The notes beneath the pieces were generated by a model. It was not told the DNA's origin, did not search any database, and saw only the letters and a list, made by a program, of their open reading frames with translations. A stretch of 64,000 nt of DNA from Sulfurospirillum sp. SCADC (lineage in GTDB: Bacteria > Campylobacterota > Campylobacteria > Campylobacterales > Sulfurospirillaceae). This document shows positions 1 to 64,000 of this stretch, piece after piece (position 1 is the stretch's first letter; every line of letters begins with the position of its first letter). Made by a program: the position numbers and the translations under genes. The stretch spans positions 1 to 64,000 of the forward strand of contig NZ_JQGK01000005.1 in NCBI RefSeq assembly GCF_000743525.1, read 5' to 3'.

Positions 1-205
1 GTTTTTCAGGGTCGACTATATAGTTTTTATGTAACTCTTCATTGGCTATAAATTCATCAAGTTCAGAGTGAATTAATACTCCTGTCGATGAGAAGGATTT
101 TAACGTAACTGTTTTGTATGTAAAATAGAGATTATCATGGATATCCCCTTTTTTGCGAGCAAGAGGTAGTCCAATCCTGATATATGCAAGGTTCTCCAGT
201 TTCAT
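1..205 (-). CDS. Partial restriction endonuclease subunit S-like protein (HsdS family)
   Basis: This is the N-terminal 68 residues of a protein that runs off the left edge. It starts MKLENLAYIRIGLPLARKK, and the early 'I-x-x-G-L-x-x-x-R-K' pattern followed by 'YKTVTLKSF' resembles the start of target-recognition domains in type I restriction S subunits and their small orphan relatives. Such proteins choose the DNA sequence methylated or cut by HsdM/HsdR. A GGAGA ribosome site precedes the ATG, and a strong promoter lies just upstream. The assignment is by recalled similarity, and the partner genes would be outside the window. Confidence 0.55.
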   Translation of the reverse strand, partial: MKLENLAYIRIGLPLARKKGDIHDNLYFTYKTVTLKSFSSTGVLIHSELDEFIANEELHKNYIVDPEK

Positions 206-233
206 CGATTCTCCAAAAAAGTTTTACAACAAA

Positions 234-262
234 ATAATACATTATAAAGTAAAATTTGTCAA
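234..262 (-). promoter_or_regulatory. Sigma-70 promoter for the HsdS-like gene
   Basis: On the minus strand there is a perfect TTGACA (257-262), a 17-base spacer and TATTAT (234-239), about 30 bases before the ATG at 205. Perfect -35 boxes are uncommon in Campylobacterota, which fits an acquired gene. Confidence 0.6.
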
Positions 263-291
263 AATAAATGTTTTATTTTTATGATAATACA

Positions 292-320
292 TTGACATAT
301 TAATTTTTTATCTGTAAAAT
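292..320 (+). promoter_or_regulatory. Divergent sigma-70-like promoter
   Basis: TTGACA (292-297), a 17-base spacer and TAAAAT (315-320) face right, back to back with the promoter at 234-262. No intact gene follows; the first ATG opens only a nine-codon frame. The promoter may once have served a gene that is now destroyed. Confidence 0.45.
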
Positions 321-753
321 TCTAAACAGGATGAACTTGATACAGAAAAATCTTCAATAATTGAGGCAATTGAAGATTAACATTGAGAAGCCTTAGACTG
401 GAAAAGGCAACATAAAGAGATATCGAGTCAAAACTTAAAACCATCCAATGTTCTTTAAGTTATTGGCAAGTATTGATAACGTTATCAAACTGAATCAAAA
501 TTGTATTGATTTAGAAACACATAAGCAACTAGAGATCTTGCAAATCTCTAACTATGCTTTACCGTAAAGTTTTCAAAGTACAACAACCTATTTTAAGCGT
601 TCGTATGTGCCTTTGATGCTTTGTACGTTTTGCAACTAAATCCTATAAGACGTACGATAAAGAAAAGACTACAAGAGAGTTTGTAGCACATTTCTACTGA
701 AGTGTACGAACTGTACTTCGATTTAGTACAGCAATATCAAAAAAAGATTTATT
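321..753. other. Gene-free stretch with eroded coding remnants
   Basis: No intact reading frame is seen. A short open stretch around 330-380 lacks a start codon and ends in TAA, and others are broken by several stops in all frames. The sequence is AT-rich and looks like decayed accessory DNA between the HsdS-like gene and the ORF at 754. Confidence 0.5.
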
Positions 754-1020
754 GTGAGTCTTTTGCGTGATCAAGCCATTAAGCTCGTTGGAGAATTATA
801 CCAATTCTTTGACAAACCTAAAATATCTGTTATTTCAACTAAAAAGTTACTTACAGAAAGTGAACTTGCTTTGTATTTCAGACGTGGTAAAACCTGGACG
901 TCAGGACTCAGAACAAAAGGAGTGCTTATGGAAAAAAAACACTATCATTACATTGATGGCTTGATTATGTACGATCGTGAAGAAATAGAAAAAGCAATTA
1001 TTTCGAATTCTTTACGATAA
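754..1020 (+). CDS. Small excisionase-like or helix-turn-helix hypothetical protein
   Basis: An 88-residue frame opens with GTG and has no convincing ribosome site. The middle part, 'LLTESELALYFRRGKTW', followed by a basic stretch and an ending like 'YDREEIEKAI', resembles the layout of excisionase/MerR-type DNA-binding proteins found on plasmids and integrative elements, where a winged helix is followed by 'x-Y-x-R-x-x-I-x-x-x-I'. It sits in decayed island DNA upstream of the tRNA cluster. It may be the intact end of a longer lost gene. The function is a guess from shape only. Confidence 0.35.
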   Translation: MSLLRDQAIKLVGELYQFFDKPKISVISTKKLLTESELALYFRRGKTWTSGLRTKGVLMEKKHYHYIDGLIMYDREEIEKAIISNSLR

Positions 1021-1468
1021 TTATTTCAAATTCATCCGAATGCCTCATCTGAAGTAACTCTTCTTTTTACTTATAATTCCGGAGTAAGTAGGGAAGGGAG
1101 ACTGCATGAAGGGCTGAGAAGCAACCAAAAAATTTGGGCATACTTCTCCGCTCTTGATGTTATAAATTTTCAGATTTTAGTCCAAAATGCTATAATTCCA
1201 TCGTTTCGATCGGTCGGTCGTTTCGCCTCTTCGCCTTTTCACGCTCATGCGAGAGCACATTATCAACTGTCGGTTGTGCTGTACAGTTTGTTCCTTGTCC
1301 AATATGTGAGAGTTTTGGATTTAGGTCAATGTGAGAAGGTGATGAGTGCATAGTATCATCCACAGCGCCACTATCTGCGTGTAGTCGATTCCTCTTTTTG
1401 TTTCCATGTGAGAACCAGCCGCAACTGTATCAATTTCTACTCTTTATTCAATATAGGAGGTACTCATT

Positions 1469-1525
1469 ATGTTTTTAACTATGATATTGCACATAAATGA
1501 TATATCTACTTCACCAGACGCTTGA
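1469..1525 (+). CDS. Possible 18-residue peptide with a very strong ribosome site
   Basis: ATG at 1469 opens an 18-codon frame (MFLTMILHINDISTSPDA) ending in TGA. An exact AGGAGG lies eight bases upstream, stronger than most ribosome sites here. The hairpin-forming repeat starts about 50 bases downstream. It could be a leader peptide, a small peptide gene or the surviving start of a destroyed gene. No function can be inferred. Confidence 0.25.
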   Translation: MFLTMILHINDISTSPDA

Positions 1526-1574
1526 TAATACGCCTATCAATTTTTAACAGTAAAATTCGATTGAGTGTGGAACA

Positions 1575-1671
1575 GGTACCAAGTGCCCCAGTTGAATTAC
1601 TCAACGGGAAGCCAGAAATGACTTCCTTCACTTGGGTGTGAAAAAACACTTGGTACCCCGTTGAATAATTT
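1575..1671. repeat. Composite inverted and direct repeat
   Basis: GGTACCAAGTG (1575-1585) is the exact reverse complement of CACTTGGTACC (1647-1657), giving an 11-base-pair stem around a 61-base loop. Near-direct copies of G-T-x-CCCC-GTTGAAT occur at about 1583 and 1653, and a smaller GTTGA/TCAAC hairpin sits at about 1591-1605. The mix of nested repeats resembles the ends of a mobile element or a structured RNA. It was not matched to a known family. Confidence 0.5.
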
Positions 1672-1941
1672 AAACAGAGGTAATCATAGTTTAAAAAGAT
1701 AGGAATGTTAATAAAGGGTTTTTCAGCTTGCAATACACTTCATGTGTGATGAAAAAATATCATTTTGTTTCATTCGATTTCAAATGTATTGTCAAAACGC
1801 TAATAGACTGAAGTTAAAAAATTAGTAATAAAAATTTATTAGAGGATAAGATTTATACTTGTAGTAAAAAAGTAGTAAAAAGGTGCTTGAAGTGATTTCT
1901 TAAAAAGAGAGAAAAAGTTTTTGAAAGTCCTAAAATAGGGA

Positions 1942-2026
1942 TGGTGCGGATAAAGAGACTCGAACTCCCATGCCTCTCGGCACCAGATCCTAAGTCTGGC
2001 GTGTCTACCAATTTCACCATATCCGC
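1942..2026 (-). tRNA. tRNA-Leu (anticodon TAG)
   Basis: The cloverleaf folds with acceptor GCGGATA/TATCCGC, anticodon loop CTTAGGA, a long variable arm typical of class II tRNAs, a TTCGAGT T-loop and an encoded CCA. It is the last gene of the five-tRNA operon. Its 3' end borders the decayed region 1-1941, so it is the likely attachment site of an old integrative element. Confidence 0.95.
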
Positions 2027-2073
2027 ACACAACAGTAGTAAATTTTGCGAAGCTGAAGCTCCGTCTTAAAAGG

Positions 2074-2150
<77 letters not shown>

Positions 2151-2166
2151 ATCTTCTCGGTTTAGG

Positions 2167-2243
2167 TGGTGCGCTCGAAAGGAGTCGAACCTACAACCTA
2201 CGGATCCGAAGTCCGTTGCTCTATCCAATTGAGCTACGAGCGC
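2167..2243 (-). tRNA. tRNA-Arg (anticodon TCG)
   Basis: The 77-base cloverleaf has acceptor GCGCTCG, anticodon stem ACGGA/TCCGT with loop CTTCGGA, and encoded CCA. It is third in the operon, 16 bases from the next tRNA-Arg gene. Confidence 0.95.
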
Positions 2244-2261
2244 ATAAACCGCTCTAAACAA

Positions 2262-2338
2262 TGGGGTGAGTGATGGGGATCGAACCCACGACCCTCAGAA
2301 CCACAACCTGATGCTCTAACCGACTGAGCTACACCCAC
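2262..2338 (-). tRNA. tRNA-His (anticodon GTG)
   Basis: The cloverleaf has anticodon stem TCAGG/TCTGA with loop TTGTGGT and encoded CCA. The base before the acceptor stem is G (position 2339), the G-1 residue that pairs with C73 and marks histidine tRNAs. Confidence 0.95.
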
Positions 2339-2356
2339 CATCATTTTAATATGACA

Positions 2357-2434
2357 TGGTCGGGGCGAAAGGATTCGAACCTTCGACCCCCTGGTCCCAA
2401 ACCAGGTGCGCTGACCAGACTGCGCTACGCCCCG
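2357..2434 (-). tRNA. tRNA-Pro (anticodon TGG)
   Basis: The 78-base cloverleaf has acceptor CGGGGCG, anticodon stem CCTGG/CCAGG with loop TTTGGGA, and encoded CCA. It is the first gene of the tRNA operon, about 33 bases after the predicted transcription start. Confidence 0.95.
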
Positions 2435-2473
2435 ACATTTAAAAAAACCTAAGATGGTCTTTTTAAGGCTGAA

Positions 2474-2502
2474 ATTCTAGCCAAAATCCAGCCTTTTGTC
2501 AA
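2474..2502 (-). promoter_or_regulatory. Promoter of the tRNA operon
   Basis: On the minus strand TTGACA (2497-2502), a 17-base spacer and TAGAAT (2474-2479) lie just upstream of tRNA-Pro. A near-consensus -35 suits a strong stable-RNA promoter. Confidence 0.7.
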
Positions 2503-2512
2503 GGAAAAGTTT

Positions 2513-3304
2513 TTAGCCTTTGTGAGAAAACTCGATCAGCCCCTCCGTCGGTGAGCTCGCCGTTGCAAAAGGCTTCTTCGCGATGCGTCCAGCGAGGAAG
2601 CTTGCACGCCCTGCCAATACAGCGTATTTCATCGCTTCTGCCATCAAAATAGGGTTTTTTGCCTGTGCAATCGCTGTATTTGTCAGAACACCATCGGCAC
2701 CTATTTCCATCGCAATTGCCGCGTCACTCGCACATCCGATGCCTGCATCGACGATCACAGGAATGTTAACGGCTTCTTTGATGAACAGAACATTGTAACG
2801 GTTTTGAATGCCTAGCCCACTGCCAATAGGGGATGCCAAAGGCATAACAGCGGCACTTCCTGCGTTTTCCAAGCGTTTTGCCATGATCGGATCGTCATTG
2901 GTGTAGGTCATGATGGTAAAGCCATCTCGTGCTAACACTTCGCATGCTTTAAGCGTTTCCATAACATCGGGGTAAAGCGTTTTAGCCGTATCTCCGATAA
3001 CTTCGAGTTTGATCAGATCAAGCCCTGTTGCTTCTCGAACCATGCGAAAAAGAGTAATAGCATCTTCTGCGGTGGTACATCCAGCAGAGTTTGGAAGCAG
3101 TTTGATGTCTGTGCCCTTGAAATAATCCATAAGGTTTTCTTCATTAGGATTGGTAATGTTAACACGACGCACAGCGACTGTGATGAGTTTTGAGCCACTT
3201 GCGAGCGTTGCGTCTTTGGTCGTTTGAAAATCGGGGTATTTACCGCTTCCGACGATCAAACGGCTTGCAAATTCGATATTGCCTACTTTAAGAATGTCGT
3301 TCAT
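2513..3304 (-). CDS. thiG: Thiazole synthase ThiG
   Basis: ThiG forms the thiazole ring of thiamine from 1-deoxyxylulose 5-phosphate, dehydroglycine and ThiS thiocarboxylate in the cytoplasm. The 263-residue protein is of normal length. The Schiff-base lysine lies at about residue 99 in '[11 protein letters not shown]', followed by 'MTYTNDDP' and the phosphate-binding 'DAGIG' and '[12 protein letters not shown]'. I chose the ATG at 3304 because AGGA precedes it and the family starts here; a longer upstream frame exists. The start overlaps the end of purN by 17 bases, so the two are probably co-transcribed. No other thi gene is present in the window. Confidence 0.93.
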
Positions 3305-3884
3305 TTGAGTTCCTATTGAGTAAATTTTTAACGGTTTCGGGAAGGAGTTCATGCTCCAGTGCGTGGATTTTAGCTTCAAAATCTTCAAAACTCATGCCCT
3401 CGTGTTTCTCAAAACAGCGTTGTGCGATGATTTCACCGCCATCGAGCTCTTCGCTGACGTAGTGAACACTGATGCCAGCAACTTTCATCGGCGAATCAAA
3501 GCTCTCTTTTATAGCATTGCCTCCCTTAAAAAGCGGAAGGAGCGAGGGGTGTAAATTGATTGCTTTAATCTGTTGTGTAAAATAAGGAGTGAGAAAACGC
3601 ATAAAGCCAGCCAATACAGTAAGCTCTGCGCCACTTTGGATAATAGCTTTTACAAGGGCTTTATCAAAGGCCTCGCGGCTTGAATAGAGCGTATGATCGA
3701 TGATGAGAGGTTCTATGCCGTAACTGCGTGATTTTTCGATTCCTGCTGCGTTGGGGCGATTGCAGATGGTAGTTGCAACTTCGATTTGACAGTGTTCAAA
3801 TACTTGGTTGTGAAGTGAGGCGAGCAATTTTTCCAAATTACTGCCCTCTCCACTGAATAAAATAGCAATTTTCTTTATAACCAT
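3288..3884 (-). CDS. purN: Phosphoribosylglycinamide formyltransferase PurN
   Basis: PurN transfers the formyl group of 10-formyltetrahydrofolate to GAR, the third step of purine synthesis. The 198-residue sequence begins with '[16 protein letters not shown]', which binds phosphate, and keeps the catalytic trio Asn110 and His112 in 'NLHPSLLP' and Asp148 in 'LDGGEI', matching Asn106/His108/Asp144 of the E. coli enzyme. It overlaps nnr upstream by 10 bases and thiG downstream by 17, forming an apparent operon. Confidence 0.93.
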
Positions 3885-5272
3885 TTAAGACCTTTACAAA
3901 TATCCATTGGGGTGAGCGCAAAATTGTTACATGTAAACGTGCGTGAGACGAGGGCATGTGCTAAAGAGGCACTGATCGCCGCGTCTTTTGGGGTGTAGCC
4001 TTGGGCGAGGAGGGCTCCTATCATACCCGCTAAAACATCGCCACTGCCCCCTTTGGCAAGAGACGGCGTGCCATACGTGTTGATGAAAAGCTCTCCCTTG
4101 TGCGCGATGATGGTGTTCGCACCTTTGAGCACGAGTACGACATGAGGAAAAGCGAGACTAAAGCGTTTGGCGTGTTTAAAGCGGTTTTGCTGAATCATCT
4201 CCACGCTGATTTTCTCTTTACATGTAAGCTCTAAAATCGCGCTAAATTCTTTGGGATGGGGTGTTAAAACGACGGGTTTTTGGGATGCGATGATCTCCGT
4301 GATAAGCGGATGACGGGATAATGACGCATCAATCACCAGTGGCAGTGTGTTGGAGAGCAAAAGTGTTTTCAATGCTGTTTCATCAAAAGGCATTTCGAGT
4401 CCCATCCCTGCGACGATGACATTGGCATTTTTAGGCAGTTTTTCGCTGCTCATGAGATAAATGGGCAATTTTTTTGGCTTTTCTCCTAGGAGTGTTACCA
4501 GACCTGCGCCAAAATGAAATGCGCCCATGCCAGCAAGTCGCGCTGCACCCTCTTTGGAGCCTTGCACAATCGCGACGTGTCCAAACGTGCCCTTATTTGT
4601 GTTTTTCTTGATGCGAATCGGCAGTTTGAGATCGCTTTTGCGAAGCAAAAAGTTGGTGCTAGGTGTTTCGTACTGATTTCGTGCGATGCCCAGATTGGCA
4701 ACTTTGATAGTGCCTATGGCATCTTTAACCGTGTCATTGAGAAGTGCGAGCTTCAAAGCGCCCATCGTCACCGTTTCATTCGCTTGGAAAATGACTGAAT
4801 TCAGCGTTAAATCACTGAGAATTCCACTGGGAATGTCGCAGGCGATTTTATAGCCTTGCTTTGCATTGAGCGTTTCGAGTAGTTTACATGTAAAGCTATC
4901 TAAGGCGCGGTTGAGTCCTGCGCCAAAGAGAGCATCGACGTAAATATCGGCATCGATAAGCTCATTGACCATGGGAACACCCACTTTTTGGGCGCGTTCG
5001 AGTTGTAATTTTGCAAGTTCTGATTTGAGCTCAAAAGGAAGATAGACACTTACATTATACGCGCCATGAAGTAACCGTGCGGCGACAATGCCATCCGCTC
5101 CGTTGTTTCCCATGCCACAGACAAAGAGCGCACTCTTTTTACATGTAAGCTTTTTTTTCACGGCGCGAGCAAGTGCAAATCCTGCATGTTCCATTAAAAT
5201 TTCTGGGGTTAAGCCAAAGGTTGTGTAACAACGCTCATCGAGTGTTTGGGTCTCTTCATAGACGTACTGCAT
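3875..5272 (-). CDS. nnr: Bifunctional NAD(P)H-hydrate repair enzyme (epimerase plus ADP/ATP-dependent dehydratase)
   Basis: This 465-residue fusion repairs damaged NAD(P)H hydrates. Residues 1-205 form the YjeF-type epimerase with 'GMGNNGADGIVAARLL'. Residues 215-465 form the ribokinase-like dehydratase with 'GSKEGAARLAG', 'VLTPHPKEF' and the nucleotide-binding 'LAKGGSGDVLAGMIGALLAQG'. It lies between comM and purN with a 9-base gap and a 10-base overlap. The gene holds four copies of TTACATGTAA (3927, 4218, 4884, 5139), each read as Thr-Cys, the densest cluster in the window. All four fall outside the recognisable catalytic motifs. Confidence 0.92.
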   Translation of the reverse strand: MQYVYEETQTLDERCYTTFGLTPEILMEHAGFALARAVKKKLTCKKSALFVCGMGNNGADGIVAARLLHGAYNVSVYLPFELKSELAKLQLERAQKVGVPMVNELIDADIYVDALFGAGLNRALDSFTCKLLETLNAKQGYKIACDIPSGILSDLTLNSVIFQANETVTMGALKLALLNDTVKDAIGTIKVANLGIARNQYETPSTNFLLRKSDLKLPIRIKKNTNKGTFGHVAIVQGSKEGAARLAGMGAFHFGAGLVTLLGEKPKKLPIYLMSSEKLPKNANVIVAGMGLEMPFDETALKTLLLSNTLPLVIDASLSRHPLITEIIASQKPVVLTPHPKEFSAILELTCKEKISVEMIQQNRFKHAKRFSLAFPHVVLVLKGANTIIAHKGELFINTYGTPSLAKGGSGDVLAGMIGALLAQGYTPKDAAISASLAHALVSRTFTCNNFALTPMDICKGLKWL

Positions 5273-5281
5273 TGGTTTCTC

Positions 5282-6817
5282 CTAACGCTTACGGAAGCTC
5301 AAAGCTTCTAAAAGATGCTCTTGCAAGATCAACTCACTCTGCGCCAAATCGGCGATGGAACGCGCAATACGAAGCACTTTGTGAATGCTGCGCTGGCTTA
5401 GCCCCAAGCGATTTTGTGCCATCTCTAAACTCTCAGCGGCTTTTGCTTCGAGGGTGCAAAAACGCATCGTGCTGTGCTCGTCCAGTTTGCCATTGAGCTC
5501 CTGTTGCCCTCGACTTTTTTGCATGATAAATGCTTTTAATACCTGATCAAACATCTGAGCCGAACTTAGACCATGCTCTTTAGAACTCTCTTCGCTCATC
5601 TGAATGTACAGATCGATTCTGTCCATAATGGGCTCGGAGATGCGGTTTTTATAGCGATTGATCTCGACTTCAGAACAACGACACTCATGTGTTTGGCTAA
5701 AAAGGTTACCGCAGGGGCAAGGATTTTGCGCGGCAGCAAAGAGAAATTTGGTCGCGTAACTTACTTTGGTATTGACCCGAGAGATGAGCACGCGATGATC
5801 TTCTAGAGGCTCTCTGAGGCTCTCCAAAACGGTTTTGGAAAAGTTGGGAAATTCATCAAAAAACAAAATGCCATTGTGCGCGAGCGCGATTTCACCTGCG
5901 CGACTTTGCGAACTGCCACCCCCAAAAATGGACGGACGAGAGGAGGTGTGATGGGGCGATCTAAAAGGGCGCAAGGGGCTTAGCGCCACGTCCTCTTCTT
6001 GGAGCGATTGATAGGCGTTTGACTCTAAAATTTCTTCGATGCTTTGAGGGGGTAAAATGTAGCGAAGGCGTTTGATGCTCATACTTTTGCCACATCCCGG
6101 ACTTCCTTCCATCAACAGGTTGTGCATACCCGCTGCAGCGATCGTCATCGCCCGTTTGGCACGGTGTTGTCCTAAAACATCGCTAAAATCAAGCGGAAAT
6201 TGCGTGCTGTAAAAGTAGCGTTTGTTCTCAATATCCAGGACATTTTCACAAAAATTTTGCTCACGTGGTGCTGCTTCGTTATTGAAGCGTTTTTCTTTAA
6301 AAAAGAGTAGGGCATCATGCAGCGTCTCAACACCAAATGCCTCGATATTGGGGATTTGGTGCACTTTGGCGAGAAGCTCGCTGGGAACCAAAACGCGAAG
6401 GTTAGGTGTGTGCGAAGCTAAGGAAAGGATAATCGGAAACATAGAGTTGGTTTTCTTGATTTTGCCATCCAGTCCTAGTTCGCCAAAGATGAAAAAATCT
6501 TTACATGTAAAGCGCTCTTTTTGGATGGCAATAAGCAACGCCGTGACCAAATCAAAGTGGCTTCCCTCTTTTTTGAGATCGGAAGGGGAGAGATTGATCG
6601 TAATTTTTTGGGAGGGAAACTGAAAATCGATGCTCGAAAGGGCTGATTTTACGCGCTCACGTGACTCTTGGATGGAGACATCCGTCAGTCCCACAATATT
6701 AAATCCTGGAAGGGCTCGCACTAACGTTGACTCAACATCAACCTCATACGCTTTATTGCCAAATAGCGTGGCGCACTTTGCATGTTTGACCTTGGAGAGT
6801 GCAACAGCTTCTTCCAC
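5282..6817 (-). CDS. comM: ComM/YifB family AAA ATPase
   Basis: ComM is a hexameric helicase that extends heteroduplex branches during natural transformation; in many bacteria YifB is annotated as a Mg-chelatase-like ATPase. The 511-residue protein has the N-terminal ChlI-like domain (residues 20-145), Walker A 'GSPGCGKS' near 240, 'SPHHTSSRPSIFGGG', Walker B 'GILFFDEFPNF', a 'NPCPCGN' zinc-like motif and a C-terminal Mg-chelatase region. It carries one TTACATGTAA at 6501. Its presence is compatible with natural competence, which matters for interpreting the repeated palindrome. It ends next to nnr and starts two bases after def ends. Confidence 0.92.
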   Translation of the reverse strand: MEEAVALSKVKHAKCATLFGNKAYEVDVESTLVRALPGFNIVGLTDVSIQESRERVKSALSSIDFQFPSQKITINLSPSDLKKEGSHFDLVTALLIAIQKERFTCKDFFIFGELGLDGKIKKTNSMFPIILSLASHTPNLRVLVPSELLAKVHQIPNIEAFGVETLHDALLFFKEKRFNNEAAPREQNFCENVLDIENKRYFYSTQFPLDFSDVLGQHRAKRAMTIAAAGMHNLLMEGSPGCGKSMSIKRLRYILPPQSIEEILESNAYQSLQEEDVALSPLRPFRSPHHTSSRPSIFGGGSSQSRAGEIALAHNGILFFDEFPNFSKTVLESLREPLEDHRVLISRVNTKVSYATKFLFAAAQNPCPCGNLFSQTHECRCSEVEINRYKNRISEPIMDRIDLYIQMSEESSKEHGLSSAQMFDQVLKAFIMQKSRGQQELNGKLDEHSTMRFCTLEAKAAESLEMAQNRLGLSQRSIHKVLRIARSIADLAQSELILQEHLLEALSFRKR

Positions 6818-6819
6818 GA

Positions 6820-7335
6820 TTATTTACCTGCTTTTTGCTTTTTTTTCCACTCTTTGTCAAATTTTTTACGTTTTAAATAAGAGAGTTTTTCGATAAAAAG
6901 GCGACCTTTAAGGTGATCCATCTCGTGCTGTACGGCAATTGCCATCAGATCGGTAAACTCTTCTTCACAGCGGTTACCATCACGATCACAGTAGGCAACC
7001 TTAATATGCGCGGCACGCTCGATCTCATCGTAATACCCAGGTACGCTTAAACAGCCCTCTTGGTAAATGGTCAAACCGTCTTTTTCAAGAATGACAGGAT
7101 TGATCATTTCATAAAGATTTTCGACGGTTTGGTACCCTTCTTCATCGACAAGATTGATGATGAGAACATTGAGAGGTACACCCACTTGAATTGCCGCAAG
7201 CCCAATACCCTCTTTGGCAACCATTGTTTCGTACATATCGTGTAAAAGCGTGTGCAAATGCACATCAAAATGCGTCACCTCTTTAGAGGTCTCTCTTAAA
7301 AGCTTATTGGGATAAACGAGAATCTCTCTAATCAT
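6820..7335 (-). CDS. def: Peptide deformylase
   Basis: Def removes the formyl group from the initiator methionine of new proteins. The 171-residue enzyme keeps all three metal-site motifs: 'GIGLAAIQVG', 'EGCLSVPG' (the cysteine ligand) and 'QHEMDHLKG' (two histidine ligands and the catalytic glutamate). I chose the ATG at 7335 because it overlaps the stop of the upstream GGDEF gene as ATGA and has GAGGAG before it. In C. jejuni def is also next to clpP, tig and folE. Confidence 0.95.
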   Translation of the reverse strand: MIREILVYPNKLLRETSKEVTHFDVHLHTLLHDMYETMVAKEGIGLAAIQVGVPLNVLIINLVDEEGYQTVENLYEMINPVILEKDGLTIYQEGCLSVPGYYDEIERAAHIKVAYCDRDGNRCEEEFTDLMAIAVQHEMDHLKGRLFIEKLSYLKRKKFDKEWKKKQKAGK

Positions 7336-8423
7336 AGCTCCTCGCTTGGAAGGGAAGGCGTACACACAATATACGGAACATACTTTTTACCTGTGTGTGG
7401 AAGTTCTTCAAGGGTTGCTGCAATGAACTCCTCGGAATTATGTTCGGTATCAAGCGCAACGATGGAAAGTTCGATGTCGGTTTCAACTTCACCGGTTCCC
7501 ACAAAAAAGCTGGTTTGGTACACCAGTTCACTGATACGATCGCACGCTTTTTTAGCGCTCGTAATATCGGTATGTTTGAGAATCATCGCAAAAATACCAT
7601 CCCCAAAATGCGCCACAATATCGCTTCTACGAGATGTTTTTAGAAGCAATTTAGCAATGTTACGCACAACGGTGTCTTTGTCTTTTTTATTGACAATTTT
7701 CTCTAGCGTATCTTCTTTAACGCGCGCCAATACCAAAGAGCTCGAATGCGCATAATTTTTAATGAGTTTGATCTCATCTTGGAGCGATTTAAGCAGGTAT
7801 CTGCGATTGTAAACCCCATACTTCACATCGAAAATAGATTGGTTATCGACCTCTTGTAGAATCGTTGTTGTTTTTTGATAATAATCTTTTAAAAGATCAA
7901 TTTGCTTGGTGGTCAGCGCAAACATTTTATTAAGATCTTCGCTTAGCGTTGAGATGATATTTTGAATCGAAAGTGGGTTAGAGTTGGTCTCTAACTGCGT
8001 TGAGCGTTTTTTAATAATCTCTTGCATGACATTCAGGTTGCGATACACCGTAGAAACCACTTGCATAATGTTTTTGATCTGCGCAAAACCCTCTTTAACT
8101 TCGCGCTCAATACGGGCATGATTTTCATCATTGTTGGTGTTTTCGAGATCTAAAAAATCATTAATGCGTTTTTTGAAAGCAGTTGGTTTGCTCTCTAGAA
8201 GTTTGTCAAAATAGATCTGAAAATTGGTAGGGGTGGGAGGGATATTCTCATCCCCCAACACCTTAAGGACCAACGCGGCAAATTTTTCAAGTTCAACATT
8301 GGAAGCTTGAGGAACAATAGGCTCTTTAGGAATCGGCAGGGGTGGTGCTTGCTCAATCGTATCATCCTTGACATCGATATTATAAACACCCGTTTTCCCT
8401 TTTTCTTTATTAAAACGAACCAT
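7332..8423 (-). CDS. Degenerate GGDEF-domain protein
   Basis: The 363-residue protein has a helical N-terminal region (1-210) and a C-terminal GGDEF-like fold starting at 'FDVKYGVYNRRYLLKSL'. The active-site loop that should read GG(D/E)EF reads 'GDGIF', so cyclic di-GMP synthesis is unlikely. Such degenerate domains often act as c-di-GMP or protein-binding modules. It lies between clpP and def, overlapping def by four bases, and is not part of the canonical C. jejuni cluster as I recall it. Its role is unknown. Confidence 0.75.
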   Translation of the reverse strand: MVRFNKEKGKTGVYNIDVKDDTIEQAPPLPIPKEPIVPQASNVELEKFAALVLKVLGDENIPPTPTNFQIYFDKLLESKPTAFKKRINDFLDLENTNNDENHARIEREVKEGFAQIKNIMQVVSTVYRNLNVMQEIIKKRSTQLETNSNPLSIQNIISTLSEDLNKMFALTTKQIDLLKDYYQKTTTILQEVDNQSIFDVKYGVYNRRYLLKSLQDEIKLIKNYAHSSSLVLARVKEDTLEKIVNKKDKDTVVRNIAKLLLKTSRRSDIVAHFGDGIFAMILKHTDITSAKKACDRISELVYQTSFFVGTGEVETDIELSIVALDTEHNSEEFIAATLEELPHTGKKYVPYIVCTPSLPSEEL

Positions 8424-8440
8424 TGTTTGCCCTCTTTATG

Positions 8441-9031
8441 TTATTTAAAACTTTTGTCTAATACTTTATCAATTAAACCGTATTCACTGGACTCTTCAGC
8501 ACTCATGAAAAAGTCTCTCTCGGTATCTTTAATGATTTTAGGGAGCTTTTGTGAACAATTTTTTGCCAAAATTTCATTGAGTACTTGCTTCATACGTAAA
8601 ATCTCTTTGGCTTGAATTTCAATGTCAGTCGCTTGCCCTTGAGCGCCACCTAAGGGTTGGTGAATCATAATGCGCGCATTTGGCAGTGCATAACGTTTCC
8701 CTTTAGCCCCAGAACTGAGTAAAAATGCTCCCATCGATGCTGCTTGACCGATACAAATGGTGCTGATGTCCGGTCTGACATAATTCATCGTATCATAGAT
8801 GCTAAAACCACTGGTAATAACGCCACCTGGAGAGTTAATGTAAAGATAGATGTCCTTTTCAGGATCTTCCGCTTCAAGGAAGAGGAGTTGCGCTACGATT
8901 GAAGAAGCAACAACATCATTAATCTCACCGCTGAGCATAATGATACGATCTTTTAAAAGACGAGAGTAGATGTCATAGCTTCTCTCACCACGACCCGTTT
9001 TTTCGATAACGACAGGAACATAATAACTCAT
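8441..9031 (-). CDS. clpP: ATP-dependent Clp protease proteolytic subunit
   Basis: ClpP is the serine protease chamber that works with ClpX or ClpA. The 196-residue sequence has the catalytic triad Ser99 ('GQAASMG'), His124 ('MIHQPLGG') and Asp173 ('DTERDFFM'), plus 'INSPGG'. The start ATG overlaps the trigger factor stop codon by one base, so the two are translated together, which makes sense for a chaperone and a protease handling new proteins. Confidence 0.96.
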
Positions 9032-10329
9032 TATTGACCTTTAGTAAAAAGCTTTGTGAAGAGTCTCTCTTCAATGATAGACATTTTAATCGCTGGAAGA
9101 ACCCCTTGTTTCTCATAGTATTCTAGGTATTCTTTTGGATTTGCACCTTGTTGCATGGCTTCAAAGTAGATCATTTGAAGAACTTCTTGGTCGCTGACAT
9201 TAATCCCTTCTTGTTTGGCTAATTCGTCAACAATGAAGGTAAGTTTAACACTTTTTTCAGACTCTGCTCTAAATTCTTCTCGTTTCTCTTTGATTTTCTC
9301 AGGATTGCCTGCATACTCTTTGATTTCGTCTTCGCTGAGTTTACCAAACACACCACGCATTTGAAGATCAATCTCTTGGTCAACAATGTTTTCTGGTAAA
9401 TCAAGCGCAAGTTTCTCTAAGATATTTTCAACAAATTTAGGTTTGACTTCATCATTGAAAAGTTTTGCGAGTTTTTCATTGCGGATTTCGGTCTCAATTT
9501 GCTCTTCAAGGATAGCTAACGTTGGAGCTTCTACACCTGGAAGTAATTTTTTGATCATCTCTTCACTTGGTGTTTCAGGAACGTCTTTAACTTTAATCTC
9601 TTTTATGGTGACTTTAAAGACCGTTGGTTTACCTGCAAGGTCTTTGTTTCCGTAGGTCTCTGGGAATGTTACTTCAATATCTTTGCTTTTGCTACTGACT
9701 TTGAGCCCGATAATGCCATCTTCAAAACCAGGGATGAATGATCCACTTCCGATTTCAAGGGTATATCCTTCTGCTTTGCCACCTTCAAACGCTACGCCAT
9801 CGATAAAGCCTTCAAAATCAAGCACAACAAAGTCGCCTGATTTAACCGCGCGTTTTTCTTCAACCGTTTTAAGCTCAGCAACCAATGCTAACGTTTTTTC
9901 AAGTCTCTCAGAGATCTCTTTTTTAGTTACTTTGGGCGTTTTGTATTCAGGTACGCACTCTTTGTAGCCTTCAACGACCACCGTTGGTTTAAATGAAAGT
10001 TTCATTACAAGCTCTAAACCACCCTCTTTTTCTTCAAATTTTGAGAAACTTGGCTCTCCGACAACAAGGTCTGCTTTCACATCAAGATCAGCCAAGGCTT
10101 TGGTGTAAAGTTCTCTGAGAACTTCGGTTTGTGCGTCTTCTTTAAGTTGTTTGCCGTAACGTGCTTTAACGATGTGTGCAGGAACCTTCCCTTTTCTAAA
10201 ACCATCCACTTTCATATTGGAAGCAGCAGATGCAATGAGCTTCTCTTCTTTTTTTTGTAAAAGTGCAGGTGAAATAGTCGCTTCAACTGCAGCATTAGCA
10301 CTATTAGTACGGTTAACTTTAATTTGCAT
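9031..10329 (-). CDS. tig: Trigger factor (ribosome-associated chaperone, peptidyl-prolyl isomerase)
   Basis: Trigger factor binds at the ribosome exit tunnel and shields new chains. The 432 residues show the N-terminal ribosome-binding domain with signature '[12 protein letters not shown]', a central FKBP-type isomerase domain (about 150-245, with '[20 protein letters not shown]') and a helical C-terminal chaperone domain. Length is normal. It is the first gene of the minus-strand run, divergent from folE with 128 bases between. Confidence 0.96.
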
Positions 10330-10457
10330 AAAATCCCTTTTCGATATAAAATTTTGCTCAAATATACCAAAAAATTGCTTTTAAGTCGCTTTTTATCCAT
10401 TAAAAAGCAAAAAGCAGATAAAATAACTCGTCTTAATTTTAACAGAAGTGAATCACT

Positions 10458-11033
10458 ATGCAACGAAGAGAAGAGTTCGAACAAGCCGTGAAAACGATGC
10501 TGGAAATTATCGGTGAAAATACCGAGCGTGAAGGGCTTTTAAAGACGCCAGAGCGTGTGTTTAAAGCGTATGAATATATGACGCAAGGCTATGCCCAAAG
10601 TCCCAATGAAGTTCTTGGCGAAGCACTTTTTAATAGCGACAATAACCAAATGGTACTGATTAAAGATATAGAATTTTATTCGATGTGTGAACATCACCTT
10701 TTACCGATTATTGGACGTGCGCATGTTGCCTACATTCCCAATGGAAAAGTCGTTGGACTCTCTAAAATTCCTCGCATGGTGGATATTTTTGCACGTCGTC
10801 TTCAAATTCAAGAACAACTGACCGAACAGATTGCTAAAGCCATCGATGATGTCATCGCGCCTAAAGGTGTCGGTGTTGTTATCCAAGCGCGTCATATGTG
10901 CATGGAGATGCGAGGGGTTGAAAAAACACACTCCAACACCACTACATCAGCACTTCGAGGACTCTTTCTCAAGGCCGATACGCGAAAAGAGTTTTTTGAC
11001 ATCATCAACGCACCGCAGGCAAATCGCTACTAA
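10458..11033 (+). CDS. folE: GTP cyclohydrolase I
   Basis: FolE converts GTP to 7,8-dihydroneopterin triphosphate, the first step of folate synthesis. The 191-residue sequence has the zinc-binding '[19 protein letters not shown]' region and '[11 protein letters not shown]', with Cys and His ligands intact. Its stop overlaps the fliI start by one base (TAATG). The folE-fliI pairing is also known from C. jejuni. Confidence 0.95.
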
Positions 11034-12337
11034 TGCCACTCGAACGCCTCAAAAAACAACTTAACGGTAAAAGCCTCTCTCCCATGTTTGGCACTATCAC
11101 CAAAATCAGCTCCACAACCATTGAGGCATGTGGGCTCAGACCCAGTATTGGTGATATTGTCAAAATCGTCTCTTTAGATGGTCATAAAAGTGAGCTTGGC
11201 ATGATCACCGAAGTCGATCGCAACTCCTTTTTTATCTCTCCTTTTGGCTTTATCGAAGGGTTTAAAACAGGCGATAAAGTGTTTATCAGCGAGCAGGGTA
11301 TGATGATTCCTGTGGGCGAAGAGTTACTTGGTCGCGTGGTTGATCCGTTTATTCGTCCCAAGGACGGCAAAGGAACAATAGGTGCAAGTTCACAAGCACC
11401 GATCATGAAAGCGCCACTTGATCCGATGAAAAGAGGGCTCATTAATGAGCCATTTCGTGTAGGCGTCAAGACCATTGATGGACTTTTAACCTGTGGAAAA
11501 GGTCAGAAAATGGGCATTTTTGCAGGAAGTGGTGTGGGTAAATCGACTCTGATGGGTATGATCGTTAAAGGGGCAGAAGCTTCCATTAAAGTCGTCGCAC
11601 TCATTGGGGAGCGTGGACGTGAGGTGCCTGAGTTTATTGAAAAAAACTTAGGTGGTAATCTTGAAAATACCGTGATCGTGGTTGCGACCAGCGATGATTC
11701 GCCTTTGATGCGAAAGTATGGTGCCTTTTCAGCGATGAGCATTGCTGAGTACTTTAAAGACCAAGGACGCGATGTTCTGTTTATGATGGATTCCGTCACA
11801 CGTTTTGCGATGGCACAACGTGAAATTGGTCTGGCTTTGGGTGAGCCACCCACCTCAAAAGGCTATCCACCTTCTGTTTTGGCTCTTTTGCCTCAACTGA
11901 TGGAGCGAGCCGGAAAAGAAGAGGGCAAAGGCTCGATTACAGCGTTCTTTACGGTATTGGTTGAAGGGGATGATCTAAGCGATCCGATTGCCGATCAGTC
12001 TCGAAGTATCTTAGATGGTCACATTGTGCTCAGTCGTGAGCTTACCGATTATGGTATTTATCCGCCGATTAGCATTCAAAACAGTGCTTCAAGGGTTATG
12101 GGCGATGTCATTGATGGGGATCATAAAAAAGCGGCGATGCGTTTTAAACGACTCAATTCCATTTTGAAAGAGAACGAAGTTCTCATCCGCATCGGTGCAT
12201 ACGAAAAAGGCAACGATAAAGAGCTCGATATAGCGATCCATAAAAAAGAGAAAATGAATGGCTTTTTACAGCAAGCGCCCGAAGAGGTTTTTGAATTTGA
12301 CGCAACCATTGCTGAGTTAAAACAGATTATTGCCTAA
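11033..12337 (+). CDS. fliI: Flagellum-specific ATPase FliI
   Basis: FliI is the hexameric ATPase that feeds flagellar proteins into the type III export apparatus at the inner membrane. The 434-residue protein resembles the F1 beta subunit, with Walker A 'GSGVGKSTL' near 165, 'GERGREVPEF' and Walker B 'DVLFMMDSVTR'. No other flagellar genes are nearby, the usual scattered arrangement in Campylobacterota. Translation is coupled to folE. Confidence 0.95.
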   Translation: MPLERLKKQLNGKSLSPMFGTITKISSTTIEACGLRPSIGDIVKIVSLDGHKSELGMITEVDRNSFFISPFGFIEGFKTGDKVFISEQGMMIPVGEELLGRVVDPFIRPKDGKGTIGASSQAPIMKAPLDPMKRGLINEPFRVGVKTIDGLLTCGKGQKMGIFAGSGVGKSTLMGMIVKGAEASIKVVALIGERGREVPEFIEKNLGGNLENTVIVVATSDDSPLMRKYGAFSAMSIAEYFKDQGRDVLFMMDSVTRFAMAQREIGLALGEPPTSKGYPPSVLALLPQLMERAGKEEGKGSITAFFTVLVEGDDLSDPIADQSRSILDGHIVLSRELTDYGIYPPISIQNSASRVMGDVIDGDHKKAAMRFKRLNSILKENEVLIRIGAYEKGNDKELDIAIHKKEKMNGFLQQAPEEVFEFDATIAELKQIIA

Positions 12338-12387
12338 ATTTCTTTAGTATTTTTTAATATAGAAAGTAATAGTATTCAAAAATTAAT

Positions 12388-12406
12388 TAGGATAAACTTT
12401 ATCCTA
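12388..12406. promoter_or_regulatory. Candidate operator upstream of nifS
   Basis: TAGGATAAACTTTATCCTA is a perfect palindrome of two 9-base arms around one central base, 24 bases before the nifS start. Its position suits a repressor, for example an Fe-S-sensing Rrf2-type regulator controlling cluster assembly. The regulator is inferred, not seen. Confidence 0.5.
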
Positions 12407-12411
12407 TATAG

Positions 12412-13620
<1,209 letters not shown>

Positions 13621-13683
13621 GCGAGTTCTTTCAGAACGCTAGACACGCTTTTAAAGCAAAGCTTCAAAAGCTACGTTAACACT

Positions 13684-13706
13684 GGGTTCTCTTTAGCAGA
13701 GAGCCC
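13684..13706 (+). promoter_or_regulatory. Hairpin in the nifS-nifU spacer
   Basis: GGGTTCTCT pairs with AGAGAGCCC around a five-base loop, with one wobble pair. Smaller stems (GCACC/GGTGC) lie directly after it, and a TTACATGTAA copy at 13730. There is no U tract, so this looks like an RNA processing or stabilising element between two co-transcribed genes rather than a terminator. Confidence 0.4.
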
Positions 13707-13759
13707 GCGCACCTTTGGTGCTTTTATGTTTACATGTAAAGATTATAAAGGATAAAAAA

Positions 13760-14749
13760 ATGGCAAAAAATAGTTTAATTGGTGGCTCCATTTGGGAAGA
13801 GTACAGCCAAAAAGTACAAGATTTGATGAACCATCCCCAAAATATGGGTGAATTGACCGAAGAAGATGCAAAAAATATGGGTGGAAAGCTCATTATTGCA
13901 GATTTTGGTGCAGAGAGTTGTGGCGATGCGGTGAGACTTTACTGGATCGTTGATGAAGCAACTGAAGTGATTAAAGCGGCAAAATTTAAGAGTTTTGGTT
14001 GCGGTACGGCGATTGCTAGTTCGGACACGATGGCAGAGCTTTGTATCGGTAAAACGGTTTCTGAAGCGGTTAAAATTACCAACATTGATGTAGAAAAAGC
14101 GATGCGTGATACGCCAGATGTTCCTGCTGTTCCACCTCAAAAAATGCACTGTTCTGTTATGGCATACGATGTTATTAAAGCAGCAGCCGCTTCGTATAAA
14201 GGCGTGGATGCTGCTTCCTTTGAAGATGACATCATCGTGTGTGAATGTGCACGTGTGAGCCTTGGAACGATCAAAGAGGTCATCAAGATCAACAACCTCA
14301 AAACCGTTGAAGAGATCACCAACTACACCAAAGCAGGTGCATTTTGTAAATCCTGTATCAAGCCTGGTGGGCATGAGGCACGTGAGTATTATCTGGTTGA
14401 CATTTTAAGAGACACCAGAGCTGAGATGGAACATGACCATCTGCTTGCGATCTCTAACTCTAAAATTGAAGGCAGCAATACCGTGAACTTTGATGATCTC
14501 ACCATCGTTAAAAAATTCCAACAAATTGAAGCGGTGATCGATGAAAATATTCGCCCGATGCTGGTCATGGATGGCGGTAACCTTGAAATCCTTGACATTA
14601 AAGAGGGTGGCGATGGTATGAGTGATGTCTACATCCGTTATCTTGGCGCATGCAGTGGTTGTGCGAGTAGCTCAACAGGCACCCTTTTTGCGATCGAAGC
14701 GGTTTTACAAGAGAAATTAAGTAAAAATATACGAATATTACCTGTCTGA
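13760..14749 (+). CDS. nifU: Fe-S cluster scaffold protein NifU
   Basis: NifU builds Fe-S clusters with sulfur from NifS. The 329 residues contain three modules: an IscU-like scaffold (1-125, with 'GCGTAIASSD' and 'MHCSVMAYDV'), a central [2Fe-2S] domain with 'CECARVSLGTI' and 'CKSC', and a C-terminal Nfu domain with 'GACSGCASS'. All cysteines needed for each module appear intact. The ATG at 13760 follows AAAGGAT. The gene sits 139 bases after nifS. Confidence 0.94.
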   Translation: MAKNSLIGGSIWEEYSQKVQDLMNHPQNMGELTEEDAKNMGGKLIIADFGAESCGDAVRLYWIVDEATEVIKAAKFKSFGCGTAIASSDTMAELCIGKTVSEAVKITNIDVEKAMRDTPDVPAVPPQKMHCSVMAYDVIKAAAASYKGVDAASFEDDIIVCECARVSLGTIKEVIKINNLKTVEEITNYTKAGAFCKSCIKPGGHEAREYYLVDILRDTRAEMEHDHLLAISNSKIEGSNTVNFDDLTIVKKFQQIEAVIDENIRPMLVMDGGNLEILDIKEGGDGMSDVYIRYLGACSGCASSSTGTLFAIEAVLQEKLSKNIRILPV

Positions 14750-14812
14750 AAAGACTTCAAAGAAGAGACCCCCGCTCTTCTTTGAAATTCTTACATGTAA
14801 TAAGGAAACGAT

Positions 14813-15034
14813 GTGGCAAAAGTCGAATTTTTGGGACCCCTTGGGCGTCCTAGTATTGAAGTGGATATTGCAAATCTCAGTGAACTTAAGACCTTTTTTA
14901 AAGACGATCAAGAACTTCAAGATTGGCTTGCCATCTGTGCAGTTGCGGTGAACGATACGCTCGTTTGCGACCTCAATATCCCCCTCTCCAAAGAAGATAA
15001 AATCTCACTTCTCCCTCCCGTTTGTGGAGGTTGA
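14813..15034 (+). CDS. moaD: Molybdopterin synthase sulfur carrier subunit MoaD
   Basis: MoaD is the ubiquitin-like carrier that donates sulfur for the molybdopterin dithiolene. The 73-residue protein ends in 'PPVCGG', with the essential C-terminal Gly-Gly. It starts with GTG, preceded by AAGGAA; a TTACATGTAA copy lies just before that ribosome site. moaE follows after three bases. Mo- or W-dependent respiratory enzymes would be the users of this cofactor. Confidence 0.9.
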   Translation: MAKVEFLGPLGRPSIEVDIANLSELKTFFKDDQELQDWLAICAVAVNDTLVCDLNIPLSKEDKISLLPPVCGG

Positions 15035-15037
15035 CCT

Positions 15038-15484
15038 ATGTTAGAACTTCACGATGGATCTTTACATGTAAACACTATTTTGGCGGATTGGTATGCCAAA
15101 ATAAGCGATAAAAATTATGGTGCATTCATCCCTTTTGTGGGCATCGTCAGAGATGAAGATGGCATAGAAGGGCTTAGTTTTGACATTTATGAGCCTATTT
15201 TAAACAGCTGGTTTAACGCGTGGCAAGAGAGGGCCAAAGCACAAAATGCGTACTTGCTGATGGCGCACTCACGTGGTGATGTGCCCAATCACACTTCAAG
15301 CTATATCGCCGCAGTGGTTTCTCCCAAACGAAAGGTAGCCCTTACAATGATTAACGATTTTGTTGAAGATTTTAAAGCCAATGCGCCGATTTGGAAGTAC
15401 GACTTGGTGGATGGAAAACGTGTGTATGCTAAAGAGCGCTCGCATGTTTTAAGTGGCTCAGGTCTCCTAAAGGCGGACGTATGA
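15038..15484 (+). CDS. moaE: Molybdopterin synthase catalytic subunit MoaE
   Basis: MoaE with MoaD converts precursor Z to molybdopterin. The 148-residue protein has 'GAFIPFVGIVRD' at the start of the fold, 'AHSRGDVP', and the catalytic tail 'APIWKYDLVDGKRVYAKERS'. It overlaps moeA as ATGA. A TTACATGTAA copy near the N terminus is read as 'SLHVNT'. Confidence 0.93.
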   Translation: MLELHDGSLHVNTILADWYAKISDKNYGAFIPFVGIVRDEDGIEGLSFDIYEPILNSWFNAWQERAKAQNAYLLMAHSRGDVPNHTSSYIAAVVSPKRKVALTMINDFVEDFKANAPIWKYDLVDGKRVYAKERSHVLSGSGLLKADV

Positions 15485-16695
15485 GCCATTCATTTCCTCC
15501 CTTTGATGAGACGCTTAAGGCGCTTGAAAACTCCATTCAAACCGAAATTGGCATTGAAAATATTTTTATCGGTGACGCACTGGGTCGTTTTCTTGCCGTT
15601 GACATCGTGGCGCAGGACAATAACCCAACGCATGCGACCTCTTCGATGGACGGCTATGCCATTCGTTTTGAAGATCAACAATTAGGCTCACTCACCATTA
15701 GCGATTTTATCCCCGCGGGGACTGAAACGCATGGTGTGGTGAACAAAGGTGAGTGTGTGAAAACCTTTACAGGCACCTTGATGAGCGAAGGCAGCGACAC
15801 GCTGATTCCCATCGAAAATGTCGAAGTTAAAGAGGGAAAAATTCACATCACTTCCGCTGTGTCTAAAGGCTTCGCAGTTCGTCCTGTGGGAGAAAACTAT
15901 AAAGCGGGTGAAGTGCTTATCAAAAAAGGCACAAAAATTGGATTTGCTGAAATTGGTGTGATGGCAGAAGTGAGCATGGTGCAAGTCGAAGTTTTTATGA
16001 AACCTCGCGTTGCCATTCTCTCCACGGGCAATGAAATCTTGGACTTTGGCGAGCCAAAAACGTCATTTGCCCAAATTCGCAGTTCCAATCACGTCACCGT
16101 TGAAGCCATTTTACGCCAACTTGGTTGCGAAACAATGCGTTTTAAACTTATCCGAGATGATCGTGATGTGATCGAACAGCAACTCAAACAAGCGCTTATG
16201 TGGAGTGACATCGTCATCACCACGGGTGGTGGAAGTGTTGGGGATTTTGATTATTTGCAAAGCATTCTGACCGATATGAAAATCGAAAATATCATCGACG
16301 GTTCGTACATGAAACCAGGGCGTCATATTCGCGTGGTCAAAACAGGACACAAATACATCTACGCGCTCCCCGGTTTTCCGTATAGCGCATCGGTCTGTAC
16401 CTTTTTGTTCATCGCTCCACTGCTTCGCAAACTGCGCGCACAAACCTTCGCCTTGCCAACGATTAAAGCGTTCATGGGCGAGCTCTATAAAAAACGCTCC
16501 AAATTTGTGGAATTTACCGCCTGCAACCTTCGCTTTGACCAAGGGCAACTCATCGTTGACTTAGAAGGCAAAAAAGAGGGCAGTAGCGCTATCCTCAATA
16601 ATCTATTAGACAATCCTGTACTTTTACGTGTTGAAAAAGATGTGCAAATTATCACTAAAGGCGAAATGGTTGATGTTGTGTTGTTAGAGGTGTAA
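15481..16695 (+). CDS. moeA: Molybdopterin molybdenumtransferase MoeA
   Basis: MoeA inserts molybdate into adenylylated molybdopterin. The 404-residue protein has 'HATSSMDGYA', 'NYKAGEVLIKKGTKI', 'STGNEIL' and 'ITTGGGSVGDFDY', covering the MPT-binding domains. It ends 'MVDVVLLEV'. A diverged copy of that ending lies about 1 kb downstream at 17667, after the toxin-antitoxin insertion. Confidence 0.94.
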   Translation: MSHSFPPFDETLKALENSIQTEIGIENIFIGDALGRFLAVDIVAQDNNPTHATSSMDGYAIRFEDQQLGSLTISDFIPAGTETHGVVNKGECVKTFTGTLMSEGSDTLIPIENVEVKEGKIHITSAVSKGFAVRPVGENYKAGEVLIKKGTKIGFAEIGVMAEVSMVQVEVFMKPRVAILSTGNEILDFGEPKTSFAQIRSSNHVTVEAILRQLGCETMRFKLIRDDRDVIEQQLKQALMWSDIVITTGGGSVGDFDYLQSILTDMKIENIIDGSYMKPGRHIRVVKTGHKYIYALPGFPYSASVCTFLFIAPLLRKLRAQTFALPTIKAFMGELYKKRSKFVEFTACNLRFDQGQLIVDLEGKKEGSSAILNNLLDNPVLLRVEKDVQIITKGEMVDVVLLEV

Positions 16696-16756
16696 ATTAG
16701 TATTTGATAAAAAATTAGATATTTAGTTTAAAAATATATTCAAATAAGGATTTTTT

Positions 16757-17056
16757 ATGTTTCAAAAAATTATAGTTGGAACTATGGCTCTTGTGAGTGT
16801 TACCATTGTTTTCGCTGAACAAGATGTTATTACGAAAACTGGTAACAAAGAAATTCAAGCTGAAAAGCAAAAAATGACAATCTCAAATATTAATACAAAT
16901 AAATATATCCTTGGTAAAGTTGCAGAGGTTGATAAAGACTCTAATAAGACCAATGTATCTTCATCAACATTAAGAAGTTCAGGTAATATAGATACGAGTG
17001 CAATAGGATTGAAAAGTGCAATTGATGAACAAACAAAGAAGCAAATAGATAAATAA
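16757..17056 (+). CDS. Small exported hypothetical protein
   Basis: The 99-residue protein begins with a typical signal peptide, 'MFQKIIVGTMALVSVTIVFA' with likely cleavage after AEQ or FA, followed by a Lys/Asn/Ser/Thr-rich polar tail without cysteines. AAGGAT precedes the ATG. It lies between moeA and a toxin-antitoxin pair inside what looks like an insertion. I do not recognise the family. Export to the periplasm is the only supported statement. Confidence 0.5.
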   Translation: MFQKIIVGTMALVSVTIVFAEQDVITKTGNKEIQAEKQKMTISNINTNKYILGKVAEVDKDSNKTNVSSSTLRSSGNIDTSAIGLKSAIDEQTKKQIDK

Positions 17057-17139
17057 AGTAAACTTGAAAAAATTAGATAGTATTAGAAAAATGCAAAATG
17101 CGTTATAATTGACTACTATCAAACACAAAGGAGATTATC

Positions 17140-17379
17140 GTGCAAATAGCGGTTGATATATCATTGCCACACATTTTAAATCTTATTTCGCAAATGAATC
17201 TCAATGAAATTGAGGAAATTAAAAACAAGATTGTCGAAAAAGAACTTTATTTTAAAAAGTTTAAAAAAGACAGCATTGCAGATGTTCTAAGCGATTTTAA
17301 AAAGGAAAATTATTCGGATGAATTTTTGAAAGACCTTGAAAATGGTTTGAAAAAAAGTTCTGTTTATCATGCACATTAA
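17140..17379 (+). CDS. Antitoxin of a type II toxin-antitoxin pair
   Basis: The 79-residue, Lys/Glu-rich helical protein starts with GTG after AAAGGAG. Its coding sequence overlaps the downstream RelE/ParE-type toxin by 11 bases, the classic order antitoxin then toxin. The N-terminal 'DISLPHILNLISQMNLNEIEEIKNKI' resembles antitoxins that pair with such toxins and lack a clear DNA-binding motif. Identity rests mainly on gene context. Confidence 0.7.
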   Translation: MQIAVDISLPHILNLISQMNLNEIEEIKNKIVEKELYFKKFKKDSIADVLSDFKKENYSDEFLKDLENGLKKSSVYHAH

Positions 17380-17617
17380 ATCTTTAAGGGGTGATTTAGA
17401 AGCGTATCTTAGAGAACATAATCTAACGAAAAAATTTGAAAAAGCAAAAAAACTTTTTGAAAACAACCCCTTTCATCCCTCGTTAAATACAGAACTCCTT
17501 GAACCAAAAGAGAGACTGATTTACTCTTTTAGACTCGATAAAAAATACAGAGCCATTTTTATTTATATAGATACGAGCATGATAGAGATAGTGGTGTTTA
17601 CAAATCACTATAAATAG
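17369..17617 (+). CDS. RelE/ParE-superfamily toxin
   Basis: The 82-residue protein has the superfamily pattern: an N-terminal helix, 'NPFHPSLNTELL', then 'RLIYSFRLDKKYRAIFIYI' and a closing beta strand 'IVVFTNHYK'. This fits YafQ/HigB-like mRNA interferases or ParE-type toxins. The Arg in 'KKYRAIF' and the terminal His are plausible functional residues. It would be neutralised by the protein encoded just upstream. Confidence 0.78.
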   Translation: MHIKSLRGDLEAYLREHNLTKKFEKAKKLFENNPFHPSLNTELLEPKERLIYSFRLDKKYRAIFIYIDTSMIEIVVFTNHYK

Positions 17618-17666
17618 CCATTAAACAATTAAAGACAGAAGCAAATATTTAGAAAATTGAAAAGAT

Positions 17667-17699
17667 AAGATGGTGGATGTGGTATTGTTGGACGTGTAA
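17667..17699 (+). pseudogene. Diverged duplicate of the moeA 3' end
   Basis: These 33 bases align with the last 33 bases of moeA (16663-16695) at 26 positions and encode 'KMVDVVLLDV' plus stop, against 'EMVDVVLLEV' plus stop. An upstream in-frame stop leaves only this fragment. The copy suggests that the DNA between (16696-17666), including the toxin-antitoxin pair, was inserted at the end of moeA and regenerated the gene's end. Confidence 0.5.
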
Positions 17700-17722
17700 A
17701 GTCGGGTGATGCTGGCTCCCCA

Positions 17723-17929
17723 TTGCTCTTCGCAAACCAAATATTTGTAAACATGGCGCATACCAATATTCCAGACTCAATCGAACGTATCGCCGATGCG
17801 TGGTCTGCACATAATAAAAGCGTAGCAATCATCAAGCAAGAGAGCATCTCCTTTTGCACACTCTTTTTTAACGATACCTTGAGCAAAGAAGAGGCGAAGA
17901 GAATCATGCAAGGCGTGCCTCCGCAATAA
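17723..17929 (+). CDS. Small hypothetical protein or gene remnant
   Basis: A 68-codon frame starts with TTG; an ATG inside it at 17753 gives 58 residues. The frame is open upstream to a stop at 17666 with no better start, so it may be the end of a lost gene. The sequence '…NIPDSIERIADAWSAHNKSV…' is compatible with a globular protein. There is no recognisable domain and no good ribosome site. Confidence 0.3.
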   Translation: MLFANQIFVNMAHTNIPDSIERIADAWSAHNKSVAIIKQESISFCTLFFNDTLSKEEAKRIMQGVPPQ

Positions 17930-17962
17930 CGCTCACCTTTTCGTATATTGCGGACTGGCACT

Positions 17963-19567
17963 TTAGGTTTTATACGCTGAAATTTCTTCTTTGAGTTTTA
18001 CGGTCATTTGACACAATTCATTGGCAGACGCAGAGATCTCTTCGGCACTTTTTGTATTGTTTGTGGAGAGGGAGCTAATGAGATGGATTTGATGGATGAT
18101 GGTGCTTGTTGTTTGCACATTCGTTTGAGCATCTGTGTAGAGTTTTTGGATCAAATCAACCGTATCGGTTAGCGTATGGGCGGTTATATCTGTGTTGGAA
18201 TTGACTGTGTTGGAGGATGTAACAAGGTTTTGAATGCGCTTGATGTTTTGATTCATTTTATCGGAAATGTCATTGACCGATTGCACGATAATATTGATCG
18301 TTGCGTTGGTATCGACTAAACTTTTTTGCGTACGCTCCGCCAATTTTCGCACTTCATCGGCAACAACTGCAAAACCACGCCCGTGTTCTCCTGCGCGTGC
18401 TGCTTCGATAGCAGCATTTAACGCCAATAAATTCGTTTGATCGGCAATGTCGGATATGATCGTAATAACCTCTTTAACCTGCGCTGCTTCTTCGGAGAGC
18501 GTATGGAGGTTGGTATTGATGTCGGATTCTATTTGGGACGTTATATCCAACTGTTCGATTGTGTACGAGAGTGATTTTTTAACTTCTTGCATATTTTCTC
18601 CCGTAGCGATGGCTTTTTCAAGAATATTTTTCGCTTCATGGGATGAGATTTCCATGCCTTTTTTCATCGTGTCGGAATGGGCTGTGACATCGACAATGAC
18701 TTTTGACTCTTCGTCTACGGATTTTTTGATAAAAGAGGTCGTGGTCGAAAATGCTTCTGAAACGGCGACATTGCTGCTGAGCAAGAGATTGATCGTATGG
18801 AAGGATTGGCGAAGCATCGTGATGAGCTCATTTAGCTGGATGCTCATCTGCGCCAATTCATCGTTTCCTTTAATGGAGATGTCTTGTGTAAAATCTTTAT
18901 TGTGCGTTATATTTTGAACACTGACGCCTAAATTTTTAATGGAGGTGACGATATTTTTGGTTATAAAATAAAAAATGCTCATGATAAAGGCAATACTCAC
19001 AAAGATAATACTGGCTATCTTGGTTGTGTTGCTATCCATCTCTTCTAAATTGTTTGTTTGAATAAGGTGCAAAAGTGCGTCTTGCTCATCTTGAATACTA
19101 TCTTTTAACGCGTTGGATGTTTTCGTTATTTTAGCAAGCGTTTTACCTTCCTCACTCTCTTGAAAGGCTTTGGTTTTGACGTTTTCTTTATGTTTAATAA
19201 TTATTTCTGATATGGCGTAGCGTACATCATTCCATTTTTGATATTCATGTGATAAACTGACCAGTTTCTTTTTAAGAACCTCGTCATTTAGAATGGCGGA
19301 GAGCTCGTCGATTTTTTTGACGATAGCATCTGAATCTTTTTTAAATTAATCTAAAAAGTTTTGCTTTAAAAAAAGTCTAAATCCACGTAAATCTGCCGAT
19401 GTTTCACTTGAAAGCGCTTGAATTTCTCCTACTTTTAACAGTCGTATCGTTATCGTTTTCGCTTGTTGATTATTGTTGTACGATATGTATCCTATCGATG
19501 AATACGTTATAAAACTCAGAATCGATAAAACAGCTAATTTCCCTTTGATGGTACTCAGATTAATCAC
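17963..19567 (-). pseudogene. Methyl-accepting chemotaxis protein interrupted by one in-frame stop
   Basis: The full frame would encode about 534 residues: a short N terminus with one membrane helix ('LAVLSILSFITYSSIGYISY'), a helical periplasmic sensing part, a second helix, HAMP and a signalling domain with the conserved tip '[27 protein letters not shown]'. A single TAA at 19346-19348 splits it after residue 73. The frame on both sides is identical (offset divisible by three) and the rest is intact, so this is a recent nonsense change, perhaps CAA to TAA. An internal start could still make a 369-residue cytoplasmic-side fragment from 19072. Confidence 0.85.
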
Positions 19568-19818
19568 TTACACCCCTTTTTTGATCTTGCTACATTCTAA
19601 AAATTATAACGGATAGGTGGGTGAAAATGGAGAGAAAATCTATTGATGAAGAAAAAAATGAATTATGTGGGTAAAAAGAGAAACACACCTTTGCGTGAAG
19701 GTATTCTTTTACATGTAAAGTCTCAGTCTTTGCCATAAAACGCAACAATTGCTTAAGGATTGAGATACATTTTAACTCAAAATGCGTTAGAATTAAACCA
19801 CATTTCTGAAAGGTTCTT

Positions 19819-20025
19819 ATGAATAACGAATTATTTGAAAAAACCATAACCTGCCCTTATTGTTGGGAGAATTTTTCCATTTTCATTGAACCCAGTTGCG
19901 AAGTGGGTGAGAGTTATGTTGAAGACTGCTATGTCTGCTGTCGCCCTATCGAAATTGTTATTGCCTCAACAAGTGACGATGCAATAGAAATTCGCATCAA
20001 TCCTATTGAAGGGAATGAGGTTTAA
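19819..20025 (+). CDS. CPXCG-motif cysteine-rich protein
   Basis: The 68-residue protein has 'CPYCWENFSIFIEPS' and 'DCYVCCRPIEI', the paired Cys-x-x-Cys arrangement of the CPXCG small zinc-ribbon family, common in proteobacteria and of unknown function. It stands alone between the broken chemoreceptor gene and a DsrE-like gene. A zinc-binding role is inferred from the four cysteines. Confidence 0.8.
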   Translation: MNNELFEKTITCPYCWENFSIFIEPSCEVGESYVEDCYVCCRPIEIVIASTSDDAIEIRINPIEGNEV

Positions 20026-20118
20026 TAGAAAGGTTTTCACTTTTGCCTATTACATTTCCATAACTATTTAAGATTCTGTTATAATAGTGTTCATCTTAAA
20101 TTATAATGAGGAGTATGT

Positions 20119-20553
20119 ATGAAAAAAGTTTTCTTATCGATGGTTGTAGCAGGTGCTTTAGTGTTGCCTTTAAGTGCGCAAGAGGTAAAAGGTCTCAATG
20201 TCTTGATGGTCTCAGCAGATACGCAAACTCAAATGATGGGCATGGTGCTCTCAACTAGCGTAATCAAAGACCACAATAAAGTCGTGAATATCACCTTATG
20301 CGGCCCTGCAGGAAACTTAGCACTTAAAGAGTTTGAATCAGGTTCTGTAAAACGTGCTGATGGACAAAATGTCAATCCTAAAACTGCACTACAAGGCTTA
20401 ATCAAAGCAGGCGCTATCGTGCAAGTGTGTCCTCTTTTCCTCCCCACAGCAGGAAAAGATGCTACCGCTTTACTCGAAGGTGTGAGTGTTGCTAAACCAC
20501 CAATGGTTGCTAAAAATTTGGTAGACACAGCGTTTAAAAACATTACCTTTTAA
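20119..20553 (+). CDS. Exported DsrE-family protein
   Basis: The 144-residue protein has a signal peptide ('MKKVFLSMVVAGALVLPLSAQ') and a DsrE-like alpha/beta fold, with 'VCPLFLPTAGK' placing a cysteine where DsrE proteins carry a sulfur-handling residue. Periplasmic DsrE-like proteins of this kind are often found in sulfur-metabolising Campylobacterota. The substrate is unknown. AGGAG precedes the ATG, and a hairpin made of two palindromes ends the gene. Confidence 0.75.
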   Translation: MKKVFLSMVVAGALVLPLSAQEVKGLNVLMVSADTQTQMMGMVLSTSVIKDHNKVVNITLCGPAGNLALKEFESGSVKRADGQNVNPKTALQGLIKAGAIVQVCPLFLPTAGKDATALLEGVSVAKPPMVAKNLVDTAFKNITF

Positions 20554-20565
20554 TAAAAAAAATGG

Positions 20566-20597
20566 GTTACATGTAAAGATTCTTCTTTACATGTAAC
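20566..20597. terminator. Bidirectional terminator made of two TTACATGTAA palindromes
   Basis: Two inverted copies of GTTACATGTAAAGA form a perfect 14-base-pair stem with a TTCT loop between the converging DsrE-like and Rof-like genes. Upstream A-runs provide a U tract for the minus-strand transcript. The same use of paired uptake sequences as terminators is known in Neisseria and Pasteurellaceae. Confidence 0.7.
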
Positions 20598-20601
20598 GTT
20601 C

Positions 20602-20832
20602 TCAAATCTCTTTGTGCTTCTTTCCATTCAACGAAAAAATGCTCTGAAGATGGATCTTTTTCCCACTTTTTAGCATTAAAAACTCTTCATACTCTATCAT
20701 CATCAATTCTGTGACAACGCCTTTAATGGTGCACGTTTGTTCGTTTTCCAGATAGACAATCGTCGAGGGAATTTTGCGCTGAATCACGACCATGAGTTGG
20801 TCGTAAAATTCGCAGGAGATGGGTGAGTTCAT
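20602..20832 (-). CDS. Rof-like small protein (Rho-binding antiterminator family)
   Basis: The 76-residue protein contains 'PISCEFYDQL', close to the 'PI-x-C-x-x-Y-D-x-L' opening of Rof/YaeO, followed by beta strands 'TIVYLENEQTCTIKGVV' and 'EFLMLKSGKKIHL', matching the small Sm-like barrel of that family. Rof binds Rho and blocks termination in E. coli. The link here is by motif recall only, so a looser label of conserved hypothetical protein would also be safe. Confidence 0.55.
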   Translation of the reverse strand: MNSPISCEFYDQLMVVIQRKIPSTIVYLENEQTCTIKGVVTELMMIEYEEFLMLKSGKKIHLQSIFSLNGKKHKEI

Positions 20833-20907
20833 TGTAAACCTTATTATCTAAAATTATGCGAGTATTATAGTCTATACACGTTTGAGCGAATTAATTCCAC
20901 AAAAAAC

Positions 20908-22119
20908 CTAAAACATCATTGTAAAAGGCACCGCCCAAAGGTTTTCACCAAAGGCAAGTGGGTGTTCTCCCATGTAAACGACGATGCCGCGATGAAAAGC
21001 GTCGCTACTGTGTTGCAGGTCAATGATGTGCTTAAAGTCGGATTTTGAGACATTTTTGGCAAATTTGACTTCGATAGCAACGATTTTGCCATTGCGTTCG
21101 ATGATAAAATCAATCTCTTTTTTATCGAGGGTACGGTAATAATAGATCTGCGTGGTATCCGTCAAAAAGCTTTGTTGTTTGCACAATTCATTAAAGACAA
21201 ACGTCTCAAAAATGCTTCCTATAAACGATGAAGCCAAGAGTTGATCGACGGTTTGAATGCCAAGTAAAAAATTTAAAATGCCCGTGTCGGTAAAGAAGAG
21301 TTTTTCACTTTTAACAAACCGTTTTCCGATGTTGGCATAATAAGGTCGCACGCGTTTGATCTGATACACCAACGCTAAAAGATTGAGATGGTTGTCGAGT
21401 GTTTTTACATCCAGTGCGCTAGCAATGCTTAGGTCTGCTTTATTGATCATGTTCGCACTTCGGCTGGCAAGCAGGTGAATGAGTTTTGCAAATTTATCAA
21501 TATTACGAATATTTTCAATGTCACGTACGTCTCTTTCGATATACGTAGCAATGTAGGAGCTTAGCCATAAATATTTCATCTTTTGTTCTTCTAACGAGAG
21601 CATTGTAGGGTACATGCCATCTAAAATGCGTTTCATAAGAGAAAATTCATCCATCGATGGTGCTCTTTGCGGTGAAAAATCATCACTGAAAAGTGTCTCT
21701 AAAAAAAGTGTTTTAGAATGGCTTACTTCGCCTAAGGAGAGTGGAGAAAGCTCGAAAAGGGCGATACGACCTGCTAAGGTATCACTGACATGTTTAAAAT
21801 CCATAACGTTGGCTGAGCCCGTGAGAATAAACTCTCCTGCATTTCTCTTTTGATCAATCGCTATCTTAACAGCACTCAAAAGTTCGGGAGATTTTTGAAT
21901 TTCATCGATAACCACAGGGCGTTTGAGTCCAGAAATAAATAAAAGTGGGTCTTCTTTGGCACGGGAGAGAACCGTGATGTCATCAAGGGTGATATAGTTT
22001 TCACACAGACTCATTGCCAGAGTACTTTTGCCACTTTGTCTCGCTCCTGTGATCAGAATAGAGGGAAAATAGTTAAGAGCGTGCTGTATCTCTTTTTGTA
22101 AAAAACGTTGATAAAGCAT
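20908..22119 (-). CDS. AAA-type ATPase with DUF4143
   Basis: The 403-residue protein has Walker A 'GARQSGKSTLA' near residue 25, Walker B 'RPVVIDEIQKSPELL', sensor 'ILTGSAN', and a C-terminal DUF4143 part containing 'DTGILNFLLG', 'FETFVFNEL' and the nuclease-like 'KEIDFIIERNGKIVAIEVK'. This family is widespread, often horizontally moved, and its cellular role is unknown. The D…E-x-K pattern resembles PD-(D/E)XK nucleases. Confidence 0.85.
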   Translation of the reverse strand: MLYQRFLQKEIQHALNYFPSILITGARQSGKSTLAMSLCENYITLDDITVLSRAKEDPLLFISGLKRPVVIDEIQKSPELLSAVKIAIDQKRNAGEFILTGSANVMDFKHVSDTLAGRIALFELSPLSLGEVSHSKTLFLETLFSDDFSPQRAPSMDEFSLMKRILDGMYPTMLSLEEQKMKYLWLSSYIATYIERDVRDIENIRNIDKFAKLIHLLASRSANMINKADLSIASALDVKTLDNHLNLLALVYQIKRVRPYYANIGKRFVKSEKLFFTDTGILNFLLGIQTVDQLLASSFIGSIFETFVFNELCKQQSFLTDTTQIYYYRTLDKKEIDFIIERNGKIVAIEVKFAKNVSKSDFKHIIDLQHSSDAFHRGIVVYMGEHPLAFGENLWAVPFTMMF

Positions 22120-22171
22120 AGATACTCCTTTAAATTATAGGAGTATATTACCATAATTTATGAGAAGTAGT

Positions 22172-22591
22172 TTATGAAATAGCCAAAAATCCAAGATAAA
22201 CAAACCCATACCGCGCCAATTTGGCAAAGGCAACGATAATGACAAACTTCCACCACGCATAACGCACGATGCCAGCGACGAAAGTGAGTGGGTCGCCGAT
22301 GATGGGAAGCCATGAAAAAAGCAGACTCCATGCGCCGTATTTTTCAAACAGTGTGGAGGCTTTTTGAAGGTGTTTTTCGTTCATATAGTTTTTGCGCAGT
22401 GCAAAATCCGTAGCGTATTTTCCTAAAATATAATTGACACAAGAGCCTAGTGTATTGCCCAGTGTGGCAACGACTAAGAGTAAAAAAGGGTTGAGGTGCT
22501 CGCTTAAAAGATAGACAAAAAGGGCTTCGCTTCCACCAGGCAGTAGCGTGGCAGAGGCGAAGCTTGTGAAAAAAAGGGAGAGAAAGCTCAC
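22172..22591 (-). CDS. YqaA/DedA-family membrane protein
   Basis: The 139-residue protein is a short DedA-type (VTT domain) membrane protein with several hydrophobic segments, 'LPGGSEALFVYLL', 'GNTLGSCVNYILGK' and the conserved 'SWLPIIGDPLTFVAG'. DedA relatives are linked to lipid scrambling and membrane-potential maintenance. It begins with GTG directly after the MFS stop codon (TAGGTG), so translation is coupled. Confidence 0.85.
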   Translation of the reverse strand: MSFLSLFFTSFASATLLPGGSEALFVYLLSEHLNPFLLLVVATLGNTLGSCVNYILGKYATDFALRKNYMNEKHLQKASTLFEKYGAWSLLFSWLPIIGDPLTFVAGIVRYAWWKFVIIVAFAKLARYGFVYLGFLAIS

Positions 22592-23908
22592 CTATTCTAA
22601 AACCGCTAAGATGGTCTCTTTGTTGGTTGCTTGTGAGTCATACTTGATGACGAGAAGGTGTTCACTTTCGTTTTGGTACCATTCGATGACACCTTTAACA
22701 TGGCTAAGATGCAAGGTACGTGTCATGTCGATGGTGGAAAATGGCAAATAGAGATTTTTATTGTGGCTTGGATTTTTAAGTGCGGCTATTAAAAATAGCC
22801 AGAGAATACAGGTGATAAAGATAACCCAAGCAATTTCCATGATGCCAAAGTGTTGCAAGAAATACCCACCAAAAACACCACCAATGAACGTACCTGCGTA
22901 ACCAAACGTGTTGAAAACGCCTAGTGCTGCACCTTTTTGGTGCACTTTCGCGTATTTGCTCGCCATAGACTGCATCAAAGGTTCGTGCATGTTAAAGCCG
23001 ATGAAAAAGATCACCACACCCACGATAAACCATGAGGCACTTTTCGCGTAGCCCATCATCACATAGCTGATCGCAAAGAGTGCGACACCGATCATGAGCA
23101 TCTCTTTGGAGCGGTGTTTTTTCTCCCCTAAAATCGCCGAAGGACCCATCGCAAGGACACCACAGAGCATCGCTGGGAGATAAACCATCCAGAGTTCTTT
23201 CTTCTCAAAGCCAAACTGTTGCACCATAATGATAGGAATGACCATAAACGCCAATGTCATCATCCCTTTTTGCAGCATATTGGTGATGTTCATGTTCATC
23301 AGGTTGCGGTCTTTTAAAATGTGTTTAAGCTCTGTCTCATCGGCGCCATAATTGTGAATAATTTTGGGAGGATTGGGGACTTTGGTGTAGAGTACGATTA
23401 TCGCAAACGCTGAGAGAGCCGCGGTGATAAAAAAGAGTTTATCGACCCCATAGTAGCCACCGATCACGGAGCCTAGCATCATCGAAATGGCAAAACTCGC
23501 GGCAATACAGCCACCCATAATCGCCATAGCGTGTCCACGAACCTCTTCTTTGACCATATCGCTGATCATCGCTGTTCCCACAGCGCCAATCGCCGCGGCA
23601 CCTTGCAAGAAACGTCCGATCATCAGACCGTAAATGGTTTCACTGTACGCACACACCAGTGAGCCTACAAGAAAGATAACCAATCCAATAAAAATAGTAA
23701 TTTTGCGTCCAATCTTGTCGGACATAATGCCAAAAGGAATTTGAAGCAACATCTGCGTGAGCGCGTAGCCACCGATGGTGATACCCACTAAAAATTCGTT
23801 AGATCCTTCCAGATGCAGTGCATACACGGAGAGGACGGGTAGGACGATAAAGAGACCTAAGAAACGGAGTGAAATGATAAGGCTAAGGGGAAAAATAGTT
23901 TTAAACAT
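22592..23908 (-). CDS. MFS transporter with C-terminal extension
   Basis: The 438-residue protein has 12 predicted membrane segments, the MFS signature 'GIMSDKIGRKITI' after helix 2 and 'GRFLQGAAAIGAVG' in helix 4, like drug-efflux members. After helix 12, about residue 375, a soluble tail of some 65 residues ('VKGVIEWYQNESEHLLVIKYD…') has the beta-alpha-beta look of a small ligand- or metal-binding domain. The substrate is unknown. It is coupled to the YqaA-like gene. Confidence 0.85.
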   Translation of the reverse strand: MFKTIFPLSLIISLRFLGLFIVLPVLSVYALHLEGSNEFLVGITIGGYALTQMLLQIPFGIMSDKIGRKITIFIGLVIFLVGSLVCAYSETIYGLMIGRFLQGAAAIGAVGTAMISDMVKEEVRGHAMAIMGGCIAASFAISMMLGSVIGGYYGVDKLFFITAALSAFAIIVLYTKVPNPPKIIHNYGADETELKHILKDRNLMNMNITNMLQKGMMTLAFMVIPIIMVQQFGFEKKELWMVYLPAMLCGVLAMGPSAILGEKKHRSKEMLMIGVALFAISYVMMGYAKSASWFIVGVVIFFIGFNMHEPLMQSMASKYAKVHQKGAALGVFNTFGYAGTFIGGVFGGYFLQHFGIMEIAWVIFITCILWLFLIAALKNPSHNKNLYLPFSTIDMTRTLHLSHVKGVIEWYQNESEHLLVIKYDSQATNKETILAVLE

Positions 23909-24049
23909 CAGTCTGATAATCCTCGAAGAGATATAGAAGTGACAATTTTACCTTGGTTAAACTTTGAAAATTCTATGGGATTTGTAAGCATCATATCGCG
24001 CAAGGTATATTTATGTTATACTTTTTTCACCAAATGAAAAGGATAGACC

Positions 24050-24208
24050 ATGGAAATTACACATGTTTTGGGTTTTGTAGGGTGTGTGGTTGCGTATTTT
24101 GTTTCGCTGTATTATGTGGGATTGAATCACTGGATTGTCATGGAACACAATAAAATCTATGCCGAGTTTGATGCGATTAAAGCGGAGTTAGCGACGCTTA
24201 AAAAGTAA
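24050..24208 (+). CDS. 52-residue single-span membrane protein
   Basis: A short frame starts ATG after AAGGATAG and encodes 'MEITHVLGFVGCVVAYFVSL' then a charged helix ending 'ELATLKK'. One membrane segment with a cytoplasmic coiled tail is predicted. The good ribosome site and clean frame support a real small gene. It lies between the divergent MFS gene and mltA. Confidence 0.6.
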   Translation: MEITHVLGFVGCVVAYFVSLYYVGLNHWIVMEHNKIYAEFDAIKAELATLKK

Positions 24209-24212
24209 ATGC

Positions 24213-24230
24213 GAGACACTTTGGTGTCTC
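24213..24230 (+). terminator. Hairpin after the small membrane protein gene
   Basis: GAGACAC pairs with GTGTCTC around TTTG, followed by TTCTT. It probably separates the 52-codon gene from mltA, possibly as a weak terminator. Confidence 0.5.
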
Positions 24231-24240
24231 TTCTTAATGG

Positions 24241-25320
24241 ATGGTAATGCGAAAGAGTTTCTATTTTTGTGTCTGTTTAATGGTTTTGGTGAGCGGTTGT
24301 AGCTTTAAAACGACGGCTCCAACGCTTCAAGATGAAGCTTTAGTCAGCTCGCTTCAAGAGCAAAATGAACGCTTTGAAATGCTCAGTCACACTGAGAATT
24401 TTGATGAACTTCTCTTCATGTTTCGCCAAAATTGTGCGGCACCTCTCACCAAAAAAGTGTACGCCAATGTCTGTGAACAATCCTTACATGTAAACGATGC
24501 GAAAGCTTTTTTTAAAAACTCTTTTGAGCTTAAAAAGATTGAGCCCAACGAACAGCGCTCGATGTTGACGGGTTATTATGAGCCTTTGTTGCATGGCAGT
24601 TTGAAAAAAACAGAACGGTTCAAATACCCCGTTTACGGCAAACCCAAAGACCTTGTGATGATCGTGGGGGAGAATGACAAAAAGATGCGCGGGCGTTCTG
24701 TAAAGGGCAAAATGATGCCTTATTTTACGCGTGAAGAGATCGGCAAGCGTAAACTCAACGCGGAAGTGCTCTGTTATGTGGACGATAAGATCGATCTTTT
24801 CTTTATGGAAGTGCAAGGCTCTGGCAGGGTTGAGCTGGAAAATGGCAACGTCATTTTCATAGGTTATGCCGATGCTAACGGGCATGCGTACAAATCTTTG
24901 GGGCGCGAGATGATCAACCGTGGCATTTTCAACTCTGTGGATGAGGTCTCGTTGCAGAGCATCAAAGCGTGGCTTGTTGCGCACCCAAGCCAGATCGACA
25001 CATTGCTCAACACGAATCCCAGTTATGTTTTCTTCCGTAAAATGGAACAACGCGCCACGGGGAGTTTGGGACTGGTGCTAACCCCTGAGCGTTCTGTTGC
25101 GGTTGATCGCACGTATATTCCTCTGGGGTCTCTTTTGGTGGTCAAAAGTGAATCGCCTAACTACACAGTTGAGAAATTTGTGTTTGCCCAAGACACGGGA
25201 GGTGCCATCAAAGGACCCAATCGCGCCGATATGTTTATGGGCTACGGAGAGAGGGCACAATGGATCGCAGGTGAGCTTAAAGCACCGCTTGAGCTGTGGA
25301 TCATGCAACCCAAGTTTTAA
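24241..25320 (+). CDS. mltA: Membrane-bound lytic murein transglycosylase A
   Basis: MltA cleaves peptidoglycan glycan strands to form 1,6-anhydromuropeptides. The 359-residue lipoprotein has a lipobox 'LVSGC' near residue 20, the MltA domain with 'LTGYYEPLL' and 'FFMEVQGSGRVEL', and a C-terminal 3D domain with 'VFAQDTGGAIKGPNRADMF', whose aspartates include the catalytic residue. An alternative ATG lies two codons later; neither start has a clear ribosome site. One TTACATGTAA copy is read as 'SLHVND'. Confidence 0.93.
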   Translation: MVMRKSFYFCVCLMVLVSGCSFKTTAPTLQDEALVSSLQEQNERFEMLSHTENFDELLFMFRQNCAAPLTKKVYANVCEQSLHVNDAKAFFKNSFELKKIEPNEQRSMLTGYYEPLLHGSLKKTERFKYPVYGKPKDLVMIVGENDKKMRGRSVKGKMMPYFTREEIGKRKLNAEVLCYVDDKIDLFFMEVQGSGRVELENGNVIFIGYADANGHAYKSLGREMINRGIFNSVDEVSLQSIKAWLVAHPSQIDTLLNTNPSYVFFRKMEQRATGSLGLVLTPERSVAVDRTYIPLGSLLVVKSESPNYTVEKFVFAQDTGGAIKGPNRADMFMGYGERAQWIAGELKAPLELWIMQPKF

Positions 25321-25469
25321 ACAAAGAATGGATAAAATCAAGGTTTAGAACTAACCCTTTCTCAAAACGGTTGAGACACGACGGGAGCCCCGAAACGCTC
25401 CGCTTATTCGTCCCATCGGCTCAAAGTGTTTCGTGCGGGTTATTTCTAAAACCTTTTACATGTAAGGTA

Positions 25470-26072
25470 ATGGAGCAGCGTTTGAGAATTATTTTAGCCA
25501 CGTCCAATCACGGTAAAGTCAAAGAGTTTCAATCTTGGATCAGCGAGTATGAAGTGGTCGCGTACAGCGACATTATGGCACCGTTTGACATTGATGAAAC
25601 GGGGTCGACTTTTAAAGAAAACGCTCTGATTAAAGCGCGCGCCGTCTATGAAAAACTAGAAAACAAAAATGACATCGTTTTAAGCGATGACAGCGGCATT
25701 AGCGTGCCTCTTTTAGGCGGAGAGCCCGGTATTTACAGTGCGCGTTACGCAGGAATCAATGCGAACGCAAAAGAGAATTTCACCAAACTGATTGCGGCAT
25801 TAAAAGACAAAGGTATCCAAAAAACGCCTGCATTTTACACCGCGGCGATTGCGCTTGTTTGCGCCAAAGGCGAGTTTTGTGTGCATGGCTGGATGCACGG
25901 CGATGCGATTGCGCAAGAGCGTGGCACAAATGGTTTTGGGTATGACCCGATGTTCATTCCCTGTGGTTACAACCAGACACTGGGCGAATTGGATGAGAGC
26001 GTAAAAAAAGCCTTTTCACACCGAGCACGTGCGCTTGAACTCGCGTACATCGTACTTAAAAGCTTGAAATAA
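25470..26072 (+). CDS. rdgB: XTP/dITP diphosphatase RdgB
   Basis: This enzyme removes ITP, dITP and XTP from nucleotide pools. The 200-residue sequence begins with 'IILATSNHGKVKEFQ', has 'FKENALIKARA', the catalytic 'LSDDSGI' and the tail 'SHRARAL'. I chose ATG at 25470, where TTACATGTAAGG supplies the ribosome site six bases upstream. An open frame extends further but does not match the family. The first 150 bases after mltA carry no gene. Confidence 0.93.
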   Translation: MEQRLRIILATSNHGKVKEFQSWISEYEVVAYSDIMAPFDIDETGSTFKENALIKARAVYEKLENKNDIVLSDDSGISVPLLGGEPGIYSARYAGINANAKENFTKLIAALKDKGIQKTPAFYTAAIALVCAKGEFCVHGWMHGDAIAQERGTNGFGYDPMFIPCGYNQTLGELDESVKKAFSHRARALELAYIVLKSLK

Positions 26073-26184
26073 AAACGTAACCAAAACACTCTATAATAAC
26101 TCTAAAGTCAATAGGCTTTTTTGATAATTTCTATGGTTATAGGGATTATTAAAGAAGCCTCAATGAAAATCTCAAAGGATAACA

Positions 26185-27399
26185 ATGGCAACAGTATTAA
26201 TTATTGGCGCGGGTGGCGTGAGCCGCGTGGTCACCAAAAAATGCGCAATGAACAGTGATGTATTCAGTAAAATCGTCTTGGCAAGTAGAACCAAATCAAA
26301 ATGCGATCAAATCGCAAACGAGATCAAAGAGTCTTTACATGTAAACATTGAAACGGCGGCAATTGATGCGGATGATGTCGAATCACTCGTCGCTCTTATC
26401 AAAAAAGTAAACCCAGCGTTGGTGATGAACATCGCTCTTCCATACCAAGACCTCACCATCATGGATGCGTGCATTAAAACCAATGTTCCTTACCTTGACA
26501 CCGCCAACTACGAGCACCCAGACTTGGCAAAATTTGAGTACAAAGAGCAATGGGCAAGAGATAAAGCCTTTAAAGATGCAGGCATTATGGCGCTTTTAGG
26601 CAGTGGATTTGACCCAGGTGTGACGAACGTTTTTTGTGCCTATGCGCAACAATATCTTTTTGATGAGATCAACTCTATCGACATCTTAGACTGTAATGCA
26701 GGCGATCATGGATACGCGTTTGCAACCAACTTTAACCCAGAAATCAACCTTCGCGAAGTAAGCTCCAAAGGGCGTTATTGGGAAGAGGGCAAATGGATTG
26801 AAACCGAGCCTGTTTCGGTAAAAATGGTCTGGGATTACCCCGAAGTAGGGCCAAAAGACAGTTATCTGCTGTATCATGAAGAGTTAGAGTCTTTGGTGCA
26901 AAACATTAAAGGGCTTAAACGTATTCGCTTCTTTATGACCTTTGGTCAAAGCTACCTCACTCACATGAAATGCTTGGAAAATGTCGGTATGCTTCGCATC
27001 GATGAAGTGGACGTTGATGGCGTGAAAATCGTGCCGATTCAACTCTTAAAAGCGTTGCTTCCAGATCCTGCAAGTTTGGGATCAAGAACCGTTGGTTTTA
27101 CGAATATCGGGTGTGTTTTTGAAGGACTTAAAGATGGTCAAAAACGCAAAGTCTATATCTACAATGTGTGCGATCACCAAGAGTGCTACCGCGAAACGGG
27201 TGCGCAAGCGGTCAGTTACACCACGGGTGTGCCTGCGATGATCGGAGCGAAGATGATGTTAGAGGGAAAATGGGCTGGTAAAGGCGTTTTCAATATGGAA
27301 CAATTCGACGCAAAACCATTTATGGACGAGTTAAATACACAAGGACTTCCTTGGAAAATCATCGAAATGAAACCAGAGGAAACGTTCGAAGTTAAATAA
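26185..27399 (+). CDS. Carboxynorspermidine/carboxyspermidine synthase
   Basis: The enzyme joins aspartate semialdehyde to a diamine to form carboxy(nor)spermidine, the first step of the polyamine route that bypasses S-adenosylmethionine decarboxylase. The 404-residue LYS1-like protein starts with the Rossmann motif 'IIGAGGVSRVV' and continues with 'YLDTANYEHPD' and 'LGSGFDPGVTNVF'. The partner decarboxylase nspC lies 3.5 kb downstream on the same strand. A motif-containing hairpin follows. Confidence 0.9.
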   Translation: MATVLIIGAGGVSRVVTKKCAMNSDVFSKIVLASRTKSKCDQIANEIKESLHVNIETAAIDADDVESLVALIKKVNPALVMNIALPYQDLTIMDACIKTNVPYLDTANYEHPDLAKFEYKEQWARDKAFKDAGIMALLGSGFDPGVTNVFCAYAQQYLFDEINSIDILDCNAGDHGYAFATNFNPEINLREVSSKGRYWEEGKWIETEPVSVKMVWDYPEVGPKDSYLLYHEELESLVQNIKGLKRIRFFMTFGQSYLTHMKCLENVGMLRIDEVDVDGVKIVPIQLLKALLPDPASLGSRTVGFTNIGCVFEGLKDGQKRKVYIYNVCDHQECYRETGAQAVSYTTGVPAMIGAKMMLEGKWAGKGVFNMEQFDAKPFMDELNTQGLPWKIIEMKPEETFEVK

Positions 27400-27407
27400 T
27401 TTTTTAG

Positions 27408-27437
27408 GCTCAAAGCTTTACATGTAAAGTTTTGAGC
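27408..27437 (+). terminator. Hairpin around a TTACATGTAA copy
   Basis: GCTCAAA (27408-27414) and TTTGAGC (27431-27437) enclose the 14-base palindrome CTTTACATGTAAAG, giving a long stem between the carboxynorspermidine synthase gene and the DsrE-like gene. A run of T precedes it, and the following bases are only moderately T-rich. Confidence 0.5.
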
Positions 27438-27471
27438 TGCCTCTTTGACACTTTACATGTAAAGGATCACC

Positions 27472-27810
27472 ATGTCAAAAAAAGCAAAAATCTTATGGAC
27501 AACAGACAACAAAGAGACCGCCTTGCATATGGTTTGTCTTTATGCACACAACGCCATTTTAAAAGGGTGGATGGATGAGGTTGAAGTGTTGGTTTGGGGT
27601 GCTTCTCAACGACTTATTGCCGAAGATTCAGAAGTTCGAGCTAAAGTTGAAGCAATGATAAAAGATGGTGTCAAAGTCGTCGCATGTCTTAAATGTGCTG
27701 ATACAATGGCGATAACTGATCCGTTGCAAACATGCGGTATCGATGTCTTTTACACGGGTGAGCTTTTAAGCGCGTGGATCAATTCAGGCGAAACCATTCT
27801 AAGCATATGA
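27472..27810 (+). CDS. Cytoplasmic DsrE-family protein
   Basis: The 112-residue protein has the compact DsrE fold: 'ILWTTDNKETALHMVCLYAHNA', 'VEVLVWGASQ', and 'KVVACLKCADTMAI' with a Cys-x-x-Cys near where sulfur relay cysteines lie. There is no signal peptide. TTACATGTAAAGG forms the ribosome site. It overlaps the short-chain dehydrogenase by four bases (ATGA). Confidence 0.75.
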   Translation: MSKKAKILWTTDNKETALHMVCLYAHNAILKGWMDEVEVLVWGASQRLIAEDSEVRAKVEAMIKDGVKVVACLKCADTMAITDPLQTCGIDVFYTGELLSAWINSGETILSI

Positions 27811-28637
27811 AAGCACAAACGATTTTGATCACAGGCTGCTCTTCGGGCATTGGGTACACCTGCGCGCATGGGCTTTCAAAACTGGGTTACACCGTTTTTG
27901 CAACGTGTCGTAAAGATGAGGACGTCAAGCGCTTGCAAGCGGAAGGGCTTAATGCGTTTAAGCTCGATCTGTGCGACTCTGGCAGTTTACATGTAGCGAT
28001 TGCGTGGATGATCTCTCAAACGGGTGGGCGCATCGATGTGCTTTTTAATAACGCTGCATACGGGCAACCCGGAGCCGTGGAAGATTTGAAGCGTGACGTG
28101 CTGCGTGAACAGTTTGAAACCAATGTTTTTGGCACCCTTGAGTTGACCAACCTCGTGCTTCCCTATATGCGCAAACAAGGGCACGGGCGCATCATCTACA
28201 ACAGCTCCATCTTGGGTTTGGTCGCGATGGGTTACCGAGGAGCGTACAATGCGTCCAAATTTGCCATCGAAGGACTTGCCGATACGCTCAGACTTGAGCT
28301 TCATGGCAGTGGCATTGACGTTGTTTTAATCGAACCAGGCCCCATCCGAAGCAAATTTCGTAAAAATGCCCTCGCAAAGTTTCGCGCCAACATCGACCAA
28401 GAGCGCTCCGCACACAAAGAGGTGTATACCAAAACCTTAGAGCGCCTTCAAAATAGCGGCGATAGCGCTTTTACCTTGGGGGCTGAGGCAGTTTTAGACG
28501 TGTTGATTCACGCGATTGAAGCCAAAAAACCAAAGTTCCGCTACCCTGTGACGTTCCCCACAAAGCTTTTTGTCTGGCTCAAACGGTTTTTCCCAACGCG
28601 TTGGATGGACACGATTGCCAGAAAAGCGGGAGAGTAA
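27807..28637 (+). CDS. Short-chain dehydrogenase/reductase
   Basis: The 276-residue protein has the NAD(P)-binding 'ITGCSSGIGYTCA', 'NNAAYGQPG', the serine of 'YNSSILG' and the catalytic 'YNASKFA', all key residues of classical SDR enzymes. The start is the ATG overlapping the DsrE-like stop. Longer C-terminal sequence than minimal SDRs suggests a membrane-associated or sterol/retinol-like subgroup. The substrate is unknown. Confidence 0.88.
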   Translation: MKAQTILITGCSSGIGYTCAHGLSKLGYTVFATCRKDEDVKRLQAEGLNAFKLDLCDSGSLHVAIAWMISQTGGRIDVLFNNAAYGQPGAVEDLKRDVLREQFETNVFGTLELTNLVLPYMRKQGHGRIIYNSSILGLVAMGYRGAYNASKFAIEGLADTLRLELHGSGIDVVLIEPGPIRSKFRKNALAKFRANIDQERSAHKEVYTKTLERLQNSGDSAFTLGAEAVLDVLIHAIEAKKPKFRYPVTFPTKLFVWLKRFFPTRWMDTIARKAGE

Positions 28638-28658
28638 AAGCCCAAAAATAAGGCTTTT
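28636..28658. terminator. Terminator between converging genes
   Basis: AAAAGCC pairs with GGCTTTT around a nine-base A-rich loop, overlapping the stop codon of the dehydrogenase. It can act for both strands. Confidence 0.65.
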
Positions 28659-28660
28659 GC

Positions 28661-30799
28661 TCACGTTCTAAATTTATTCAAAATCGCATTAAGTTTTTCG
28701 GTCAAGGCATTGAGATGCTCGCTCGCTCCTGCTATCTCTTCGACACTTCTGGTATTTTGGGTTGAGAGGGTGTTGATCTCTTCGATTTTTGCGACAATGG
28801 CTTCGATTTTCGCTCCGGTTGCGATGTAGTCATTGACCGTTTTATCGTTGAGGTTGGTTGCTATATCCATAATATCAACGGTGGTGTTGATTTTTTTGCC
28901 CACATCTTCTGCGATGAGGGAGAGTTCTTGAACCTCTTTGGAGTTATGATTCATCTGCTCGCTGCTGTCCATAATCGCTTGAACGATCACGTTGATGGTG
29001 GCGTTGATCTCCACCAAACTTTTTTGCGTGCGCTCTGCTAAAGTGCGTACTTCATCGGCAACCACGGCAAATCCGCGTCCATGTTCCCCTGCACGTGCGG
29101 CTTCGATGGCGGCATTGAGCGCTAAAAGATTGGTCTGATCGGCAATGTCGCTGATGACCGTGAGGACATTTTTGACTTGGTCGGCATCTGAGCTGAGCTG
29201 TTGGATTTTATGCGCTAGCTCAAGTTCGGTGTGCGCACTGTTTTGAACGCGAAGTCCTAGTTGTTGGACAAATTTATGGGCGGATTTGAGTTCTTGATTG
29301 GCTTTGATGACCTCTTCTTTACTCTCTTTGGCTTTCACCACCGATGTGCTGATCTCTTGTTGGATCGCGTTGGACATGGTCGTTGTTTGATGAATGATCG
29401 TGGTCGAATCCTCGACGCGTTTGCCGACTTGCAGGGTTGTTGTTGAGAGCTCATGTGCAATGGAGGCATTTTCACTGCTTGTCTCTTTCGCAAGGGCAAT
29501 CGTTGCACGCACTTTTTCGATGAAATTGTTGATCTCTTTGGACGCTCCTCCGATTTCATCGTTATTTTTGATCTCAAGTTGTTTGGTCAGGTCGCCATCG
29601 CCCTCTGCTAGATTGTGCGCGGTAGCTTGCAAGTTGAGAAGGGGCGCTGCGATCAGGCTGGTGATGAGAAAATAGATCGCAATAATCGCAATAAGTGCGA
29701 CAATAGATCCTATGATCACGGTTTCGGCGAGCATGGTATTGATATTAGCAGAAATTTTTTCACCTTGTTTGGCAGTGTGTTCTTCGATGCTATCGATGTA
29801 AACGCCCGAGACAATCGTCCAATCCCACTCTTTAAAGTATTTGGCGTAGGCGAGTTTTGGAGCATCTTTTTTGGTGATGGGGTGCTCCGAATTGTAGATG
29901 ACAAAAACCCCTTCTTTCGGGTTTTTCAATGCCCCCTCAATTAGCTCTTTACGAAACATTTTCCCCTGAGAGTCGGTGCTGTCAAGTTTGATTTCTTTGC
30001 CTTGACGATCTTGCTTTGTAGCATGAAATGCGTACACATAAGTGTTCGTATTGCCTTTTTTGAAACCAAAAAAGTAGCCCTCGTTATCATCCGTGTAGCG
30101 TAGGGTATTGAGAATTTTAATCGCCTCATTTTGGAAATGCGCTTTGATACTAGAGGCATAATCACCTGTGCCGATAACGATGTTTAAAGGTTCATAGTAG
30201 AAATTATACGAGAGTTTGGACTCATCTTGTTTGGTAATGGGATGCGGCCAAATGAACTTGGTAACACCCGTTCCCTCTTTAGCAGCTTTGAGGAGGTCTT
30301 TGATAACAAAGTTTCCCTCTTTGTCTTTCATGTCGATCAGATTTTTACCGACCAGTGCTTTGTTGATAGGATGAACGACATTGATACCTTCCATGTCATA
30401 GGCATAAAAGTACCCCACATCGTTGTTGTAGCGGTAGCCATTAATCAGTGCTAAAAGCATCGTTTGCAGTTCATCTTTGGAGAGTTTGTCTTTGTTGTTT
30501 GTATAGATGTCATCCAGCGTTTTTTTTAGAATCATCGCATCGGCTTTAATCTTTTGCGCGATGTTGGACTCCGAAGAAGAGGCTTCATAAAAGGAGGCAA
30601 TCGCCTTTTCCGCCATCGTCGTAAAGGCTTTGAGCTCATTTTTATTGATCTCTAAAATGAGTTCGCCCTCATCCTTGGTTTGGGTTTGCCCGAGTTGCTG
30701 TGATTTGTAAACGACCACCACCAACGAGATGGATGCTACGAAGACAATTGAAACCATAAAGACAATCAAAGCCTTAATTTTAATACTCAAGGCACGCAT
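28661..30799 (-). CDS. Methyl-accepting chemotaxis protein with double Cache sensor
   Basis: The 712-residue receptor has an N-terminal membrane helix (about 8-28), a periplasmic region with two related Cache units ('[19 protein letters not shown]' near 125 and '[19 protein letters not shown]' near 240, each followed by 'W-x-x-x-x-G-x-Y'), a second helix near 360-385, HAMP, and a signalling domain with '[27 protein letters not shown]'. Such sensors bind small organic ligands. It is intact, unlike the receptor gene at 17963. Confidence 0.93.
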
Positions 30800-30930
30800 A
30801 GATTCTCCTTGTATTTTGCTCTAACTCCTAATAATATCGTAACTTTTGAGGAATTGGTTCATGGTAGGATAATATTAAGATTATTAAGAGGAAAAATGCT
30901 ACATTTCATCTGTCATTTTGGGAGAAAAAC

Positions 30931-32076
30931 ATGGTCAAAATCAGTAAAATAGAGACAATCATCAAACAGATTCACACCCCTGCGTATGTCTGTGAAGAGG
31001 CACTTTTAGAGGCAAATTTAAAGCTGCTTAAAGAGGTGAGTGAACGCTCAGGTGCAACGGTTTTACTCGCACTCAAAGGCTTTGCTTTTAAAGCGCTTGC
31101 GCCACTTGTCGACACATACCTCAGTGGTTGTACGTGCAGTGGACTCCATGAAGCGAAGTTTGCGAAAGAGTACTTTAAAGGTACGATTCATACCTATTCG
31201 CCTGCGTACAAAGAAGAGGATATTGACGAAGTCATTGCGCTTAGCGACCATCTTATTTTTAACTCGTTTAACCAATGGGAAAAATACAAAGCAAAAGCAG
31301 TCGGCAAAACCAGTTGTGGACTGCGTCTCAACCCTGAAGTCTCGTCTAGTCCTGTGGATCTTTACAACCCATGTGGGCTTTACAGTCGCCTTGGCATCAC
31401 CAAAGAAAACATGCAAAATGATAAACTGGAAGGCATTGAAGGGCTTCATTTTCACGCACTTTGCGAACAAGATGCAAGTGCGCTTGAAGCGGTTTTAGAA
31501 GGGTTTGAAGCGCGTTTTGGAGATTTGATACCCCAAATGAAATGGGTCAATTTTGGAGGAGGGCATCACATCACGCGCGAGGATTACGACGTGGAAAAAC
31601 TCATCCGGCTCATTAAAGATTTTCGTGCGAAATATAACAGTATCAACGTTTATTTGGAACCCGGAGAAGCGGTAGGTTGGCAAACAGGTCCATTGGTGGC
31701 AAGTGTGCTTGACATCGTTCACAACGGCATCGACATCGCTATTTTAGACATCTCCGCCGAAGCGCATATGCCTGACACGCTTGCCATGCCGTATCGTGCG
31801 GCGATCCGAAGAGCGGGAGAAGTGGGTGAAAAACCTTACCTGTACCGCCTTGGAGGTCCAACATGCTTGGCAGGCGACATCATGGGCGATTACAGTTTTG
31901 ATGCGCCACTGAAGATTGGTGACAAGCTCATTTTTGAAGATATGATCCACTATACCATCGTGAAAAACACCACGTTTAACGGCGTCAAACTCCCAGATTT
32001 AGCCGTGCTTCACAAAGACGGACGTTACGAAGTGACCAGTCAATTCGGGTATGACGAGTACAAAAGGCGCAACTAA
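30931..32076 (+). CDS. nspC: Carboxynorspermidine decarboxylase
   Basis: NspC decarboxylates carboxynorspermidine or carboxyspermidine to the final triamine. The 381-residue PLP enzyme of the alanine racemase fold has the lysine in 'LLALKGFAFK', 'INFGGGHH'-like 'WVNFGGGHHI', 'LEPGEAVGW' and the second-subunit cysteine in 'GGPTCLAGD'. GGGAG precedes the start. Together with the synthase at 26185 it gives the complete route from aspartate semialdehyde and a diamine. Confidence 0.93.
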   Translation: MVKISKIETIIKQIHTPAYVCEEALLEANLKLLKEVSERSGATVLLALKGFAFKALAPLVDTYLSGCTCSGLHEAKFAKEYFKGTIHTYSPAYKEEDIDEVIALSDHLIFNSFNQWEKYKAKAVGKTSCGLRLNPEVSSSPVDLYNPCGLYSRLGITKENMQNDKLEGIEGLHFHALCEQDASALEAVLEGFEARFGDLIPQMKWVNFGGGHHITREDYDVEKLIRLIKDFRAKYNSINVYLEPGEAVGWQTGPLVASVLDIVHNGIDIAILDISAEAHMPDTLAMPYRAAIRRAGEVGEKPYLYRLGGPTCLAGDIMGDYSFDAPLKIGDKLIFEDMIHYTIVKNTTFNGVKLPDLAVLHKDGRYEVTSQFGYDEYKRRN

Positions 32077-32086
32077 AAATCTTTAC

Positions 32087-32124
32087 ATGTAAAAGAGGAA
32101 GTCTTTAGACTTCCTCTTTTACAT
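32087..32124 (+). terminator. Strong terminator after nspC
   Basis: A 17-base-pair stem (32087-32103 with 32108-32124) and TTTA loop follow nspC. The outer part of the stem uses half of the TTACATGTAA copy at 32083, so the palindrome contributes directly to the hairpin. Confidence 0.75.
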
Positions 32125-32184
32125 CCTAACAAAATCCTTATCTTTTAACCCCAAATAAAGATATTTTCCTCTTGTTATCTGTCC

Positions 32185-32190
32185 TATAAT
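32185..32190 (+). promoter_or_regulatory. -10 element of the kdp operon
   Basis: TATAAT lies 27 bases before the kdpA start, with no clear -35. KdpE would be expected to bind just upstream. Confidence 0.5.
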
Positions 32191-32216
32191 TTCCTAAATA
32201 ACGAAAAAGGAAAACA

Positions 32217-33914
32217 ATGGTTGCAGATATAACCCTTTTTATCAGCTTTTTGATCTTGCTCATAGGAGTGGCAAAAGCGTACAGTGGGTTTTTTACCAAA
32301 GTGTTGGTGGGGGAGAAAAATGTTTTAACCCCCATCCTTGCGCCGCTAGAAAATAGCTTTTATCGCTTGTGCGGCATCAATCCTCATCTTGAGATGAACT
32401 GGAAAAAATACGCTTTAGCACTCATGCTTTTTAACGGTGTGGGCATCGTACTTGTGCTGGTAGTGCTTCTGTCACAGCATCTTTTACCGCTTAATCCCCA
32501 AGGCTTACCCGCTTTGCCCTTTGAGTTAGCGTTCAATACGGCGGTGAGTTTTGTGACCAATACCAATTGGCAAAATTACAGTGGTGAGAGCACGATGAGT
32601 TATTTCTCTCAGATGTTCGTGCTCAGCGTGCAAAACTTTCTCTCCGCTTCAACAGGCATTGCGGTCGCCGTGGCTTTCATGCGAGGCATCATCTCTAAAG
32701 AGAGCGAGTCCATCGGCAATTTCTGGGGAGATATGGTACGCATAACGTTGTATGTTTTGCTTCCGCTCTCTTTGGTGTATGCGCTCTTTTTGATCTCTCA
32801 AGGCGTCATTCAAAACTTTTCCCCTTATATCAGTGCAGTGAGCCTCGAAGGAGCCAATCAGAGCATCCCGATGGGACCTGTAGCTTCACAAGAGGCAATT
32901 AAGATGTTAGGAACCAATGGTGGTGGCTTTTTCAATGCTAACTCCGCACACCCTTTTGAAAACCCAACGCCCCTTTCTAACTTTGTGCAGGTCTTCTCCA
33001 TCCTCTTCTTACCCATCTCGTTGCTTTTCGTCTATGGAAAAATGAGCCAAAAAAGCGGTGAGGGACGTTCTATCTTAATTGCGATGGTTGTGCTTTTTGT
33101 GTTGATGTTAGGCTCGCATTACACTTCTGAAAAATTTGGCAATCCTGAAATTTCGGGCATTGTTGGAGAGAGTGCGATGGAAGGCAAAGAGGTGCGTTTT
33201 GGTATCGCCTCAACCTCTTTATTTTCAGTAGCCACAACGGCAGCATCGTGTGGTGCGGTCAATGGTATGCACGATAGCCTCACTCCACTCGCAGGTATGG
33301 TGGCTCTGGTGCAGATGATGCTCGGTGAGATTGTCATCGGCGGTGTGGGTGCTGGATTTTACGGCATGATGGCGTATGTCATTTTAAGTGTGTTTATCGC
33401 AGGACTGATGATAGGACGAACCCCTGAGTATATGGGCAAAAAGATTGAAGCCAAGGAGATGACCTATACCGTCATAGCCGTGTTGCTTCCGGGTCTGTGC
33501 ATCCTTCTTTTTACAGGATTATCGCTTTTAATCCCTGATGCCACCAGCTCCATCTCCAACCCAGGACCGCATGGTCTTTCTCAAGTGCTCTACGCCTTTA
33601 GCTCAGCCAGTGGAAACAACGGTAGTGCTTTTGCAGGACTCAGTGGTAATACACTTTACTATAACTATGCACTGGCTTTTTGTATGTTTGTGGGACGTTT
33701 TGGTGTGATTATCCCGATGCTGGCGATTGCAGGAAGTTTGGCACGAAAGAAAGTGGTTCCGTTTGGTAAAGGTACACTCAATACCCAAAGTACACTTTTT
33801 ATCACCCTTTTGGTAGCAACCATTGTGTTAACGGGAGCACTTACGTTCTTCCCTTCACTGGCACTTGGCCCTGTGATTGAGCATTTGATGATGCTTGAAC
33901 GCGTCTCTTTTTAA
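32217..33914 (+). CDS. kdpA: Potassium-transporting ATPase subunit A
   Basis: KdpA is the channel-like subunit that selects K+ in the high-affinity Kdp pump. The 565-residue membrane protein has the four filter-like loops, with 'NTNWQNYSGE', 'LGTNGGGFFNANSAHPFENP', 'CGAVNGMHDSLTPLAG' and 'SASGNNGSAFAG'. It heads kdpABCDE. No kdpF is visible in the 90 bases upstream. Confidence 0.96.
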   Translation: MVADITLFISFLILLIGVAKAYSGFFTKVLVGEKNVLTPILAPLENSFYRLCGINPHLEMNWKKYALALMLFNGVGIVLVLVVLLSQHLLPLNPQGLPALPFELAFNTAVSFVTNTNWQNYSGESTMSYFSQMFVLSVQNFLSASTGIAVAVAFMRGIISKESESIGNFWGDMVRITLYVLLPLSLVYALFLISQGVIQNFSPYISAVSLEGANQSIPMGPVASQEAIKMLGTNGGGFFNANSAHPFENPTPLSNFVQVFSILFLPISLLFVYGKMSQKSGEGRSILIAMVVLFVLMLGSHYTSEKFGNPEISGIVGESAMEGKEVRFGIASTSLFSVATTAASCGAVNGMHDSLTPLAGMVALVQMMLGEIVIGGVGAGFYGMMAYVILSVFIAGLMIGRTPEYMGKKIEAKEMTYTVIAVLLPGLCILLFTGLSLLIPDATSSISNPGPHGLSQVLYAFSSASGNNGSAFAGLSGNTLYYNYALAFCMFVGRFGVIIPMLAIAGSLARKKVVPFGKGTLNTQSTLFITLLVATIVLTGALTFFPSLALGPVIEHLMMLERVSF

Positions 33915-33917
33915 GGA

Positions 33918-35960
33918 ATGAACATGAAAAAACAACAAAATTCTAGCTATAACCAAGCGATTATCAACGATGCGCTCAAAGGGTGCGTTAGCAAATTAAC
34001 ACCCAAAGAACAGCTCAAAAATCCGATCATTTTTGTGGTCTATTTGGGTACGTTTATCACCGGTTTTATATGGCTTTATGAGAGCAGTCGTGGCAACATT
34101 TCTCTTTTTGGATTTGAATTTTGGGTCTTTGCATGGCTCTTTTTTACGGTTCTCTTCGCCAATTTTGCAGAAGCATTGGCTGAGGGCAGGGGTAAAGCGC
34201 AAGCCAGTGCATTACGTTCGGGTAAAAAAAGTAGCAGTGCCAATAAGTTAAGTGAGGATGGTAGCCTTTTAAAAGTGAGCTCTGAGAGCCTGAGAGTAGG
34301 CGATGTGGTCGTTGTCAGTGCAGGCGAAGTGATTCCCAGCGATGGCGAGGTCATTAAGGGCATTGCGAGCATTGATGAGAGCGCCATTACAGGCGAATCT
34401 GCGCCCGTCATCCGTGAATCAGGAGGGGACCGCAACTCGGTTACAGGCGGTACGCTTGTTTTAAGTGATGAGATTACGATCAAGATCACGAAAAATCCTG
34501 GTGAAACCTTTTTGGACCGTATGATTAGCCTGATCGAAGGGGCTAAAAGGCAAAAAAGTCCGAATGAAATTGCGCTCTCCATCTTGTTGATGGGCTTGAC
34601 CGCCATTTTCATTGTGGTGACGTTGACACTTAAGCCAATGGCTTTACATGTAAACGCAGATATATCTGTTGTCTCGCTGATTGCGCTTTTGGTCTGTTTG
34701 ATTCCGACAACCATTGGTGGGCTTTTAAGTGCCATTGGTATTGCAGGGATGGACAGACTGCTTAAAAAGAATGTGTTGGCGATGAGCGGTAAAGCCATAG
34801 AAGCTGCGGGCGATGTTAATGTGTTATTACTCGATAAAACAGGCACGATCACTTTTGGTAATCGCATGGCGAGTGTTTTTCTCCCCATTGACACCAAAGA
34901 GCTTGATAATTTAGCCTATGCGGCGTTGTTAACATCGCTGAGTGATGACACTCCTGAGGGAAAAAGTACGGTTACGTTTGCACAAAATACGTATGGATCT
35001 AAAGAACCAGCCAATCTTGAAAGTGCCACGTTTATCCCTTTTAGTGCCTATACGAGGATGAGTGGGCTTGACTTGGATGGTAAGGAGTATCGCAAAGGGG
35101 CGGTGGATGCCATCGAAAAATTTGTCACCGCAAAGGGTGGGAAGTTCCCCAAAGAGGCTCATGATATATGCGCTCAAATTGGTAAAAAAGGTGGCACACC
35201 TTTAGTCGTATGTATTGGAAATCATGTTTTAGGCGTGATTCACCTCAAAGACATCATCAAGCCTTCTATCAAAGAGAAATTTGCTGAGTTTAGAGGTATG
35301 GGCATTAAAACCGTGATGATTACGGGAGACAATCCGATCACGGCTGCTGCCATTGCCGCCGAAGCGGGTGTGGATGACTTTGTCGCCGAAGCAACGCCTG
35401 ATACGAAAATAGCGCTTATTCGCAACTATCAAAAAGAGGGCTTTACGGTGGCAATGACGGGAGATGGTACCAACGACGCGCCTGCTCTTGCGCAAGCGGA
35501 TGTGGGACTGGCGATGAATAGTGGAACCCAAGCAGCTAAAGAGGCGGCGAATATGGTGGATATGGACAGTTCACCTACCAAACTGATTGAAGTGGTTGAG
35601 ACGGGTAAAGAGCTTTTGATGACCAGAGGTGCGCTAACGACTTTTAGTTTAGCCAATGACATTGCTAAATACTTTGCGATCATCCCAGCTCTCTTTGTGG
35701 TAGCGTTTCCGCAGATGGAAGTGCTTAACATCATGCACCTCTCATCACCTCAGAGTGCTATTTTATCGGCGGTTATTTTTAATGCGTTGATTATCATCGC
35801 ACTGATTCCTCTGGCAATTTCAGGGGTTGGGTATAAAGCCTTGGGCGCGGACGTGGTGCTAGGAAAAAACTTAGTTATCTATGGACTTGGCGGTATTATC
35901 GTTCCTTTTGTAGGGATAAAACTGCTGGATATGTTGCTTGCAACATTGCATCTTTTGTAA
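33918..35960 (+). CDS. kdpB: Potassium-transporting ATPase subunit B
   Basis: KdpB is the P-type ATPase subunit that powers the pump. The 680-residue protein has 'ITGESAPV', the phosphorylated aspartate in 'LLDKTGTIT' at about residue 305, and '[18 protein letters not shown]'. It starts three bases after kdpA ends. A TTACATGTAA copy is read as 'ALHVNA' in a loop between membrane helices. Confidence 0.96.
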
Positions 35961-35970
35961 AAGGAAGCGT

Positions 35971-36558
35971 ATGAAAACACTATTTCAATCGATTAAATTA
36001 CTTTTAGTCATGACATTTTTACTTGGAGGTGTTTATCCTCTGGCGGTTACCAATTTAGGGGCATGGGTTTTTCCAACACAGAGTTCGGGGCTTTTACTGA
36101 AAGAACATGGAACGGTTATAGGCTCAGAACTGATCGGACAAAATTTTTCAAAAGTGGGTTATTTTATTGCTCGACCCTCGGCTGCAGGGGAGGATGGTTA
36201 CGATGCACTCTCCTCAAGTGGGAGCAATTTAGCACCGACAAACAAGCTTTTGTTGGATAGAATAGAAGTCCGTAAAGAAGCTTTACATGTAAGGTTTGGT
36301 GAGGGTGAAATTCCTAGTGATTTGGTCATGACCTCAGGCAGTGGACTTGACCCGCATATCTCCAAATTAGCAGCCCTTTATCAGGTGAAAACCATCGCCA
36401 AAGAGCGCCATGTCGATGAAGTTCAAATGCTTGAGCTTGTCAATCAGCACATTGAAAAAAAGTTTTTGGGTTTTATAGGCGAGGAGAGGGTGAATGTCCT
36501 TCTTTTAAATCGTGCGTTAGATAAACACTTTGGAGTTTTAAATCCTCAACATGAATGA
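35971..36558 (+). CDS. kdpC: Potassium-transporting ATPase subunit C
   Basis: KdpC stabilises the KdpAB pump at the membrane. The 195-residue protein has one N-terminal membrane helix ('LLLVMTFLLGGVYPLAV') and a periplasmic part with 'GQNFSKVGYFIARPSAAG' and 'TSGSGLDPHIS', family hallmarks. ATG at 35971 follows AAGGAAG. It overlaps kdpD by eight bases. One TTACATGTAA is read as 'ALHVRF'. Confidence 0.95.
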   Translation: MKTLFQSIKLLLVMTFLLGGVYPLAVTNLGAWVFPTQSSGLLLKEHGTVIGSELIGQNFSKVGYFIARPSAAGEDGYDALSSSGSNLAPTNKLLLDRIEVRKEALHVRFGEGEIPSDLVMTSGSGLDPHISKLAALYQVKTIAKERHVDEVQMLELVNQHIEKKFLGFIGEERVNVLLLNRALDKHFGVLNPQHE

Positions 36559-39244
36559 AGATGTCTTAGAAACAAGTGATCTGGTACTTCAAGAGATCAA
36601 AAACAGACGCGAAACGGGAGAGCTAACACTTTTCTTTGGCGCTTTAGCCGGTGTGGGCAAAACCTACACCATGCTTCGTAACGCCAAAGAGTTACTTCAA
36701 AGTGGAAAGCGTGTGCTCATTGGCTATGTTGAGATGCACGGTAGGGCTGAAACAGAGCGTTTAACCCAAGGCATTCCCTCCATTGCCCCTAAAAAGATCG
36801 TGTACCGTGGAAGTACGCTTTATGAACTTGACATCGATGCTATTTTGGAAGCGAAGCCCGATGTGGTGCTCATTGATGAGTTAGCTCACAGCAATGCGCC
36901 CACTTCAAGACACCAAAAGCGTTACCAAGATGTTTTAGAGATCTTGGACAATGGCATTGATGTTTACAGCACAATGAATGTCCAACATCTTGAAAGTCTT
37001 AACGATTTGGTGCTACAGATTACGGGTGTGAAGGTCACTGAAACCGTTCCTGATAGCATTTTAGAACGCGTTGATAAAATCCAAATCATCGACATCCCTC
37101 CTGAAAAATTGGTCGAGCGGCTCAAAGAGGGGAAAATCTATAAACTCCAAAGCGTTGAAAAAGCGCTGATGAACTTTTTCAAGCTTGGTAACATCAATGC
37201 CCTAAGGGAAATTGCGCTCAAACAAGCTGCAGGACGTGTCAGTAAAGACGTTTCAGAACTCTATAAAGAGAATAAAGTTGAGCGCTGGGAAGCGGTTGAA
37301 AAGGTCATGGTGTGCATCGATGGCAGTGAATTTTCTGCCAATCTGATTCGCTATGCCAAACGGCTCTCCTCGCAGATGAATGCGGAGTGGATCGCGCTTT
37401 ACGTCGATGATTTTTCAACCAATAATCGTGAAAAATTGGCTAAAAATATCCGTTTAGCCGAAGAGTTAGGCGCTGAGGTCAACACCGTTTCGGGTCAAGA
37501 TGTCGGCGAAGAGATTTTAAAACATGCGAGGACGCGGTTTGTAACGCACATTGTTGTGGCAAAGCGCAAAAAAAACTTTATAGGAAAGTTCTGGCGTATG
37601 GATATTGCCGATGAGCTTTTAAATGCAGGCGATGAGTTTTGCATTATTTCGTATATCAACAAAACCAAAGAGCAAAAATTAGAAGCGTATACCCTTGATG
37701 AAGCCAAACAAGAGGAAGCTCCGTTGTGGCACTCTCTCTTTGGACTAGGCTTACTGGGTGTGATAACATTTGGCTGTATCGTTTTTAGAAATCATTTGGA
37801 ACTTCTCAATGTCGCACTGCTGATTCTCATTCCTGTACTGATTGTTGCTTCCAGAGGCGATATGAAAACCTCGATGGTGATTACTTTTGTCGGTGTCGGG
37901 CTTTTTAACTACTATTTTGTGCCGCCTGTTTATACCTTTGTGGTGAGTGACATCTCGCATCTGTGGAGTTTTTTCATCTTTTTTATTGTTGCTTATCTCA
38001 TCTCATCACAAGCGAAAAAATTGAAACTCATTGGTGAGGTGATCCGCGAACGTGAGAAGAGGGTAAGGCGACTGTATAAACTAAGCCGTCGTGTCACTGC
38101 TGTTTCTGAAATAAAACAGGTGATTAAGATAGCGATGCCTTTAATCGCTGAATCACTCGGCAAAGAGACCTTCTTTTTCTTACGCAAGCATGTGGATGAG
38201 ATACCAAAACTCTATGCGCATTATGATCCTAAAAGTCCGCTATCGAGTAAAAAATACGATGCGATGTTTGAAAAATTAGAGGCTATTTTTATCTCTTCGA
38301 GTGAAAAAGCCGTCCTTGATTGGTGTTTGGACAATGGCAAAATCGCAGGGGCTGGAACCGATACTTTTTTGGCTTCGGATATGCTCTATATTCCCATTAA
38401 AAGCCGCGAGGTCGTTTATGGAGCCCTTGGGATTAAAATCAAACAAGATGAGATGAACACGGAGTTTAAGATGTTTTTAGACTCGGTCACCAGTGTCATG
38501 GCGGTCTCTTTTGAGCGTATTTCGCTTTCAGAAAAAAACAGTAAAAATGCGATTACATTAGCACGTGAAGAGCTTAAAAATGCACTGTATGGCTCGATTT
38601 CCCATGACTTACGAACACCGCTTGCTTCTATTTTAGGCATGGTTTCGATGCTGAAAACGGATGAAACGTGGTTGGATGAGAAGAAACGCGTTATCATTTC
38701 TCAAGTTATTTTTAGCGCAAAAAAGATGGAACGTTTGATGAATAATCTGCTTGATTCGGCACGGTTTGAAAGCCATAAAGTGGTTCTTAAAAAAGATTGG
38801 TGCGATGTAGCAGACATCTTCTCTCAAGCGGCGAGGGAGTTTGAAGATACTTTAAAAGAGCGCAATTTTAACATCAAAATTGAAGAGGAATCGGGCATTT
38901 TTAAAGCCGATTGTGTTTTAATAGAGCGCGTCGTCGTCAATCTTTTGGAAAATGCGATTAAATACTCACAACACGGAAGTGCCATTACCTTAGGGTTTCA
39001 AAAAGAGGGAACGTGGTGTAAAATTTTTGTTTTAAATGAAGACAGTCACATCAGTGAAGAAGACCTTAAAATGGTGTTTGAAAAGTTTTTCAGAATCAAA
39101 GGCATTAGCGATGACATTAATGGCAGTGGCTTAGGGCTTTTTATCTGCAAAAAAATCGTTGAAGCGCACGAGGGAAGGATTTGGGCGAGAAATTTGGAAA
39201 ACAGTGTGATTTTTGAGTTTAGTATCCCCAACGAGGAGGAATAG
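36551..39244 (+). CDS. kdpD: Sensor histidine kinase KdpD
   Basis: KdpD senses K+ limitation and controls KdpE. The full-length 897-residue protein has the N-terminal KdpD domain with Walker A 'GALAGVGKTYT', a universal-stress-like domain (about 250-370), four membrane helices (about 395-490), a GAF-like region, the phospho-accepting His near 685 in 'SISHDLRTPLASI', and an ATPase domain with 'NLLENAIKYS' and 'GSGLGLFICKKI'. Some Campylobacterota have only a short KdpD, so the complete form is worth noting. It overlaps kdpE by one base. Confidence 0.95.
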   Translation: MNEDVLETSDLVLQEIKNRRETGELTLFFGALAGVGKTYTMLRNAKELLQSGKRVLIGYVEMHGRAETERLTQGIPSIAPKKIVYRGSTLYELDIDAILEAKPDVVLIDELAHSNAPTSRHQKRYQDVLEILDNGIDVYSTMNVQHLESLNDLVLQITGVKVTETVPDSILERVDKIQIIDIPPEKLVERLKEGKIYKLQSVEKALMNFFKLGNINALREIALKQAAGRVSKDVSELYKENKVERWEAVEKVMVCIDGSEFSANLIRYAKRLSSQMNAEWIALYVDDFSTNNREKLAKNIRLAEELGAEVNTVSGQDVGEEILKHARTRFVTHIVVAKRKKNFIGKFWRMDIADELLNAGDEFCIISYINKTKEQKLEAYTLDEAKQEEAPLWHSLFGLGLLGVITFGCIVFRNHLELLNVALLILIPVLIVASRGDMKTSMVITFVGVGLFNYYFVPPVYTFVVSDISHLWSFFIFFIVAYLISSQAKKLKLIGEVIREREKRVRRLYKLSRRVTAVSEIKQVIKIAMPLIAESLGKETFFFLRKHVDEIPKLYAHYDPKSPLSSKKYDAMFEKLEAIFISSSEKAVLDWCLDNGKIAGAGTDTFLASDMLYIPIKSREVVYGALGIKIKQDEMNTEFKMFLDSVTSVMAVSFERISLSEKNSKNAITLAREELKNALYGSISHDLRTPLASILGMVSMLKTDETWLDEKKRVIISQVIFSAKKMERLMNNLLDSARFESHKVVLKKDWCDVADIFSQAAREFEDTLKERNFNIKIEEESGIFKADCVLIERVVVNLLENAIKYSQHGSAITLGFQKEGTWCKIFVLNEDSHISEEDLKMVFEKFFRIKGISDDINGSGLGLFICKKIVEAHEGRIWARNLENSVIFEFSIPNEEE

Positions 39245-39927
39245 TGTCCCAACTCAAATACAAAATTTTGATCATTGAAGATGATAAACAGATCCAAAAG
39301 CTTCTTGAAGTGAGCCTTGAAGAGCACGCTTTTTTACTCAAAGTATGTGGCACTCAAAAAGAGGGCATGTCGCATATGGTTCAGTTTAATCCTGATCTGA
39401 TTTTGCTAGATTTAGGGCTTCCCGATGGCAATGGAAGGCTTTTTGTGCAAAAAATACGCGAGTTTAGCAACATCCCCATTATTATTGTCTCGGCACGCAA
39501 TAGCGAACAAGAGATCGTGGATTCACTCAATTTAGGAGCGGATGATTATGTAGTGAAACCCTTTTTTACAGGAGAGCTCGTTGCGCGCATCAACTCTGCT
39601 CTCAGGCATGCGCTCAAAAAAGAGAGCACGCCATTGCTTAAAGTGGGCACGTTGGAACTTGATCTTGAAAAACGAGAATTTAAACTGAACGATGATGCGT
39701 TGCATCTCACCCCACTCGAATTTAGCCTTTTAAAATTTTTCATGCAAAACAGTGGCAAGGCTCTAACCCATGCACAAATCCTCAAAAATGTCTGGGGTGT
39801 GGGCTATCAAAACGACACCAAAATACTGCGTGTGTTTGTTAATCAACTTCGCAAAAAAATCGAAACCGACCCCAATCGACCCACATTGCTCATCACGATT
39901 TCAGGGGTTGGCTATCGGTTTGGATAA
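39244..39927 (+). CDS. kdpE: Response regulator KdpE
   Basis: KdpE activates kdp transcription when phosphorylated. The 227-residue OmpR-type protein has an acidic pocket, the phospho-Asp in 'LILLDLGLPDG', the Lys of 'DYVVKPF', and a winged-helix DNA-binding domain ending 'ISGVGYRFG'. It starts with GTG overlapping the kdpD stop. A TTACATGTAA followed by a T run lies shortly after the stop and may terminate the operon. Confidence 0.95.
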   Translation: MSQLKYKILIIEDDKQIQKLLEVSLEEHAFLLKVCGTQKEGMSHMVQFNPDLILLDLGLPDGNGRLFVQKIREFSNIPIIIVSARNSEQEIVDSLNLGADDYVVKPFFTGELVARINSALRHALKKESTPLLKVGTLELDLEKREFKLNDDALHLTPLEFSLLKFFMQNSGKALTHAQILKNVWGVGYQNDTKILRVFVNQLRKKIETDPNRPTLLITISGVGYRFG

Positions 39928-40031
39928 AAATACCTTTACATGTAAAACTTTTTTCATTGTTACCCACTGTTTACTGCATCGGTGATAGGATTGCTATTGG
40001 GAAATTCCCAAGCCAAACAAAGGAGGAGATG

Positions 40032-40967
40032 ATGACGGTCAGTTCAAATTCTCTCTATGAAACGTCTTTGTACGGTTCGTATGGCAGCAGTACTAGCAGT
40101 AGTACCAGTTCGAGTACTTCAGATTTCGTAGATGCGTTGCTTACATCTATGGATTCTGATTCGAGTGGTGCTATTGACAGTGCTGAGTTTAGCAGTGCAG
40201 CTCTAGCATTGTCAAACAGTGACGAAAGTACTATTAGTAGTGTTTTTTCATCGTTAGACAGTGATGGAGATGGAACGATCAGTGAGGATGAACTAAGTTC
40301 ATTGTTTACCAGTGAAGAATCTGAGACGATAGCGTCAGGTATGCCCCCACCTCCGCCATCTACATCATCATCAAGTGAAGAAGATACGGGTTATACCGCT
40401 GAAGAGCTTACCGCTATGGCGGAAGAGACTGCTTCAACCGATACGAATCTTTCGACTTTGCTTTCAGCTATTTCGGAGAATTTCGAGGCAGCTGATACCG
40501 ATGGTGATGGTAAGGTAACTTCAGCTGAAGCAATGGTTTATCAACAATCATCATTAGAGACAACCGATGCAACAGAGATGAGTACAGTATCTGCAGCTGG
40601 AGGCACGCCCCCGCCGTCAGCGACATCATCTTCTTCTGAGGATGAGGACGATACGGGTTACACTGTGGATGAGCTTACCGCTAAGGCGAGTGAGACTTCA
40701 TCAACGGATAGTGCCCTTTCTGCGCTCTTTGAAACATTGGCTGAGAATTTTGATGCCGCTGATACCAACAAAGATGGTACAGTAAGCGCCACTGAAGCAC
40801 GAGCCTACCAAGACTCTGCGCAAGCAGAAAGTTCTGGTACAACGGATACAACAGAAGAGAGTACAACCAGTAGTGAAGACTTGATGCAAACGCTTTTAGC
40901 GCAAATCATCTCGAATTATGCTTCTCAAAATACTCTTGCTGGGACATCTGTCAGCTTTAGTGCCTAA
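40032..40967 (+). CDS. Acidic EF-hand calcium-binding protein with internal duplication
   Basis: The 311-residue, Ser/Thr/Glu-rich protein has four EF-hand loops: 'DSDSSGAIDSAE', 'DSDGDGTISEDE', 'DTDGDGKVTSAE' and 'DTNKDGTVSATE'. The third and fourth lie in two near-identical units of about 105 residues, each with a Pro-rich linker, 'DTGYT-x-(E/D)ELTA' and a helix before the loop. There is no signal peptide, no aromatic-rich core and no cysteine. ATG at 40032 is five bases after AGGAGG; one codon earlier is also ATG. It resembles EF-hand proteins of unknown function near two-component genes. Confidence 0.85.
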   Translation: MTVSSNSLYETSLYGSYGSSTSSSTSSSTSDFVDALLTSMDSDSSGAIDSAEFSSAALALSNSDESTISSVFSSLDSDGDGTISEDELSSLFTSEESETIASGMPPPPPSTSSSSEEDTGYTAEELTAMAEETASTDTNLSTLLSAISENFEAADTDGDGKVTSAEAMVYQQSSLETTDATEMSTVSAAGGTPPPSATSSSSEDEDDTGYTVDELTAKASETSSTDSALSALFETLAENFDAADTNKDGTVSATEARAYQDSAQAESSGTTDTTEESTTSSEDLMQTLLAQIISNYASQNTLAGTSVSFSA

Positions 40968-40968
40968 G

Positions 40969-41004
40969 CATAAAACCACGCTCTAAGCAAGGCGTGGTTT
41001 TATG
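40969..41004 (+). terminator. Terminator after the EF-hand gene
   Basis: CATAAAACCACGC pairs perfectly with GCGTGGTTTTATG over 13 base pairs with a ten-base loop, directly after the stop codon. Confidence 0.8.
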
Positions 41005-41042
41005 TTACTTTTCATTTACTTGATCTTCGTTATAATCAAAAT

Positions 41043-41714
41043 ATGATTAAAATTTTAATGATCGAAGATGACGTTGAACTCGCACAACTCCTTCAAGAAT
41101 CTCTTTTAAAAGAGGACATCGAAATCGTACTGGCGTTTACGCCTTTGGATGGTTTAACAGCCCTCCAACATGACACCTTTGATGCCCTTGTTTTAGATCT
41201 TTCACTGCCTCAAATTGATGGCTTGGAGATTTGTCGCATTGTGCATGAATCGATTCCAACCCTTCCGATTATTATCTCCTCAGCACGTTCTGATATGGGC
41301 GATAAAGTGATGGGATTTGAGCGTGGAGCGGATGATTTTTTGCCAAAACCGTACGATCCAAGAGAGCTGGCTTTCAGACTTCGAGCGATTTTAAGACGTG
41401 GCAATACGCTTAATGAGCCTACCGCTTTTACCTTTAGCATTGATGAAGAGCGACACATCATCAAGCGTGGTAAACATGAACTAAGGCTGACAATGGCAGA
41501 GTATGACATCGTCTCGTATATGCTCAAAAAAGAGGGTTTTGTGATCTCACGCGAAGAGCTTTTGATGAACATCGGCTCTATCAAGTATGAGAGCAGTCTA
41601 AAAAGTATCGATGTGATTATAGGGCGCATTCGCCAAAAAATTGGTGATGATCCTAAAAAACCTCGATTTATTCTCTCGGTACGAGGGGTTGGGTATAAAT
41701 TTGTTAATGCGTAA
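41043..41714 (+). CDS. OmpR-type response regulator (ArsR-like pair 1)
   Basis: The 223-residue protein has a receiver domain with phospho-Asp in 'ALVLDLSLPQ', 'PIIISSARSD' and 'LPKPYDPRELAFR', then a winged-helix domain ending 'VRGVGYKFVNA'. It is closely related to the regulator at 58739. Both resemble ArsR/HP0166-type regulators of Helicobacter. It overlaps its kinase gene by eight bases. Confidence 0.9.
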   Translation: MIKILMIEDDVELAQLLQESLLKEDIEIVLAFTPLDGLTALQHDTFDALVLDLSLPQIDGLEICRIVHESIPTLPIIISSARSDMGDKVMGFERGADDFLPKPYDPRELAFRLRAILRRGNTLNEPTAFTFSIDEERHIIKRGKHELRLTMAEYDIVSYMLKKEGFVISREELLMNIGSIKYESSLKSIDVIIGRIRQKIGDDPKKPRFILSVRGVGYKFVNA

Positions 41715-42993
41715 AACATCGATTGTAACACTCGTTTCTATCTTTTTTGCCCTCACGTTGGTGGTCATCAATCTTGCCTTTGCCTTTGAATACAAAAGGC
41801 AAATGAGTGATCTACACTTTTTTACCTTTCAGCGTTTTATCATGGCGACAAAAACGATGCTGCATAACGACTCTGACCAAGAAGGAACGTTTTTAAAGCT
41901 GGGTATTCGCATCAGCAATCAAGATAAAGATACGTTGCTCAACAAGGGTGAAAAACTTCTGGAGGATCCTTTTTCTGAGATGATTCAGTACCACGATAAA
42001 CTCTATTTTGTTCATCAAAACCCACCTCCACCCATGATCATGCCGATGATGCGAGACGATAGGTTTCCACCACCACCCTTTGATATTCATAACGATGCAA
42101 TGGGAGAAATGCCGACCGTTTTGGAAAATATTGAGGAGATTTCGCTGTACCGTCTTTGGATTTTAGGCGGTGTGATTAACGCGCTTTTGCTGCTTTTCTT
42201 TGGCATCGTGCTTCGTAAACTGTTGCGTCTTCGCAGCCTCAAAAGCGCGATTCGCACCTTCGGCGATACCAAAAAATTTCAAGTGATCGAGGTCGACAGC
42301 GAAGATGAATTGGGTGAAATTGCCTCAGAATTTAACGTAGCGATGCAGAAGATTCACCTGCTCAAAGAGGCTCGAACGCTCTTTTTACGCAACATTTTGC
42401 ATGAGCTCAAAACGCCAATTATGAAAGGGAAAATTCTCTCCAATTCTCTTGAGAATATCAAACAACAACCCCAACTAGAGCGCATTTTCGAGCGCCTTGA
42501 AACGTTGCTTGGAGAAATGGTCAAAGTCGAAAAACTGAGCTCCAACGAGTGGATACTCGAAGCCAAAGAGTACCGCTTGGTCGATGTGTTAGACCATGCG
42601 ATGGACTTACTGCTTTTAAGCGATACCAAACGCATTCATATTCCGCCCCAAGAGATGGCACCACTGGTGATCGTTGACTTTGAACTCTTTGCCACCGCCC
42701 TTAAAAACGTACTGGACAATGCGCTCAAACACTCAACGGATGGCGTAGAAGTCGATATGTGCAGTAATAGCATCAGCATTAGCAGTTTTGGAGAGAAAAT
42801 TCCCCAAGAGCGACTCGACTTTTCACGCGCCTTTAACCGAACGGTAGAGGGCTCAAGCAGTGGACTAGGACTCGGGCTTTACATCGCCAACGCCATTGTT
42901 GAAAAACACGGCTTTCGTTTGAGTTATTTACATGTAGAAGGACAAAACTACTTTACGATTCATTTCTCACCCCATGCTTTACATGTAAACTAA
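41707..42993 (+). CDS. Sensor histidine kinase (ArsS-like pair 1)
   Basis: The 428-residue kinase has two membrane helices (about 5-27 and 155-180) flanking a periplasmic part rich in Pro and Met ('PPPPMIMPMMRDDRFPPPPF'), a HAMP-like region, the H-box 'ILHELKTPIMKGK' with His near 232, and a short ATPase domain with 'NVLDNALKHS' and 'SGLGLGLYIA'. The Met/Pro/Asp cluster could bind a metal. The gene ends in a TTACATGTAA read 'ALHVN', and its stop codon abuts the CRISPR array. Confidence 0.9.
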   Translation: MRKTSIVTLVSIFFALTLVVINLAFAFEYKRQMSDLHFFTFQRFIMATKTMLHNDSDQEGTFLKLGIRISNQDKDTLLNKGEKLLEDPFSEMIQYHDKLYFVHQNPPPPMIMPMMRDDRFPPPPFDIHNDAMGEMPTVLENIEEISLYRLWILGGVINALLLLFFGIVLRKLLRLRSLKSAIRTFGDTKKFQVIEVDSEDELGEIASEFNVAMQKIHLLKEARTLFLRNILHELKTPIMKGKILSNSLENIKQQPQLERIFERLETLLGEMVKVEKLSSNEWILEAKEYRLVDVLDHAMDLLLLSDTKRIHIPPQEMAPLVIVDFELFATALKNVLDNALKHSTDGVEVDMCSNSISISSFGEKIPQERLDFSRAFNRTVEGSSSGLGLGLYIANAIVEKHGFRLSYLHVEGQNYFTIHFSPHALHVN

Positions 42994-44152
42994 AATAGGC
43001 TCAGATACTCACTTGGTTTTGCTATAATCTTCATCGAGCAAATGTATCTCGCAGTCAAGTTATAGCCCCCCATCTCACTCGGTTTTGCTATAATGTGAAG
43101 AGCATGTAACCAACCATCAAGTGTGTTATAGCCCCCCATCTCACTCGGTTTTGCTATAATAGTGTTGGCGATGTTTCCGCCACAGAGGTTGTTATAGCCC
43201 CCCATCTCACTCGGTTTTGCTATAATTACGGCGATAGCCGTGTGGCTCTTCCATGTGTTATAGCCCCCCATCTCACTCGGTTTTGCTATAATTCTACTAT
43301 CAACAATTTGTATATCCTTGTTGTTATAGCCCCCCATCTCACTCGGTTTTGCTATAATATAGGGGCAATGCTTTCTTTTGATGATGATGTTATAGCCCCC
43401 CCCATCTCACTCGGTTTTGCTATAATAAAGGAAAGAGTCGGTACGTCCAGTGGTATGTTATAGCCCCCCATCTCACTCGGTTTTGCTATAATATACAGAA
43501 GATACAGCAATATCCAAAGGAAGTTATAGCCCCCCATCTCACTCGGTTTTGCTATAATAAATCAAACGCTTTATGCGAGTGGTCTTTTGTTATAGCCCCC
43601 CATCTCACTCGGTTTTGCTATAATCTTTTTGTCATAGTTTTTTCCTTAGTTTTTGTTATAGCCCCCCATCTCACTCGGTTTTGCTATAATGGCGATGACA
43701 ACCGTTGACAATATCGTTAAGTTATAGCCCCCCATCTCACTCGGTTTTGCTATAATAGGACAATTTTTTAAAGGTTTACATGTATTGTTATAGCCCCCCA
43801 TCTCACTCGGTTTTGCTATAATTGTTGCAATACTTCTATTGTTAAAATCTACGTTATAGCCCCCCATCTCACTCGGTTTTGCTATAATTTGCTGATAAGC
43901 TTAACGAATTTCATACGGGTTATAGCCCCCCATCTCACTCGGTTTTGCTATAATAAAAATTTTATGGAACGTGCCAAGGTGACAGTTATAGCCCCCCATC
44001 TCACTCGGTTTTGCTATAATAAAGACGTTGACAAGATTACGAGCCGTTGCGTTATAGCCCCCCATCTCACTCGGTTTTGCTATAATTGCAGGTGCTTCGC
44101 TCCATATTCCTTTTAAGTTATAGCCCCCCATCTCACTCGGTTTTGCTATAAT
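42994..44152 (+). CRISPR. Type II-C CRISPR array, 17 spacers
   Basis: Seventeen full repeats of 36 bases start GTTATAGCCCCCC and end GGTTTTGCTATAAT. They lie at 43059, 43125, 43191, 43257, 43323, 43389, 43457, 43523, 43589, 43655, 43721, 43787, 43853, 43919, 43985, 44051 and 44117. All 17 spacers are exactly 30 bases. A half repeat at 43008-43028 precedes spacer 1 with one mismatch, its 5' half lost. The repeat at 43389 is 38 bases, with eight C instead of six. Pairing with the tracrRNA shows that the plus strand is the crRNA strand. Each repeat ends in TGCTATAAT, an extended -10, so each spacer likely has its own promoter, as shown for Neisseria meningitidis and C. jejuni. Between the last repeat and cas2 is a terminator. 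Confidence 0.98.
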
Positions 44153-44164
44153 AGACCTCGATAG

Positions 44165-44184
44165 AACCCCTGAAATTAGGGGTT
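44165..44184 (+). terminator. Terminator at the end of the CRISPR array
   Basis: AACCCC pairs with GGGGTT around an eight-base loop, followed by TTGTTGGGATTTTT, 12 bases after the last repeat. It would stop transcripts from the last repeat's promoter before they run antisense into cas2. Confidence 0.75.
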
Positions 44185-44208
44185 TTGTTGGGATTTTTCA
44201 TTTTAAAA

Positions 44209-44532
44209 CTAGAATAAAAGTAGTTGGTTTTTACCTATTTTCTCTTCTTTTTTATCCATTCCTATCAATAATTTCATGCGTTCATACTGTGTATTGGTAA
44301 CGCTCATCGCTCTGATGTTGCCTTTTGGCGGTAGATTTGTTTCCAAATGTGACATGTATCGCTCGGCTGTATCTTGTCCTTTGCATATACGGCAATACAC
44401 CGAAAACTGAAGCATGTCATAGCCACTTTTGAGAAGAAATCTGCGAAAGATCGTGTAGTCTTTTCGCTCTTTTTTGGTCGCCGTTGGTAGGTCAAAAAAA
44501 ACAAGCAGTCGCATAAATCTAGCCTCCGTCAT
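44209..44532 (-). CDS. cas2: CRISPR-associated endonuclease Cas2
   Basis: Cas2 bridges two Cas1 dimers in the spacer-integration complex. The 107-residue protein has 'MRLLVFFDLPTATKKERKDYT' with the early Asp, 'MLQFSVYCRICKG' and 'LPPKGNIRAMSVTNTQYERM', typical of subtype II. The ATG at 44532 overlaps the cas1 stop as ATGA; a second ATG six codons later has GGAGG upstream and is a possible start. It is the last gene of cas9-cas1-cas2. Confidence 0.96.
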   Translation of the reverse strand: MTEARFMRLLVFFDLPTATKKERKDYTIFRRFLLKSGYDMLQFSVYCRICKGQDTAERYMSHLETNLPPKGNIRAMSVTNTQYERMKLLIGMDKKEEKIGKNQLLLF

Positions 44533-45422
44533 ACAAAACTCACAGTCTCAATCAGTGTGGCATCTTTTGCTTTAGTCGCTCGAAGCAAAGACTCCGCACA
44601 CAGTTCACAGGCATAAGACAAAGTCGTCTCCATTTTTCCAATACGACAGGGTAGTGAGGGAAGTTCAAGCAGTCTTGTTTTATAGTGCATGGGAAGACTT
44701 AAAGGAAGTTCTTCGCCATCTTCATCGAGTAACTCTCGTGTTAGTGCATCGACAAAAGGTCGAAAGGGTTCGATGATGTCATCGGCAAGATTAAGCGCAT
44801 TGAGTTCATTGCAATGATGCAAACCAAAAGCAGGTAAAAATCCCACACCAACTATTGCCCTTGCGACCATGCCACGCAAGATGGCATAGCCATAATTAAG
44901 AGCAGAGTTTCGTATGTCTTGCTCATCGATATGGCGGGTAAAATTTTGAAAAAGCATACTCCAATACGCCCTTGCCGCTTGTGCTTCGATGTTTGTGGCA
45001 TCTCCTGAGGTAATGCGACCTCGAAGGGAGCATAGGTAAGTTATATCATCCCTTGCACTTGGGTCTAGGACTTCGGATTGGTTGGTGATTTTAGCGTGAA
45101 TGATTTTTTGCCAGCATCGCTTTTTAAAAGGCTCACTCCAAAGCACTTGAAGTCTAGCAACTCCCGCTTGCCTTGAGTGCGCATGAAACGGCAAAATGAC
45201 ACTAGAGGGCAGATGTTTTTCATCGCAAATATAAACCACCGCACTGCTGTTTGCAAGTGCATCAATGAGTGGTGAAGTCAATGTCACATGCCTTGTTTCA
45301 ACCACGACACAAGCAAGGTCGTTTAAAGGAATGGTGTACTCTTCACCATTGTTCAACACAAGTGAGTTGTGCAAAAGGCTCAATTTGGCAGGTTGGGTAA
45401 TAAAAAGCGTGCGCCATCCCAT
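44529..45422 (-). CDS. cas1: CRISPR-associated endonuclease Cas1
   Basis: Cas1 is the integrase that inserts new spacers. The 297-residue protein follows the subtype II form, starting 'GWRTLFITQPAKLSL', with 'AALNYGYA'-like 'SALNYGYAILRGMVARA', 'GLHHCNELNALNLADDIIEPFRP' holding the conserved His and acidic residues. It starts 46 bases after cas9 ends and overlaps cas2. No csn2 or cas4 is present, which defines subtype II-C. Confidence 0.97.
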   Translation of the reverse strand: MGWRTLFITQPAKLSLLHNSLVLNNGEEYTIPLNDLACVVVETRHVTLTSPLIDALANSSAVVYICDEKHLPSSVILPFHAHSRQAGVARLQVLWSEPFKKRCWQKIIHAKITNQSEVLDPSARDDITYLCSLRGRITSGDATNIEAQAARAYWSMLFQNFTRHIDEQDIRNSALNYGYAILRGMVARAIVGVGFLPAFGLHHCNELNALNLADDIIEPFRPFVDALTRELLDEDGEELPLSLPMHYKTRLLELPSLPCRIGKMETTLSYACELCAESLLRATKAKDATLIETVSFV

Positions 45423-45468
45423 TTACTCCCTCCTAAAATCAAGGATGAGAGTAAATCGGCTTATTTTA

Positions 45469-48400
45469 TTATTTTTGGCGTTTTGGGTGTTTTTTGGCTC
45501 CTTGTGGTATGGTGCCTAAGAGTTTTTCTCCTTTGACCTCGTGGTAATAACCGAGTGGGTCGATGGTGTATTTTCGTACCGCAATAGCAAATTTAATGCC
45601 TTGATCGCACTCGAAATCTTTTTTGGGTACTTTAATATTTTCAGCTTCCCAAAACTCTAAAGTTTCTTGCGAGCAATTACCGATAGCTCTATCTTCTGGT
45701 AAACATTTTTTACACATGTCTTTTTGTTGTTTAAAAAGTGTTATGGGAGAGCATACAAATCCATCTATTATGCCATTATGTATGGAGTTTAATATAAAAT
45801 TTGCACCATTAAGCTGTTTGAAATACCCTAAGAGTTTTTTACTAGGTTTTTTAGGTGTTGCTTTTGTCTCTAATTCAATGAGGTCATTTTTGAATACACT
45901 AAAGCAAAAATATTTTTCATCCATTCCCTCAGGATTTGTACCTAAAGATTTATTGGGGACTTCTGCTTTTGTCATATCTGAAAGATAGATAGGAACTACA
46001 TGATACTTATCATCTTTCTTGTATATATCAACTCTTGGAATTGTGCTTGAGTTGTAAAAATTTTTATCATTTCCGCTAGCGACTTTATCATTTCTAAAAA
46101 GCTCAAATTTATCTTCGTCTATAGGAATCCGCCTTCTTTTGTATTTATTTTTTATTGGCTTGATTCTTGGATAAGGTTTAGCGGTTTGTTCATGTGCAGC
46201 TCCCGTTACGCTAGCACGAGGTGGTCGGCTGATAAGAAGGCGGTTGAGTGTAATGGTATCTCCCGCTTTTGTTTGGATACTCTCTTGGCGTTCAAGCGTT
46301 GTTGCTTGCTCAACAGCTTCTTTAAACTGTTTTATTGGAGTTATTAGAACGGGTTTATCTTTTTCGACTTTTGCTTCTTTTTTGGCAAAATAATCGCTGA
46401 GTTTTTTAACCATACCTTGCGTACTAAACGCTATCATGATGGCATCCATCGCATGATGCGTATGCGTTTCACGATTTTTATTATCTAATCCCCATTGATG
46501 ACGAAGTGTTGAGGTTAGCTTTCCACTACGCACTTGAATACGAAGCTTGTCATCATCGTGTGAGAGTTTCCAGTGATTTTCGCAATAAGTCTTAATGGCT
46601 TTTGACATATAACGAGTATCGTTGAGGTTGCGTGAAATAAACTCTTTTCGACTTTGTGGGTCACTAAAATTTTCTTTTATGAGGTAATTTCTTTTTTTCT
46701 CCCCTAAAGTAGATTCCATTAAGATATAGCTTTTAAAGGTATCCCAATCTTTTTTTTCATCTTGAAACCACTCAAACGGTGTTCGGTTCTTTTTGTTTTG
46801 ATTGCATGCACTGTGAACAAGAACTTTATTGACATAGCTGTCGTCTTGGCTTTGACTAAGAGGGAGTATATGGTCTATTTCAGCATAGCCATCTTCAAAA
46901 ATCATGGGGTAATGTAAATTTTTTTGACAGTAAGGACAAGTGTCTTTTTGTTCACTTCGTAATTTAGATTTTAAGATATTTTTGTAGCTTGGCTTCACAC
47001 CTTCTTCTACGAGTTTTTCAGTAATTTGACGATGCATTTTTTCGTTTTTGTCTCTGTCTTTTTCCCAGCGCTTTCTATCTTCTTTTGTATTGACTTCTCT
47101 CGCAAGTTCAAAATGCACTTTATCGAAACTGCCATATTTTGAGACTAAAGCATTGGCAACTTGGCGAAATTGTGCAAATGCTCGGATGACGGTTGGGTTT
47201 AAGATGGCGATGTTTGTCTCTTTGAGAGGTGGTAAAAGGATGGATTTTTCATGAGAAGGTTTTGGCAATAAGTTATTTTCGAATGCATATTGAACTGCTT
47301 CATCATACCTTGCATAGCCTTCTATCATGATTTTAGAAATAATTTTTATTGCTTTAAGTGAAAGCTGGTTGAATTGACTAAAAGATAATTTAGCCAATTC
47401 GGCAATATGATTGTTATCTATCCAGTCAATATTGACAAGTAAGTTTTTAAGCTTTGTTTCTTTTTGTTCAAATGTTTTATCGTAGGTTAAAATTTTTGCT
47501 ATCTCGTCTGAAATTTCTGTATTTTTTAAAAAAGTTTCATAGTTCAAACCAAGAATTTTTTTAAATTTTGCATTCCCTACAAGATTTATCCATGTTTTTT
47601 CCTCATCGCTTATACTTTTGAACGATATATCTTTTGCAAGATTTAACTCTTTTCGCAGTTGCTTATATTTGAGTGTTTCTTTACTTCTAGCTATTTGAAT
47701 AAGTTGTTCAATACTTTTTAATTCAATTAGCTTTTTTTCTTGTTTATTTTCATCAATAACAATGGTTGAAAAAATTTTACTTAGTATTACAAACTGTTCG
47801 GCTGATGGAGAAGCTTTAGGTGCTCTTTTTTCTCCATCTTGATTTTTGCTTTTGATTTTTGGATAAAAAGTGCAGTAACCAACCATATCTTCGATACTTT
47901 GCATCGGTTTGACATAAAAAGCGATGTCGGTATAGGCTTTTTGAAGTTCAGAAGTGGCAAAAGTAGAGCCAAATTTTTGTTGTGTTTCAAAAATGCGTTG
48001 AATCTCTTCAACCAAAAAGTCTCTAGGAATTGAAATCTCGTAATCACCGCTTTTATTGCGCTTTTTACCTTGCAAGCCTCTTTCTTTCCAAAGCCATTCA
48101 CCCACACTTTGGCATCCTGCTTCAAGAAATTTTTTCTTGAGTTCAGCACCTGCTTTTTTGACTTTTCCGCTCTCTTCGTCGCTTTCATCATCGCCTAAAA
48201 ATTTATATCCCCGATGCTTTGCGATGTGAATCAGCACACGAGCCAGTTCGTCGCCACTTAAAAGATGATAGAGTGCATCATGGCGGAGTTTCCAAACATC
48301 GACACGGTTACTTTGGGAGTGAAACATGCCCATTTCTTCATCTAAGAGCGTTTTATCAATGAGTTTATACGTTATAAGAAGATTTTTGATAGTATTCATT

Positions 48401-48615
48401 CGAACACGCCGTCGTTTAATCACACGGCGAAGCCCTCTTGCGTCTCGCCTAGCTTTATTGGGGCTTTCTTTTTCTTTGGGAGTTTCAGCAGCAGTAAATA
48501 ATCTTACACCGCAATCAATAATTTTGTTGTTTTCATCGTTATCTTTGTCGTACTCAACCACTGCCCAACCAAGTGAGCTAATCCCTAAATCGATTCCTAA
48601 AATTTTCTCAACCAT
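45469..48615 (-). CDS. cas9: CRISPR-associated endonuclease Cas9, type II-C
   Basis: Cas9 uses a crRNA-tracrRNA pair to cut matching DNA. The 1048-residue protein is mid-sized for II-C. It has RuvC-I 'GIDLGISSLGWA' with Asp9, an Arg-rich bridge helix ('ARRDARGLRRVIKRRRVR'), RuvC-II 'FELAREVN' (Glu near 503), an HNH domain with a 'CPYC' zinc pair, 'EIDHILPLS' (His near 582) and 'ACNQNKKN' (Asn near 605), and RuvC-III 'THHAMDAIMIAF' (His near 721, Asp near 724). All catalytic residues are present. ATG at 48615 has AAAAGG six bases upstream; an ATG five codons earlier (48630) lacks this. The gene is AT-rich and has no TTACATGTAA. Confidence 0.97.
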   Translation of the reverse strand: MVEKILGIDLGISSLGWAVVEYDKDNDENNKIIDCGVRLFTAAETPKEKESPNKARRDARGLRRVIKRRRVRMNTIKNLLITYKLIDKTLLDEEMGMFHSQSNRVDVWKLRHDALYHLLSGDELARVLIHIAKHRGYKFLGDDESDEESGKVKKAGAELKKKFLEAGCQSVGEWLWKERGLQGKKRNKSGDYEISIPRDFLVEEIQRIFETQQKFGSTFATSELQKAYTDIAFYVKPMQSIEDMVGYCTFYPKIKSKNQDGEKRAPKASPSAEQFVILSKIFSTIVIDENKQEKKLIELKSIEQLIQIARSKETLKYKQLRKELNLAKDISFKSISDEEKTWINLVGNAKFKKILGLNYETFLKNTEISDEIAKILTYDKTFEQKETKLKNLLVNIDWIDNNHIAELAKLSFSQFNQLSLKAIKIISKIMIEGYARYDEAVQYAFENNLLPKPSHEKSILLPPLKETNIAILNPTVIRAFAQFRQVANALVSKYGSFDKVHFELAREVNTKEDRKRWEKDRDKNEKMHRQITEKLVEEGVKPSYKNILKSKLRSEQKDTCPYCQKNLHYPMIFEDGYAEIDHILPLSQSQDDSYVNKVLVHSACNQNKKNRTPFEWFQDEKKDWDTFKSYILMESTLGEKKRNYLIKENFSDPQSRKEFISRNLNDTRYMSKAIKTYCENHWKLSHDDDKLRIQVRSGKLTSTLRHQWGLDNKNRETHTHHAMDAIMIAFSTQGMVKKLSDYFAKKEAKVEKDKPVLITPIKQFKEAVEQATTLERQESIQTKAGDTITLNRLLISRPPRASVTGAAHEQTAKPYPRIKPIKNKYKRRRIPIDEDKFELFRNDKVASGNDKNFYNSSTIPRVDIYKKDDKYHVVPIYLSDMTKAEVPNKSLGTNPEGMDEKYFCFSVFKNDLIELETKATPKKPSKKLLGYFKQLNGANFILNSIHNGIIDGFVCSPITLFKQQKDMCKKCLPEDRAIGNCSQETLEFWEAENIKVPKKDFECDQGIKFAIAVRKYTIDPLGYYHEVKGEKLLGTIPQGAKKHPKRQK

Positions 48616-48661
48616 GACGTACCTTTTCATCGTGAATTAAGCAATGTTCATATAGTATCAC

Positions 48662-48775
48662 ATTTATAGCACAACCGAGTGAGATCTAAGGGCTATAATA
48701 AGGGTTTCTAAGCTTCTCCCGTGAAGCGCTACTCTACGGAGTATCTTCTAAAAAGCTTTTCCTTTTTTCTTCAAC
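48662..48775 (+). ncRNA. tracrRNA
   Basis: The anti-repeat at 48664-48699 pairs with the repeat: 21 of its first 22 bases match the repeat's reverse complement, then CTAAGGG opposes the C run as an internal bulge, then CTATAA pairs with the repeat's first bases. The tail follows as in C. jejuni, with hairpins GCTTC/GAAGC (48712-48727) and ACTC/GAGT (48731-48742), an AAAAGCTTTT palindrome and a T tract ending near 48770. A TATAGT -10 at 48651-48656 fits a start near 48662. The gene is divergent from cas9. Confidence 0.9.
48663..48671 (-). promoter_or_regulatory. Repeat-derived extended -10 promoter for cas9
   Basis: The minus strand of the tracrRNA anti-repeat reads TGCTATAAA, one base from the TGCTATAAT promoter of every CRISPR repeat. 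Start would be near 48656, giving a 41-base leader to the cas9 ATG at 48615. The promoter thus seems inherited from an ancestral repeat. Confidence 0.55.
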
Positions 48776-49010
48776 TTCCATACATTATTTTTTACATGTA
48801 AAGCCTATTTCTGATTTGCTGCTTCGATTTTTTCGGAGATTTGTTGCCACTCTTAAAAAGACTTTTGCTAATTCTGTACATAAATGTAGCTAGATCATAT
48901 TGCACAGTTTTGCTAGGGGAAGGAAGCTTGGCGTATGGCGAAATTATCTTACATGTAAAGATTCAGAGTGAGCGTTCTCTTTTGCTTTTAGAGGCAAAAG
49001 AGAAGGAGTT
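48776..49010. other. Intergenic region between tracrRNA and cheY
   Basis: No gene is seen. It holds two TTACATGTAA copies (48792 and 48949) and a hairpin downstream of cheY with arms TTCTCTTTTGC (48975-48985) and GCAAAAGAGAA (48994-49004), which may protect or end the cheY transcript. Confidence 0.6.
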
Positions 49011-49370
49011 TTAGCTGACGATCTCTTTGAGTTTTTCTCTTAAAAGAAACGCGGTGAACGGTTTGACGATGTAATTGCTCACACCCTCTTTGATCGCGGT
49101 AATGACCTCTTGTTTGCCACCTTCGGTTGTCACCATAATAATCGGTGTTGTTTTATACGCTTCCATAGCGCGCAGTGCTCTTACCAAATGCAGACCGTCC
49201 ATGCGTGGCATATTCCAGTCTGTCATAATCACATCAAATTTTTGTTCTTTGATTTTTTCAAGTGCATCTAACCCATCTTCGGCTGCGGTGGTTGTGTGGC
49301 CTATACTGTTGATGGTATTGCACAGAATTCTGCGCATAGTTGAGCTATCGTCAACAACTAAAAAATGCAT
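49011..49370 (-). CDS. cheY: CheY-type single-domain response regulator
   Basis: The 119-residue protein is only a receiver domain: 'LVVDDSSTMRRIL', phospho-Asp51 in 'MTDWNMPRMDG', 'MVTTEGGK' and Lys in 'YIVKPF'. The 'T-x-x-x-x-K' pattern matches chemotaxis CheY, which binds the flagellar switch when phosphorylated. It stands alone, though CheY paralogues with other roles are possible. Confidence 0.85.
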   Translation of the reverse strand: MHFLVVDDSSTMRRILCNTINSIGHTTTAAEDGLDALEKIKEQKFDVIMTDWNMPRMDGLHLVRALRAMEAYKTTPIIMVTTEGGKQEVITAIKEGVSNYIVKPFTAFLLREKLKEIVS

Positions 49371-49451
49371 ATCTCGTCCTTTTAAAAATTCGTCTCTAAT
49401 GCTTAAGCAAAAAGCGTTCTAGTTTTGATATTATATTGAAAATTTTGGGGA

Positions 49452-50435
49452 ATGCAGGTGAACTACATCGGCTCGAAAGTAAAACTGCTCTCTTTTATCG
49501 ATGAGCACCTATCGTCTCTTTTAAAAGAAGATGTAGCCCTTAAAATTTTTTGCGATCTTTTTGCAGGGAGCGGTTCGGTTGGGAGCTATTTTGCTCACAA
49601 AGGGTGGAGCATTCTTAGCAATGACGTGGAATTTTACAGTTATGTGCTCAACTATGCGCTGCTAAAACCGCCCGAATTATCTGCCATCACTCCCATCATT
49701 GACGCCTTAAATGCACTGCCTTTACGCAAAGGGCTGATGTATGAGCACTACTGTTTGGAAAGTGGCAGTGGACGGAACTATTTTAGCGCTGAAAATGCTC
49801 AAAAAATCGATGCGGTGCGCCAAGGCATTGAAGCGTATAAGCGTGATGAGCCACTGTATATTTACCTCTTAGCCTCACTGCTGCACAGCGCTGACAAAGT
49901 TGCGAACACCGCTTCTATTTACAGTGCGTATCTCAAACATCTCAAGCCTTTGGCGTGCGAAAAACTGCATCTGCATGCGTTTCCCACACGTGCATCGCAC
50001 GCTAATCATCAGGTTTTTTGCGAAGATGCCAATGGGCTTATTTCCACGCTTACAGGCGATATTCTCTACCTCGATCCGCCGTACAACCGTCGTCAATACG
50101 GAGCGAATTACCACATCTTAAACACGATAGCGCGGTATGATGCGTTTACGCCCAAGGGAAAAACAGGGGTGAGGGCGTATGAAAGTTCGGCGTATTGTAA
50201 GAGTCGAACAGCGCTTTTGGCATTGGAAGATGTTATCCAAAAAGCGCGCTTTTCGTGGATCATTTTAAGCTATAACGATGAGGGGATTATTGATCTTTCT
50301 TCGCTATCCAACATGTTGGAGCGCTATGGCAGGTGCGCGTCGTTTCAGATGTCCCATCAGCGTTTTAAAGGGTATCGCAATCAGGAAAATAAAAAAGCAT
50401 TAAGCGAGTATCTTTATATTCTTGAAAAAATGTAG
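49452..50435 (+). CDS. Orphan D12-class DNA adenine N6-methyltransferase
   Basis: The 327-residue protein opens with 'NYIGSKVKLL' and 'DLFAGSGSVGSYF' (SAM-binding), and has the catalytic 'LYLDPPYNRRQYG' near residue 208, the alpha-type order shared with Dam. No restriction endonuclease gene is adjacent. A regulatory or protective orphan methylase is therefore likely. The target sequence cannot be read from the protein alone. Confidence 0.88.
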   Translation: MQVNYIGSKVKLLSFIDEHLSSLLKEDVALKIFCDLFAGSGSVGSYFAHKGWSILSNDVEFYSYVLNYALLKPPELSAITPIIDALNALPLRKGLMYEHYCLESGSGRNYFSAENAQKIDAVRQGIEAYKRDEPLYIYLLASLLHSADKVANTASIYSAYLKHLKPLACEKLHLHAFPTRASHANHQVFCEDANGLISTLTGDILYLDPPYNRRQYGANYHILNTIARYDAFTPKGKTGVRAYESSAYCKSRTALLALEDVIQKARFSWIILSYNDEGIIDLSSLSNMLERYGRCASFQMSHQRFKGYRNQENKKALSEYLYILEKM

Positions 50436-50618
50436 AGAAAAAACGTCAAAATGCTCTTATTTTATAAGATTTTTTAGAGACTATCTTAAGCAAACTCACT
50501 GTACAATCCCTCTAATGCACGACGTCTAAGGCTTAGACAAACATAATCGTAACAACTTCTTTTGTCACTACTTTTATGTTTTTTCCTCTTCGTGCCACTT
50601 TACATGTAAGGATTTTTT

Positions 50619-51707
50619 ATGCAAAGAAGAGCGTTTATGAAAGGGTGCATCGCCCTTGGAGCTAGTTCTGTCATCCTCCCTCAGGTTTCGATTTTGGAAG
50701 CGAGTGAGCCAAAGGGTAAAACACGTATTTTTTACGTCATAAACCGTTACAATCTCAAACACGAAAATAAAAATGGCTTGACCAAACTTTGGGTTCCACT
50801 TCCACAAGAGACCAGTTACCAAAAAGTGAGCGATTTTAAATTTAGCTCAAATGCCACCAATGCGTATGTCACCGACAAAAACAGCTACAAAGCCAGAACG
50901 CTTTACGCTGAGTGGAAAAATGGCGGCGAAAAACTCCTCGAAGTAACCTATACGATTACGACGAATGAGCGCAATGCTGATCTCTCAAAAGCTACCGCTT
51001 CCACCAAATACCCTAAAGACGTTGCCCACTATCTCAAACCAACCGCACATATCCCAACGAGTGGAAAAGTGAAAGAGTTGGCGCTTAAAATCACAGAAAA
51101 CAGCAAAACACCCCTCGATAAAGCCAAAGCGATTTACGCATGGGTCACTGAAAATATGTACCGTGACGATGCGGTCATCGGGTGTGGTGTGGGTGATGCG
51201 GGCAAGGCGATAGAGCAAAACATTATGGGTGGCAAATGCACCGACATTAGCTCTGTTTTTGTTGCTCTTTTACGAAGTGTCGGCGTGCCTGCGCGTGAGA
51301 TCTTCGGTATCCGTTTAGGCAGTTCTCGCTACTCCAAAGCATGCGGAAGCAGCGATGAAAAAGGGTTGGCAAAAATCACGGGAGGCGAGCATTGTCGTGC
51401 TGAGTTTTATTTGGATGGCGCGGGCTGGGTTCCATGCGATCCTGCCGATGTGGCAAAAGTCATCTTAACCGAAAAAATGACGCTGAATGATCCACTTGTG
51501 AAAGGGGTACGTGAGTATTTCTTCGGCAACTGGGAGATGAACTGGATGGGTTACAACACAGCGCGTGATTTTGTGCTTTCCCCAACGCCAGCGCAAAAAC
51601 CACTCAATATGTTTGGTTATCCGTACGGCGAAGTCAAAGATGAAGTGCTAGACTATTACGCTCCAGCAGCTTTCAGTTATAGCTTTGTCTCTCAAGAAAA
51701 ACTTTAA
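50619..51707 (+). CDS. Tat-exported transglutaminase-like protein
   Basis: The 362-residue protein has a twin-arginine signal ('MQRRAFMKGCIALGASSVIL'), and a transglutaminase-like (papain-fold) domain with Cys in 'GGKCTDISSVFVALLRSVGVPAREIFG', His in 'GGEHCRAEFYL' and Asp in 'WVPCDPAD'. Activity may be proteolytic. Tat export implies folding, possibly with metal, before export. It is followed after three bases by MerT- and MerP-like genes, suggesting a metal-linked operon. TTACATGTAAGG forms the ribosome site. Confidence 0.85.
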   Translation: MQRRAFMKGCIALGASSVILPQVSILEASEPKGKTRIFYVINRYNLKHENKNGLTKLWVPLPQETSYQKVSDFKFSSNATNAYVTDKNSYKARTLYAEWKNGGEKLLEVTYTITTNERNADLSKATASTKYPKDVAHYLKPTAHIPTSGKVKELALKITENSKTPLDKAKAIYAWVTENMYRDDAVIGCGVGDAGKAIEQNIMGGKCTDISSVFVALLRSVGVPAREIFGIRLGSSRYSKACGSSDEKGLAKITGGEHCRAEFYLDGAGWVPCDPADVAKVILTEKMTLNDPLVKGVREYFFGNWEMNWMGYNTARDFVLSPTPAQKPLNMFGYPYGEVKDEVLDYYAPAAFSYSFVSQEKL

Positions 51708-51710
51708 CGT

Positions 51711-52043
51711 ATGAAAAAAGAGATTCTAAGTTTACTCACAGCACTGCTCTCAGCCTTTGCCGCCACGGCATGTTGTCTGCCTCCACTGCTGTTTTTACTC
51801 TTTGGAATCTCTTTTGGATTTTTAAGTTTTTTAGAACTCCTCACCCCGTTTCGCATACCGCTCTCCCTTTTATCGCTTTTTGTTTTGTGGCTTTCATGGC
51901 GCTCTTACGCGCATCACACCTTTACATGTAATCCTCAAAAGAAAAAGTACTATGTGTGGTTTTACTCGATTATTCTAGGGTTGATTGTCGTGATATTGCT
52001 CTATCCTGAATGGGCAAATTTTTTTATTGAGGATGCAGAATGA
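51711..52043 (+). CDS. MerT-like membrane protein
   Basis: The 110-residue protein has three hydrophobic spans and a Cys pair in the first span ('ATACCLPPLLFLLFG'), as in the mercury transporter MerT. Without MerA or MerR nearby, transport of another soft metal is as likely. A TTACATGTAA is read 'TFTCNP', placing an extra Cys in a loop. It overlaps the next gene as ATGA. Confidence 0.75.
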   Translation: MKKEILSLLTALLSAFAATACCLPPLLFLLFGISFGFLSFLELLTPFRIPLSLLSLFVLWLSWRSYAHHTFTCNPQKKKYYVWFYSIILGLIVVILLYPEWANFFIEDAE

Positions 52044-52330
52044 AAAAATGGTTGATACTCCTTTTACCGTTGATGCTGTTCGCAAAAGAAGAAGTGGTCA
52101 TAAAAGTAGCACGAATGCACTGTCCATTATGTACAACGGTGGTCAAAAAAGCACTCAAAAGCGTTGAAGGTGTTGAGTCATCTAAAGTGACGTTAGAGAC
52201 GAAATTAGCGGTCGTCATTGCCAAAGATGGCATTGACGATAAGGCGTTTTTAGAAGCGGTGAAAACGACGGGATATGAGGGTGTGGTTGTGTCTCGTCAT
52301 CGTTTGAAAGAACAGGCTAATTTTTATTGA
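52040..52330 (+). CDS. MerP-like periplasmic heavy-metal-binding protein
   Basis: The 96-residue protein has a signal peptide ('MKKWLILLLPLMLFAK') and one HMA domain with the metal site 'MHCPLCTTVVKKAL', in place of the usual GMTCxxC. It would pass metal to the MerT-like partner encoded directly upstream. The operon transglutaminase-MerT-MerP is unusual. Confidence 0.82.
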   Translation: MKKWLILLLPLMLFAKEEVVIKVARMHCPLCTTVVKKALKSVEGVESSKVTLETKLAVVIAKDGIDDKAFLEAVKTTGYEGVVVSRHRLKEQANFY

Positions 52331-52382
52331 ATTGGGCAACGAAAAATTAAAAGCTTATTTAAAATAGTCCGTACCCTTTATC

Positions 52383-53012
52383 TCATAAAAATTTAGCCCA
52401 ATGGCTCTCACATACTATAGAGATACCAGTCTCTTTATTATCACGATATTCTACGGCTTTTTCAATTTTTCGTCCATAGCTTGAATGTGCCCAGTCTTTA
52501 CTTCCAATATCACCTATGACAAGATAGTCGGTATCTTTTTTAACAATGTCATGAATAATACCTCCTAACTCTTTTACAAGTTCTTCAAGGATTTTTCTTG
52601 CACCAGTTGTAAATACTCCCGTAAATACAAAAGATGATCCACTAAAAACAATAGTTGGAAATGGTACACATAAAGGCAACGTACTACTCATGCTTTCTGT
52701 ATCATCGCCTATAATCTCACCGCCTGTAAGTTTGACCATTATTTCTAAAAGTTCTTGCTTTTCTTCATCGTCGAACACATCATCACTGAGCATAATAGAT
52801 ACTCGATCATAAATGATGTTAAATGGATATGATTGTGAAAATTCTCTATTTGATTCAACCCATGAGAGAAGGTATTCGGCTTCTTTTTTGTTTATATTAC
52901 CATCAGCCATAATTCCACGGCAAATGCCTATAAGCTCGTCTACTTTTCTATCGCTTGTATCTTTAGCTCTTATAGCCCTAGAAGCTAATTGATTTTGGTC
53001 GTCTTTTTTCAT
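52383..53012 (-). CDS. TerB-like plus BRCT-domain protein
   Basis: The 209-residue protein has a helical N-terminal part with 'DELIGICRGIMADGNINKKEAEYLLSW', like TerB/tellurite-type domains, and a C-terminal BRCT domain ('SFVFTGVFTTGARKILEELVKELGG', 'DTDYLVIGD', 'ISIVCESHWAKFL') as in NAD-dependent DNA ligase. BRCT domains bind DNA ends or phosphopeptides. It overlaps the upstream gene by four bases. This architecture is found in accessory DNA; the role is unknown. Confidence 0.8.
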   Translation of the reverse strand: MKKDDQNQLASRAIRAKDTSDRKVDELIGICRGIMADGNINKKEAEYLLSWVESNREFSQSYPFNIIYDRVSIMLSDDVFDDEEKQELLEIMVKLTGGEIIGDDTESMSSTLPLCVPFPTIVFSGSSFVFTGVFTTGARKILEELVKELGGIIHDIVKKDTDYLVIGDIGSKDWAHSSYGRKIEKAVEYRDNKETGISIVCESHWAKFL

Positions 53013-53407
53013 GCTTCATTCTTATATTTATTTTGGTCGAAAGTGAAGATAGTTGTCATGCCTGTCGCGCTACATGTAATGGTTTTACCTTCATCTCTTA
53101 ACTCATCAATATCTAAGTCTTTACCTTTAAGTCCTTGAAGTTTTGCAAGATAAACTATTGCACCATGCTTAGGCTTTATATTTTTTAGTCTACGTTCGTA
53201 CCCACCTTTAAAACCAAGAGGAGGGAGTTCACCATTTTTAGCTTTATTTGCTAATTCAGGATTGTTAATTGCAAGTTCTCTTCCAAGTTCCCACGCAATT
53301 ATTAACCCTTTATCGTCGCCATTCCATCGTTTATCGAAATCAGGTTTATTTCTTATGGGCTCATTTATTGATTGGTAAACATTAATTTTTTGAGAGAATA
53401 AATTCAC
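53009..53407 (-). CDS. Hypothetical partner of the BRCT protein
   Basis: The 132-residue protein has no family I recognise. It contains 'GLIIAWELGRELAINNPELANKAKNGELPPLGFKGGYERRLK' in short helical pieces and a C-terminal 'TITCSATGMTTIFTFD' beta part. It is translationally coupled to the BRCT gene (ATGA), so the two products probably act together. A diverged palindrome copy (CTACATGTAA) lies in its 3' half. Confidence 0.6.
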   Translation of the reverse strand: MNLFSQKINVYQSINEPIRNKPDFDKRWNGDDKGLIIAWELGRELAINNPELANKAKNGELPPLGFKGGYERRLKNIKPKHGAIVYLAKLQGLKGKDLDIDELRDEGKTITCSATGMTTIFTFDQNKYKNEA

Positions 53408-53610
53408 GTTGTGCCTTCTCCTCTATCTCTATTTTCTCTTTACAAGTAAAGAATTTAAGGAAAGCTTAGCAAAAAAATTCTTTAAAATTACCTCTCATAC
53501 TTTTCTTATGTCCTTGTGCACGTTTGCATGCTAAAATTGCATTATCCAAAAATACTCAAGTGAATGAAGTGGATGCAGCGTTCAATCTTCTTTACATGTA
53601 AAGGCAAATC

Positions 53611-54237
53611 ATGGGTGAATACTCTTTTCTTTTAGGGATAGTGACGGTGTTTATATTGGGGACGATGAGTCCGGGACCTAGTTTTATTTTAACCGCCAAA
53701 ACGGCTGTTTCAAAGTCTCGCAAAGAGGGTTTTGGGGTCGCTATTGGTTTAGGATTGGGTGCTGTTGTCTTTTCGCTTTTAGCCATTTTTGGGCTCTATG
53801 CTATTTTGAAAACGGTGCCTTTTTTGTACGGCTTTTTAAAAATAGTAGGAGGCATGTACCTTGTCTATTTAGCCTATAAAATGTGGAAATATGCCGATAC
53901 ACCTTTAGATACCAAGCTAAATTTGGAGCAAAAACCAAAGAGTTTTACCAAGGCGATTTTACTCGGTTTAGCAACACAGATGAGCAATCCAAAAACTGCC
54001 ATCATCATCGGAAGTATTTTTGCAGCACTTCTTCCCCAAGAGATACCGCCTTTTGGAACACTTTTAGTCTGCCTCATCGCATTTATCATCGATGTTTCAT
54101 GGTACTCGTGCGTTGTAGGGCTGTTATCGACACAAAAAGCCCAAAAGGTTTATTTGCGTTCTAAAAAGTACATCGATAAAATTGCAGGAAGTGTACTGGG
54201 TGCTTTAGGTCTTAAGTTAGCGTTGGATAGGGCGTAG
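53611..54237 (+). CDS. LysE-family amino acid exporter
   Basis: The 208-residue protein has six hydrophobic spans and the family start 'FILGTMSPGPSFIL', with 'LGLATQMSNPKTAII' in the middle. LysE/RhtB proteins export amino acids or homoserine lactones. It starts after TTACATGTAAAGG. The substrate is unknown. Confidence 0.88.
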   Translation: MGEYSFLLGIVTVFILGTMSPGPSFILTAKTAVSKSRKEGFGVAIGLGLGAVVFSLLAIFGLYAILKTVPFLYGFLKIVGGMYLVYLAYKMWKYADTPLDTKLNLEQKPKSFTKAILLGLATQMSNPKTAIIIGSIFAALLPQEIPPFGTLLVCLIAFIIDVSWYSCVVGLLSTQKAQKVYLRSKKYIDKIAGSVLGALGLKLALDRA

Positions 54238-54280
54238 GTTACGGTACAATACTCCGTAAATTTACCATACAAGGCTTTAT

Positions 54281-54814
54281 ATGAAGAAGATATTACTGGG
54301 TTTATTGGTTCTTCTTGTCGCTGCTGCGGGAGTGCTGTTTTTTTTGAAAGGTAAAGATACGTATGAGAGCAATATCTCCTCTGCGTCACTTACGGATGGG
54401 CTGAATGTTGGCTCAACGATCACTTACACGCTTTTTGATCAATTTGGTAAATCGCATACGTTGGATGATTCGATTCATACGCTCATTTTGGTCTTTGCGA
54501 AAGATACAGGACATGTCGTTAAAGCGTATCTTGGAATGCAAAGTGCGGATTATTTGAACGTTCATCATGTGGCGTTTGTAGCGGACATCAGTCCGATGCC
54601 GGTGGTGATACGCAATACCTTTGCACTTCCCGATCTTAAAACACAGCCCTACAGTGTCAATCTCATTTTGGATGGAACAATCGCAGCGTCTTTGAAAAAT
54701 GGGGCAAAAGTGGATGGCATTACGGTGGTGACACTCAAGAATAAACAGGTCGAAAAAGTGGAGTATGCGGAAGGTGTTGAAGCACTTAAAGCGATGATTG
54801 AGCGAGAAAAATAA
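54281..54814 (+). CDS. Membrane-anchored thioredoxin-fold-like hypothetical protein
   Basis: The 177-residue protein has an N-terminal hydrophobic anchor ('KILLGLLVLLVAAAGVLFF'). The rest, 'GSTITYTLFDQFGKSHTLDD', 'LILVFAKDTGHVVKAYL', resembles the start of a peroxiredoxin/thioredoxin fold, but there is no cysteine in the active-site position. It is likely periplasmic. The function is unknown. Confidence 0.6.
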   Translation: MKKILLGLLVLLVAAAGVLFFLKGKDTYESNISSASLTDGLNVGSTITYTLFDQFGKSHTLDDSIHTLILVFAKDTGHVVKAYLGMQSADYLNVHHVAFVADISPMPVVIRNTFALPDLKTQPYSVNLILDGTIAASLKNGAKVDGITVVTLKNKQVEKVEYAEGVEALKAMIEREK

Positions 54815-54826
54815 AAGGGGTGAGAT

Positions 54827-54845
54827 GGCGTGAGTATCTCACGCC
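54827..54845. terminator. Bidirectional terminator
   Basis: GGCGTGAG pairs perfectly with CTCACGCC around TAT between the converging genes ending at 54814 and 54859. Confidence 0.75.
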
Positions 54846-54858
54846 ACCCTCTTAAAAA

Positions 54859-56643
54859 TTAGTCTTTTTTGTAAGCGTTACGAGGAGCGGCTTTTGGAGC
54901 GCGACCTGCGTCACTGCGTGGAGCGGCTGGTCTGTCGGCTCTTGGAGCGCGTGGCGGTCTGCTGTCTCCACTGTCACGGGTACCTTTGTATCCGCCACCT
55001 TCACGTGGAGCTGAACTGCTTCCCTCTTTTGCAAAAGGGCTACGCTCGCCTCTGCTATCACTTCTAGGAACGCCGTCGCCTCTTGGAGGACGTGCATCTC
55101 TGCTTCCGCCATCACGTGGGTTTGAACCTTTGTATCCGCCGCCATCTCGTGAGCCGCTGCTAGAGTTGCCTCTGTATCCGCCACCTTCACGTGAACCGCC
55201 AGAGTTTCCTCTATAACCGCCGCCACTGCTTCTACCATCACGTGAGCCACCTCTGTAACCGCCACGTCCGCCACGGCTGTTATCACGCTCTTCGATATTT
55301 TTAACAACATTTTCCAATGTTTTTTTATCTAAACCGATTTTATCTGGACCGACTGGAGTATTCTCTTTTAAAAGGTTAGAGAGAAGTTTCAGTGCGATTT
55401 GCGACATATCCATCTCTTCTTCTAAAATAGCAAGCAATTTTGTAGCATTTTCATTGAGCTCTGCATTTTTAATATCTTCAGCAATTTTGATCAGTTTGTT
55501 CTCTTTGACGTCTCGTAAACTTGGAACAATTCGGTGCTCGATTTTAGAACCCACTTTTTTACCGATTCTTTGCATTGAGTGAAATTCGATAGGCGTTACC
55601 AATGTAATCGCAGTCCCTTTTTTACCCGCACGTCCTGTTCTACCAATACGGTGAACATAACTCTCTGGATCAAATGGCATATGGTAGTTGAAAACATGGC
55701 TGATGTCAGCAACGTTTAGACCACGTGCTGCAACATCCGTTGCTACAAGGATTTCGATTTGTGAACTACGGAACGCTTTAATAACGCTCTCACGTTGATT
55801 TTGCTCCATATCGCCGTGCAAACCTTTTGCTGCGTAACCGACTGCCATCAGTTGAGTAGAAAGTCTGTCAACCTCTTTTTTAGTACGGCAGAAGACGATG
55901 GATTTCTCAGGCTCAAGCGCGTCCAAAAGACGAATCATCGCATCGTCTCTCTCGTATTCGTTGATGACGTAGTAAAGTTGTTCGATGTCATCATTCGTCG
56001 TGTGATCTTTTGGCGTGACACTGACAAATTTTGGATCATTTAAAATTTTGCTTGCAAGACGTTTGATGGGATCTGGCATTGTTGCTGAGAAAAGGAGGGT
56101 TTGACGCTCTTTGGGAAGGTAAGTAAAGATCTCTTCGATGTCTTCTAAGAAGCCCATATCTAGCATCTCATCGGCTTCGTCCAAAACAACCATTTTAGGT
56201 GAAAAGCCTGGAAGTCTGCCGTTTTTAAGAAGATCAAGCATACGACCCGGAGTTGCAACGATAACGCTCGCACCTTTTTCGATCAAGCCAATTTGACGTG
56301 AATAAGAGCTACCACCGTAAATCGTTACGGTTTTAACACCACGAAAACGACCGAGTGAGTAAAGCTCATCGCTGACTTGGGTTGCAAGTTCACGTGTGGG
56401 TGTAATGACTAAAAGTTGTACTTTGTTTTGGTGTGGGTCGATCATACTCATGGTAGAAAGACCAAATGCAGCCGTTTTACCCGTACCTGTTTGTGCTTGT
56501 GCAACGATGTCGTTACCGGCTAAAACTAAAGGGATTGATTCTGCTTGGACGGGACTTGGTTCTGTAAAGCCAGCTTCTACGACGGCTTTAAGGATCTCTG
56601 GGTGTAAGCCAAATGTTTCAAATGTGATTGTGTTGTTTTCCAT
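54859..56643 (-). CDS. DEAD-box RNA helicase with Arg/Gly-rich tail
   Basis: The 594-residue protein unwinds RNA in ribosome assembly or mRNA decay, like DeaD/CsdA. It has the Q motif, Walker A 'AQTGTGKTAA', 'VLDEADEMLDMG', 'LFSATMP' and 'HRIGRTGRAG'. The last 140 residues are low-complexity Gly/Arg/Ser/Asp repeats ('GGYRGNSGGSREG…'), then Pro/Arg-rich sequence, an RNA-binding tail. The opposite strand is also open there by composition. A long structured leader precedes the start. Confidence 0.92.
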   Translation of the reverse strand: MENNTITFETFGLHPEILKAVVEAGFTEPSPVQAESIPLVLAGNDIVAQAQTGTGKTAAFGLSTMSMIDPHQNKVQLLVITPTRELATQVSDELYSLGRFRGVKTVTIYGGSSYSRQIGLIEKGASVIVATPGRMLDLLKNGRLPGFSPKMVVLDEADEMLDMGFLEDIEEIFTYLPKERQTLLFSATMPDPIKRLASKILNDPKFVSVTPKDHTTNDDIEQLYYVINEYERDDAMIRLLDALEPEKSIVFCRTKKEVDRLSTQLMAVGYAAKGLHGDMEQNQRESVIKAFRSSQIEILVATDVAARGLNVADISHVFNYHMPFDPESYVHRIGRTGRAGKKGTAITLVTPIEFHSMQRIGKKVGSKIEHRIVPSLRDVKENKLIKIAEDIKNAELNENATKLLAILEEEMDMSQIALKLLSNLLKENTPVGPDKIGLDKKTLENVVKNIEERDNSRGGRGGYRGGSRDGRSSGGGYRGNSGGSREGGGYRGNSSSGSRDGGGYKGSNPRDGGSRDARPPRGDGVPRSDSRGERSPFAKEGSSSAPREGGGYKGTRDSGDSRPPRAPRADRPAAPRSDAGRAPKAAPRNAYKKD

Positions 56644-56860
56644 GTGTTTTCCATGTGTTTGATTTTTTCAAAACAATACTAACGTGCGCTCGGCACAAAA
56701 CTCATGTACATAAAAATTTTAATGGGGAATAAACCCGTCAATATCGTATGCAAAAACCTACATACTCACTGAGGATTTCTCAAATCTGGTAGGTTTTAGG
56801 TGAAGTTCTTTTTTAATGAAGTTCTGAAATTGTGGTCATTATAGTGGAATTAGATTAAAA
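56644..56860 (-). promoter_or_regulatory. Promoter and long structured leader of the helicase gene
   Basis: A TATAAT on the minus strand (about 56835-56840) would start transcription about 185 bases before the ATG. The leader contains a nine-base-pair stem (AAAACCTAC near 56751 with GTAGGTTTT near 56787). Cold-induced or autoregulated DEAD-box genes often have such leaders. Confidence 0.45.
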
Positions 56861-56890
56861 CAATATTAAGGTTTGGAAGTGGTTTGGTGT

Positions 56891-57505
56891 TTATCCACTG
56901 TTTTGCGTCCAGTCAAACTCCATTTGTTTGGCAGTTTGAAGTGCAAGTTCTCGCCCCATCAGACGCTCCACCAGATGTAAACTCATGTCGATGCCAGCCG
57001 AAATGCCTGCGGAGGTGACGATGGAATTTTCATCGACCCAGCGCATTTTTTCTTTTACATGTAAGGTTGGAAACAGGGTACGAAGATCGTCAATGTCTTC
57101 CCAGTGCGTTGTCGAAGATTTACCTTCTAACAGTCCTGCTTTTGCGAGCAAAAAAGCCCCCGTGCAGATGGACGCAGTGATGGTGGTGAACGTTGAAGTA
57201 CTTTTGATCCATGCGATCACATCGTTATCTTCCATCTCTTTGGTGACCACGCCACCCGGAATGAGCAAAAGATCGGGCGTGGGATGCGATGTCATCGAAT
57301 AATCAGGATGGAGTTTAAGTCCGGCTCTAGCGTAAATGGATTGTTTCGTTTTGCCGATGGTGAAGACCTCAAAAGGCGGATGGGCGAGAGATGAAGCCGT
57401 TTTATTAAAGACGCGTGACGCGGTTGTAAAAACTTCATAGGGCCCAGCAAAATCAAGCACTTCCACATTGTCAAAGATAAAAATCCCCACTGAATATGCC
57501 ATCAA
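56891..57505 (-). CDS. DJ-1/PfpI-family protein (GlxA-like)
   Basis: The 204-residue protein has 'IFIFDNVEVLDFAGPYEVF', 'DLLLIPGG' and the nucleophilic cysteine in 'ASICTGAFLLAKAG', followed by 'THWEDIDDL'. It is the amidase-like domain of the GlxA group without the AraC domain. Activities in this family include isonitrile hydratase and stress chaperones. It starts just after the ArsS-like kinase gene, and the palindrome at 57513 runs into its ribosome site (AAAGGAAA). Confidence 0.85.
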   Translation of the reverse strand: MMAYSVGIFIFDNVEVLDFAGPYEVFTTASRVFNKTASSLAHPPFEVFTIGKTKQSIYARAGLKLHPDYSMTSHPTPDLLLIPGGVVTKEMEDNDVIAWIKSTSTFTTITASICTGAFLLAKAGLLEGKSSTTHWEDIDDLRTLFPTLHVKEKMRWVDENSIVTSAGISAGIDMSLHLVERLMGRELALQTAKQMEFDWTQNSG

Positions 57506-57512
57506 ATTTCCT

Positions 57513-58742
57513 TTACATGTAAATCGTAAAACAGTTCATGCCTGCTTCGTGTTTGTAATCAAGTCGCATGCCATGTAGGCGAATGACGTGCCAGGTGATA
57601 AAGAGTCCAAACCCAAGACCGCGTGAGCTTTTTTGCTTTTTGCCCTCAAGAAAGTAGGGCTCGGCGTAGCGATCAATGGGAAACTCTAACGCAGGCGCAT
57701 GGTTGGAAATGGTAATGGTTTTAAGATCATTGCAAAGGGTGACGTGGTGGTCGTCCGAGTAGTTGATGCCATTGTCCAAAAGGTTTTTCAGTGCCACACC
57801 AAAAAGCTCAAAATCCACCTCCAATTCCATCGGCATCAGTTTACATGTAATGCTTTCGCGTTTGTCATCTAAGATGTCAAGCGCAAAGTCCACCACGTCT
57901 TCAATATGATAACGATTGATTTCCAACTTGAGTTCATCGGCACTCAGTTTTTCAATGCGCGAAAACTCTTCCAAAAGCGCTTCTTGACGGTTGAAGACAT
58001 TTTGCAAGATCCTCGCATAAGCGGTATCTTCGATCATTTCAGCGGCGAGTTTCCCTTTGGTAATGGGCGTTTTGAGCTCGTGCATGATGTTGCGCAAAAA
58101 GAGCTGTCTGGAGTCTCGAAGCGACTTGATCTTGAAAACGGCACTGTCAAATTCATTGGCAAGGGCGGCGATTTCGTCTTTTTTACTGCTTTTACATGTA
58201 ATGTCATAATCCCCATTGGCAAAGTGTTTGATCTTCTCTCTGAGGGTTTTAAGTGGCAAAATGCTTCGAATAATGCCAATGTATAAAAAGATGACAAACG
58301 CAAGGCTGATAAGAGGCAAGATGAGGCGGGGCATCATCTCTTTTTTTAAAGGCGTTTCAAAGACGATGGGAGGCGCGTCACGTGAGAGTAAAATCGTATA
58401 AATGTGCATACGGTATGGCACCGAATCGATCATAAAATGAAACCGCTCTTCCATGCGTTTTATCGGAAAAGGTTTGGGTGGACGTGGGCGTTCGAGAATT
58501 TTTTGTTTGAGCGCCTCATCGGTAATCAGTTTAAACCCGATCTCTTCCATCTTGTCAAAGTCAATCGCTTTTGTGGAACGATCAAACGAAGAGCGTAAGG
58601 CAACGCGCGAGTAGTCAAACATCGTTTGAAGCTCCCTGTTGGTTTCATACTGTGCAATGGAGACAAAGATCGCCGTGATGCCAAACAACGAGAGGGCAAA
58701 AATGAGCGAAATACGCGTGATGATGGAGTGGTACCACCTCAT
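57513..58742 (-). CDS. Sensor histidine kinase (ArsS-like pair 2)
   Basis: The 409-residue kinase has membrane helices at about 10-32 and 140-165 around a periplasmic region with a Pro/Arg stretch ('ERPRPPKPFPIKRMEERFHF'), a HAMP part, H-box 'IMHELKTPITKGK' (His near 220) and an ATPase domain with 'NLLDNGINYS' and 'RGLGFGLFITWHV'. It is a paralogue of the kinase at 41707. Its stop codon lies inside TTACATGTAA at 57513, and two further copies occur inside the gene, read as Thr-Cys-Lys. Confidence 0.9.
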   Translation of the reverse strand: MRWYHSIITRISLIFALSLFGITAIFVSIAQYETNRELQTMFDYSRVALRSSFDRSTKAIDFDKMEEIGFKLITDEALKQKILERPRPPKPFPIKRMEERFHFMIDSVPYRMHIYTILLSRDAPPIVFETPLKKEMMPRLILPLISLAFVIFLYIGIIRSILPLKTLREKIKHFANGDYDITCKSSKKDEIAALANEFDSAVFKIKSLRDSRQLFLRNIMHELKTPITKGKLAAEMIEDTAYARILQNVFNRQEALLEEFSRIEKLSADELKLEINRYHIEDVVDFALDILDDKRESITCKLMPMELEVDFELFGVALKNLLDNGINYSDDHHVTLCNDLKTITISNHAPALEFPIDRYAEPYFLEGKKQKSSRGLGFGLFITWHVIRLHGMRLDYKHEAGMNCFTIYM

Positions 58743-59419
58743 GCTTGAAGCCTGTACCCAATACCTCTGACCGAATGAATGAGTTTTGGCTCTTTAGAAC
58801 TTTCGCCTAATTTGGTGCGAATACGGCTGATAAGCACGTCAAGGCTTCGGCTTTCATTCTCTTCATTGAGACTCAGCGCACTGTTAAGCAGCTCCGTTCG
58901 AGAGACCACACAGTTGTTTTTTTTGATGAGGTGCGTGAGCACGTCGTATTCAGCAGGGGTTAGCGTAAGCGGTGTGCCTTGAAAAAAGATGGTATGGCTC
59001 TCCTCTTTGAGAATCAGTGTTGAATGACTCGTCTCTTCGCTCACTGTGTTGCTTTTTTTGTAGCGTCTAAGGACACTAATGATGCGCGCGTAAAGTTCTT
59101 TGGGCTCATACGGTTTTGGTAAATAGTCATCTGCCCCAAGTTCCAAGCCTACGATTTTATCTTCCAAATCGCTTCGCGCAGAGGAGATGATGATAGGAAT
59201 GTCACTTTTAGCGCGCACTTCTTTGCAGATCTCTAGACCATCCATACCGGGCAAAGAGAGGTCTAAAATGAGCAGATCGTATTTGGTAAGGCTGAGCGCA
59301 CTGATGCCAAGATAGGGGTCATCGTAATTGGTAACGGTGATGTTATAGCGTTTCAAAAAACTGCATAAGATTTCGGCAAGTTCGACATCATCCTCGATCA
59401 TTATGAGGTTTGGTTGCAT
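58739..59419 (-). CDS. OmpR-type response regulator (ArsR-like pair 2)
   Basis: The 226-residue protein has a receiver with phospho-Asp in 'LLILDLSLPGMDG', 'PIIISSARSDLEDKIVG' and 'LPKPYEPKEL', and a winged-helix domain ending 'VRGIGYRLQA'. It is a paralogue of the regulator at 41043. It overlaps its kinase gene by four bases and follows a PAS-protein gene by 37 bases. Confidence 0.9.
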   Translation of the reverse strand: MQPNLIMIEDDVELAEILCSFLKRYNITVTNYDDPYLGISALSLTKYDLLILDLSLPGMDGLEICKEVRAKSDIPIIISSARSDLEDKIVGLELGADDYLPKPYEPKELYARIISVLRRYKKSNTVSEETSHSTLILKEESHTIFFQGTPLTLTPAEYDVLTHLIKKNNCVVSRTELLNSALSLNEENESRSLDVLISRIRTKLGESSKEPKLIHSVRGIGYRLQA

Positions 59420-59456
59420 GGTGTATCCTGAAAATTTGTCTTAAACAATCATACCT

Positions 59457-60593
59457 CTACTCTTTGAACGGTTTGTTAATGCAAAATCCACAGAGCAATT
59501 TCTCATTTTCTTCATCAATGGTAAATTTATAGAGATGAAAAGGCGTGTTCAACCCTTCTGCTGTGGGAAGGATAATATCGTGCTCAAGGACGCCTTCATA
59601 AAGGCTCAAACGATCCGTCTCTGCAATATCGGCGGCTGTTTTTTCGTTGAAAAGGCTCAGAGCTGTTTTGTTTTTCCATGTTTTAAAGCCTAAGAATTTT
59701 TGGTAGGCTTGGTTCATGTACAGATACGCTCCGTGTGCATTTTTAATAAAACAGAGTGCTGGAATATGTTCCACAAAAGCGATAAAGCGTTCGTGTTCCG
59801 CGCGTTCTAAAACCTCTTCAATTTTACGGTTGCTGATGTCTCGAATGGTACCCACCATACGAATGGGCTGCTCATTTTTGCCGACAATCACCTTGCCTCG
59901 GACATTGACCCAGCGCAGAGGATCGCTCCCACGCACGCGGTGATCGACCACAAACAGATCGCTTTTAGCATCCAAATGTGCTTTGAGGCGTTCATTGACC
60001 AGCGCCATATCTTTGGAGTGGACTAAATTGAGCCATGAAGAGAGGGTGGAGGGGTGATCTTTGGCTTCATAGCCCATGAGTTGCTTCCATTTTGAAGAGT
60101 AAAAAATGGTTTCGCTTTTAATATCCCAATCCCACAGTGCCTCATCGCTTCCCTCAAGGGCGAGTTCTAAACGCTCTTTTTGCTGCATCAACAAGGCTTT
60201 GCTTTTATGCCAATGCGCAATATCCACAATCATCGCTACAAAATCACCCGTTGCGCTTAGAAGTGGCGCTGTGTAGATCAGCGTTTGCTTGGTGATGCCA
60301 TTGTCAAATTGAAGCTCCATCGCGTGTTCGCCGTTTTTTGGAAGGGTGCTTAAAAGCTCGGCATTCTCTTTGCTCATCGTTCCAAAAGCGTGCGTAAAAG
60401 CTTTATTGGTGAACCATTGCGCATTTTTTTTGTAGAGAATGGGCAGAGGCATGGCTTGAAATGTCTCTGCTTCTTGCTGAGGGGGTTGCTTGGGTGTTTG
60501 AGCGCATGATTGGAGTTTTTGAAGGCGAAAGTAGAGTGTTAAGGAGATAACTCCTAAAAAAGCGATGATGGCAGAAAGGATTATTTGTGACAT
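59457..60593 (-). CDS. Membrane-anchored multi-PAS protein without output domain
   Basis: The 378-residue protein has an N-terminal membrane helix ('IILSAIIAFLGVISLTLYF'), a first PAS-like unit (about 40-135), a typical PAS_3/PAC unit ('LWDWDIKSETIFYSSKWKQLMGY' to 'GTIRDISNRK', about 145-255) and a third PAS ('HIPALCFIKNAHGAYLYMNQAY'). No kinase, GGDEF or methyl-accepting domain follows. It heads the operon with the ArsRS-like pair, so it may sense a signal and pass it by protein contact. Confidence 0.82.
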   Translation of the reverse strand: MSQIILSAIIAFLGVISLTLYFRLQKLQSCAQTPKQPPQQEAETFQAMPLPILYKKNAQWFTNKAFTHAFGTMSKENAELLSTLPKNGEHAMELQFDNGITKQTLIYTAPLLSATGDFVAMIVDIAHWHKSKALLMQQKERLELALEGSDEALWDWDIKSETIFYSSKWKQLMGYEAKDHPSTLSSWLNLVHSKDMALVNERLKAHLDAKSDLFVVDHRVRGSDPLRWVNVRGKVIVGKNEQPIRMVGTIRDISNRKIEEVLERAEHERFIAFVEHIPALCFIKNAHGAYLYMNQAYQKFLGFKTWKNKTALSLFNEKTAADIAETDRLSLYEGVLEHDIILPTAEGLNTPFHLYKFTIDEENEKLLCGFCINKPFKE

Positions 60594-60617
60594 ACCAACC
60601 TCTTTGAGATGGAGTTG

Positions 60618-60639
60618 ATCCCGCCCTTAAGAGCGGGAT
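60618..60639 (-). terminator. Hairpin between the DsbC-like and PAS genes
   Basis: ATCCCGC pairs with GCGGGAT around an eight-base loop, 16 bases after the DsbC-like stop codon. No clear U tract follows, so it may be a weak terminator. Confidence 0.45.
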
Positions 60640-60655
60640 ACAAAGGCGGTGAGAG

Positions 60656-61375
60656 TTACTTTAAAAGCTCTTTCTCTTTTACGATAAATGGAACACCTTT
60701 GATGCCAGCACCAAAGTATTTTAGCTTTAGCTCATCAATATGCGCGACATCTGCGTCGCTGACTTTTTGATCAAATTTGACGTTTTCATCGTAGTATTTT
60801 TTCAAGATTTTGATCTTCTCTGCATCGGTTTTGACTTTGGCTGTTTCATTGTAAATGACCACTGATTTTTCAAGAGAACTGCGCTCATGCACCGGTGTAA
60901 AAATCAACTTAAGGTTGTTGGTCGCAAGGCGTTGCTCGATTTGGGCAAGCTCTTGACGACAGTAAGGACACTCAGGATCGGTGAAGACGACTAAGGTCTC
61001 TTTTTTAGGGTCATTGCCCAAAGAGATCACATTTTTCTTCTCCTCTTTTTTGTAGATTGCTGAGAGTTTTTTCTGAAGCTCTGCCATCTCCATCATCTCT
61101 TTGATGCTTCCACCTTGTTTGATACTGATGACATCAGGGAAGATGAGGTCATCTTTGGTGAAGATGCTCAGTTTTTGTGAACGTGTTCCATCGCTAAGAC
61201 TCAGGGTCACGAAATCCATACCATCAATGCCTTCAACGGCTTTACGAGAGACGATTTCAATGGTGATGTTGGGAACTTGCACGGTTGATTTGAAGTGTTC
61301 AACAATTTGTGCGTCGGTTGCTGCAAAAAGAGTGGTTGAGAAAAGTGCAACAAGCGTTAAAAGATATTTTTTCAT
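60656..61375 (-). CDS. Periplasmic DsbC/DsbG-like thiol isomerase
   Basis: The 239-residue protein has a signal peptide ('MKKYLLTLVALFSTTLFA'), an N-terminal dimerisation-like part, and a thioredoxin domain with 'VVFTDPECPYCRQEL' (active-site CPYC) and the cis-Pro loop 'KGVPFIV'. It fits disulfide isomerases or reductases of the DsbC group. No DsbD is next to it. Confidence 0.87.
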   Translation of the reverse strand: MKKYLLTLVALFSTTLFAATDAQIVEHFKSTVQVPNITIEIVSRKAVEGIDGMDFVTLSLSDGTRSQKLSIFTKDDLIFPDVISIKQGGSIKEMMEMAELQKKLSAIYKKEEKKNVISLGNDPKKETLVVFTDPECPYCRQELAQIEQRLATNNLKLIFTPVHERSSLEKSVVIYNETAKVKTDAEKIKILKKYYDENVKFDQKVSDADVAHIDELKLKYFGAGIKGVPFIVKEKELLK

Positions 61376-61469
61376 TCATTTTCCTTGTAAGTTGCAGAAA
61401 CTAATCTGCATGAAATGTAAGGTATTATACAATAAAACCAATCATAGTTTGTTAATCAAAGGTCAATGA

Positions 61470-61676
61470 ATGCTAGAGAATGCCGATAAAATGGCACTTA
61501 TACACGAGATAGAACTGCTTATAGAATCCGACCCAAATGCACCCATTTCTTCATTTTCAATGCTAGAGTTCTTGGAATTGGACGATTTGGTTTCGATGCG
61601 CGACGCACTTATACGCTCCAAAGCGAACCGTTCAGCGGAGAATGAGAAGTGGTTTGATGAGCTGTGTAAAAAGTAA
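61470..61676 (+). CDS. Small acidic hypothetical protein
   Basis: The 68-residue protein ('MALIHEIELLIESDPNAPI…') is predicted to be mostly helical, with 'LEFLELDDLVSMRDALIRSK'. It lies 27 bases before the HD-domain gene and may be in its operon. No family is recognised; it is unlikely to be a shadow, because the opposite frame has no support. Confidence 0.55.
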   Translation: MLENADKMALIHEIELLIESDPNAPISSFSMLEFLELDDLVSMRDALIRSKANRSAENEKWFDELCKK

Positions 61677-61703
61677 AACATCATTTACATGTAAAGGTTT
61701 ATA

Positions 61704-62663
61704 ATGCGTGAAAAATGGGCGTATTTAAATGACATTGAGGGCTGCGAGGTCGTAGCCCTTTACACCCTTCACAATTTGCTTGAGATCGCGTATCTCAAAG
61801 AGGGTAAACAGCAAAGCCTGACGATCAATTTTCATGTCGCAGGCGGTGCGATGGGATATGTGGAGTGTTTTGAGTTTGATTCGATCCCGCTTCCGCCTGC
61901 AAAAGAGCGCCATCATTGTGAGCTTCAAACGATTTTACATGTAAACCTTTATGGAAGCGATAACGGTTGGGAATGTTACGAAGAGCTTGAGTTGGTCTGT
62001 GAAAAAGCGAATTATCTTCTTTATTTTAGCGACGGCGAGGTCTACGCTACCATCGTAAAAGATCGCGCACCAAGCTTTCCCAAATTTCCTCATGTGGAAG
62101 CAAGCTTACCCAAAGAGCTTTTTAGCGTGGATTTTTTCAAAGAAAACCTCGCCTTTGCCTTTTGTGCGCACGGTGAACAAAAGACGCCACACGGGTTGCC
62201 TTACTCGATGCACCTTTTAAGTGTCACCGCCGAAGTGATCAATGCTTTAGCGTGTGAACCCCTCAGCTACGATGAAGCCAATGTGGCGATAGCGTGCGCC
62301 CTTTTGCACGATGTGAACGAAGATACGATCACCAAAATTACCAAAGAGAGCCCTTTAGCTGGCAATAAAGAGGTGATCGCTAAAGGCGTTTTAGCACTCA
62401 CGAAAGATAAAAGTTTACCCTCCAAAGAGGCGCAAATGCGCGATAGCTTAGAGAGACTCAAACAGCGTCAAAACTGCGTCGCAATGGTCAAACTGGCTGA
62501 CCGCATCACCAATCTTGGCGAGCCTCCCAAGCAGTGGGATGCCGCGAAAAAAAGAGTGTACCTAGAAGAAGCCAAGGTGATTTTGCGAGAACTTGGCTAT
62601 GCGCATCGCTATCTCGCCACGAAATTAAGCGAAAAAATTGAGGCGTATGCGCTTTACATGTAA
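61704..62663 (+). CDS. SpoT-like HD hydrolase with novel N-terminal domain
   Basis: The 319-residue protein has a C-terminal HD domain with 'PYSMHLLSVTAEV', 'ALLHDVNEDT' and 'MVKLADRITNL', the metal-binding His, His-Asp and Asp of ppGpp hydrolases such as SpoT and Mesh1. The N-terminal 145 residues ('VALYTLHNLLEIAYLKEGK…') match no family I know. There is no synthetase domain. It may degrade (p)ppGpp or another nucleotide. TTACATGTAAAGG gives the ribosome site, another copy is read 'ILHVNL', and a third supplies the stop codon. Confidence 0.82.
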   Translation: MREKWAYLNDIEGCEVVALYTLHNLLEIAYLKEGKQQSLTINFHVAGGAMGYVECFEFDSIPLPPAKERHHCELQTILHVNLYGSDNGWECYEELELVCEKANYLLYFSDGEVYATIVKDRAPSFPKFPHVEASLPKELFSVDFFKENLAFAFCAHGEQKTPHGLPYSMHLLSVTAEVINALACEPLSYDEANVAIACALLHDVNEDTITKITKESPLAGNKEVIAKGVLALTKDKSLPSKEAQMRDSLERLKQRQNCVAMVKLADRITNLGEPPKQWDAAKKRVYLEEAKVILRELGYAHRYLATKLSEKIEAYALYM

Positions 62664-62702
62664 AAGCGTTATAGCATTCAAATGGGAGATATTTCTCACT
62701 TG

Positions 62703-63617
62703 TTAGTATTTTTTTCCCTCACATGGGATCAACTCTTTCTCACCAATTGCTTCCACGAGCGGTTTCAAACTTTTCAGCGTAAAGAGTTTAAGATCATCCC
62801 CCTTTAATGTTTTCAGTTCGGAACTAAAACCACTTTTGCTAAACAGAACAAACATATCAGGCTCAAGTTCCGCTTTGGCACACTGCTCTTTGAGTTTAGA
62901 AAGTTCGGTTTTTTTCACTTTGGTGTTGGTGTATTTGCAACTTCCTGCGATCAGTTTGTCCGATTTGGTCTTGGCTAAAATATCAATTTCTGCGTTTTTA
63001 TCCCAATAGCTTCCTATCTCCATGATCGGGTCGTCCGTCAAACTTTTTTTCAACAATTCTTGGGAGAGTTTTTCAAAAATAAGATCGTTAAAGCCTTGTT
63101 CGCGGTTGGTAAACGCTTTTTCGACTTCGCTAAAATCATTCTCTTTGATGGTTTTGTAAAAAGGGGAGACAAAGGCAAACCAAAAGCGCATAAAGGGACT
63201 CATGAAGTTCAGTTTATCGGAGTTGTCATCCTCTTCGCGAACGGGGCGTTCAAGAGAATATTCCAGCTCAACGATCTCACTGCGCAACAGTGCATGAAGC
63301 GCTTCATTGCCTTCTTCGCGACTCAAACGCGCTTTTTTGTACGAAGAGTAAACGCGACGATCACCCGTAGCACAGGCAAAAAGCAGTGCGTGGCTCTGTT
63401 TATTGCTGTAGGTCAGTTTGGTGATGTCGGCATGAATGTAGGTATAGTTTTTTAAAATTTTCGCCGCAATGAGTTCAAAAAGAGGTTTGGTGGTATCGAT
63501 ATTCCAACTGGTTCCTCCAAAAACGCTGAAGTATTCGATGGCAATTTCAAGATCGGTGAGCTTGTTTTGAAGGTAAAATGAGCGGAATTGCTCTAAAAGG
63601 GTAGGGTGTTTTGGCAT
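62703..63617 (-). CDS. DUF234-type nuclease-like protein
   Basis: The 304-residue protein has a helical N-terminal part and the C-terminal DUF234 domain: 'NFMSPFMRFWFAFVSPFY', then 'YWDKNAEIDILAKTKSDKLIAGSCKYTNTKV', a PD-(D/E)XK-like pattern. The usual N-terminal AAA ATPase of archaeal-type relatives is missing, so this is the stand-alone C-terminal half. Its role is unknown, though its relatives are often horizontally moved, like the DUF4143 gene at 20908. Confidence 0.75.
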   Translation of the reverse strand: MPKHPTLLEQFRSFYLQNKLTDLEIAIEYFSVFGGTSWNIDTTKPLFELIAAKILKNYTYIHADITKLTYSNKQSHALLFACATGDRRVYSSYKKARLSREEGNEALHALLRSEIVELEYSLERPVREEDDNSDKLNFMSPFMRFWFAFVSPFYKTIKENDFSEVEKAFTNREQGFNDLIFEKLSQELLKKSLTDDPIMEIGSYWDKNAEIDILAKTKSDKLIAGSCKYTNTKVKKTELSKLKEQCAKAELEPDMFVLFSKSGFSSELKTLKGDDLKLFTLKSLKPLVEAIGEKELIPCEGKKY

Positions 63618-63651
63618 AAAAAATGACCTTTTTTATGCCATTATACACGAA

Positions 63652-64000
63652 TTAGTGCATCAAAATATCAAACAGTAAAATCCAAGAGGGTTTCAACGCT
63701 TTGATCTCATAGGCTTTTTCTTCGGTGATCTGCACTTCATCGCGTGTTTCAAAGCTCACACCATCGATTTCTATTTTGCCTTCGACAACGAGTACGAGTT
63801 TACCACGATTGGGGGAAGAGGGCGCTAAGGAAATGATTTTACCCTCATCCAATTCGGTCGTTAGAATGAATGCCTCTTGTTTGATCGCAATGGAGTTATT
63901 TCTGCCATCGGGTGAAACGAGGGTGACCCATTGATTGCTCTTGGTGACATCTCTAAAATCACGTTGATTGTAAAGGGGTTTTCCACCTTTTTGGTTTGGG
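63652..64000 (-). CDS. Pirin-family protein, C-terminal part
   Basis: The last 115 codons are seen, running off the right edge. 'KPLYNQRDFRDVTKSNQWV' and 'VSPDGRNNSIAIKQ' followed by the cupin-like 'LVLVVEGKIEIDG' match the C-terminal half of pirins, Fe-binding cupin proteins linked to quercetinase activity or stress. The true start is outside the window. Confidence 0.65.
   Translation of the reverse strand, partial: PNQKGGKPLYNQRDFRDVTKSNQWVTLVSPDGRNNSIAIKQEAFILTTELDEGKIISLAPSSPNRGKLVLVVEGKIEIDGVSFETRDEVQITEEKAYEIKALKPSWILLFDILMH

Follow-up and report, generated by a model that had tools for sequence, protein, structure and literature searches.

The minimal type II-C CRISPR-Cas system of Campylobacter jejuni contains only cas9, cas1 and cas2, its tracrRNA pairs with the repeat, and its repeats end in an extended -10 box that starts the crRNA (PMC3656092). 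Each crRNA is transcribed from a functional promoter at this site in the repeat, and the sequence TGxTATAAT, without a -35 box, precedes 89% of the C. jejuni start sites (PMC3656092). In the type II-C system of Riemerella anatipestifer the anti-repeat is also located upstream of cas9; it has a length of 16 nt, promoters were not found in the repeats and a promoter overlap is not described (PMC5006608). In S. pyogenes, the tracrRNA locus acts near the cas promoter and could modulate the cas genes through tracr-L autoregulation of Pcas (PMC11417352). In E. coli and Salmonella, symmetric bidirectional promoters possess opposed -10 boxes that share bases (PMC12825309, PMC10268837). The commonest separation of their starts is 18 bp, 10 and 23 bp being also common (PMC12825309), and the 18-bp value is explained by the reciprocal coincidence of -7T and -11A (PMC10268837). 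A divergent tracrRNA upstream of cas9, the II-C repeat promoters and the symmetric bidirectional promoters are each already known. In the open-licence literature searched, we found no tracrRNA/cas9 bidirectional promoter, which is weak evidence of novelty, and no single element combining all three, with lineages where the repeat promoter is intact, decayed or replaced.

The window analyzed here is a stretch of 64,000 nucleotides from Sulfurospirillum sp. SCADC (contig NZ_JQGK01000005.1). It contains a minimal type II-C CRISPR-Cas locus, with cas9, cas1 and cas2 and without csn2 or cas4 (NCBIfam and PADLOC); these three genes are the only open reading frames between the array and the tracrRNA. 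All are on the minus strand: cas9 (45469-48615, 1048 aa; TIGR01865, 627.8 bits for a cut-off of 100), the type II cas1 (44529-45422; TIGR03639, 271.9 bits for a cut-off of 120) and cas2 (44209-44532; TIGR01573, 76.8 bits for a cut-off of 24.5; PADLOC Cas2_II). The cas9 start is correctly placed at the ATG 48615: the ribosome-binding site AAAAGG (48622-48627, minus strand) lies 7 nt upstream, and the matching start is the sole one in the congeneric locus L229. The CRISPR array (43005-44152, plus strand) is composed of 18 repeats of 36 nt (GTTATAGCCCCCCATCTCACTCGGTTTTGCTATAAT), and the 3' end of every repeat is TGCTATAAT, a predicted extended -10 box. The first repeat as transcribed (43005-43028) is degenerate with TGCTATAAT retained, so the array seems to be oldest at its cas-distal end. 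With two additional C in the C tract, the repeat at 43389-43426 reaches 38 nt rather than 36, which gives a single spacing of 68 nt. Outside the array, the motif TGNTATAAW is present only 6 times in the 64 kb. A -35/-10 scan found no sigma-70 site, a result that is uninformative because Campylobacterota promoters have no -35 boxes. We also observed a palindrome, TTACATGTAA, with 33 copies between positions 3927 and 62663 of the window (e.g. 42979, 48792 and 48949) versus 0.06 expected; several copies were seen between genes. Genome-wide, TTTACATGTAAAG is matched 351 times in the forward and 375 times in the reverse direction, against none for the reversed-letter control.

The tracrRNA anti-repeat (48662-48699, plus strand), supported by local alignment and duplex prediction, copies the CRISPR repeat in reverse over its full length. 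Its local alignment with the reverse-complemented repeat covers positions 2-35 and displays 30 identities out of 34, the other four bases being mismatches, plus a single 1-nt gap. It scores 23, whereas none of 100 shuffled repeats searched over these 64 kb exceeds 16. The mismatches are mainly in the C tract, which is the site of a bulge in the repeat:anti-repeat duplex, predicted at -47 kcal/mol and spanning nearly the full 36 nt. These values bear out the initial annotation, which had described the anti-repeat as a near-complete reverse copy of a repeat, and support its proposal that a repeat has been converted. The predicted tracrRNA gene (48662-48768, plus strand) extends from the anti-repeat to a stem and a T run, an order of parts also seen in the congeneric loci L228 and L229. 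The 3' end was assigned by eye from the stem AAAAGCTTTT (48751-48760), which the terminator scan did not report, and from the T run (48763-48768). An Rfam search of the window recovered only tRNAs and the predicted fold of the tracrRNA is no better than that of shuffled sequences, so the identity of the tracrRNA rests on the anti-repeat.

Related loci were gathered by searching whole genomes from the class and from five families, and larger stretches were then extracted; a contig scan of genomes with one protein had given only two congeners and one distant match. Two main layouts were observed. In the Campylobacter-like loci, cas2 and the array flank the anti-repeat, whose match to the repeat stops near position 25, short of the -10 box of the repeat. 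Judged from these loci, the C. jejuni system (PMC3656092) differs from that of the window in both respects, since its tracrRNA is not divergent from cas9 and its anti-repeat match ends at about 25 nt. In the second layout the tracrRNA is divergent from cas9, and a few dozen bases separate the anti-repeat from the beginning of cas9. Sequence comparison identifies it in 43 type II-C loci of the Campylobacteria, divided among six family groups (f1, f2, f4, f6, f7 and f8); the 43 loci are not independent events, as the tree suggests about ten lineages. The initial annotation had advised looking for the layout of the window in related II-C loci, and these 43 loci share it. In the Cas9 tree, the loci with the Campylobacter layout group into a single main clade, those with the divergent layout into two large clades and one long branch. 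A third layout was found in the Campylobacter-like loci L076 and L084 (genomes G254 and G001), where the array is between the tracrRNA and cas9, with the array and anti-repeat about 490-650 nt upstream of cas9. Another genome, G203, has two cas9 genes on contig C1 (692465-695350 and 716318-719203), which have identical match scores, face opposite ways and are separated by about 24 kb.

On the minus strand, the anti-repeat carries a relic of the repeat promoter directed at cas9, TGCTATAAA (48663-48671). The initial annotation was right that the repeat promoter is kept there with one change (TGCTATAAA at 48671-48663 against TGCTATAAT); it was silent on the nature of this change, by which the -10 box TATAAT loses its final T (-7T). 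This base is present in 40 of the 40 type II repeats collected (one further array of the repeat table, not of type II, is outside the 40). Immediately outside the anti-repeat, the plus strand contains a predicted tracrRNA -10 box, TATAGT (48651-48656), from which the RNA would begin at the first base of the anti-repeat (A48662 or T48663). With the first base of the relic hexamer as origin and offsets increasing toward cas9, a tracrRNA-directed hexamer having -11A and -7T is found at offset 7-12 in all 43 loci, versus 11.8 expected from shuffled sequences. On this comparative evidence, the position of the tracrRNA -10 box is conserved and the short overlapping promoter zone is real.

Concerning cas9, a candidate -10 box with its TG extension, TGA TACTAT (TGATACTAT; 48652-48660, minus strand), overlaps the tracrRNA -10 box by 5 bp and predicts a start near A48645, with a leader of 30 nt. 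It is the top cas9-directed site by a score that weights -7T and -11A from prior knowledge, and the site placed identically is also the best in L228 and L229. Its hexamer matches TATAAT at four of six bases. TACTAT (48652-48657, minus strand) and TATAGT (48651-48656, plus strand) are arranged as in a symmetric promoter, with reciprocal -7T and -11A and predicted starts separated by 18 bp. At this separation, the -7T and -11A on the cas9 side follow automatically from the tracrRNA -10 box, and only the T at -12 and the TG are independent. The expected initiating A, facing a T at -18 of the other start, fits A48645 for cas9; for the tracrRNA the corresponding base is T48663, or A48662 at 17 bp.

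Assuming that both starts lie 7 nt after their hexamers, the predicted separations between the cas9 and tracrRNA starts in the 43 loci are 9-10 bp (6 loci), 18 bp (10 loci), 23 bp (21 loci), 28 bp (4 loci) or other values (2 loci). The four classes cover 41 of the 43 loci, versus approximately 32% of shuffled regions, and the first three agree with the optima reported for symmetric bidirectional promoters. The loci L116-L118 and L056 share the predicted 28-bp separation, which is outside the published range of 7-25 bp for bidirectional promoters. The earlier idea that the two starts nearly overlap thus stands in a modified form: they are predicted 9-28 bp apart in the related loci and, in the window, 18 bp apart by the box at +11 shared between both directions (TGATACTAT opposite TATAGT) rather than 7 bp apart by way of the relic.

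The explanation that we favor, with roughly even confidence, is that a single bidirectional promoter, located where the anti-repeat begins and either descended from the repeat promoter or replacing it, serves both the tracrRNA and cas9, and that cas9 is read from the shared box. The tracrRNA (plus strand) and cas9-cas1-cas2 (minus strand) would be transcribed divergently from one overlapping zone (48645-48671), where RNA polymerase could bind either way, one orientation giving the tracrRNA and the other the cas9 mRNA. The latter would most likely come from a polymerase placed in the opposite orientation on nearly the same bases, with the extended -10 box TGA-TACTAT (48660-48652). The start sites, inferred like the promoter activity itself, would lie about 18 bp apart, as is usual in symmetric bidirectional promoters. 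Unlike the E. coli and Salmonella examples (PMC12825309, PMC10268837), the zone of Sulfurospirillum, with its predicted starts, would yield a guide-RNA cofactor and the mRNA of its effector, and it abuts a copy of a CRISPR repeat.

The initial annotation had proposed instead that TGCTATAAA, within the anti-repeat, still drives cas9, which would place the cas9 start near 48656, 7 bp from the tracrRNA start. The relic has five of six matches to the -10 box plus the TG. The leader of about 41 nt before the ATG 48615 given by the annotation is reproduced by a start approximately 7 nt past the relic, and C. jejuni leaders typically measure 20-50 nt. Two de novo -10 matrices, one derived from 371 upstream regions and the other from 355, also favor the relic, with scores of 8.2 and 7.1 for TGCTATAAA versus 2.3 and 0.7 for TGATACTAT; both are noisy, probably owing to wrongly assigned starts. 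Among the relatives, an intact -10 box (-11A and -7T) in the anti-repeat in the cas9 orientation is absent from the window and present in six other loci (L058, L227, L158, L192, L193 and L195), the only ones where the relic is both intact and the best cas9-directed extended -10; L058 and L227 belong to a sister genus. Against this, the -7T that is invariant in the 40 repeats has gone from all three Sulfurospirillum loci (TATAAA in the window and L228, and a further decayed TATGAA in L229). The relics are also broken in L116-L118 and L056, which belong to the same Cas9 clade as the window. The spacing from the relic to the tracrRNA -10 box is 12 in the window versus 9-10 in the loci with an intact relic, which fall in the 10-bp separation class. 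Furthermore, the tracrRNA -10 box and its symmetric partner lie 11-12 nt nearer cas9 and are arranged as in known bidirectional promoters. The repeat-derived -10 box has thus probably lost its main role in the window, and we find it less likely than not that cas9 is read from the relic there. The claim that one repeat provides both the pairing segment of the tracrRNA and the cas9 promoter holds for the converted repeat and is consistent with the six loci with an intact relic, but in the window the relic is deprived of its -7T.

In the remaining loci, the best cas9-directed -10 box is mostly offset from the relic, by +7 (f4), +11 (Sulfurospirillum), +14 (f8g12) and +18/19 (L116-L118). In f8g12, a clade of 20 loci, the last four columns of the relic (2-5) contain only 0.14-0.84 bits, i.e. 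they drift. In this clade TGNTATAAT is fixed 14 nt nearer cas9 than the relic, within the motif ATG-N-TATAAT at +10 to +19, which is invariant save N. This ten-base box reads both ways, as TGNTATAAT toward cas9 and as TATCAT (or TAACAT/TACCAT) toward the tracrRNA. The box shared by the f4 loci is nearly palindromic (TATGATA or TATAATA). L067, in genome G203, is the only locus where the promoter zone has no good cas9-directed -10 box. The decay of the relic is apparent from this comparison. In most relatives, to judge from these motifs, another -10 box appears to have taken over from a broken relic, cas9 starting from a neighboring site. The intact relic and the substitute -10 box are negatively associated (Fisher p 0.002 over loci, a value that ignores kinship), which also fits a promoter role of the relic. 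A tree-based test gave four independent pairs of intact and broken relics, of which none changed in the same way and two or three in the opposite way, too few for significance.

It can also be imagined that TGCTATAAA is a by-product of the constraint on pairing between the tracrRNA and the repeat, and was never a promoter in this orientation, the cas9 promoters having arisen independently beside it. Base-pairing alone would keep most of the motif, and in the Campylobacter-type loci, with the anti-repeat near the array, the match ends at about 25 nt. However, the tracrRNA start is predicted at offset 2-5, so the last bases of the relic would be outside the RNA or at its edge, where they drift in f8g12; TATAAT is nonetheless intact in L058 and L227 with the bases beyond differing, and we judge this explanation improbable. 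A cas9 read from farther upstream, for instance from the co-directional cheY-like gene (49370-49011), agrees with the orientation of that gene in the window and with a terminator scan that found no minus-strand terminator there, but is the least probable, as the mRNA would carry an antisense copy of the tracrRNA exposed to RNase III, and as the gene upstream of the tracrRNA points either way in 36 related loci (19 versus 17, the 17 pointing away from cas9 with the local -10 arrangement still conserved), so that cas9 generally needs a local promoter.

Under the favored bidirectional promoter, the anti-repeat would derive from a CRISPR repeat, and cas9 was probably transcribed in an ancestor from the promoter of that repeat (TGCTATAAT, now TGCTATAAA). 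This promoter may still drive cas9 in a few relatives, and is a damaged relic in Sulfurospirillum. Competition between the cas9 and tracrRNA directions is possible, because in C. jejuni NCTC11168 the tracrRNA was more abundant than any other small RNA, but would not be automatic. In five E. coli bidirectional promoters competition was absent at basal activity and required strong activity in one direction (PMC12825309). Such a promoter overlap, as proposed for Sulfurospirillum, differs from the tracr-L autoregulation of S. pyogenes, where Cas9 acts as an RNA-guided repressor (PMC11417352). A comparison of the array spacers with the promoter zone (48561-48800) found no guide for self-regulation, the longest match being 10 nt.

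We put forward more tentatively a wider scenario. A repeat turned into a tracrRNA gene would have given cas9 its promoter, the lineages would repeatedly have exchanged the repeat -10 box for opposed -10 boxes at 18 or 23 bp, and a single polymerase site would choose between the cofactor and the nuclease mRNA, setting their ratio. If this is true, the effector and its guide cofactor would be coupled by promoter occupancy, without a regulator protein, throughout a large set of minimal Cas9 systems, and the stoichiometry of cas9 and tracrRNA could be tested by single base changes. It would also represent a concrete route by which a CRISPR repeat yielded both a cas promoter and a tracrRNA gene, different stages of which would be seen in several lineages.
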